34,116 nucleotides of DNA from Propionibacteriales bacterium (GTDB lineage Bacteria > Actinomycetota > Actinomycetes > Propionibacteriales > Nocardioidaceae). The stretch spans positions 1 through 34,116 of the forward strand of contig WHTB01000012.1 of the NCBI GenBank assembly GCA_009379735.1, read 5' to 3'. Below, piece by piece: positions 1 to 34,116 of the stretch; the stretch's first letter is position 1, and every line of letters begins with the position of its first letter. Made by a program: the position numbers and the translations under genes. The notes under the pieces are model-generated. The model was not told the origin of the DNA. It did no database searches and was given only the letters and a program-made list of their open reading frames with translations.

Positions 1-49
1 CCAATCGCGCCAAGGGAAAGACGACGTCGCCGACCCGCACCTCCGACAT
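1..49 (-). CDS. Possible N-terminus of a gene leaving the left edge
   Basis: Read leftwards from an ATG at 49, the sequence stays open to the window edge and encodes a 16-residue start (MSEVRVGDVVFPLARL). An in-frame GTG at 61 is an alternative start. A purine-rich GGGGAG lies too close to the ATG to be a good ribosome site, and several codons (TTT, TTG, CGA) are unusual for the neighbourhood. The reading is on the same strand as the next gene. The fragment is too short to assign a family, and it could be chance. Confidence 0.25.
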   Translation of the reverse strand, partial: MSEVRVGDVVFPLARL

Positions 50-88
50 CTCCCCGGACACGGGTGCAGCGCAAGCCCCCCGAATACT

Positions 89-246
89 CGCGCCGAGGTT
101 GCACTTATGTCCGCGCCTGCCGTCGAGATACGCGCAACCTCGGCGCGAACAAGCTGCGACCTACGCGCAACCTCGGCGCGAACAAGCTGCGACATACGCG
201 CAACCTCGGCGCGAACAAGCTGCGACATACGCGCAACCTCGGCGCG
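89..246. repeat. Palindromic repeat cluster: one plus copy and four tandem minus copies
   Basis: A 23-bp motif with core CGAGGTTGCGCGTATGTC appears once in plus orientation at 89-111 (variant) and four times in minus orientation at 125-147, 158-180, 191-213 and 224-246. The four minus copies have an exact 33-bp period; the 10-bp linker reads AACAAGCTGC and is invariant. Because 33 is divisible by three, all frames stay open and translate into repetitive peptides, but there is no ribosome site and no codon bias, so I treat the array as non-coding. It lies just beyond the stop codon of the minus-strand gene ending at 270. The same motif recurs near 6.1 kb and at 25.3-25.7 kb. Confidence 0.85.
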
Positions 247-269
247 ATGGGGGCGAGGTCGGGTCAAGG

Positions 270-1025
270 TCACCCGGCCGCTCGACCTGGCGCTGGCTGA
301 GGCGGTGCTGCGCTCGCGTCGTTAATCCGCGCGACACGGGACCGCCGCCACAGCACCACGCCGGTGGCGATCATCCAGGTCCACATCCCGAGCGCTCCGA
401 CCGTCGTCGTGGTGTCGACCAGGGCAGGGCCCCAGCTCTCGCCGATCGCGCCGACGAGCACCGACCCGAGGATCGCGGCGGCACCCGCGGCCAGGCCCAC
501 CCAGCAGATCCACCTCGCGAACAGCCGGGACCGCAGCATGGCGGACGCTCCGGCAAGCACCGCGACGCCGACCGGGCCGAAGATCATCAGGCCGAGCCAG
601 TAGGCCGACCCGTCGAGCATGGATAGGGTCTCGGTGGACGCACCGTCGGCTCCAAGACCCGCTGCCGCGGCGATGATCGCGTAGACGATGATCTCGATCG
701 CGACACTGATCGCCATCGCCCCGAGCGCCAGGTCGAGCAGCGGTTGCTCCCGCGGCCTGGCCCGCAGCGACGCCTTCAGCCCGGCGATGAAGATCACCCG
801 CCCCACGAGTACGACGGCGAACCAACCCGCGGACACCGCGGCGGCGCCGGTGTGCTCGGCGTACGCCGCGACCATCCCCGACGTGTCCGTACCCGGTCCG
901 AACGGCTCCGGCGGCGACGCGACGAAGATCGCGACCCACTCCGACAAGTAGAGGACGGCGCCCGCCAACGCGAGCCGGTTGCCGACGAGTGCCCCGCCCA
1001 CCGGGGTCGTCGTGTCAGTAGTCAT
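270..1025 (-). CDS. Six-helix integral membrane protein of unknown function
   Basis: This encodes 251 residues, almost entirely hydrophobic segments. I count six likely membrane helices, at about residues 18-36, 60-83, 97-125, 138-160, 168-190 and 203-225. The second loop is extracytoplasmic-looking and rich in Pro, Gly and acidic residues. There is no recognisable catalytic or ligand-binding motif. The layout (small six-helix protein with a Thr-rich N-terminus) resembles uncharacterised actinobacterial membrane proteins of the DUF4386 type, but I cannot confirm membership. The ATG at 1025 is preceded on its strand by a strong GGAGGGG ribosome site. The gene is divergent from narK, with 194 bp between the starts, so it may share a control region with the nitrate genes. 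The repeat array starts directly after its stop codon. Confidence 0.8.
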   Translation of the reverse strand: MTTDTTTPVGGALVGNRLALAGAVLYLSEWVAIFVASPPEPFGPGTDTSGMVAAYAEHTGAAAVSAGWFAVVLVGRVIFIAGLKASLRARPREQPLLDLALGAMAISVAIEIIVYAIIAAAAGLGADGASTETLSMLDGSAYWLGLMIFGPVGVAVLAGASAMLRSRLFARWICWVGLAAGAAAILGSVLVGAIGESWGPALVDTTTTVGALGMWTWMIATGVVLWRRSRVARINDASAAPPQPAPGRAAG

Positions 1026-1098
1026 TACACACCCCTCCCACCCGTCGCTCCAGGATGGCAGCGGCGACGGCCGGTCAGCAGGGAAACGGCGACATCGA

Positions 1099-1149
1099 CC
1101 TCACAGCCGGGTGCCGGCCGCTGTGAGGAAGAGTTGACCGCGACCTCAC
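1099..1149. promoter_or_regulatory. Inverted/direct CCTCAC repeats upstream of narK
   Basis: CCTCACAG at 1099-1106 and CTGTGAGG at 1121-1128 form a perfect 8-bp inverted repeat, and CCTCAC returns at 1144-1149. The three elements lie between the divergent starts, 18 to 68 bp upstream of the narK GAAAC element. They could be a repressor/activator operator or a hairpin; no known consensus is matched with certainty. Confidence 0.4.
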
Positions 1150-1166
1150 GCTGGGTCGGCGTTCGC

Positions 1167-1187
1167 GAAACATCGGCTGCCTACCTT
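1167..1187 (+). promoter_or_regulatory. Candidate narK promoter with GlnR-type half site
   Basis: A GAAAC element at 1167-1171 is followed after exactly 10 bp by TACCTT (1182-1187), which fits the actinobacterial -10 pattern TANNNT. The same GAAAC-N10-TANNNT arrangement occurs before nirB. GAAAC is the more conserved half of the GlnR box; the partner GTNAC half is not clearly present here. Confidence 0.45.
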
Positions 1188-1219
1188 CCTGAGCACGTTC
1201 ATCGGGAAGGGAGACATCT

Positions 1220-2566
1220 GTGTCGTACGCCGCGAGCGGCCGTTGGATCGAGCACTGGGACCCTGAGGACCCGATCGCCTGGGAGGAGTCCGGGAAGCGG
1301 GTCGCCCGCCGCAACCTGTGGTGGTCGATCGTGGCCGAGCACGTGGGCTTCTCCGTCTGGCTGCTGTGGAGCGCGCTGGTGGTGTTCCTGCCACAGGCCG
1401 GCTTCGCGTTCAGCGACGACCAGCGGTTCTGGCTGCTCGCGGTCGCCAGCCTGGTCGGGGCGACGGTGCGGCTGCCGTACACCTTCGCTGTGCCGCGCTT
1501 CGGTGGTCGGAACTGGACGGTGGTCAGCGCGCTGCTGCTGCTGGTGCCGCTGGCGTTGATGGCCCTCTGCGTCAGCGACCCGGGCACGCCCTTCTGGATG
1601 TTCGTGGTCGCCGCCGCGGCGTCGGGGCTCGGCGGAGGCAACTTCGCGTCGAGCATGGCCAACATCAGCTTCTTCTACCCGGAGCGCGAGAAGGGCTACG
1701 CGCTCGGCCTCAACGCGGCCGGCGGCAACATCGGCGTCAGCACGGTGCAGCTCGTCGTCCCGGCCGTGGTCGGCCTTTCCTTACTGGGTACGGGTGTCGG
1801 CGGCGTCCACCTGGTCAACCCGGCGCTGATCTGGGCCGTCCTCGCCCTGGTCGCCGCCGCGGGCGCGTGGCTGTTCATGGACAACCTCTCCGGCGCCAGG
1901 TCAGACCTGCGCGGCCAGCTCGGGGTCGCCGGCAACCGGCAGACCTGGGTCATGTCGCTGTTGTACGTCGGGACGTTCGGCTCGTTCATCGGCTACTCCG
2001 GCGCGCTGCCGTTGCTGATCCAGACCCAGTTCCCGGAGGTCACCGGCGCCTACTTCGCCTTCCTCGGCCCGCTGGTCGGCTCGGTGTTCCGTCCGCTCGG
2101 CGGCTGGTTGGCCGACCGGGTCGGTGGCGCTCGGGTCACGCTCTGGACGTTCGTCGGCCTCGGCCTGGGTGTGGGTGCGGTCCTGTGGTCGTTGGACGTA
2201 CATGCGTTCGGGCCGTTCCTCGGGGCGTTCCTGCTGCTGTTCGTGCTCACCGGCATCGGCAACGGGTCGACGTACCGGATGATCCCGGCGATCTTCCGGC
2301 AGCAGGCGGGCTCCGCGGGCGGGTTGGCAGCCGCTCGGCGCAACAGCGCCGCGGCCATCGGGATCGTGTCAGCGGTCGGCGCGTTCGGCGGGTTCTTCGT
2401 GCAGCGAGCGTTCGGGATGTCCACGGCAGCGACCGGCGGGATCGCCGCCGCGCTGGTCGGGTTCGTCGTGTTCTACGGGCTCTGCGTCGTCGTGACCTGG
2501 TGGTGCTACCTGCGCCGCACCCTGCTGGTGACTCGGCGGGCCAGTCTCGCGCACGCGTCGGTGTGA
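1220..2566 (+). CDS. narK: Nitrate/nitrite transporter, MFS NarK family
   Basis: This encodes a 448-residue major facilitator with about twelve hydrophobic helices, in the cytoplasmic membrane. It imports nitrate and/or exchanges it for nitrite. Two family signatures are visible: a Gly/Asn-rich helix at about residues 138-154 (GGGNFASSMANISFFYP) and a second one near 345-358 (GIGNGSTYRMIPAIF), both lining the nitrate path in NarK proteins. The N-terminus has the typical actinobacterial soluble start (RWIEHWDPEDPIAWE). The start is GTG at 1220, about 10 bp after a GGGAAGGGAG ribosome site. It is the first gene of the nitrate block and ends only 7 bp before the nitrate reductase, which supports co-transcription and a role in uptake for assimilation. 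Transport direction cannot be decided from sequence. Confidence 0.95.
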   Translation: MSYAASGRWIEHWDPEDPIAWEESGKRVARRNLWWSIVAEHVGFSVWLLWSALVVFLPQAGFAFSDDQRFWLLAVASLVGATVRLPYTFAVPRFGGRNWTVVSALLLLVPLALMALCVSDPGTPFWMFVVAAAASGLGGGNFASSMANISFFYPEREKGYALGLNAAGGNIGVSTVQLVVPAVVGLSLLGTGVGGVHLVNPALIWAVLALVAAAGAWLFMDNLSGARSDLRGQLGVAGNRQTWVMSLLYVGTFGSFIGYSGALPLLIQTQFPEVTGAYFAFLGPLVGSVFRPLGGWLADRVGGARVTLWTFVGLGLGVGAVLWSLDVHAFGPFLGAFLLLFVLTGIGNGSTYRMIPAIFRQQAGSAGGLAAARRNSAAAIGIVSAVGAFGGFFVQRAFGMSTAATGGIAAALVGFVVFYGLCVVVTWWCYLRRTLLVTRRASLAHASV

Positions 2567-2573
2567 GGGACCG

Positions 2574-4625
2574 ATGACCGACACCCACTGCCCGTACTGC
2601 TCGCTGCAGTGCGGCATGCGGCTGACCGGCGGGCGCGGTCGGACCACGGTGGAGGCGTGGCCGGAGTTCCCGACCAACGCCGGCGGGCTGTGCCGCAAGG
2701 GCTGGACCAGCGTCGACCTGCTCGGTCACCGCGAACGTCTCACCTCGCCGCTGGTGCGGGACCCGGCGACCGGGGAGCTCGCGCCCGCGACGTGGCCGGA
2801 GGCGATCGCCAGGATCGCCGACGAGATCGCGCGGGCGCAGGGTGCGTACGGCTTGGACGCCGTCGGCGTCTTCGGTGGCGGGGGCCTCACCAACGAGAAG
2901 GCCTACCTGCTCGGCAAGCTCGCCCGGGTCGCGCTGCGCACGTCGGCGATCGACTACAACGGCCGGTGGTGCATGGCCTCGGCGGCGACGGCCGGCCAGC
3001 GCGCCTTCGGGCTGGATCGCGGGCTGCCGTTCCCGCTGGCGGACATCGCCGAGACCGACGTGCTGTTCCTGGTCGGCAGCAACCTGGCCGAGACCATGCC
3101 ACCGGCGACCCGCCACCTCGACACCCTCCGAGCCGCCGGTGGGCAGCTCGTGGTCGTCGACCCGCGCCGTACTCCCACCGCCGACCGGGCCGACCTGCAC
3201 CTGCAACCGGTGCCGGGGACGGACCTGGCGCTGGCGCACGGGATCGTGCACGTACTGGTGGCGGAGCGGCTGGTCGACGAGCGGTTCGTCACGGACCGCA
3301 CGACCGGGTACGACGACGTACGGCGGCTGGTTGCGGGCTTCTGGCCCGAGCAGGTCGAACGCGTCACCGGCGTACCCGCTGACGACATCCGCACCGCGGC
3401 CCGGATGCTGGGCCAGGCCGCCCACGCCATGGTGCTCACGGCTCGCGGTGCCGAGCAGCACGCCAAGGGCACCGACACCGTGCTGGCCTGGGTCAACGCC
3501 GCGCTGGCCGCGGGTCAGGCCGGGCGGATCGGCTCCGGCTACGGCTGTATCACCGGCCAGGGCAACGGCCAGGGCGGACGGGAGCACGGGCAGAAGGCCG
3601 ACCAGCTGCCCGGCTACCGGCGGATCGACGACCCGGCCGCCCGTGCCCACGTCGCCGCGGTGTGGGGGGTCGAGCCGGAGACGTTGCCGGGTCCGGGCCG
3701 CTCGGCGTACGAGATGCTCGCGGCCCTCGGCGATTCCGACGGGGCGCGCGCGCTGCTGGTCTTCGGCTCCAACCCGGTGGTATCCGCGCCGAACGCGACC
3801 AGGATCGGTGCGCGGCTCGACCGGCTCGACTTCCTGTGCGTCGCGGACATCGTGATGTCGGAGACGGCGGCGCGGGCCGATGTGGTGCTGCCGGTCACCC
3901 AGTGGGCCGAGGAGACCGGCACGATGACCAACGTCGAGGGCCGGGTGATCCTCCGCCGGAAGGCGGTCGACCCGCCGCCGGGCGTCAGGTCCGACCTCGA
4001 CGTGATCGCGGACCTCGCGACCGCCCTCGCCGCTCCCGGGGAGTTCGGCCGCGACCCGGAGACGGTGTTCGACGAGCTCCGCCAGGCCAGCGCCGGTGGT
4101 CCGGCCGACTACTCCGGCATCGACTACGCGCGCATCGACGCGGAGCAGGGGGTGTTCTGGCCGTGCCCGCAGCCAGGTCACCCGGGCACGCCGCGGCTCT
4201 TCCTCGACCGGTTCGCGACGCCGGACGGGCGGGCCAGGTTCCACGCCGTCGAGCACCGCGCGGCGGCCGAAGAGCCCTGCGTTGACTACCCGTTCCACCT
4301 GACTACCGGGCGGGTGCTCGCGCAGTACCAGAGCGGCGCGCAGACCCGCCGGGTACGCGCGCTCGCCGCAGCCGGACAGGCCTTCGTCGAGCTGCACCCG
4401 GTAGCCGCGCAGCGCCTTGCGGTCGCTGACGGCGCAGCGATGCGGGTGACGACCCGCCGGGGTACGACCGTCGTGCCGGCCCGGGTCAGCACGGCGATCC
4501 GACCCGACACGGTGTTTATGCCGTTCCACTGGGTCGGTGCCAACTTGCTCACCAACGACGCCCTCGACCCGTCGTCGCGGATGCCGGAGTTCAAGGTGTG
4601 TGCGGCCCGGCTGGAGCCGGCGTGA
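2574..4625 (+). CDS. nasA: Assimilatory nitrate reductase, molybdopterin catalytic subunit
   Basis: This encodes 683 residues of the Mo-bisMGD oxidoreductase family and reduces nitrate to nitrite in the cytoplasm. The N-terminus has the [4Fe-4S] motif Cys6-x2-Cys9-x3-Cys13-x26-Cys40 and no signal peptide, which fits an assimilatory rather than periplasmic enzyme. The molybdopterin core spans about 57-480 and the C-terminal MGD-binding domain about 575-680 (ending with a VGANLLTNDALDP segment characteristic of NasA/NarB). The length is usual for short actinobacterial NasA, which lacks the extra C-terminal [2Fe-2S] domain found in some proteobacterial forms; that cluster is instead on the next gene product. 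ATG at 2574 follows GAGGG. The stop TGA overlaps the GTG start of the flavoprotein gene, so the two are probably translationally coupled. Confidence 0.95.
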   Translation: MTDTHCPYCSLQCGMRLTGGRGRTTVEAWPEFPTNAGGLCRKGWTSVDLLGHRERLTSPLVRDPATGELAPATWPEAIARIADEIARAQGAYGLDAVGVFGGGGLTNEKAYLLGKLARVALRTSAIDYNGRWCMASAATAGQRAFGLDRGLPFPLADIAETDVLFLVGSNLAETMPPATRHLDTLRAAGGQLVVVDPRRTPTADRADLHLQPVPGTDLALAHGIVHVLVAERLVDERFVTDRTTGYDDVRRLVAGFWPEQVERVTGVPADDIRTAARMLGQAAHAMVLTARGAEQHAKGTDTVLAWVNAALAAGQAGRIGSGYGCITGQGNGQGGREHGQKADQLPGYRRIDDPAARAHVAAVWGVEPETLPGPGRSAYEMLAALGDSDGARALLVFGSNPVVSAPNATRIGARLDRLDFLCVADIVMSETAARADVVLPVTQWAEETGTMTNVEGRVILRRKAVDPPPGVRSDLDVIADLATALAAPGEFGRDPETVFDELRQASAGGPADYSGIDYARIDAEQGVFWPCPQPGHPGTPRLFLDRFATPDGRARFHAVEHRAAAEEPCVDYPFHLTTGRVLAQYQSGAQTRRVRALAAAGQAFVELHPVAAQRLAVADGAAMRVTTRRGTTVVPARVSTAIRPDTVFMPFHWVGANLLTNDALDPSSRMPEFKVCAARLEPA

Positions 4626-6040
4626 GACCCCGGGAGCGGCTGGTCGTCGTCGGGCACGGCATGGCGGCCGCGCGGCTGGTGGACGAGCTGGTCCGCCGGG
4701 CTGCGCCGTACGCCATCACTGTGATCGGCGACGAGCCCGATCCGGCGTACAGCCGCGTCCTGCTGTCGGCGGTCCTCGAGCGCAGCCACCGCGGCGCCGA
4801 CATCGAGCTGCGGAGCGCCGGCTGGTACGCCGACCACGGCGTGCGGCTCGTCACCGGCCAGCGGGTGCTGCGGGTCGACCGCGACCGCCGCGACGTGTGG
4901 CTCGCCGACGGGACCCGGCACGGCTACGACCGGCTCGTCCTCGCCACCGGAGCCCGGCCGCTGCTGCCGCCGATCCACGGTGTCGTCACCCCCGACGGGC
5001 TGCATCCGGCGGTGCACGCGTTCCGGTCGATGGCCGACTGCCGGCGGCTCGACCAGGCTGCGTCCGGTGCGCGCCGGGCGGTGGTGGTCGGCGGCGGACT
5101 GCTGGGGCTGCAGGTGGCGCGGGCGCTGTCGGTGCGCGGGCTCGACGTCGAGATCGTCGAGGTCGGCCCGGCGCTGATGGGCCGGCAGCTCGGCCCGGCC
5201 GGGGCACAGGCGCTGGCCCGCGGGGTGCGCGGGCTCGGCACCGAGGTCTACACCGGCGCCCGGGCGGTCGGCTTCTCGGACTCCGGGCTTCGGCTCGACA
5301 ACGGTTTCGTCCTCAGCGCCGACCTGGTCGTGCTCGCGTGCGGGAGCCGACCCGCGACCCGGCTCGCCCAACGGTCCGGACTGATGGTCCGCCGTGGGGT
5401 AGTGGTCGACGACCGGCTCCGCTCGGTGAGCGACGACCACGTGTACGCCATCGGCGACTGTGCCGAGCATCGCGGCCGGGTGCACGGCTTCGTCGGACCC
5501 GCCTGGGACCAGGCGGTGGCGCTGGCCCGTACATTGACCGGCTCCGATCGCGCGTACGACGGGTCCCGGGTGGTTGCCCGGCTGCAGGCCACCGGCCTCG
5601 AGCTGGCGGTGCTCGGCGATCCTGAACGGGCCGTGGGGGAGAGGGTCGAGATGGCGAACCCGCTGCGTGGCTCGTACCGCAAGGTGGTGCTGCGCGACGG
5701 CGTGCTGGTGGCGGCGGTCCTGATCGGCGACCTGAGCCGGATCGGTGTGCTCACCCAGCACTACGACCGCCGGACCGTGCTCGGTCAGACCGAGGCGGCC
5801 TGGCTGCTGCACGGCGACGCGTCGGCTCCCGCGGACGCCGAGGTCCCCGACGACGTCGAGGTGTGTGCCTGCGCCGGGGTGAGCGCCGGTCGGATCCGGT
5901 CCTGCCGTGACCGCGCCGACGTGGTGGCACGAACCCGGGCGACGACCGGCTGTGGCAGCTGCTCCGACGTCGTCGACCTGCTGCTCCCGACACCGACGAG
6001 TGGCCGACCGCACTCCGGCGCATTGCTGGCGACCAAGTGA
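4622..6040 (+). CDS. nasB: FAD/NAD(P)H oxidoreductase with C-terminal BFD [2Fe-2S] domain; likely NasA electron donor
   Basis: This encodes 472 residues. The N-terminal FAD Rossmann motif is at residues 8-16 (VVVGHGMAA), a second NAD(P)H Rossmann motif starts at about 154 (VVVGGGLLG), and a conserved YAIGDCAE flavin segment lies near 280. The C-terminus carries a bacterioferritin-associated-ferredoxin-like [2Fe-2S] site with Cys415, Cys417, Cys444 and Cys447. The architecture matches the N-terminal half of NirB and the electron-transfer subunit NasB of Bacillus, so it most likely passes electrons from NAD(P)H to NasA; that pairing is inferred from position. GTG at 4622 overlaps the nasA stop (GTGA). 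After it come 152 non-coding bp with one repeat copy and the nirB promoter. Confidence 0.85.
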   Translation: MRPRERLVVVGHGMAAARLVDELVRRAAPYAITVIGDEPDPAYSRVLLSAVLERSHRGADIELRSAGWYADHGVRLVTGQRVLRVDRDRRDVWLADGTRHGYDRLVLATGARPLLPPIHGVVTPDGLHPAVHAFRSMADCRRLDQAASGARRAVVVGGGLLGLQVARALSVRGLDVEIVEVGPALMGRQLGPAGAQALARGVRGLGTEVYTGARAVGFSDSGLRLDNGFVLSADLVVLACGSRPATRLAQRSGLMVRRGVVVDDRLRSVSDDHVYAIGDCAEHRGRVHGFVGPAWDQAVALARTLTGSDRAYDGSRVVARLQATGLELAVLGDPERAVGERVEMANPLRGSYRKVVLRDGVLVAAVLIGDLSRIGVLTQHYDRRTVLGQTEAAWLLHGDASAPADAEVPDDVEVCACAGVSAGRIRSCRDRADVVARTRATTGCGSCSDVVDLLLPTPTSGRPHSGALLATK

Positions 6041-6064
6041 ACCGGTCCGGTGAACCCACCCCCT

Positions 6065-6087
6065 CGCACCGAGGTTGCGCGTGTGAC
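6065..6087 (+). repeat. Single copy of the dispersed palindromic repeat
   Basis: This is a plus-orientation variant of the 23-bp repeat (CACCGAGGTTGCGCGTGTG core) between the nasB stop and the nirB promoter. It is flanked by CGGTCC/GGTGGG-rich sequence but has no inverted partner here. Confidence 0.7.
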
Positions 6088-6135
6088 CGGTGGGCGCTGG
6101 GGCGTGAGCACTGATTTTCCTGGTTGTTGCACACA

Positions 6136-6167
6136 GAAACATGCCCGAAACGCCGGGCTCGTAGCGT
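6136..6167 (+). promoter_or_regulatory. Candidate nirB promoter with two GAAAC elements
   Basis: GAAAC occurs at 6136-6140 and 6147-6151, exactly 11 bp apart, the spacing of half sites in actinobacterial GlnR boxes. The second is followed after 10 bp by TAGCGT (6162-6167), a TANNNT -10. This makes nirB-nirD-nnaR a separately started transcript within the nitrate block. Binding by GlnR, NnaR or both is inference. Confidence 0.5.
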
Positions 6168-6192
6168 CAATCGGACGCCGGAAGGAGGCCTG

Positions 6193-8718
6193 ATGACTCG
6201 CAGCACGCTGGTCGTCGTCGGCCATGGCATGGTCGGTCACCGTGTCGTCGAGTGCGCCGTGGAGCGGGGTCTGACGGCCGAGTGGGACGTGGTCGTGCTC
6301 GGCGAGGAGACCCGGCCTGCGTATAACCGCGTCGGTCTTTCGTCGTACCTCTCCGGGACCGATGCCGACGGTCTGTCGCTGCTCCCGAGTGGCGGTTACG
6401 ACGACCCGGCCGTCGACCTGCGGCTCGACTCGCCGGTGGTCGGCGTCGACCGGGAGCGGCAGGTGGTGATGACGTCGTCAGGGGAGGTGACGGCGTACGA
6501 CGTGCTGGTGCTCGCCACCGGCTCGGTCCCGTTCGTGCCGCCGCTGCCCGGACGGGACGCGACGGGTTGCTTCGTCTACCGGACCATCGACGACCTCGAC
6601 GCGATCCGGGACGCGGCCGCGACCGCGCGCACCGGCATCGTGGTCGGTGGTGGCCTGCTCGGCCTGGAGGCGGCCAACGCGCTGCTGCACCTCGCCCTGG
6701 AGACGCATGTCGTGGAGATGGCGCCGCGGCTGATGCCGCTGCAGGTCGACGACGCCGGCGGCGCGGTCCTCCGGCGTCACGTCGAGGGTTTGGGCGTACG
6801 GGTGCACTGCGACGCGCGCACGGAATCCGTCCTGGTCGACGACGACGGTCGGGCCGCGGGCCTCGCCATCGCCGACGCGCCACCGATCACTGCGGACGTG
6901 GTGGTGTTCTCGGCCGGCATCCGGCCGCGCGACCAGGTCGCACGTCAGTGCGGTCTCGGCGTCGCGGAGCGCGGCGGCATCCTCGTCGACGAGCAGTGCC
7001 GCACCGACGACCCGGCGATCTTCGCGGTGGGTGAGTGTGCGGCGCCGGGCGGCAGGGTCTACGGGCTGGTCGCTCCCGGGTACGCGATGGCCGAGGTCGT
7101 CGTCGACCGGCTGCTCGGCGGGGACCGCGGTTTCACCGGCGCGGACATGTCGACCAAGCTCAAGCTGCTCGGCGTCGACGTGGCGAGCTTCGGTGACACG
7201 TCCGGGTCCGACGACACGCTCGACCTGGTCTTCTCCGACCAGGTGACCGGGGTCTACAAGCGGCTGCTGGTCGACGCCGACGGTGCGCGGCTGCGCGGCG
7301 GGATCTTGGTGGGTGACGCGTCGGCGTACGGCGTGCTCCGACCGCTGGCCACCAGCGGGGCCTCGTTGCCGGACGACGTGGAGTCGCTGCTGCTGCCGCT
7401 CGGAGCCGACGCCGCCGCGCTGACCGACCAGGCCGTGGTGTGCAGCTGCCGCAACGTCGACCGAGCCACGATCAGCGGCACCATCCGGGAGAACGGCTGC
7501 ACCGACCTCGGCTGCGTGAAGAAGTGCACGACGGCCGGCACGGTGTGCGGCAGCTGTGCCCCCGTGGTCAAGGGGTTGCTCGACGCCGAGCTGGCGGCGG
7601 CCGGGGTGGTCGTCCCGAACGGCATCTGCGAACACTTCGAGCTGTCCCGCCAGGACATGTTCGACGTGATCCGGGTGCAGCAGCTGCGTACGTTCGACGC
7701 GATCGTCGCCGCCCACGGCCGCGGCCGCGGCTGCGACATCTGCAAGCCGGCAATCGCGTCGATCCTGGCCAGCCAGACCGGCGGCTACGTCCTCGGCCGG
7801 GAGACCGTCGCGTTGCAGGACACCAACGACGCGTTCCTCGCCAACATCCAGCGCAACGGCACGTACTCCGTGGTCCCGCGCGTGCCCGGCGGCGAGATCA
7901 CCCCCGACAAGCTGATCGTGATCGGCGAGGTCGCACGGGACTTCGCGCTCTACACCAAGATCACCGGCGGACAGCGGATCGACCTGCTCGGCGCCCGGGT
8001 CGAACAGCTGCCACAGATCTGGCGTCGGCTGGTGGACGCCGGATTCGAGTCCGGCCACGCGTACGGCAAGGCGCTGCGCACGGTGAAGTCGTGTGTGGGC
8101 AGCACCTGGTGCCGGTACGGCGTGCAGGACTCGGTGCGGCTCGCCATCGACCTCGAGCTGCGCTACCGGGGCCTGCGCGCGCCGCACAAGATCAAGGCGG
8201 GTGTGTCCGGCTGTGCCCGCGAGTGTGCCGAGGCCCGGTCCAAGGACGTCGGCGTGATCGCGACCGAGCGCGGTTGGAACCTGTACGTCGGCGGTAACGG
8301 CGGAGCGTCGCCACGGCATGCGCGCGAGCTCGCGGGCGACCTCGACACCGAGACGCTGGTGCGGTACGTCGACCGGTTCCTGATGTACTACGTGCGCACC
8401 GCCGACCGGCTGCAGCGCACCGCGGCCTGGATCGAGTCGGTCGACGGCGGGCTCGACCACGTCCGTGCGGTCGTCGTAGACGACGTACTCGGGCTCGGTG
8501 CGGACCTGGAGGCGGACCTGACTGCGCACGTCGCGTCGTACGCCGACGAGTGGCAGACGACGCTGGACGACCCCGACGCGCTGCGCCGGTTCGTGTCGTT
8601 CGTCAACGCGCGCGAGACGCCCGACCCGAGCATCGGCTTCGTCGCCGAGCGGGGTCAGCCCCGGCCCGCGGAGCCGGTCCTGGTCGCCGGCGACAGCATC
8701 CCGGTCGGTGCACCCTGA
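6193..8718 (+). CDS. nirB: NADH-dependent nitrite reductase, large subunit
   Basis: This encodes 841 residues and catalyses six-electron reduction of nitrite to ammonium in the cytoplasm. Domains in order: pyridine-nucleotide-disulfide reductase FAD/NADH module (about 1-330); a BFD-like [2Fe-2S] domain with Cys417, Cys419, Cys452 and Cys455; a linker with a further CDIC pair; and the siroheme/[4Fe-4S] sulfite/nitrite reductase half-domains, where Cys634, Cys640, Cys674 and Cys678 form the cluster/siroheme ligand set. The length is that of full-size NirB. The ATG at 6193 is chosen because a near-perfect GAAGGAGG precedes it by 4-5 bp; upstream in-frame starts have none. The stop overlaps the nirD start by one base. 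The N-terminal half is paralogous to the preceding flavoprotein. Confidence 0.97.
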   Translation: MTRSTLVVVGHGMVGHRVVECAVERGLTAEWDVVVLGEETRPAYNRVGLSSYLSGTDADGLSLLPSGGYDDPAVDLRLDSPVVGVDRERQVVMTSSGEVTAYDVLVLATGSVPFVPPLPGRDATGCFVYRTIDDLDAIRDAAATARTGIVVGGGLLGLEAANALLHLALETHVVEMAPRLMPLQVDDAGGAVLRRHVEGLGVRVHCDARTESVLVDDDGRAAGLAIADAPPITADVVVFSAGIRPRDQVARQCGLGVAERGGILVDEQCRTDDPAIFAVGECAAPGGRVYGLVAPGYAMAEVVVDRLLGGDRGFTGADMSTKLKLLGVDVASFGDTSGSDDTLDLVFSDQVTGVYKRLLVDADGARLRGGILVGDASAYGVLRPLATSGASLPDDVESLLLPLGADAAALTDQAVVCSCRNVDRATISGTIRENGCTDLGCVKKCTTAGTVCGSCAPVVKGLLDAELAAAGVVVPNGICEHFELSRQDMFDVIRVQQLRTFDAIVAAHGRGRGCDICKPAIASILASQTGGYVLGRETVALQDTNDAFLANIQRNGTYSVVPRVPGGEITPDKLIVIGEVARDFALYTKITGGQRIDLLGARVEQLPQIWRRLVDAGFESGHAYGKALRTVKSCVGSTWCRYGVQDSVRLAIDLELRYRGLRAPHKIKAGVSGCARECAEARSKDVGVIATERGWNLYVGGNGGASPRHARELAGDLDTETLVRYVDRFLMYYVRTADRLQRTAAWIESVDGGLDHVRAVVVDDVLGLGADLEADLTAHVASYADEWQTTLDDPDALRRFVSFVNARETPDPSIGFVAERGQPRPAEPVLVAGDSIPVGAP

Positions 8719-9041
8719 TGCCGACCTGGACGCAGGTCTGCCGGCTCGACGACCTCGACGTCGAGCGCGGTGCGGCCGCGATCGTCGGCTCCGGCCAGGT
8801 GGCGGTGTTCCGGCTGCACGACGGCAGCGTGCACGCGGTCGGCAACCTTGACCCGTTCAGCGGTGCGCAGGTGCTGGCCCGCGGGATCGTCGGCACCCGC
8901 GGCGGCACCGACTTCGTGGCCTCGCCGATGCACAAGCAGGGCTTCGACCTGCGGACCGGGCGCTGCCTCGATGACCCGGACATCGCCGTCCCGGTGTACG
9001 CGGTCCGGGTGGTGGAGGGTGTGGTCGAGGTGTCTCCTTGA
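8718..9041 (+). CDS. nirD: Nitrite reductase small subunit (Rieske-like fold)
   Basis: This encodes 107 residues, the usual NirD length. It has the Rieske-type beta fold signature (VFRLHDGSVHAVGNLDPFSGAQVLARG, then a SPMHKQGFDLRTGRC segment) but lacks the two CxH pairs that bind an iron-sulfur cluster in true Rieske proteins, as is normal for NirD. It is an accessory subunit of NirB needed for activity. The ATG at 8718 overlaps the nirB TGA by one base, and the stop overlaps the TTG start of nnaR by three, indicating a tightly coupled nirB-nirD-nnaR transcript. Confidence 0.95.
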   Translation: MPTWTQVCRLDDLDVERGAAAIVGSGQVAVFRLHDGSVHAVGNLDPFSGAQVLARGIVGTRGGTDFVASPMHKQGFDLRTGRCLDDPDIAVPVYAVRVVEGVVEVSP

Positions 9042-10147
9042 GTACGGACGGGCCGCTGCCGCTGGCCGGCTATCGGGTCGGCGTGACCGCCGCCCGCCGT
9101 CAGGACGAGCTCGTCGCGCTGCTCGAACGCAAGGGCGCCGAGGTGACCTGCGCCTCCGCGATGCGGATCGCGCCGCTGGACGACGACGCCGACCTGCTGG
9201 CCGCGACCCGGGCGTGTCTGGAGCAGTCGCCGGACTTCGTGGTGGCGACCACCGGCATCGGCTTCCGCGGCTGGTGTGAGGCCGCCGACGGCTGGGGTCT
9301 CGGTGACGACCTGCGGTCGGCGCTCGGTGAAGCCACCGTGCTGGCCCGCGGCCCGAAGACGGTCGGGGCGATCCGGGCCGCCGGGCTGCGTGAGTCGTGG
9401 TCGCCGGAGGACGAGTCGCTGCAGGCGGTCGTCGACCAGCTGCTGACGTGCGACCTGCAGGGCCGGCGGATCGTGCTGCAGGAGCACGGGAAGCCGGCCG
9501 CCGCCGCGACGCAGACGCTGCGCGAGCAGGGCGCGGAGGTCGTCACGGTCACGGTCTATCGCTGGGAGACGGTGGCCGACCAGCGCCCGGTGTCCCGGCT
9601 GCTCGACCAGGTGCTGCAGCGCGAGATCGATGCGCTGACGTTCACCAGCGCGCCGGGCGCATCGGCGTTCCTGGAGGTCGCCGACCGCGGCGGCCGGCTG
9701 GGAGATCTGGTCGACGCGCTGCGCAGCGACGTGCTCGCGGCGTGTGTCGGCCCGGTCACCGCGGCGCCGATCGAGCGTCTGGGGGTACGCACGGTGCAGC
9801 CCGAGCGCGGCCGCCTCGGTGCCCTGGTCCGCGAGCTGGTGCTGCACCTGACCGAGCGCCGGGTCGCCACCATCGACGTGCCCGGTCGGAGCATCGACGT
9901 ACGCGCGGGGGCGGTCGTCGTCGACGGCCGGCCGGTGCCGCTGTCGCCAGTCCCGCGGGCCGTCCTGACCGCACTCGCCGAGCATCCCGGCCGGGTGCTG
10001 TCCCGGCAGGAGCTGCTGCGCTGCCTGCCGTCGGCGTCCAGTGAGCACGCCGTCGAGGTCGCGGTGGCCCGGCTGCGGGAGGCGGTCGGCGCTGACCTGG
10101 TGCAGACCGTGGTCAAGCGCGGCTACCGGCTCGCGGTGACGGCGTGA
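9038..10147 (+). CDS. nnaR: Nitrate/nitrite assimilation regulator: HemD-like domain fused to winged-helix DNA-binding domain
   Basis: This encodes 369 residues. Residues about 10-255 have the uroporphyrinogen-III synthase (HemD) fold; residues about 270-367 form an OmpR/PhoB-type winged helix (SPVPRAVLTALAEHPGRVLS, VEVAVARLREAVG, TVVKRGYRL). This two-domain layout is that of NnaR of Streptomyces and mycobacteria, which co-regulates nitrate assimilation genes with GlnR. Whether the HemD-like part is an enzyme, a siroheme-precursor sensor or a fold relic is unsettled; its place right after the siroheme enzyme NirBD suggests sensing of a siroheme-pathway or nitrite signal. The start is a TTG at 9038 (TTGA overlap with the nirD stop), chosen from the overlap and the good alignment of the N-terminus; no better start exists nearby. 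A period-8 GTGACGGC triplet runs across the stop codon. Confidence 0.88.
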   Translation: MSTDGPLPLAGYRVGVTAARRQDELVALLERKGAEVTCASAMRIAPLDDDADLLAATRACLEQSPDFVVATTGIGFRGWCEAADGWGLGDDLRSALGEATVLARGPKTVGAIRAAGLRESWSPEDESLQAVVDQLLTCDLQGRRIVLQEHGKPAAAATQTLREQGAEVVTVTVYRWETVADQRPVSRLLDQVLQREIDALTFTSAPGASAFLEVADRGGRLGDLVDALRSDVLAACVGPVTAAPIERLGVRTVQPERGRLGALVRELVLHLTERRVATIDVPGRSIDVRAGAVVVDGRPVPLSPVPRAVLTALAEHPGRVLSRQELLRCLPSASSEHAVEVAVARLREAVGADLVQTVVKRGYRLAVTA

Positions 10148-10272
10148 CGGCGTGACGGCGCGGAGTACCCGGAGCCGAATTTTGGCAGAAACCACTACCC
10201 GCAGTCGTCGGGGAGCCCTACCGTGGGGTTGATTGCGCTGAGTAAACAGCGCCCCGTTCCTGTGGGGGAAGC

Positions 10273-10728
10273 ATGAGATCTACCTATCGCGCCCTGGCGG
10301 GCCTGATCGCCATCGGTGTCGTCCTGCAAGCCGCGACCATCGCGCTCGCCTGGTTCGGCGTCATGAATGACGTCGACGGCGGCGCCGTCTATGACGAAGG
10401 CACGGAGTACAACGCTGGACAGTCGCTGCACGCCATCCTCGGCATGATAGTGATCCCCGTGCTCGCTCTGCTGCTGATGATCGTGTCGTTCTTCACGAAG
10501 GTGCCCGGCGCCGTCAAGTGGGCCGGTCTCGTCCTGCTGGTTGTTGTCGTCCAGGTCCTGCTGGCGTTCGCCTCCTTCGGGGCACCCATCCTCGGGACCT
10601 TGCACGGCGCCAACGCGCTGGTGGTGATGGGCGCCGCCGGCATGGCTTCCCGGCGTGTCCAGAGTTCGGTCGGTGCACCTGAGCAGGCCACCGCGCAGCC
10701 CACGGCCGGTGCCGGAGCCGGTGCCTGA
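10273..10728 (+). CDS. Four-helix small membrane protein of unknown function
   Basis: This encodes 151 residues with four likely helices at about 7-29, 50-72, 79-101 and 105-124, then an Ala/Gly/Pro-rich cytoplasmic tail. His residues sit inside or at the edges of helices 2 and 4 (SLHAILG, LGTLHGANAL), which could be metal or haem ligands. The pattern recalls the DUF6220 class of small four-helix proteins, but I cannot confirm it. ATG at 10273 follows GGGGGAA at a normal distance. The 3' end overlaps the multicopper oxidase start by 8 bp, so the two proteins are probably made together and the membrane protein may serve the oxidase (anchoring, electron source or copper handling). A 125-bp gap separates it from nnaR, so it is likely a separate transcript. 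Confidence 0.75.
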   Translation: MRSTYRALAGLIAIGVVLQAATIALAWFGVMNDVDGGAVYDEGTEYNAGQSLHAILGMIVIPVLALLLMIVSFFTKVPGAVKWAGLVLLVVVVQVLLAFASFGAPILGTLHGANALVVMGAAGMASRRVQSSVGAPEQATAQPTAGAGAGA

Positions 10729-12235
10729 GCCGAAGACTGGTCCCCGCGGGCTGCCGCAACTGTCGAGCACATCCCGCCGATGGATCGGCATCGGCGGTGG
10801 TGTGCTGTTTGCCGTCGCGCTCGGGTTCGTCGGGTGGACGTGGTGGGGCAGCCTGGTCCCCGACACGTACTCGATGGACGACATGGGCGTCGCCGACTTC
10901 GGTGGGGGCGAGGCGGTGGCGCACGAGGCGGCGCACGGCGGGTCGGCCGTCGGCGTCGACACACTGACCGGGCCGCCCGACGGTGAGCCCGACGTGTCGG
11001 AGACGCTGGTCGCGCGCGCCGGGAAGGTCGAGATCGGCGGCGACGGGGCGCGTGCCGTCGACGGCTACACGCTCAACGACACCTCGCCCGGTCCGGTGAT
11101 CCGGGCCAAGCAGGGCGACCTCGTGGAGGTGCGCCTGGTCAACGAGTCGGTGCCCGACGGCGTGACACTGCACTGGCACGGCGTCGACGTACCCAATGCC
11201 GAGGACGGCGTGGCCGGAGTCACCCAGGACGCCGTGCAGGAAGGCGAGGAGCACGTCTACCGGTTCGTCGCCGAGGACGCAGGCACGTACTGGTACCACT
11301 CCCACCAGGTGTCGCACGAGCAGGTCAAGCGGGGGTTGCTCGGCACGCTGGTGATCGAGCCGGCGCGCGGTCCGTCGACCGACGACGTGGTCGCCGCCGT
11401 CCACACGTACTCAGGTCAGCGCACCGTCCAGGGCATGGTGGGGGAGCAGCACGTCGAGGCCGCGGCGGGCTCGACCCGGCGGGTGCGGGTGGTAAACACC
11501 AACGACGGGGCGGTGCGCACCTGGGTGTCGGGTGCGCCGTACCGGGTGGTCGCGGTCGACGGCAGGGAGATCAACGGGCCGACCCCGGTCGAGGGGAAGA
11601 CGGTGTCGGTGCCCGCCGGCGGACGGGTCGACCTGGAAGTCGAGATCCCCGACGACGGGGTGCGCGTGTCGTTCGGCGGTGGCGCCTCGCTGGTGCTCGG
11701 CCCGGCCGATGCAGACGCGCCCACCGACGACGAGCCGAAGCAGCGGTTCGACCCGTTGACGTACGGCTCGCCGGCCGACATCGGCTTCGACCCGGACGCC
11801 GCCGACCGGTCGTTCGAGTACCGGATCGGGCGAAGGATCGGCTTCCTGGACGGGCGCCCGGGGTTCTGGTGGACCATCAACGGCAGCATCTTCCCGGACG
11901 TACCGATGTACATGGTGCAGGAGGGCGACGTCGTCCGGATGACGATCAGCAATGACAGCGGCAAGGTGCACCCGATGCATCTGCACGGGCACCATGCGGT
12001 GGTGCTGTCGCGCGACGGCGTCTCGGCGTCGGGCAGCCCGTGGTGGGTCGACTCGTTGGACGTCAGGGACGGCGAGACGTTCGAGGTCGCGCTGGTCGCC
12101 GACAACCCGGGCATCTGGATGGACCACTGCCACAACCTCATCCACGCCTCCGAAGGGCTGGTCGCGCACCTGTCGTACGTCGGTGTGAGTACGCCGTTCC
12201 GGGTCGGCGGGGCGGACCACAACCACCCCGAATAA
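10721..12235 (+). CDS. Membrane-anchored multicopper oxidase
   Basis: This encodes 504 residues. The N-terminus is a short Pro-rich cytoplasmic stretch followed by one membrane helix at about residues 24-46 (GGGVLFAVALGFVGWTWW), which places the enzyme outside the membrane. All four copper motifs of three-domain laccase-type oxidases are present: HWHG (His151, His153), WYHSH (His193, His195), HPMHLHGH (His417, His420, His422) and HCHNLIH (His469, Cys470, His471, His475), with Leu480 in the axial type-1 position. The presence of both T2/T3 sets argues for oxygen-reducing oxidase rather than copper nitrite reductase. GTG at 10721 is preferred (overlap with the upstream gene, GGAG just ahead); GTG at 10709 is an in-frame alternative. 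The substrate is unknown: cuprous copper, phenolics or organic reductants are possible. Confidence 0.9.
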   Translation: MPEPKTGPRGLPQLSSTSRRWIGIGGGVLFAVALGFVGWTWWGSLVPDTYSMDDMGVADFGGGEAVAHEAAHGGSAVGVDTLTGPPDGEPDVSETLVARAGKVEIGGDGARAVDGYTLNDTSPGPVIRAKQGDLVEVRLVNESVPDGVTLHWHGVDVPNAEDGVAGVTQDAVQEGEEHVYRFVAEDAGTYWYHSHQVSHEQVKRGLLGTLVIEPARGPSTDDVVAAVHTYSGQRTVQGMVGEQHVEAAAGSTRRVRVVNTNDGAVRTWVSGAPYRVVAVDGREINGPTPVEGKTVSVPAGGRVDLEVEIPDDGVRVSFGGGASLVLGPADADAPTDDEPKQRFDPLTYGSPADIGFDPDAADRSFEYRIGRRIGFLDGRPGFWWTINGSIFPDVPMYMVQEGDVVRMTISNDSGKVHPMHLHGHHAVVLSRDGVSASGSPWWVDSLDVRDGETFEVALVADNPGIWMDHCHNLIHASEGLVAHLSYVGVSTPFRVGGADHNHPE

Positions 12236-12242
12236 CCCCCGC

Positions 12243-12299
12243 TGAGTGTGACGTTCTCGACAGACACGCCGGCGTGTCGCGTCGGAAACGTCACACTCA
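12243..12299. repeat. 57-bp near-perfect palindrome after the multicopper oxidase gene
   Basis: Arms of about 20 bp (TGAGTGTGACGTT... at 12243 and its complement ending at 12299, two internal mismatches) enclose a perfect 16-bp palindrome, GACACGCCGGCGTGTC (12263-12278). It lies 7 bp after the oxidase stop and 21 bp before the methyltransferase start. There is no T-run. It could be a strong terminator of the U-less actinobacterial type, or a copy of a dispersed palindromic element. Confidence 0.75.
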
Positions 12300-12320
12300 C
12301 CGGGGAGGGGCCGGGCTGCC

Positions 12321-13124
12321 ATGCTGGGGCCCATGCCGGACGACGTCTACACCCACGGTCATGCCGACGCCGTGCTCCGGTCGCACCGCTGGCGTACGGC
12401 GGAGAACTCGGCGGCCTATCTGCTGCCCCAGCTCCCGAGCGACGCCGTCGTGCTCGACGTCGGATGCGGGCCTGGCACGATCAGCGTCGACCTGGCGGCA
12501 CGGGTGCCGCGAGGACGGGTGGTCGGCATCGACCGGTCCGCCGAGGTGGTGGCCGAGGCCGCCCTGCACGAGGTCCCGAACGCCCGGTTCGAGGCCGGCG
12601 ACGTCTACGCGCTGTCCTACGCCGACGCGTCGTTCGACGTCGTACACGCGCATCAGGTGCTGCAGCACCTCAGCGACCCGGTCGCCGCGCTCCGCGAGAT
12701 GCGGCGGGTCTGCCGACCGGGTGGCCTGGTGGCGGCGCGCGACAGTGACTACGGCGCGTTCACCTGGTGGCCGGAGTGCGACGCGATGGACGACTGGCTG
12801 ACCCTCTACCGGACCGTCGCCCGCGGCAACCGTGGCGAGCCGGACGCCGGGCGCCGGATCAAGAGCTGGGCGATCGCGGCGGGCTGCACCGACGTCACCG
12901 CGACCGCCAGTGTCTGGGGGTTCAGCAGCCCCGACGAGCGGGACTGGTGGGCGGGGCTGTGGGCGGACCGGGTCACCGCTTCGGCACTCGCGGAGCAGAC
13001 CGTCGCGCGCGGACTCGCCACGGCGGCCGACCTGGCCCGGATCGCCGACGGCTGGCGGGCCTGGGCGGCCAGCGCCGACGGGTGGTTCAGCGTCCTGCAC
13101 GGCGAGGTCCTCTGCCGCGTCTAA
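12321..13124 (+). CDS. Class I SAM-dependent methyltransferase
   Basis: This encodes 267 residues. It contains the SAM-binding motif I VVLDVGCGPG at about residues 42-51, an acidic residue ending strand 2 (VVGID), motif III GDVYALSYADASFDVVHAHQVLQH and the post-motif LREMRRVCRPGGLV, as in UbiE/COQ5-type small-molecule methyltransferases. The substrate cannot be inferred. The N-terminus (DDVYTHGHADAVLRSHRWRTAENSAAYLLP-type segment) is characteristic of an actinobacterial subfamily and suggests that the ATG at 12333 might be the real start; the ATG at 12321 has the better-spaced GGGGAGGGG. The gene appears monocistronic, convergent with ispF 7 bp downstream. Confidence 0.88.
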   Translation: MLGPMPDDVYTHGHADAVLRSHRWRTAENSAAYLLPQLPSDAVVLDVGCGPGTISVDLAARVPRGRVVGIDRSAEVVAEAALHEVPNARFEAGDVYALSYADASFDVVHAHQVLQHLSDPVAALREMRRVCRPGGLVAARDSDYGAFTWWPECDAMDDWLTLYRTVARGNRGEPDAGRRIKSWAIAAGCTDVTATASVWGFSSPDERDWWAGLWADRVTASALAEQTVARGLATAADLARIADGWRAWAASADGWFSVLHGEVLCRV

Positions 13125-13131
13125 CCAGACG

Positions 13132-13632
13132 TCACCCGGGTACGACCAGGGCGGTCGCGAGAGCTGCGATCCCTTCGCCGCGGCCGGTCAGCCCGAGACC
13201 GTCCGTCGTCGTCGCGCTGACCGACACCGGCGCGTCGACCAGCGCACTCAGCACGGCCTCGGCCTCGGCCCGCCGAGGACCGACCTGCGGCCGGTTGCCG
13301 ACCACCTGGATCGCCAGGTTCCCGACGGCGTAACCCGCCTCGCGCACCCGGCGCACCGTCTCCCCGAGCAGCGCCGCACCGCTGGCCCCGGCCCACGCCG
13401 GATCTGACGCGCCGAAGTTGCTGCCGAGATCACCGAGACCCGCCGCCGACAGCAGCGCGTCACAGGCTGCATGACACGCGACGTCGCCGTCGGAGTGCCC
13501 GGACAGGCCGGCCGGCTCGTCCGGCCACTCGAGCCCTGCCAGCCACAGCGCTCGGCCGGCCTCGAAGGGGTGGACGTCGACCCCGATGCCGGTGCGGATG
13601 GTCGGCTGCGCGCTGCTCACCCGTCCGATCAT
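13132..13632 (-). CDS. ispF: 2-C-methyl-D-erythritol 2,4-cyclodiphosphate synthase
   Basis: This encodes 166 residues and performs the fifth step of the MEP isoprenoid pathway, cyclising CDP-methylerythritol phosphate to MEcPP with release of CMP. Metal ligands Asp19 and His21 (GVDVHPF) and His54 (in [12 protein letters not shown]) are present, as is the family Ser-Asp-Gly-Asp loop, the DLGSNF loop and the C-terminal [15 protein letters not shown] motif. The start is the ATG at 13632, because GAGGTGG lies 6 bp upstream of it; the GTG at 13647 lacks such a site and would overlap that sequence. IspD is not adjacent on either side, unlike the ispD-ispF-cysS-rlmB arrangement of many actinobacteria; cysS and rlmB lie 2.6 kb away on the other strand, so this locus looks rearranged. 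Confidence 0.95.
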
Positions 13633-13708
13633 GCCGCACCACCTCACGAATGCCTTACCGATCCGTCGCGGGCGTGGGTACGAACGCCTGGTGAGGGAGG
13701 ATGGTCAC

Positions 13709-15217
13709 GTGGCGCACACCCGTTCCCTAGCGGCCCTTGCCGGCGCAGTCAGCGCGGCCGGCGGGCTGGCTGCGGCCGAGGTCGTGTCCGGGGTGCTCGG
13801 ACTCGGCGGCTCACCGGTCCTCGCCATCGGCGAGCGCGTCATCGCCGTGACGCCGGGCCGGGTCGCGGAGGCGGCGATCAGCGCGGTCGGCACGGCCGAC
13901 AAACCGTTGCTGGTCACCGGCACCGTCCTCGGCGCGCTGGCGCTCGGAGCGGTCGCCGGTGTCCTCACCCTCCGCTCCTTCACGCTCGGGGCGCTCCTGC
14001 TGGCGGCGATGGGCGGGCTCGCGGCCTGGGCTGGGCTGCAATCGGCCGACTCCGGTCCCGCTGACGCCTTGCCTGCCGGCACGGCCGCCGTACTCGCGGT
14101 CGGCCTGCTCGCGTGGCTGCACGGCGTCCTCACCCGGCCGCCGAGCGAAACCGTCGACGCCAGCCGCCGGGCGTTCCTGGTCCGCGCCGGTCTGGTCGGT
14201 GCCGGCGCCGTCGTGCTCGCCGCCGGCGGACGGCTGCTCGGTGCCGGCCGGCGGGCGGTCGAGGAGGCCCGCCGCGCCGTCGCCCTACCGCTGCGTGCCG
14301 TCGGCCCACCCGCCGGCGTCGGCGTCGGGGTGAAGGGCGTGGCCCGCTGGCAGACGCCGAACGACGTGTTCTACCGCATCGACACCGCGCTCGCGATCCC
14401 CGAGGTCACGCCGGCGGACTGGCGGCTGCGCATCCACGGCTTGGTCGAGCGCGAGATCGAGATCGGGTACGACGAGCTGGTCGGGCGCGGTCTGGTCGAG
14501 GCCTGGATCACGCTGTGCTGCGTGTCCAACGAGGTCGGCGGGCCGCTGATCTCCAACGCGCACTGGAGCGGCGTCCCGATCGCCGACCTGCTCGCCGAGG
14601 CGGGAGTCGACCCGGCGGCGGACGCCGTGCTGCAGACGTCGGCCGACGGCTGGACATGCGGAACGCCGCTGCCCGCGTTGACCGACGGCCGCGCCGCGAT
14701 GCTCGCCGTCGGCATGAACGGCGAGCCGCTGCCCGTCGAGCACGGCTTCCCGGTCCGGATGGTCGTGCCCGGGCTGTTCGGGTTCGTGTCCGCGACCAAG
14801 TGGCTGGTCGACCTCGAGGTGACCCGGTTCGCCGACTTCCGTGCCTACTGGACCGAGCGCGGCTGGTCGGCCGAGGGCCCGGTCAAGACCCAGTCGCGGA
14901 TCGACGCTCCGCGACGCGGCGACCGGGTCAAGGCCGGCCAGGTAGCGGTCGGGGGCATCGCCTGGGCGCAGCACACGGGCATCGACCGGGTGGAGATCCG
15001 GGTCGACGACGGAGAATGGATGCCGGCGCGGCTGGCCTCCGTACCCAATGTGGACACCTGGCGCCAGTGGGCCGTGGCGTGGGATGCCGAGCCGGGTGAC
15101 CACACCATCGCCTGCCGCGCGACCGACAGCGACGGCTACACCCAGACCGGCAAGCGCGCCGATGTCGTGCCGGACGGCGCGACCGGGTGGCACACCATCG
15201 ACGTCACGGTGGAGTAG
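13709..15217 (+). CDS. Membrane molybdopterin oxidoreductase, sulfite-oxidase family, with internal Tat motif
   Basis: This encodes 502 residues. Four hydrophobic helices occupy about residues 5-140. A twin-arginine sequence SRRAFLVRAG (Arg153-Arg154) with a fifth hydrophobic stretch follows, then an extracytoplasmic SuoX-type Mo-MPT domain (about 200-400) and a C-terminal dimerisation domain (about 400-502). The Mo ligand is most likely Cys271 in the LCCVSNEVGG motif. Four Sec-inserted helices plus one Tat-exported helix is the dual Sec/Tat topology described for actinobacterial molybdoproteins such as Streptomyces SCO3746. The start is GTG at 13709, 8 bp after GAGGGAGG. The substrate is unknown; no haem subunit is adjacent. 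The stop lies 14 bp inside the convergent minus-strand gene. Confidence 0.9.
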   Translation: MAHTRSLAALAGAVSAAGGLAAAEVVSGVLGLGGSPVLAIGERVIAVTPGRVAEAAISAVGTADKPLLVTGTVLGALALGAVAGVLTLRSFTLGALLLAAMGGLAAWAGLQSADSGPADALPAGTAAVLAVGLLAWLHGVLTRPPSETVDASRRAFLVRAGLVGAGAVVLAAGGRLLGAGRRAVEEARRAVALPLRAVGPPAGVGVGVKGVARWQTPNDVFYRIDTALAIPEVTPADWRLRIHGLVEREIEIGYDELVGRGLVEAWITLCCVSNEVGGPLISNAHWSGVPIADLLAEAGVDPAADAVLQTSADGWTCGTPLPALTDGRAAMLAVGMNGEPLPVEHGFPVRMVVPGLFGFVSATKWLVDLEVTRFADFRAYWTERGWSAEGPVKTQSRIDAPRRGDRVKAGQVAVGGIAWAQHTGIDRVEIRVDDGEWMPARLASVPNVDTWRQWAVAWDAEPGDHTIACRATDSDGYTQTGKRADVVPDGATGWHTIDVTVE

Positions 15218-15941
15218 CCGATATCGGCTTCGTCGAGCGGCCGGGTACGGCTGCGGCGAGCAGCCGGCGCCGCCGCTCGGCCGGGACCCGGCCGAGCAGC
15301 TCCAGCAGCTCCGGCCAAAGCCGCGCCTGCCGGCTCCCGACCCGGACCAGCTGGCTCAGCACGTCGTCCGGCAGCGCCCGCACGAGCCGGTCGATCGCGG
15401 CGTCGTCGCTTATCCGCACCGCGACCTGCACCATCGTCTTGGGGTCTTCGAGCGCCTGGGCGACGTGCGCAGTCTGCTCGCTGGACAGCGCCGAGATGAT
15501 CTCGGCCATCGCAGTGAAGTCGCGGCGCGACCTGAGCTCACGGGACACCGCGAGGATCACCTCGTCGGAGAGCCGGGTGACGACCGGGGTCGCGGAGTCG
15601 GGGCTCAGGTGGCGCGTCACGTCGGCGAGGTAGTCGGTCGGCAGGCAGCTGGCGATCTCGGCGGCGTGCTGGGGCTTGAGCGCGCTCACTACGCCGGCCG
15701 CGACGTCGGCATCCATGGCCCGGCGGGTGGTCGCGGCGGTGACCTTGGCCGGGAGTAGCCGGCCGGCCCGGGCGATCCGGCGGAACGTAGGCGCCTGGTC
15801 GGCCTGCAGCCGGACCGCAGCGGCCAGCCGGAACGCGCGCAGCTGCTGGGCGGAGAACCTGGTCAGGAAGGACAGGTCCTTGGCCGGGCAGCCGAGTAGC
15901 GCGGCCAGCCGCTCGATCTCCGCCTTCACCGCCGAGCTCAT
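15204..15941 (-). CDS. Conserved-looking helical protein, function unknown
   Basis: This encodes 245 residues, predicted mainly alpha-helical and soluble, with repeated Ala/Leu-rich helices of about 25-30 residues from residue 60 on (for example [39 protein letters not shown]). The repeat period and the LP-D/LSPD turns resemble the superhelical N-terminal domain of MgtE magnesium channels, but there are no membrane segments or CBS domains and the resemblance is my judgement only. The start is the ATG at 15941, which overlaps the upstream gene's stop by 4 bp; a longer reading frame upstream of it has no support. The 3' end overlaps the molybdoprotein gene by 14 bp, tail to tail. Confidence 0.75.
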
Positions 15942-16225
15942 CGCCCGCTCCGCAAGACCTTGCGCACCCGCCCGCGCAGCAGCGCGGGAATCAGCGACAG
16001 CGAGCGCTCGACCGACTCGTCCACCCGGTCGGCGTGCGCGACCCGGGCCGTCACCAGCAGCGCGCGCACTCGTCCGGCCTCGGTGGGCGACAGGGTGTCG
16101 ACCAGGAACGAGGCCTCGGCATCGAGGTCGAGCTCGTCGTGCAGCCACTGGTCACTCGCGTCGGACAACACGTACTCCTCATGCTCGGCCGTCCCGATCT
16201 GCAGAGAGTACGCAATGCGGGCCAT
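15938..16225 (-). CDS. Small acidic protein of unknown function
   Basis: This encodes 95 residues with an acidic centre ([18 protein letters not shown]) and a strongly basic C-terminus ([12 protein letters not shown]). There is no cysteine and no membrane segment. It overlaps the following unknown gene by 4 bp (ATGA), so the two form a unit. The ATG at 16225 lies only 28 bp from the divergent cysS start. No family is recognised. Confidence 0.65.
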
Positions 16226-16240
16226 TCGCACCCTAGTCGT

Positions 16241-16246
16241 TAGGAT
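16241..16246 (+). promoter_or_regulatory. -10 box placed for leaderless cysS mRNA
   Basis: TAGGAT (fits TANNNT) ends 7 bp before the GTG at 16254, the distance expected when transcription starts at the start codon itself. The whole divergent intergenic space is 28 bp, and no Shine-Dalgarno sequence precedes the GTG. Confidence 0.5.
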
Positions 16247-16253
16247 CTGCGGG

Positions 16254-17672
16254 GTGAGTCTGCGCCTGTACGACACCGCCACCCGGGAGATCCGTGACTT
16301 CGAGCCGCTGCGTGCGGGCGAGGTCGGCATCTACCACTGTGGCCTGACCGTGCAGGCGGCGCCGCACGTCGGTCACATCCGCAAGGAGGTCGTCTTCGAC
16401 GTGCTGCGCGGCTGGCTCGAGCACCTCGGTTACGACGTGACGGTGATCGCCAACATCACCGACATCGACGACAAGATCCTGGTCAAGTCGGCCGAGCAGG
16501 GCCACCCGTGGTGGGCGCACGCGTACCACAACGAGCGCGAGCTGCACCGCGCGTACGACATCCTCGGCTGCCGGCCGCCGACGTACGAGCCGCGGGCGAC
16601 CGGGCACATCACCGAGATGGTCGAGCTGATGCAGCAGCTGGTCGACGCCGGTCACGCCTATCCCGCGGCCGACGGGTCCGGCGACGTCTACTTCGACGTG
16701 CACTCCTGGCCGTCGTACGGCTCGTTGTCCGGCCAGCGGATCGACGACATGCAGGCGGCCGAGGACGCCGACCCGCGCGGCAAGCGCGACGCACGCGACT
16801 TCGCCCTGTGGAAGGGCCACAAGGACGGCGAGCCCGAGACCGCGTCCTGGCCGACGCCGTGGGGGCGTGGCCGGCCCGGCTGGCACCTAGAGTGCTCGGC
16901 AATGGTGGGCAAGTACCTCGGCGACGAGTTCGACATCCACGGCGGCGGCATCGACCTGCAGTTCCCGCACCACGAGAACGAGCTGGCCCAGTCCACGGCG
17001 GCCGGGCGGCCGTTCGCCCGGTGGTGGATGCACAACGCCTGGATCACCACCGCCGGCGAGAAGATGAGCAAGTCGCTCGGCAACTCGCTGCTGATCCCGG
17101 CGGTGACCGAGCGGGTCCGTCCGATCGAGCTGCGCTACTACCTGGTGGCCCCGCACTACCGGTCCCATGTCGAGTTCTCGTTCGAGGCGCTCGACGAGGC
17201 GGCGGCGTCGTTCCGCCGGATCGAGGGGTACGTCGTGCGGGCGACCGAGGTGACCGGCGGTGTCGACGCCGACGGCGGCATGCCGTGCGCCGACTTCGTG
17301 CAGGCGATGGACGACGATCTGGCGACCCCGGCCGCGGTCGCCGCGATCCACGACTGCGTGCGTGAAGGCAACAAGCTGCTCGCCGACGGTGATTCGCCAG
17401 CGCTGCAAGGCAATCTGGCGTCGGTGCGACGGATGCTCGGCATCCTGCGGCTCGACCCGCTGTCGGCAGTCTGGGCCACCGCGAGCGCCGGCGACGACGG
17501 CGCGCTGCGCAGGGCCACTGACGTACTCGTCAGGTCGCTGCTCGAGCAGCGCCAGCAGGCGCGGGCCGACCGGGACTTCGCGACCGCTGACCGGGTCCGC
17601 GACCAGCTGCGCGCGGCCGGGATCGACGTCGAGGACACCCCGTCCGGCCCCCGCTGGACGATCGAGAGCTGA
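16254..17672 (+). CDS. cysS: Cysteinyl-tRNA synthetase
   Basis: This encodes 472 residues and charges tRNA-Cys with cysteine. The zinc-site cysteine Cys29 starts the [16 protein letters not shown] segment that includes the class I HIGH-type motif (HVGH). The other zinc ligands fall in HLECSAM and the FPHHENE segment, and the KMSKS loop is exact at residues 270-274. A C-terminal helical anticodon-binding domain follows ([21 protein letters not shown]). The start is GTG at 16254, where homology begins; any upstream extension would run through the divergent gene. The gene is 6 bp from the rRNA methyltransferase gene, the standard actinobacterial cysS-rlmB pair. It is not the mycothiol ligase MshC, which lacks this full anticodon domain arrangement. 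Confidence 0.96.
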
Positions 17673-17678
17673 GGACAC

Positions 17679-18629
17679 GTGGCAGGCAAGGGCAACAGCC
17701 AGCGACGCGGAGCCGTCAAGAAGTCCGGCAAGGGCAACCCGACGGCCGGGTCGGGTGGGCGTCGGCGCCGTGGTCTGGAAGGCAAGGGCCCGACGCCACG
17801 GGCGAAGGACAGGCCAGGGCACAAGGCCCACCGGCAGGCCAAGGCGGCCGACCGCTCCCAGGCCCGTCGACCGCCGCGACGAGCATCCGAGCCGACGACC
17901 GAGTGGGTGGTCGGCCGCAACCCGGTCGTGGAAGCGCTGCGGGAGAGCGTCCCCGTGACGACGATGTACGTCGCCGAGCAGGCCGAGCGTGACGACCGGA
18001 TGCGGGAGGCGTTCTCGATCGCGGCCGACCGGCGGATCTCCCTGCTGGAGGTGCCGCGGCCGGAGCTGGACCGGCTGACCGGTGGGCTGTCGCACCAGGG
18101 GCTCGCGCTCAAGGTCCCGCCGTACGACTACGCGCACCCGGACGACCTACCGAGACGTGCCGAGGAGCTGGGCGAGAAGCCGCTGATCGTGGTGCTCGAC
18201 GGCATCACCGACCCGCGCAACCTGGGTGCGGTGGTCCGCTCGGCGGCCGCATTCGGCGCGCACGGCGTCGTCGTGCCCGCGCGGCGGGCGGCGGGGATGA
18301 CCGCGAGCGCCTGGAAGACGTCGGCGGGTGCCGCGGCCCGGGTGCCGGTGGCCCGCGCCACCAACCTGTCCCGCCAGCTGAAGGCGTACCAGGCGGAGGG
18401 TCTGGTGGTGGCGGGGCTGGCGGCCGAGGGAGCGAGCCCGTTGGCCGACTTCGACCAGGCGGCCGACGGCGTCGTGCTCGTGGTGGGCTCGGAGGGCAAG
18501 GGACTCGCCCGGCTGGTGCGCGAGCACTGCGACGTACTCCTGGCCATCCCGATGACCCACGACACCGAGTCGCTGAACGCCGGCGTCGCGGCCGGTGTCG
18601 CCCTCTACGAGATCGCCCGCCAACGGTGA
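17679..18629 (+). CDS. rlmB: 23S rRNA (guanosine-2'-O-)-methyltransferase, SPOUT/TrmH family
   Basis: This encodes 316 residues. Residues 1-70 are an unusually long, basic, Gly/Lys/Arg-rich tail probably binding RNA. The substrate-binding domain starts at [12 protein letters not shown] (about 75), and the knotted SPOUT domain (about 165-316) carries the three motifs: [16 protein letters not shown] with the catalytic Asn/Arg, [13 protein letters not shown], and [22 protein letters not shown]. Motif 3 reads HDTESLNAG where many homologues have GxxxSLNVS. The start is GTG at 17679. It directly follows cysS. rRNA position specificity cannot be proven from sequence. Confidence 0.92.
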
Positions 18630-18661
18630 CGACTCACCGATAAGCACCGGAGGATGTCTCA

Positions 18662-19822
18662 GTGGCCGTAGAACGACTGCTTCCGAGCGAGGAGGCGTAC
18701 GACCTCCTCGCCCTCACCCGCGACATCTGCGCCGAGCGGCTGGCGCCCCGAGCCGCCGCCGACGAGGCCGCGGAGCGCTTTCCCCGTGACGTCTTCACGC
18801 TGCTCGGACAGTCGGGCCTGCTGTCGCTGCCGTTCGCCGAGGAGTACGGCGGCGGTGACCAGCCGTACGAGGTCTACCTGCAGATGCTGGAGGAGATCGC
18901 CGGTGCGTGGATGTCGATCGGCGTCGGAGTCTCCGTGCACTCCCTGTCGTCGTACGCCGTCTCCACCCACGGCACCGCGCAACAGCGCAAGGACCTGCTG
19001 CCCGACATGCTCGGCGGCTCGCAGCTCGGTGCGTACTGCCTGAGCGAGCCGCAGGCCGGGTCCGACGTGTCAGGCATCAGGACCAAGGCCGTACGCGACG
19101 GCGACGCCTATCTGGTCAACGGCGTCAAGGCGTGGATCAGCCACGGCGGGCACGCCGACTTCTACCTGCTCTTCGCCCGTACCTCGGACGACGCCAAGCG
19201 CGGGCTGTCGACGTTCCACGTGCCGGCCGACCTGGCCGGGCTGTCGTTCGGGCCGCCGGAAAAGAAGATGGGCCTCACCGCGTCGAGCACCACCCAGGTG
19301 ATCTTCGAGGATGTGCGGGTGCCGGCCGACCGGTTGCTCGGCGCCGAGGGAGACGGCATGCGGGTGGCGCTGTCGGCCCTCGACTCCGGCCGGCTCGGCA
19401 TCGCGGCGTGCGCGGTCGGGCTCGGCCAGGCAGCCCTCGACGTGGCCGTGCGGTACGCCGGCGAGCGGCAGCAGTTCGGCCAGCCGATCGGGGAGTTCCA
19501 GGGGCTGCAGTTCCTGCTCGCCGACATGGCGGCCGCGGTCGAGTCCGCGCGGGCGACGTACCTCCATGCCGCTCGGCTGCGTGACGCCGGGCGCGCGTTC
19601 AGCCGGGCGGCGTCGATCGCGAAGCTGGTCGCGACCGACGCGGCGATGAAGGTGACGACCGACGCCGTGCAGGTGCTCGGCGGCTACGGCTACACGCGGG
19701 AGTTCCCGGTCGAGCGCTACATGCGTGAGGCGAAGGTGACGCAGATTTTCGAAGGTACCAACCAGATCCAGCGCATGGTCATCGCGCGAGACCTTCTTCG
19801 TCGGGTGACGGCGGAGGCGTGA
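18662..19822 (+). CDS. Acyl-CoA dehydrogenase
   Basis: This encodes 386 residues, the typical length for the short/branched-chain and glutaryl classes. It performs FAD-dependent alpha,beta-dehydrogenation of acyl-CoA. Visible motifs are YCLSEPQAGSD (FAD/substrate loop), KAWISHGG, the VLGGYGYTREFPVERYMRE segment and FEGTNQIQR, where Glu364 is the probable catalytic base. The start is GTG at 18662, 7 bp after GGAGGA. The preceding gene ends 32 bp upstream with a small hairpin across its stop, so it may be read from the same transcript or have its own promoter. The last 44 bp are antisense to the end of the DUF4032 gene. Electron-transfer flavoprotein and other beta-oxidation genes are not nearby, so the chain specificity is open. 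Confidence 0.93.
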   Translation: MAVERLLPSEEAYDLLALTRDICAERLAPRAAADEAAERFPRDVFTLLGQSGLLSLPFAEEYGGGDQPYEVYLQMLEEIAGAWMSIGVGVSVHSLSSYAVSTHGTAQQRKDLLPDMLGGSQLGAYCLSEPQAGSDVSGIRTKAVRDGDAYLVNGVKAWISHGGHADFYLLFARTSDDAKRGLSTFHVPADLAGLSFGPPEKKMGLTASSTTQVIFEDVRVPADRLLGAEGDGMRVALSALDSGRLGIAACAVGLGQAALDVAVRYAGERQQFGQPIGEFQGLQFLLADMAAAVESARATYLHAARLRDAGRAFSRAASIAKLVATDAAMKVTTDAVQVLGGYGYTREFPVERYMREAKVTQIFEGTNQIQRMVIARDLLRRVTAEA

Positions 19823-21014
19823 CCAAGGTGTCGGGGTGGTGTTCGAGGACGCTGCTCACGTAGTCCTCCGCGGCCGCGAAGATGTCGACCTCCTCGCCGG
19901 CTTGCTCGGAGAGATACCAGCGGTGCTCGAGGATCTCGTGGAATAGCTCGGCCGGTTCGAGCTTGCCGTGCAGGTCGGCCGGCACCAGCTCCACGATCGG
20001 CTCGAAGATCTGGGTCAGCCAGCGGTGGGCCACGACCGGAGCGTCCTCGCCCGGTAGGTCGTTGGCCGCGGCGAAAGCGGACAGGTCGCCGAGCAGCCGG
20101 CGGGCCTGGTTGTCCTCGACGTCGAGCCCGGTGAGCCCCTGCAGCCGGCGGCGGTGGTGCCCGGCGTCGACGACCTTGGGCTGGATGCGTACGGTCGCGC
20201 CGTCCCAGTCGGTCACGATGTCGAGCTCGTCGACGTCGAACCCGAGCTCGTTGAGCCGCCGGATGCGCTGCTCGATCCGCCACAGCTGGCCGGTCTCGAA
20301 GACCTCGGGAGCGGTCAGCTCCTCCCACAGGGCGGTGTACTGGTCGCTGACCATGGCGATGGTCTCGTGCGCGTCGAGCGACTCACCGAGCATCCCACCG
20401 GCCTGCAGGTCGAGGATCTCGGCGAATACGTTGGAGGTCGCGATCTCGATGTCGTACTCACGCTGCCCGTTCGAGAGCTGCTCGTGCAGCTCGCCGGTCT
20501 CCGCGTCGACGAGATAGGCGACGAAGTCACCGGCGGCCCGGCGGAAGAGCGTGTTCGACAGCGAGCAGTCGCCCCAGTAGAAGCCGCTCAGGTGCAGCCG
20601 GGTGAGCAGCACCACCAGGGCGTCGACCAGCTTCGGGACCGAGTCGGCGCGCAGGCCGCGGGAGAACAGTGCCCGGTAGGGCTGGGAGTACGCGAGGTGG
20701 CGGGTGATCAGAGCCGGCTCGATCTCCTCGCCGTCCTTGCCGACCCGGCCGGTGACCACGCCGTGTGGCTCGACGGCCGGCAACCCGAGCCGCCGCAGGT
20801 CGCGGAGCAGTCGGTATTCGCCGAGGGCGATCTGCTCGCGGGTCTCCTTGACGGCGTACACGTGCTCACCGAGGCGGACGAACCGGACGACATGCCGCGA
20901 GATCCCGCGGGGCAGCGCCACCAGCACCTCGTCACGCCACTCCTCGAGGGGCACGTCCCAGGGCAGCGTGAGGACGGCCGGATCGGGGCGGGTGGCGACG
21001 ATCTGGAGCGCCAT
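19779..21014 (-). CDS. DUF4032 protein with kinase-like fold
   Basis: This encodes 411 residues of an actinobacterial family, DUF4032, with an N-terminal lipopolysaccharide-kinase-like (WaaP/Kdo kinase) region. The kinase-type features are the AVKETREQIALGEYRLLRDL segment (Lys and Glu of the N lobe), the catalytic-loop-like GFYWGDCSLSNTLF (Asp, Asn) and a VDAETG in the DFG position. The C-terminal half is DUF4032 proper. No membrane segments are seen. The substrate is unknown. The ATG at 21014 is preceded by a leaderless-type -10 (TACGCT, 6 bp spacing). Convergent overlap with the acyl-CoA dehydrogenase gene is 44 bp. It is followed upstream by the repeat-rich region. Confidence 0.88.
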   Translation of the reverse strand: MALQIVATRPDPAVLTLPWDVPLEEWRDEVLVALPRGISRHVVRFVRLGEHVYAVKETREQIALGEYRLLRDLRRLGLPAVEPHGVVTGRVGKDGEEIEPALITRHLAYSQPYRALFSRGLRADSVPKLVDALVVLLTRLHLSGFYWGDCSLSNTLFRRAAGDFVAYLVDAETGELHEQLSNGQREYDIEIATSNVFAEILDLQAGGMLGESLDAHETIAMVSDQYTALWEELTAPEVFETGQLWRIEQRIRRLNELGFDVDELDIVTDWDGATVRIQPKVVDAGHHRRRLQGLTGLDVEDNQARRLLGDLSAFAAANDLPGEDAPVVAHRWLTQIFEPIVELVPADLHGKLEPAELFHEILEHRWYLSEQAGEEVDIFAAAEDYVSSVLEHHPDTLVTPPPSPDEEGLAR

Positions 21015-21020
21015 GGCGAC

Positions 21021-21026
21021 AGCGTA
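21021..21026 (-). promoter_or_regulatory. -10 box placed for leaderless DUF4032 mRNA
   Basis: On the minus strand, TACGCT (TANNNT) ends 6 bp before the ATG at 21014, and there is no Shine-Dalgarno sequence. This is the second leaderless-type start in the window, after cysS. Confidence 0.45.
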
Positions 21027-21083
21027 GGGCCGGTCCCGCCACGGCGTCCTTCCGGCCGGCGGTTCGCGGACGGGCTCGCGTCA

Positions 21084-21273
21084 AAGATTGCCCAATTGAG
21101 CCTGTTGCAATATCGGCTGACGAATCTGCCGAGTGGGGAGAGCAAGCCAATTGAAGCCCGCCAACGCGGCTCATGTGGGGCGACGGCATCACGTCAGGCG
21201 GAAAATCGCGGCGTGTCGGTGTGTGACAAACAGGCCGAGAAGTATTTCGCAACAGGCTCAATTGGGCAAACTT
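21084..21273. mobile_element. MITE-like element with 25-bp terminal inverted repeats
   Basis: The left end at 21084-21108 and right end at 21249-21273 are inverted copies matching at 24 of 25 positions (core GCCCAATTGAGCCTG). They enclose 140 bp that is lower in GC than its surroundings and has no convincing gene. An imperfect internal copy of the end (CCAATTGAAGCCCG) lies near 21150. No clear target duplication is visible. The right end abuts the duplicated malG-downstream block. No transposase is encoded, so mobilisation would be in trans. Confidence 0.65.
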
Positions 21274-21278
21274 CCACC

Positions 21279-21472
21279 TCGGTTCAGGGCGGGTCGGCTG
21301 CCCGCGAGCGACCCGGAGACCGTCGGCCGCCTGGTCCGCTCGGACACTCGCCGACAGTGCCGGGCGGGCGTCCGGACACCGGTGTCGGCCAGCCCGGGAC
21401 GATCGGTCACCCCTTGGTAGCGCCGGCGGCGAGCCCTCCGACGAGGTGCCGCTGCGCGAACAGGAAGACCAG
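21279..21472 (-). pseudogene. Duplicated 3' end of malG with downstream flank
   Basis: 21406-21472 matches 22048-22114 (the last 22 codons of malG, its stop and one base beyond) with 3 mismatches in 67 bp. 21279-21324 matches 22005-22050 (just past the malG stop) at about 83%. In this copy an 81-bp insert separates the two blocks. The encoded tail LVFLFAQRHLVGGLAAGATKG is retained, but similarity stops abruptly at 21473, so only the gene's end was copied. It may be a segmental duplication scar, or one of the two direct repeats flanking a degraded integrative element. Confidence 0.75.
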
Positions 21473-21641
21473 CCGGGCCCTTCTTTGAGTAGGCACGAGG
21501 CGCGCGTCGATAGCCTCAGACCTGGAACACAACACGATCGACAATGTGTACATCGAAACCACCCCAAAGCAGCAGGACGGTGCGGCGGATCCAGGCCGAA
21601 GCTGCGGCGCCAGACCAGGAGGAGACGAGGAGGCGGTACGA

Positions 21642-21905
21642 GTGAACGAACCCGACAACTTGTGGGCCTGCATCGTCCACGTCAAGAAGCCGGGTGGCGA
21701 TGCGGTAACCGTGTTCCTCATCGATGCCCGCCGCTACCCCGATGACCACGCGGCCGGTGACGTCGTAAGCGAGGCCGGGGTTACGTCGACCCGCTGGCTA
21801 ACTGCCCGGGTGCAACGTCCGAAGAACAGAGCCGCGGAGGGCTCCAGGCTTCGGACGTCGTGCCGCGCTGGGGCACGCCACCTCATCGACTGGCGCGTTG
21901 CGTAG
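21642..21905 (+). CDS. Small ORF in the repeat island, possibly a remnant
   Basis: This encodes 87 residues from a GTG preceded by a GGAGGAGACGAGGAGG-type purine stretch, a plausible ribosome site. The first 55 residues (DNLWACIVHVKKPGGDAVTV, then FLIDARRYPDD) look like real protein with beta-strand alternation and moderately biased codons. After 21815 the frame runs into two hairpins and becomes Arg-rich, so the natural C-terminus was probably lost or never existed. No family is recognised. Confidence 0.4.
   Translation: MNEPDNLWACIVHVKKPGGDAVTVFLIDARRYPDDHAAGDVVSEAGVTSTRWLTARVQRPKNRAAEGSRLRTSCRAGARHLIDWRVA
21815..21858. repeat. Hairpin with 10-bp outer and 5-bp inner stem
   Basis: ACGTCCGAAG (21815-21824) and CTTCGGACGT (21849-21858) are perfect inverted copies, with GAGCC/GGCTC as an inner stem. 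The hairpin sits inside the 3' part of the small ORF. It may be a terminator or the end of an inserted element. Confidence 0.55.
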
Positions 21906-21947
21906 GCCCCGTGTCCGGTTTGTCCCTACTGAACGCGCCAGTCGATG
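21884..21947. repeat. 64-bp hairpin with 16-bp perfect arms
   Basis: CATCGACTGGCGCGTT (21884-21899) and its exact complement (21932-21947) flank a 32-base loop whose ends (GTAGG/CCTAC) extend the stem after a 2-bp mismatch. It contains the stop codon of the small ORF. There is no T-run. It resembles a dispersed palindromic element more than a simple terminator. Confidence 0.65.
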
Positions 21948-22004
21948 CCCGCGGACCCCTGACGTCCACCCACACATCATCAGCAGAAGAGCCAAAATTC
22001 GATG

Positions 22005-22114
22005 TCGGTTCAGGAGAGGAAGGTTGCCCGCGAGTGACCCGAAGACCGTCACCCCTTGGTGGCGCCGGCCGCGAGCCCCCCGACGAGGTGCCGCTGCGCG
22101 AACAGGAAGACCAG
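22005..22114 (-). repeat. malG-side copy of the duplicated block
   Basis: This is the intact partner of the duplication at 21279-21472: the end of malG and 43 bp downstream of its stop. The two copies are in direct orientation, and about 640 bp separate equivalent positions. Confidence 0.75.
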
Positions 22115-22891
22115 CGCGGCCGGGATGGTGATCAGGATCGCCGCCGGCGTGAGGTACTCCCACTGCTTGTTGAACTGCGGCACGAACGTCTGCAAGCCGT
22201 ACCCGAGGGTGAACTTGTTGTCGGTCTGCAGGAACGCCGTCGCGTAGGCCACCTCACCCCAGGCGGTGAGGAACGTGTAGAACATGGTCACCGCCAGGCC
22301 GGGCCGCGCCAGTGGCAGGATGACCCGCCAGAACGTCGCGAACGGCCCGAGCCCGTCCAGCGCGGCCGCCTCGTCGAGATCGCGGGGGATCGTGTCGAAG
22401 TAGCCCTTGAGCATCCAGGCGCAGAACGGCACCGCGACCGTGCAGTAGGCGATCACCAGCGACGTCAACGTGTTGATCAGGCCGAGCGCCGACATGATCG
22501 TGTAGATCGGCACGATCAGGATCGCCACCGGGAACATCTGGGTGACCAGGAAGGTCCACATCAGCCCGCGCCGGCCCGGGAAGTTGAACCGGCTCATCGC
22601 GTACCCGGCCGACGCCGACATGAAGACGCCGAACACCATGGTGAAGACCGCGACGATCACCGAGTTGAGCAACCAACGCGGGAAGTCGGTCTCGGTCAGC
22701 AGCCGGGTGTAGTTGTCCAGCGTCGGCTGGTCGACGAACCTGATCTCGCTGGACAGGATGCGGCTCGCCGGCTTGAACGACGACGCGAGCACCCACAGCA
22801 CCGGCAGCAACGCGATCAGCGTCGCGAGCAGCAGCGTGCCGTGCAGGAGCAGGGACTGGGGGACGCTTCGGCGCGACGCCATCGTCACCAC
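22049..22891 (-). CDS. malG: Carbohydrate ABC transporter permease, MalG type
   Basis: This encodes 280 residues with six membrane helices, one of the two channel subunits of a CUT1-family sugar importer. The EAA loop that docks the ATPase is DEAAALDGLGPFATFWRVIL-like, at about residues 170-190, ending with LPLARPG. The C-terminal AQRHLVGGLAAGATKG is the typical MalG end. The start at 22891 overlaps the malF stop by 7 bp, indicating coupled synthesis. The 3' end is duplicated 640 bp away (see 21279). No ATP-binding subunit is encoded nearby; in actinobacteria the shared ATPase MsiK usually serves. The maltose/maltodextrin assignment rests on family resemblance of the three subunits. Confidence 0.9.
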   Translation of the reverse strand: MVTMASRRSVPQSLLLHGTLLLATLIALLPVLWVLASSFKPASRILSSEIRFVDQPTLDNYTRLLTETDFPRWLLNSVIVAVFTMVFGVFMSASAGYAMSRFNFPGRRGLMWTFLVTQMFPVAILIVPIYTIMSALGLINTLTSLVIAYCTVAVPFCAWMLKGYFDTIPRDLDEAAALDGLGPFATFWRVILPLARPGLAVTMFYTFLTAWGEVAYATAFLQTDNKFTLGYGLQTFVPQFNKQWEYLTPAAILITIPAALVFLFAQRHLVGGLAAGATKG

Positions 22892-23841
22892 ACCTCACCC
22901 TGGTTGCGGAGCACCCGTCGGTACGCCGCGGCGAACACGATCAGCATCGACAGGATGAGTACGCCGTACGTCGCCGCGAGCGAGTAGTTGCGGATGCCCT
23001 CGAACGCCGCCTTGAACGCCCCAGTCACGAGGATCTCGGTCTGCCCGGCCGGCTGCCCGTCGGTCACCAGGAAGATCACCGGGAACATGTTGAACGTCCA
23101 GATCGTGCCGAGCAGGATGACCGTCATACTGACCGGGCGCAGGCCCGGCAGGGTGATGTTGCGGAATCGCTGCCAGGGGTTTGCGCCGTCGATCTCGGCC
23201 GCTTCGTACAGGTCGTCGGAGATCGACTGCAGCCCGCCGAGCAGCGCGACCATCATGAACGGCACGCCCATCCAGACGTTCGCGATGATGGCGGTCGACA
23301 GCGACGTCCAGCGCTCCGCGAACCACTCGACCGGGTCCAGTCCGAGGGTCTTGAGTACGGCGTTGACGAGGCCGTTGCTCTCGTTGAACAGGAACTTCCA
23401 GGAGAACGCGCTGACGAACGACGGGATCGCCCACGGCACGATCAGCAGGACCCGGTAGAGCCCGCGGAACCGCAGCTGCCGGTTGAGCAGCACCGCCAGC
23501 CCGAGCCCGATCCCGAAGTGCAGGAGCACGCAGCTCGCCGTCCACACGATCGTGTTGGTGAACCAGAGCCAGAACTCGCCCTTGGCCCCGGACAGGATGT
23601 CGAGGTAGTTGTCCAGCCCGACGTACGACCAGGCGTCCGGGTTGGGCTCGCAGGTCTCCCCGCCGCCGAGGGTCTTGGTGCAGATCTCCGCGCGCTGGTT
23701 CGACTCGTTGAGGTTGGTGAAGGTGAGCCAGATGCCCCGCAGCAGTGGGTAGAGCACGAGGACGCCGAGCACGACCGTCACCGGCACCACCATCGCCCAG
23801 GCGTACCAGTGGCGCGCGAACGACTGTCGCAGTCGAGTCAT
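22885..23841 (-). CDS. malF: Carbohydrate ABC transporter permease, MalF type
   Basis: This encodes 318 residues with six predicted helices and an extracytoplasmic loop of about 50 residues after helix 1, containing two Cys (EICTKTLGGGETCEPN) that may form a disulfide. The EAA motif is YEAAEIDGANPWQRFRNITL, followed by LPGLRP. It pairs with MalG to form the channel. The ATG at 23841 follows a GGGGAG ribosome site. It lies 67 bp after malE, and that gap contains a hairpin that may lower expression relative to the binding protein. Confidence 0.9.
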   Translation of the reverse strand: MTRLRQSFARHWYAWAMVVPVTVVLGVLVLYPLLRGIWLTFTNLNESNQRAEICTKTLGGGETCEPNPDAWSYVGLDNYLDILSGAKGEFWLWFTNTIVWTASCVLLHFGIGLGLAVLLNRQLRFRGLYRVLLIVPWAIPSFVSAFSWKFLFNESNGLVNAVLKTLGLDPVEWFAERWTSLSTAIIANVWMGVPFMMVALLGGLQSISDDLYEAAEIDGANPWQRFRNITLPGLRPVSMTVILLGTIWTFNMFPVIFLVTDGQPAGQTEILVTGAFKAAFEGIRNYSLAATYGVLILSMLIVFAAAYRRVLRNQGEVW

Positions 23842-23858
23842 GGTCTCCCCTCAGCGCA

Positions 23859-23893
23859 CGGTGGGGCGGCCCCGTCCTGGAGCCACCCCACCG
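23859..23893 (-). terminator. Hairpin between malE and malF
   Basis: CGGTGGGGCGGC (23859-23870) pairs with GCCACCCCACCG (23882-23893), 11 of 12 Watson-Crick pairs plus one possible G-U, with an 11-base loop. It starts 16 bp after the malE stop and has no T-run. It probably acts as a partial terminator or mRNA-end stabiliser giving more MalE than MalFG, as is common in sugar ABC operons. Confidence 0.6.
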
Positions 23894-23908
23894 CTCGAGC
23901 CGTACGGG

Positions 23909-25213
23909 TCAGTTCGCGAGCGTGTAGTCGGGCACGACCTCGGCCTTGTACGTCTTGGCGACTGCGGCGAGCGCGGCCTTGGGGTCCTTGCCCTGGACCA
24001 TCGTCTCGACCGCCATCTTGTCGAGCCCGGCGAAGAACTGGCCACCCTCGGGGATCCACGGACGGGCCACGGCCGCGTCGACGACCGGCTTGAACGCCGA
24101 CACGATCGGGTTGTCGGCGACTGTGTCGATCTCGTACGCCGACTTGCGCGTCGGCAGCAGGCCGAGCTCCTCGGCGAGGAACGCCTGCGACTCCGCCGAG
24201 TTCATGAAGCTGACGAACGCGAGGGCCGCGTCGGCCTTCTCCTCGTCCATGCCCGAGTAGACGACGTAGTTGTGACCGCCGACCGGGGCACCCGCAGCCG
24301 CGGAACCTCCTGGCACGGCGGAGATGCCGAGGTTCTCGACGCCACCGAACGGGGCGGCGTTGCGGATGTTGTTGACCTCCCAGGGGCCGTTGATGATCAT
24401 GCCGACCTTGCCCTCGGTGAAGCTGGTCATCATCGCCGCGTACGCGTCGTTGGCCGGCGGCTTCGGGGCGGCGCCGCTGTCGATCAGCTTGACCGCCTCG
24501 GACACGCCGGCGACGTTGGCGTCCGATCCGACCACGATCTCCTCGGCCTCGCTGTCGACCAGGTCGCCGCCCTCGCCGTACATGAACGGCAGCAGGAAGT
24601 AGCCCGCCGGGTTGAGGTAGATGCCGTCGACCCCGTTCTTCTTCAGCGCCTGCGCGGCGGTCTCGACCTCGGCCCAGGTCGTCGGGGGCTCGGTGATGCC
24701 GGCCTGGTCGAACAGCTCCTTGTTGTAGAGCAGCGCCAGCGAGTCGGTCACCTGGGGCACGCCGTACGTCTTGCCGTCGAACTCGTTGGACGACAGCGGC
24801 GTCTCGAAGTAGTCGTCGGCGTCCTCGAGCACCGTGGTGCCGTCCAGCGCGTACAGGTAGCCGAGGGACGCGAACTCCGGCACCCAGGCGACCTCGGCGC
24901 GGAGGATGTCGGGGGCGCCCTGCTCGGCCTCGGCGGCCGTCTTGAACTTGTTCTGCGCCTCGCCGAACGGCACCGACTGGAGGGTCACGTCGACGTTGGG
25001 GTACTCCTTCTCGAAGTCCGCCACCAGCTGCTTGAAGGCCGGTGCCTCGTTGGTCGCGTCGGAGGTGTCCCAGAAGGTCAGAGAGCCCGAGACCTCGTCG
25101 GGTGCCGGGGCGTCGGACTTCTTGCTCCCGCTCGAGGCGTCGTCGCCGCCGCAGGCGGCCAGGACGAGGGCGAGCGTGGTGGTCGCAGTGGCAGCTGCCA
25201 GGGCGCGGCGCAT
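23909..25213 (-). CDS. malE: Sugar-binding lipoprotein, MalE type
   Basis: This encodes 434 residues, the extracellular solute-binding protein (family 1) of the importer. The lipoprotein signal has a positive start (MRR), a hydrophobic core and lipobox LAAC with Cys21 as the lipidated residue. A Ser/Lys-rich linker follows. The SGSLTFWDTSDATNE start of the mature domain and the PFGEAQNKFKTAAEAEQGAPDI region resemble maltose/maltodextrin-binding proteins of Streptomyces. The ATG at 25213 is chosen because of the signal peptide and the AAGGAG site 7 bp upstream; a longer frame runs back through the palindromic repeats and is not credible. It is the first gene of malEFG; no LacI regulator or glycosidase is adjacent. 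Confidence 0.92.
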   Translation of the reverse strand: MRRALAAATATTTLALVLAACGGDDASSGSKKSDAPAPDEVSGSLTFWDTSDATNEAPAFKQLVADFEKEYPNVDVTLQSVPFGEAQNKFKTAAEAEQGAPDILRAEVAWVPEFASLGYLYALDGTTVLEDADDYFETPLSSNEFDGKTYGVPQVTDSLALLYNKELFDQAGITEPPTTWAEVETAAQALKKNGVDGIYLNPAGYFLLPFMYGEGGDLVDSEAEEIVVGSDANVAGVSEAVKLIDSGAAPKPPANDAYAAMMTSFTEGKVGMIINGPWEVNNIRNAAPFGGVENLGISAVPGGSAAAGAPVGGHNYVVYSGMDEEKADAALAFVSFMNSAESQAFLAEELGLLPTRKSAYEIDTVADNPIVSAFKPVVDAAVARPWIPEGGQFFAGLDKMAVETMVQGKDPKAALAAVAKTYKAEVVPDYTLAN

Positions 25214-25268
25214 AAGGGCGCTCCTTGGTGATGTGACGGATCGGAGACGGCGCGTTCGCGCCGGGAGC

Positions 25269-25274
25269 AACCTA
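25269..25274 (-). promoter_or_regulatory. Candidate malE extended -10 box
   Basis: On the minus strand, TGCTAGGTT combines a TGN extension with TAGGTT (TANNNT), 55 bp before the malE start. No good -35 is seen. A GGCGCG/CGCGCC inverted repeat lies between this box and the gene. Confidence 0.35.
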
Positions 25275-25320
25275 GCAAGTCTCTGCCCGAAATGGGTGCA
25301 GTTCCGCCCGACCAGCTCCA

Positions 25321-25343
25321 CGCGCCGAGGTTGCGCGTATGTC
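25321..25343 (+). repeat. Single plus copy of the dispersed palindromic repeat
   Basis: This copy is an exact match to the core CGAGGTTGCGCGTATGTC and lies 9 bp before the first paired cassette. It has no inverted partner of its own, so the cassette series starts with a double plus copy. Confidence 0.8.
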
Positions 25344-25352
25344 CGGGATCTT

Positions 25353-25508
25353 CGCGTCGAGGTTGCGCGTATGTCGGACCGGTGGCGACTCACCCCCACC
25401 CGTACCGGGTCATCCCCATGTCTGCAGGAGTGGGGGTGGTCGGGATCGGCACGGGCCCGTGCCGTTCCGGGAGCCCGGGTCGGCGGACATACGTGCAACC
25501 TCGGCGGG
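25353..25508. repeat. Structured cassette 1 bounded by inverted repeat copies
   Basis: A plus copy of the dispersed repeat (25353-25375) and a minus copy (25486-25508) enclose 110 bp containing two strong hairpins: CACCCCCAC/GTGGGGGTG (25391-25399 with 25430-25438) and the perfect 18-bp palindrome CGGCACGGGCCCGTGCCG (25447-25464). The unit is nearly identical to cassette 2, 188 bp away. No ORF with codon bias is present. It resembles paired REP (REPIN/BIME-like) or MITE elements. Confidence 0.8.
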
Positions 25509-25540
25509 AGGTGGTGGCCGGGGCGCGCACACCACCCCTT

Positions 25541-25698
25541 CGCGTCGAGGTTGCGCATATGTCGGACCGGTGGCGACTCACCCCCACCCGTACCGGGTCA
25601 TCCCCATGTCTGCAGGAGTGGGGGTGGTCGGGATCGGCACGGGCCCGTGCCGTTCCCGGAGCCCCCGAGCCGGTCGACATACGTGCAACCTCGGCGCG
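25541..25698. repeat. Structured cassette 2, direct copy of cassette 1
   Basis: The boundaries are plus repeat 25541-25563 and minus repeat 25676-25698. The inner hairpins are at 25579-25587 with the matching arm about 30 bp on, and 25635-25652. The first ~115 bp are almost unchanged from cassette 1; the differences cluster near the right boundary. It ends 11 bp before the soxR stop, so it may also serve as the soxR 3' structure. Confidence 0.8.
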
Positions 25699-25709
25699 AA
25701 GGGATGGGG

Positions 25710-26156
25710 TCAGTGGGGGTGCAGGTAGTAGGCGCCGGGGCCGCGGGACGCGACGACGTCGTCGGGGTTGGACAGCGAGCAGGTCCGCAGGGACAGGCAA
25801 CCGCAGCCGATGCAGCCGGTCAGCTTGGTCTTGAGCCGCTGGATCTCGGCGATTCGCTGGTCCAGCCGGTCCTGCCAGCCACGTGACAGCCGGGCCCAGT
25901 CGGCCTTGTTGGGCGTACGGTTCTCGGGCAGCGTGGCGAGCGCGTCGCGGATCTCGTCGATGGACAGACCCACCCGCTGCGCCGACCTGATGAACGCGAC
26001 GCGGCGGAGCTGGCTGCGGTGGAAGCGGCGCTGGTTGCCCGTGGTCCGGGTCGCGAAGATCAGTCCCTCGCTCTCGTAGTACCGCAGGGCTGACGTGGCC
26101 ACGCCGGACCGCTCGGACAGCTCGCCGATGGTGATCCTGTCGCCGAGCTTCGTCAT
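25710..26156 (-). CDS. soxR: Redox-sensing MerR-family regulator SoxR
   Basis: This encodes 148 residues. The N-terminal MerR winged helix is ITIGELSERSGVATSALRYYESEGL, followed by a dimerisation helix and the [2Fe-2S] sensor Cys115-x2-Cys118-x-Cys120-x5-Cys126, which matches SoxR exactly. SoxR is activated by redox-cycling compounds or superoxide and twists a 19-20-bp-spaced promoter. The start is the ATG at 26156, preceded by AGGAGGT. It is divergent from the split transketolase with 74 bp between the starts, so that operon is the most likely local target. In actinobacteria, SoxR usually answers endogenous redox-active metabolites rather than superoxide. Confidence 0.95.
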   Translation of the reverse strand: MTKLGDRITIGELSERSGVATSALRYYESEGLIFATRTTGNQRRFHRSQLRRVAFIRSAQRVGLSIDEIRDALATLPENRTPNKADWARLSRGWQDRLDQRIAEIQRLKTKLTGCIGCGCLSLRTCSLSNPDDVVASRGPGAYYLHPH

Positions 26157-26192
26157 GGTGTGCGTACCTCCTGTGACTGTGGACACCTCGCA

Positions 26193-26223
26193 TTGACCTA
26201 AAGCGTACTTCAACTTGCACTCT
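26193..26223 (+). promoter_or_regulatory. Candidate SoxR operator/promoter of the transketolase operon
   Basis: TTGACC (26193-26198) is a good -35. A 19-bp spacer, the length used by MerR-type activators, leads to CACTCT, a weak -10. The spacer contains the imperfect dyad TAAAG-N4-CTTCA (26199-26212). Identification rests on position and spacing only. Confidence 0.35.
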
Positions 26224-26230
26224 GGTCCAC

Positions 26231-26944
26231 ATGACGACGACCAACACACTCAGCTCCACTCGAACAGACCTGGGGTACGACGACCTGCGCGGTCTGATGT
26301 CGCTGATGTCCGGTGACGAGAAGCACGACTTCAGCGCGACCTCGACCCTGGACGCGCTGTGGGTGCTGTACGACCGCATCCTCGACGTATCTCCCGAGAC
26401 CATCGACGAGCCCGAGCGGGACCGTTTCCTGCTGTCGAAGGGACACGGGCCGATGGCGTACTACGCCGTGCTCGCCGCCAAGGGCTTCATCCCGGTGGAG
26501 TGGCTGCCGACCTTCGGCACGTTCGAGTCGCGACTCGGCCATCACCCTGACCGGCTGCTGATCCCCGGCGTCGAGATCTCCAGCGGATCACTGGGGCACG
26601 GGCTGCCGCTCGCCGTCGGCACGGTCCTCGGGCTGCGTGCCCAAGGCATCGACTCGCGGGTCGTCGTCCTGGTGGGTGACGCCGAGCTCGACGAGGGCAG
26701 CAACGCGGAGGCGATCGCGTACGCCGGAGCCACCGGCCTGGACTCGCTGACGGTCGTCGTCGTCGACAACGCGTCGTCGTCGCTCGGCTGGTCGGGTGGG
26801 ATCGAGCGCCGGTTCACCGTCGAGGGCTGGCACGGCACCCGGGTGGACGGACGCGACCACGACGCGATCGAAGCCGCCCTCACCCACCGGGCCGAGGCAC
26901 GGCCCACCGTCGTGGTCGCCGCGGTCGAGTCGAAGGAAGCGTGA
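26231..26944 (+). CDS. Transketolase, N-terminal (ThDP pyrophosphate-binding) subunit
   Basis: This encodes 237 residues, the pyrophosphate-binding half of a two-chain transketolase. Motifs are LSKGHGPMAYYAVL, GSLGHGLPLAVG and the ThDP/Mg motif GDAELDEGSNAEAIAYA with downstream Asn (VVDNASS). It is shorter than the usual 270-280-residue split subunits, mainly at the C-terminus. The second subunit follows with a 4-bp overlap. Such split enzymes act in the pentose phosphate route or in specialised sugar/1-deoxy-sugar metabolism; the substrate is not evident. The ATG at 26231 follows no clear ribosome site, so a leaderless or short-leader mRNA is possible. It is divergent from soxR. Confidence 0.9.
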   Translation: MTTTNTLSSTRTDLGYDDLRGLMSLMSGDEKHDFSATSTLDALWVLYDRILDVSPETIDEPERDRFLLSKGHGPMAYYAVLAAKGFIPVEWLPTFGTFESRLGHHPDRLLIPGVEISSGSLGHGLPLAVGTVLGLRAQGIDSRVVVLVGDAELDEGSNAEAIAYAGATGLDSLTVVVVDNASSSLGWSGGIERRFTVEGWHGTRVDGRDHDAIEAALTHRAEARPTVVVAAVESKEA

Positions 26945-27852
26945 TCGGGATGGACATGCGGACGCAGTTCGGCGAGACGATGAACGACCTCCTCGACACC
27001 GACCCGTCGACGGCCCTGGTGCTTGCCGAGATCTCCCGGCAGATGTTCGAGCGTGCGATCGAGCGCGAACCCGATCGGGTGATCAACGTCGGGATCCGCG
27101 AACAGCTGCTGGTCTCGACGGCCGCCGGCCTGGCGCTGACCGGCCTCCGCCCGGTGGCGCACACGTTCGGTGCGTTCCTGGTCGAGCGGGCCTTCGAGCA
27201 GGTGAAGCTCGACTTCAGTCATCAGGACGTCGGTGGCGTGCTGGTGAGTGCGGGCGGCAGCTTCGACTGGCCGGCCGGCGGTTACACCCACATGAGTCCG
27301 GGTGATGTCGCGCTGCTGGACACCTTGCCCGGCTGGACCGTGCATGTGCCGGGTCGCGCCGAGGAGGCCGACCGGGTGCTGCGGGACGCCGTCGCCGGAA
27401 CCGGTCGGGTCTACATCCGGCTGTCGACGGCCGCGAACCGCGTCGCCGTGCCGTCACGACCGGGTCGCTTCCAGGTCGTACGCCGGGGCGTGGGCGGCAC
27501 GGTGCTGGCGGTTGGTCCGACGCTGGACGCCGTACTCGCGGCAACGCAGGACCGTGATGTGACCGTGCTGTACGCGACGACCGTGCGCCCGTTCGACGCG
27601 CAGACCCTGCGGGCGACGCTCGGCCGACCCGCGGTGGCCGTGGTGGAGCCGTACCTCGCGGGCACCTCGGCTCGGCAGGTGTCCGACGCGCTGCGGTCGG
27701 TGCCGCACCGGCTGCTCGGCCTCGGCGTCGGGTCGGAGGAGCTGCGGCGCTACGGCACCCCGCGCGAGCACGAGCGCGCGCACGGACTCGACGCCGCCAG
27801 CCTGCGGCGCAGTCTCGACGACTTCCTGCTGAGGCCGGCAGCCGCCGCCTGA
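26941..27852 (+). CDS. Transketolase, C-terminal (pyrimidine-binding) subunit
   Basis: This encodes 303 residues, the pyrimidine-binding domain with catalytic Glu in NVGIREQ and the C-terminal transketolase domain (VTVLYATTVRPFD, VAVVEPY). The GTG at 26941 overlaps the preceding TGA; an ATG at 26950 is an alternative. With the N-terminal subunit it makes one ThDP active site at the chain interface. NADPH supply through the pentose phosphate pathway would make sense next to the oxidative-stress regulator SoxR, but no other pentose pathway gene is present. A nested hairpin follows. Confidence 0.9.
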   Translation: MIGMDMRTQFGETMNDLLDTDPSTALVLAEISRQMFERAIEREPDRVINVGIREQLLVSTAAGLALTGLRPVAHTFGAFLVERAFEQVKLDFSHQDVGGVLVSAGGSFDWPAGGYTHMSPGDVALLDTLPGWTVHVPGRAEEADRVLRDAVAGTGRVYIRLSTAANRVAVPSRPGRFQVVRRGVGGTVLAVGPTLDAVLAATQDRDVTVLYATTVRPFDAQTLRATLGRPAVAVVEPYLAGTSARQVSDALRSVPHRLLGLGVGSEELRRYGTPREHERAHGLDAASLRRSLDDFLLRPAAAA

Positions 27853-27856
27853 GCTG

Positions 27857-27949
27857 GAATGAGGCGCGGCCCCGGTCCGCGTCTTGCACGTACGCCCCGC
27901 GCCTTGCAAGGCTCGGGCCGTACGAGGAACACGCGGTTACGCCTCGTTC
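27857..27949. terminator. Nested bidirectional hairpin between convergent genes
   Basis: The outer arms GAATGAGGCG (27857-27866) and CGCCTCGTTC (27940-27949) match at 9 of 10. Inside lie CGTACG twice (27889 and 27919, inverted), CCCCG/CGGG, and the perfect palindrome CCTTGCAAGG (27902-27911). It sits between the transketolase and oxidase stops, and lacks T-runs as usual in high-GC actinobacteria. Confidence 0.65.
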
Positions 27950-27982
27950 TGGAGGCGGGCGGAGCCGGCCTGGAGCAGGGGC

Positions 27983-29293
27983 TCAGCTAGCGGGACGGCC
28001 GAGCACGCGGTTGAGGTACGGGTTGGCGAACAGCCCTGCGGGGTCGACACCGTCGCGCAGCCGCACGAAGTCGTCGAACCGGGGGTAGAGCGGCCGCAGG
28101 TCGTCGGCGCCGAGAGTGTGCAGCTTGCCCCAGTGCGGACGCCCCCCGGCCTGCGTCATGATCTGCTCGACCGCGTCGAAGTAGGTGTCGTACGGCGTGC
28201 GGTGGTACTGGTGCACGGCCACGTAGGCGGTGTCCCGGTCGTATGCCGTGGACAGCCAGATGTCGTCGGCGGCGGAGAACCGCACCTCGACCGGGAAGCT
28301 GATCCGCTCGTCGTGCGTCCGCACCCACCGGTCGACCGCCGTGAGCACGTCGGCGACCGACGCCCGCGGCATGGCGTACTCCATCTCCCGGAACCGGACG
28401 GTGCGGCGCGACGCGAAGACGCGGTACGAGCGGTCGACGTACTCCCGTGCCGTCAGCGCCCGCGCCGAGACCTGGTTGACCGACGGGATGAGCGCCGGCG
28501 CGCGCCGACCGACCCGGTTGGCCAGCTCGAAGACCCGGTTGGACAGCAGCTCGTCGTCGACCCAGCCGCGCACCCGCCCGACCGGCCGCAGCCCGTCCGC
28601 GACCGGCACCCGGTTGTTCCGCTTCGTCAGCACCCGGTCGGTATGCGGGAACCAGTAGAAGTCGAGGTGGTCGTTCCCGTCGACCAGATCGTCGAGGGTG
28701 TCGAGTACGTCGGGCAGCCGAGCCGGCTCCTCACGGGCATGCAGCGCATACGCCGGCTCGACTTGCAGCGTGACCGCCGTGATCACACCGAGAGCGCCGA
28801 GCCCGACCCGGGACGCGGCGAACAGGTCGGGACGTTCACCGGCCGAGCACCGCACCCGCGACCCGTCGGCGAGCACCAGCTCGAGGCCGCGGATCTGGGT
28901 GGCCAGGCCGCCGAACCGAGCTCCGGTGCCGTGGGTGCCGGTCGACACCGCCCCGGCGAGGGTCTGCCGGTCGATGTCGCCCAGGTTGGTCAGCGCGAGC
29001 CCGTGCTCCCAGAGCAGGTCGTTGAGCCGGTGCAGCGTGATGCCGGCACCGACCGTGACGAGGCAGTCCTCGGTGACGTCGATCAGCCGGTCGAGGGCAC
29101 CGAGGTCGAGCCGTACCCCGTCGGTGACCGCGACGCCCGTGAACGAGTGGCCGGACCCGACCGCCTTCACCCGCAAGCCGTCGCCGGCCGCCCGCCCGAT
29201 ACACGCGGCGACCTCCTCGGCGGACCGCGGCTCCGCCACCCTGGCGGCCGCGACGGACTCGGTGCCGGCCCAGTTCTGCCAGTGCCTGTTCAC
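27983..29293 (-). CDS. FAD-linked aldonolactone-type oxidase
   Basis: This encodes 436 residues of the VAO/D-arabinono-1,4-lactone oxidase family. FAD would be bound covalently through His49 in VGSGHSFTG. The PP-loop region continues with TGTHGTG, and the C-terminal ALO domain has HWGKLHTL. There is no signal peptide. Relatives oxidise aldonolactones or alditols with oxygen or other acceptors; the exact substrate is open (a GulDH-like lactone dehydrogenase or alditol oxidase are the main options). The start is a GTG at 29293. It is the last gene of the acylase operon, 34 bp after the small protein gene. Confidence 0.85.
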   Translation of the reverse strand: MNRHWQNWAGTESVAAARVAEPRSAEEVAACIGRAAGDGLRVKAVGSGHSFTGVAVTDGVRLDLGALDRLIDVTEDCLVTVGAGITLHRLNDLLWEHGLALTNLGDIDRQTLAGAVSTGTHGTGARFGGLATQIRGLELVLADGSRVRCSAGERPDLFAASRVGLGALGVITAVTLQVEPAYALHAREEPARLPDVLDTLDDLVDGNDHLDFYWFPHTDRVLTKRNNRVPVADGLRPVGRVRGWVDDELLSNRVFELANRVGRRAPALIPSVNQVSARALTAREYVDRSYRVFASRRTVRFREMEYAMPRASVADVLTAVDRWVRTHDERISFPVEVRFSAADDIWLSTAYDRDTAYVAVHQYHRTPYDTYFDAVEQIMTQAGGRPHWGKLHTLGADDLRPLYPRFDDFVRLRDGVDPAGLFANPYLNRVLGRPAS

Positions 29294-29327
29294 ACTGTGA
29301 CCCGCTGCTGCGGTGCGGTCAGTGTGA

Positions 29328-29570
29328 TCACCGGTGCCCCTGCACGAGGTCGTCGACGATGCCGACGCCGCGCGCTCCCTCCGCGCGCAGCGACGACACC
29401 GTCATGCCGGGTACGAGCCGCAGCTCACCCGGCGCTTGTACCCCGAGATCGTGGCCGTAAGCCAAGTGCACGAACGGCTCGTGGTGAGTTGACCACATCG
29501 TTACCCGGTCGGCGAGCATCGCCGCGACGTGTCCCGCGAGGTCCGGCGACCGCGGCTCTGTCCCGGTCAT
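29328..29570 (-). CDS. 80-residue protein of unknown function within the acylase operon
   Basis: The start ATG at 29570 overlaps the aldolase stop (ATGA), and the frame keeps strong G/C third-position bias. The sequence has a helical first half (LAGHVAAMLADRVTMW), a His-rich middle (STHHEPFVHLAYGHD) and a C-terminal LVPGMTVSSLRAEGARG segment. No Cys, no membrane helix and no known domain are seen. Its coupled position suggests a role with the neighbouring enzymes, perhaps a metal-binding or accessory protein. Confidence 0.6.
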   Translation of the reverse strand: MTGTEPRSPDLAGHVAAMLADRVTMWSTHHEPFVHLAYGHDLGVQAPGELRLVPGMTVSSLRAEGARGVGIVDDLVQGHR

Positions 29571-30727
29571 CCGAACGCCTTCCCCTCGCCTCGGTACGTC
29601 GGGACGCTGCGCTCGATCCGGTCGCCGCGCACCAGGTGCAGGGTGTCGAACCGCTCGCACAGCTCACCGGACTTCGCGTGGCGCAACCAGACCCGGTCAC
29701 CGACCCGGAGGTCCCGCGCGGCCGTGCCGGCGACCGGGGTCTGCACCTCGCCGGCACCCTCGCCGCGCAGCATCCGGAGGCCGCCGGGAAGCGTGGGTAC
29801 GGGGAGACGGCTCCGCCCGGCCGGGCCCGACGCCGGGTAGCCGCCGCCGAACAGCGTCGCGATCCGGGCCGCCGGGCGGCGGGTCACCGGCAGCGCGAAC
29901 AACGCCGCCGGCTGCGGTCGGAAGGCGCGGTAGCGGTCGAACAGCGCGGGGCCGAACAGGCCGCTGCCCGCCGTGACCTCGGTGACCACCGGGTCGGCCG
30001 TCGTCACCTCGAGGCTGCCGGTACCGCCGCCGTTGACCAGGTCGAGCGGCGCGATCCGCCGGACGGCGTCGACGACCCGGGTACGGCGGGCGGCCAGCTC
30101 GGCGGCTGACCGGGACTTGACCAGCCGGACGGCCGCCGACGTGTCGGGCAGGCCGGCGATCTGGGCCTCGTAGAACATCACCCCGGTCAGCCGGAACCCG
30201 GACCGCTTGGCGACTTCCGCGGCCAGGCGTTCCGCGTCGGCCGGCGTGCGCAGCGGCGACCGACGTACCCCCAGGTGCGCACCGAACACCCGCAGCGACG
30301 CGTCGATGTCGATGCACACCCGCAGGTCCGGCCGAGCCGCGCCGGCCGCGTCGTTGACCAGGTCGAGGTGGTCGCTGCTGTCGACCATCAGGGTGATCGC
30401 GGCGGCCCGGGCCTCGCTCGCCGCCAGGTCGCGGAGAGCGGCTCGGTCGGCGGTCGGGTAGCCGACCAGGATGTCATCGACGCCGAGGTCGGCGAGCCAG
30501 ACCGCCTCGGCCAGCGAGTAGGCCATCACACCGAAGAACTCCCTGCGCTGCAAGGCAGTCTCGACCATCGCCCGGCAGCGGATGGACTTCGACGCGACCC
30601 GCAACGGCACCTTGTCGGCACGTTTGACCAGTGCGTCCGCGTTGTGTTCGAAGGCGTCGAGGTCGACGACCGCGAAGGGCGGCTCGAGGTCGGCAGTGGC
30701 GGCGTCGAGCCGGTCCCGCGAGATCAC
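29567..30727 (-). CDS. PLP-dependent amino acid deaminase/aldolase (alanine-racemase fold)
   Basis: This encodes 386 residues of fold-type III PLP enzymes related to D-threonine aldolase and D-serine dehydratase. The N-terminal TIM barrel begins at PFAVVDLDAFEHN; Lys47 in RVASKSIR is the probable Schiff-base lysine; DIDASLRVFG and NGGGTGS follow as phosphate-binding segments. The C-terminal beta domain (about 275-386) carries the region that binds metal in related enzymes. The start is a GTG at 30727, overlapping the acylase stop by 4 bp. The reaction is likely dehydration or retro-aldol cleavage of a beta-hydroxy D-amino acid; the substrate could be the amino compound freed by the acylase. 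Confidence 0.85.
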   Translation of the reverse strand: MISRDRLDAATADLEPPFAVVDLDAFEHNADALVKRADKVPLRVASKSIRCRAMVETALQRREFFGVMAYSLAEAVWLADLGVDDILVGYPTADRAALRDLAASEARAAAITLMVDSSDHLDLVNDAAGAARPDLRVCIDIDASLRVFGAHLGVRRSPLRTPADAERLAAEVAKRSGFRLTGVMFYEAQIAGLPDTSAAVRLVKSRSAAELAARRTRVVDAVRRIAPLDLVNGGGTGSLEVTTADPVVTEVTAGSGLFGPALFDRYRAFRPQPAALFALPVTRRPAARIATLFGGGYPASGPAGRSRLPVPTLPGGLRMLRGEGAGEVQTPVAGTAARDLRVGDRVWLRHAKSGELCERFDTLHLVRGDRIERSVPTYRGEGKAFG

Positions 30728-33612
30728 TGCGGCCTGCGGGCGGGGAACTCGACGACCTGCTGGTAGGTCGGCCGGTTCATCCAGTGCATCTTGTCCTGCG
30801 TGATGCCACCCACCGGCTGGTGGATCACCTGGTCGTGGCAGTACTGGTCGCCGGCCGCGCAGTCCGCGTCGCCCGGGTAGACCTCGGTCGCGGGTACGGC
30901 GAGCGCCTGCGACAGGGAGTCCTGCAGCACCTGGCGGCAGGCGCCGAGGTCACCGTCTCCGCAGTACGTGTGCGGGAACGGCTGGGCCACCTCGTCACCG
31001 AGGATCTGACGCAGGTCCTTGTGCACGTAGCCGTACCAGCCGCTCTGGTACGCCGAACCAAGGTGGCTGGGCTGGTTGTCCTGCGTCAGCGTGCGCTTCA
31101 GGGCGTCGTACAGTGGCCGGCCGAGGCCGGGTCGGAACTCCGCCTCCACCAGCAACGGCCACCACGCGTCCATGATCTGCACCGCCGCGCTGTGGTCGTA
31201 GCTGAAGTCGCCGGTCTGTTTGGGGTCCTCGGAGATCCGCCGCTGGGCGCCCGACTCCTCCCACTTCCGCAAGGTCGCGACGGCCTCGCGCACCGCCGGG
31301 TCGGCGATCTCACCCGAGTCGAGCACGCGCAGCAACAGCGGCAGCACCTGCTCGCCACGCAGGTCGACGGTTGCGGCGTCGGCCATCGCCTTGGTCAGCG
31401 CGGAGCGGGTGAACGTGTCGCCCGCATCGATTACCGGCTCGATCCGGTCGTCGAGCGGCTGGCTGCGGTGAACCGGGCCGAAGCTGAAGTTGCCGTCGGC
31501 GGCGCTGTATCCCTCGGCCTGCTTGTTGTTCCAGCTGGTGAAGTAGTCCTGGTTGGTGGCGTTCGGGTGCTCGGCCTGCGGGGTGTGGTCCGCGGCGTTG
31601 GACTGCGGGTCCCAGCCCTGCCATTCGTACGCCGGCTCACCCCACACCGGCAGGTTGGGGTCGACGTTCGCCGCGCGCACCGGGTTGTCTCCGGAGTTGA
31701 AGTACGCCGTGTCGTCGGCGTCGGCGTAGAACCAGTTGAAGGCGTAGCCGATGTCGTACGCCGCATCCTTGAAGGTGTCCGCCGAGGTGACACCGGCCGG
31801 GTCGTTGAGGGCCTGGAAGCCGGTCACGGAGTCCACCTCGTGCCGGTACGTCGAACGCAGCCTGGTGAACGCGACCGGCTCGCCGTCGACGGTGCCACGA
31901 TGGCTGACCAGGCCGAGCTCGGTGCGCAGGGTGCGCAAGGTGTACGACCCGGCCGGCGTCGAGTCGGCCAGCGACGGCGTCCACGAGTTGGTCCGCTCGA
32001 GCGCCTCGAACGGCTTGCACTCGCCGCGGAACTCGTAGTGCTGTGAGTCCAGCGTGGGGGTGCCACCGCCCGGCTCGCACAACCTGACGGCGTAGGTGTC
32101 GGTGACGTCCTGGCCCGCCGACGTCGCGCTCCAGGCGAAGTCCTGGCCACGGCCGAGCTGGACGTAGAGGTTCACCCCGGCGAACGCCGCGCCGCGCGCG
32201 CTGATGCCCGGTCCCTGCAGCTCCTGGCGCATCAGCAGCTGCGGTGCGAAGTAGCCGGTCTGCGGACCGAACACCGCGACCGGGTGGCCGCTGGCGGTGT
32301 GCTCGCCCGAGACCACGAGTGCGTTAGACATGCCGCGCCCGGTGCCGTCGAGGAACCCGTCGGGGAGCACGCCGTCGTCGAGCATGCCGCGCACGGCCTC
32401 CTTGCCGCCGACCGTGCGGTCGGGGGCGTCGTCGGAGTCGCTCGACAGCCCGTCGCGGGACGGCGACTCCGATGCCGTCGCTGTCGACGGCGCGGCCGCC
32501 GAGCCCTGCGCGTCGAACACCTGCGGCTCGGCCCGGACCGTGCCGTGGTCGGGGATCGCGCGGCCGACCGGGTCGGCCGGGGTCTGGGAGTACGGGAAGG
32601 TCTGGCCGTCGTGCAGCGTCGTCGGAGCCTCGGGGTCGTTCTCACCCCGGAAGCTCTGCCAGACCTGGGTGCCCTCCTCGGCGCCGTGCCGGACCCGCGC
32701 CTCGACCAGCGCCAGCGCGGACTCGATCTCGCCGCCACCACCGCCGCCGAAGATGCCGCCCACCAGCGATGCGGTCGCCACCAGGTCGGTCGGCTTCCAC
32801 GGCTCGGGGCCGGTGAGCTTGCCGAGCGCGGTGTACTCGCCGGGCAGGCTGAGGGTGAGCCGGGCGTGCCGGATGTACGCGTTGACTCCGTCGACATAGG
32901 CGAGCACGTCGTCGTACGCCTGCCGTCCGCGCGGACCTCCGGTGTCCTTGAACTGGTCGATCTGGGCCTGCAGGTCGGCCTCGGTGTACGGCGCGATGGC
33001 CCACTGCTGCTGCTCGAACTCCTGGTTGCCCGGCGCGCCACCGGCGAACGGCGTGAGCTGACCACGCCCGACGTGTCGCAGCACGTCCATCAGGAACAGC
33101 CGGTCCTGCGCGCCGGCGTACCCGGCACCGAACATCGTGCCCGCGCGGGTCGTGCCCTGGACGTGGGGGACGCCGGTCTGCTTGTCGCGGGTGATCGTGA
33201 CGTCGTGGCGGGGTCGGGTGACCCGCTCGACGTCGCTGGCCGGTACGCCGAACGAGGCGTCGTTGAAGTACTGGCCGAGCCCGTCGTCGGTGAGATCGGG
33301 ATAGTCCCAGACCAGCTGCTCGTACGCGCCGATCGTGTCGCTCGAGTGCTTCGGCCGGATCCCGAGCGTCATGAACGCCAGCAGGTCGGCGAACGTCGCC
33401 TGCCCGTTCTGCCCGGGCGGCATGATGTCGCTGCACTGGCCGTGGCAGAAGTCGTCGGCGGTGGAGATGGCGGTGGCCGTGGCGAGGGCGGTCGTCGCGC
33501 GGGCGGGCGGTTCGGCCTGCGCGGGTACGGCGAGCGGCGTCACCGCGATGGCCGCGACGGCGAGACCGACGACGAACCGGAGCGACGTGCGGCGGGTCCT
33601 GCGAGGGCGCAT
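30724..33612 (-). CDS. Secreted penicillin-acylase-family Ntn hydrolase
   Basis: This encodes 962 residues, longer than the usual 750-850. The basic MRPRRTRR start, a hydrophobic core and an AQA signal-peptidase site near residue 33 indicate export. The nucleophile is Ser429 in GRGMSNALVVSG, which would become the N-terminus of the beta chain after self-cleavage; an Asp/Ser-rich linker (about 375-415) precedes it. The beta chain has the FAWSATSAGQDVTD and HRSQPLDDRI segments. Family members hydrolyse amide bonds of penicillins, acyl-homoserine lactones, cyclic lipopeptides and N-acyl amino acids; the substrate here is unknown. ATG at 33612 is chosen for the signal peptide and the AAGGA site. 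It is the first gene of a coupled operon. Confidence 0.9.
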   Translation of the reverse strand: MRPRRTRRTSLRFVVGLAVAAIAVTPLAVPAQAEPPARATTALATATAISTADDFCHGQCSDIMPPGQNGQATFADLLAFMTLGIRPKHSSDTIGAYEQLVWDYPDLTDDGLGQYFNDASFGVPASDVERVTRPRHDVTITRDKQTGVPHVQGTTRAGTMFGAGYAGAQDRLFLMDVLRHVGRGQLTPFAGGAPGNQEFEQQQWAIAPYTEADLQAQIDQFKDTGGPRGRQAYDDVLAYVDGVNAYIRHARLTLSLPGEYTALGKLTGPEPWKPTDLVATASLVGGIFGGGGGGEIESALALVEARVRHGAEEGTQVWQSFRGENDPEAPTTLHDGQTFPYSQTPADPVGRAIPDHGTVRAEPQVFDAQGSAAAPSTATASESPSRDGLSSDSDDAPDRTVGGKEAVRGMLDDGVLPDGFLDGTGRGMSNALVVSGEHTASGHPVAVFGPQTGYFAPQLLMRQELQGPGISARGAAFAGVNLYVQLGRGQDFAWSATSAGQDVTDTYAVRLCEPGGGTPTLDSQHYEFRGECKPFEALERTNSWTPSLADSTPAGSYTLRTLRTELGLVSHRGTVDGEPVAFTRLRSTYRHEVDSVTGFQALNDPAGVTSADTFKDAAYDIGYAFNWFYADADDTAYFNSGDNPVRAANVDPNLPVWGEPAYEWQGWDPQSNAADHTPQAEHPNATNQDYFTSWNNKQAEGYSAADGNFSFGPVHRSQPLDDRIEPVIDAGDTFTRSALTKAMADAATVDLRGEQVLPLLLRVLDSGEIADPAVREAVATLRKWEESGAQRRISEDPKQTGDFSYDHSAAVQIMDAWWPLLVEAEFRPGLGRPLYDALKRTLTQDNQPSHLGSAYQSGWYGYVHKDLRQILGDEVAQPFPHTYCGDGDLGACRQVLQDSLSQALAVPATEVYPGDADCAAGDQYCHDQVIHQPVGGITQDKMHWMNRPTYQQVVEFPARRPQ

Positions 33613-33652
33613 GACGGTGGTCCTTGTCTCGGCGGTCCCCAGAACGTACTCC

Positions 33653-33671
33653 CGGGTAACGTTGCGGGTAA
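33653..33671 (-). promoter_or_regulatory. Direct repeat upstream of the acylase gene
   Basis: CGGGTAA occurs at 33653-33659 and 33665-33671, 12 bp apart, about 41-59 bp before the acylase start. This is a possible activator or repressor site. The rest of the 189-bp gap shows nothing else I can support. Confidence 0.3.
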
Positions 33672-33801
33672 AGGCGAAGCGCGACGGATCCGAGGTCGGC
33701 TCCGTCACGATGTCCTCGCTGAGCCGGTCGAAATGGCGCCGCGCGACCAGGGTCGAGGCGCCGCGGCGGCCCGCCTGCTGCCGATGTTCGGCAGCCGCCG
33801 A

Positions 33802-34116
33802 TCAGACCGTGGTGGAGTCTCCGTCCGGGGTGTCGGTTTTCCCTTCGAAGGAAGGGGCTCCGAGCACGTAGCGGGTCATCTTGGACCCGCGTCGTGGGTG
33901 GGGCGGCTTCTCCTTGTGCGGGATGACGCGACCTTCGGCGGTGTCCCAGAACCGGTCGACCACCCGCCACAGGTGATGCGCCACCCGGCCGAGCCGACCG
34001 GAGTGCGGCGTGTAGGGGTGGGGGCGGGTCGGTGCATGGTCGAGGGCAGCGTTGACCCGCTGCGCCAGCGCGACGACCTGCTGTTCGCCGAGCCCGTCGA
34101 CCAGGTCGTCGACTAG
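33802..34116 (-). CDS. C-terminal part of an unknown protein entering from the right edge
   Basis: Read leftwards from the edge, 104 residues stay open to a stop at 33802. The first part is helical and Val/Leu/Asp-rich (LVDDLVDGLGEQQVVALAQR), followed by VAHHLWRVVDRFWDTAEG, a basic Pro-rich stretch (KEKPPHPRRGSK) and a Thr/Asp-rich end. Third positions are G/C-rich, supporting coding. There is no membrane segment or recognised domain. Its start is outside the window. It is in the same orientation as the acylase operon, with 189 bp between. Confidence 0.65.
   Translation of the reverse strand, partial: LVDDLVDGLGEQQVVALAQRVNAALDHAPTRPHPYTPHSGRLGRVAHHLWRVVDRFWDTAEGRVIPHKEKPPHPRRGSKMTRYVLGAPSFEGKTDTPDGDSTTV

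Follow-up and report, generated by a model that had tools for sequence, protein, structure and literature searches.

The analysed window (34,116 nucleotides of contig WHTB01000012.1 of a Propionibacteriales bacterium) contains, between malE-like and soxR-like genes, two units that are likely to be copies of a lineage-specific, non-autonomous, MITE/REPIN-like intergenic element. The repeats of this family are numerous in the genome, share a regular architecture, lie at the 3' ends of genes and are inherited over the whole unit; they are absent from relatives, one of which has element-free sites. The best-described short mobile repeats are those of Proteobacteria, in which RAYTs are believed to move REPINs. 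The present family is well populated and genome-specific, belongs to an actinobacterium with no evident RAYT and includes a composite in which two repeat families are nested, and so offers a tractable case for studying the spread of short repeats and the reasons for their location behind genes.

The two units and their neighbourhood

The units span positions 25352–25509 and 25540–25699 and share one plan: a 24-bp terminal repeat (TR), a core of ~91 bp with two hairpins and an inverted TR, ~157 bp overall. Unit 1 consists of the left TR (TCGCGTCGAGGTTGCGCGTATGTC; 25352–25375, plus strand), the core (25381–25471, plus), which comprises a single arm, a CTGCAG-centred hairpin and a GGGCCC-centred palindrome, and the right TR (25486–25509, minus). 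In unit 2, the left TR (25540–25563, plus) is followed by a core with 99% identity to that of unit 1 (25569–25658, plus) and by the right TR (25676–25699, minus), which is sense to soxR and lies 10 bp past its stop codon. A further TR (25320–25343, plus) precedes unit 1 in tandem, with a spacing of 32 bp to the left TR of that unit. The initial annotation had described two near-identical cassettes of ~157 bp, direct copies 188 bp apart and bounded by inverted repeat copies, and this description was confirmed, with TR(+) on the left and TR(−) on the right of both units and the 18-bp palindrome CGGCACGGGCCCGTGCCG within them. The 9-bp stem that it had also proposed (CACCCCCAC/GTGGGGGTG) is present, but it is only one of two competing pairings in both window copies, since the first hairpin is longer across the core family (consensus CCCGATCATCCCCAC...GTGGGGATGATCGGG). 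The 5' arm of the first hairpin recurs in the single arm that lies outside it (CACCCCCAC / CATCCCCAC; window positions 25391–25439); a comparable repeated arm (CGCCCCAGG) was seen in double-hairpin copies of G094, a genome from another genus of the family, and the two pairings compete in both genomes.

Both flanking genes are on the minus strand: the soxR-like MerR regulator gene (25710–26156; MerR domains and gene call) ends at 25710, and the malE-like solute-binding protein gene (23909–25213) starts at 25213. The cluster begins 10 bp past the soxR stop codon and stops 106 bp short of the malE start, and the units probably form part of the soxR transcript, as its 3' tail. The nearest named malE relative found was that of Nocardioides allogilvus (63% identity); on this one protein, the genome appears to fall within the Nocardioidaceae. 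Two other TR sites were detected in the window, namely, a cluster in the order +---- (88–247), 22 bp behind a gene, and a solo TR (6064–6087, plus), 23 bp behind a gene, whose matching site in the related genome G023 carries no TR. A 42-nt repeat (GCGTTGCGTAGGCCCGG...TACGGAACGC) that has copies at loci L097, L101 and L102 is also present at position 21895.

Copy number, inheritance and relatives

The initial annotation had suggested a mobile or recently duplicated unit, and copies elsewhere in the genome were found. The 17-nt TR pattern, with up to two mismatches, gave 268 matches in the single draft genome of the genus that underlies the copy data (483 contigs) and 0 for the reversed control; thus, TR abundance is not due to chance. 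The core was found at ~27 places in the genome, about half of them between inverted TRs and the rest without TR, and these repeat families are not restricted to the malE–soxR interval. The TR consensus is TCGCGYCGAGGTTGCRCGTATGTC (24–26 bp). Direct neighbours were spaced at 32 bp in 64 pairs, and tandem neighbours were similar above chance. In 39 of the 46 mixed clusters, plus-oriented copies preceded minus-oriented ones (shuffled mean 12.3, maximum 22), the cluster centre being occupied either by a core or by a short loop, of which several types recur. Inverted TR pairs were 90% alike and singlets 82%, from only 16 and 13 sequences, respectively. A TR does not form a hairpin of its own, because its 5-bp stem is not maintained (28 copies with CC at pair 3–17 and 69 with CA at pair 4–16). 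Long gene-end mosaics of further low-copy repeats (for example, TTCATTTCTTCCCAGGAA and GTGTCATCTGGTGGGCCTGACGCCGCGG) lie between TR arrays at L037:1560–1970, L101:1480–1950, L097 and L119:2060–2390.

Beyond the core, the TR–core–TR composites have linkers in common: CGACCG on the left side and CCCCGAGCCGGCG on the right. At TR position 16, the left arm carries G in 12 of 12 composites and the right arm carries A in 9 of 12 (manual count). The composite cores were 90% and the solo cores 82% similar. The window pair has private variants and forms a separate branch of its own among the cores, which points to recent local duplication or conversion. The two TR arms show no covariation and retain variants specific to each arm, so the composite was copied as one unit and as DNA. 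Together with the many copies in one genome, the absence from relatives and the element-free sites in one of them, these common linkers, arm-specific variants and shared private mutations favour a mobile or recently duplicated unit, and the TR–core–TR element was probably once mobile, although recent movement is not directly visible with a single draft genome for the genus.

Among 196 further genomes in the family, three had isolated single TR matches when up to one mismatch was allowed, and the 21-nt form of the TR had no match in other species of a collection of 84,980 genomes. No relative of the core was found by DNA similarity in 57 other genomes; the relatives searched included no other species of the source genus. 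A phage or plasmid origin was rejected, as plasmids and phages gave no TR match and viral contigs one lone match. Sites without the element were found in G023 (1.2 Mb compared; malE 75% identical): at four insertion sites whose two flanking genes are adjacent in G023, the element is absent and the gap is shorter at each. For the solo core site at L022, the gap is 163 bp in its own genome versus 27 bp in G023 (manual count between stop codons). G023 is too diverged for the exact element ends to be read, and such a comparison is impossible at malE–soxR itself, as none of the examined relatives had a soxR match in its malE loci.

The core covariance model gave four weak matches in G094, which belong to a dispersed family with a single arm, a CTGCAG-centred hairpin and a GGGCCC-centred palindrome in the same order and of other sequence. 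Dispersed double-palindrome elements of core-like layout and different sequence were observed at L198–L205 (G094) and L206–L214 (G103), in another genus of the family. The count of tandem palindromes in 250 kb of G023 was not above the Markov control; consequently, a double-hairpin layout is not a feature of the family at large.

Placement behind genes and alternative readings

The outermost TR lies at a median of 22 bp from a stop codon versus 139.5 bp from a start codon (~70 clusters), and in tandem-gene intervals the median stop-side gap is 20 bp versus 91 bp under random placement (0 of 2000 trials), both values being derived from 282 kb of loci selected for TR or core content, with simple in-house gene calls. 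This tight placement, 7–30 bp past stop codons, would suit functional RNA 3'-end structures, such as bidirectional terminators or mRNA-stabilising hairpins, multiplied by selection behind genes. The units also fold very stably compared with shuffled sequence (for unit 1, z −5.4 on one strand and −5.9 on the other; for unit 2, z −9.0 on the minus strand), and some of the G094 double-hairpin elements, of like layout and different sequence, are located directly behind stop codons. However, placement alone matches that of ordinary REPs, which were reported within ~20 bp of ORF 3' ends by Di Nocera and colleagues (PMC3733652), and single-orientation TR arrays make no long stem. The similarity of TR partners across pairs was 0.857 versus 0.855 for shuffled partners (p = 0.39), and partners within composites were less alike than shuffled ones. 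In the core alignment, a double change was found in 2 of 22 pairs, with a covariation term of −0.01. Covariation analysis of the genomic copies, as had been proposed, thus found the two TR arms free of compensatory changes and the core nearly so, and the long stem expected from folding of the whole unit found no support as a conserved RNA. No Rfam family was matched by the units at the gathering score; the microRNA matches with low E-values scored far under this threshold and were regarded as chance matches to inverted repeats. Neither a promoter-like site nor a T-tract terminator was found in 25150–25800. The suggestion of an expressed structured RNA was therefore not upheld, a conserved RNA being rejected for lack of covariation after the Rfam, covariation and arm-partner tests, and selection for 3'-end structures is considered an unlikely explanation of the family.

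Passive spread without a transposase, through recombination or gene conversion among intergenic repeats, would account for the evident tandem expansion and for the similarity profile of the window copies, in which 127 nt of 98% identity give way to ~82% to the right of the core, as in a conversion tract. Taken alone, it leaves the first arrival at many unlinked sites unexplained, including the four that carry no element in G023, and its probability is rated as low. Still less probable is a role of the TR as the target of a DNA-binding protein, chromosome-organising or other, with a period of three helical turns: the 32-bp spacing is very strict, the 24-mer is strongly conserved and the TR itself is no conserved hairpin, but tandem neighbours are near-copies, so that duplication of a 32-bp unit may by itself give the period, no protein stands out as a candidate, and the TR is missing in all relatives searched beyond the isolated single matches.

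Relation to known repeats and proposed course of spread

According to the preferred reading of a MITE/REPIN-like element, TRs would spread chiefly as inverted pairs and grow through 32-bp tandem duplication. The core would be an older double-hairpin repeat dispersed in the genome, of which one copy may have come to lie within such a pair; the resulting composite would then have reached about a dozen sites by being copied whole, presumably by transposition, with the TRs as the putative recognition target of the moving enzyme. Most composite sites lie close behind stop codons, where insertions may be least harmful and hence tolerated; behind soxR, the composite would have been duplicated once more. 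The hairpins may act weakly as a 3'-end structure of the upstream mRNA.

The element resembles several known small bacterial repeats and is set apart from them by its own sequence. Like the REPINs, or REP doublets, associated with RAYTs in Pseudomonas (Bertels and Rainey 2011, PMC3116915), it comprises inverted pairs of short repeats with variable spacers in hundreds of intergenic copies, and inverted doublets are over-represented; a possible further parallel, from the few sequences compared above, is the greater similarity among pairs than among singlets. In contrast to REPINs, the TR is not a conserved palindrome, its consensus lacks the GTAG tag, and no RAYT was found in this genome. With the CGTC- and GTAG-tagged REPs (PMC3733652), it shares the location near ORF 3' ends and the dimers with structured spacers; the TR differs in having no tag at the expected end and no 8–9-bp stem, and in forming 32-bp tandem arrays. 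Further parallels from the same source are REPs lying inside other palindromes and CGTC REPs described as being without a dedicated transposase. The Correia elements (NEMIS) of Neisseria (PMC2229807) are, by their description, similar ~155-bp intergenic units with ~24-bp terminal inverted repeats around a core, whereas TA ends or a TA duplication were not seen for the TR units, and here the terminal repeats also occur solo and in arrays and the core also solo. The features of bacterial MITEs (PMC2229807), namely, a size of 100–200 bp, terminal inverted repeats, a non-coding core and multiple copies, were all found, but neither a parent element nor a target-site duplication was identified. An integron attC site was considered and set aside, as the GTTRRRY core site is missing from the TR and no cassette array is evident. 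No publication directly on point was found in the literature on REPINs or palindromic repeats in actinobacteria.

No RAYT was found in the genome; the sole protein with the Y1 transposase domain PF01797 belongs to an IS200/IS605-type element with tnpB, and its 3.4-kb locus contains no TR. No transposase or autonomous parent element with TR ends was seen in the loci examined. The flanks of TR pairs, read by eye, showed no constant target-site duplication, and the relatives are too diverged for exact junctions. It is conceivable, though rather doubtful, that the TR is recognised by a non-RAYT mobilisation system, as yet undescribed, that places inverted-repeat units behind stop codons and takes hairpin repeats as cargo, with the layout-alike families of G094 and G103 having arisen separately. 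An IS110-family element in at least two copies lies in C-runs beside TR clusters (L046:1–1490 in C65; L110, at the end of C274; L036, at the start of C170), and both of its right junctions abut TR-type sequence. This arrangement recalls ISPpu9, which is reported to lie inside REPs (PMC8450116), and the IS110-family element is probably a guest of the TR clusters and not their mover.
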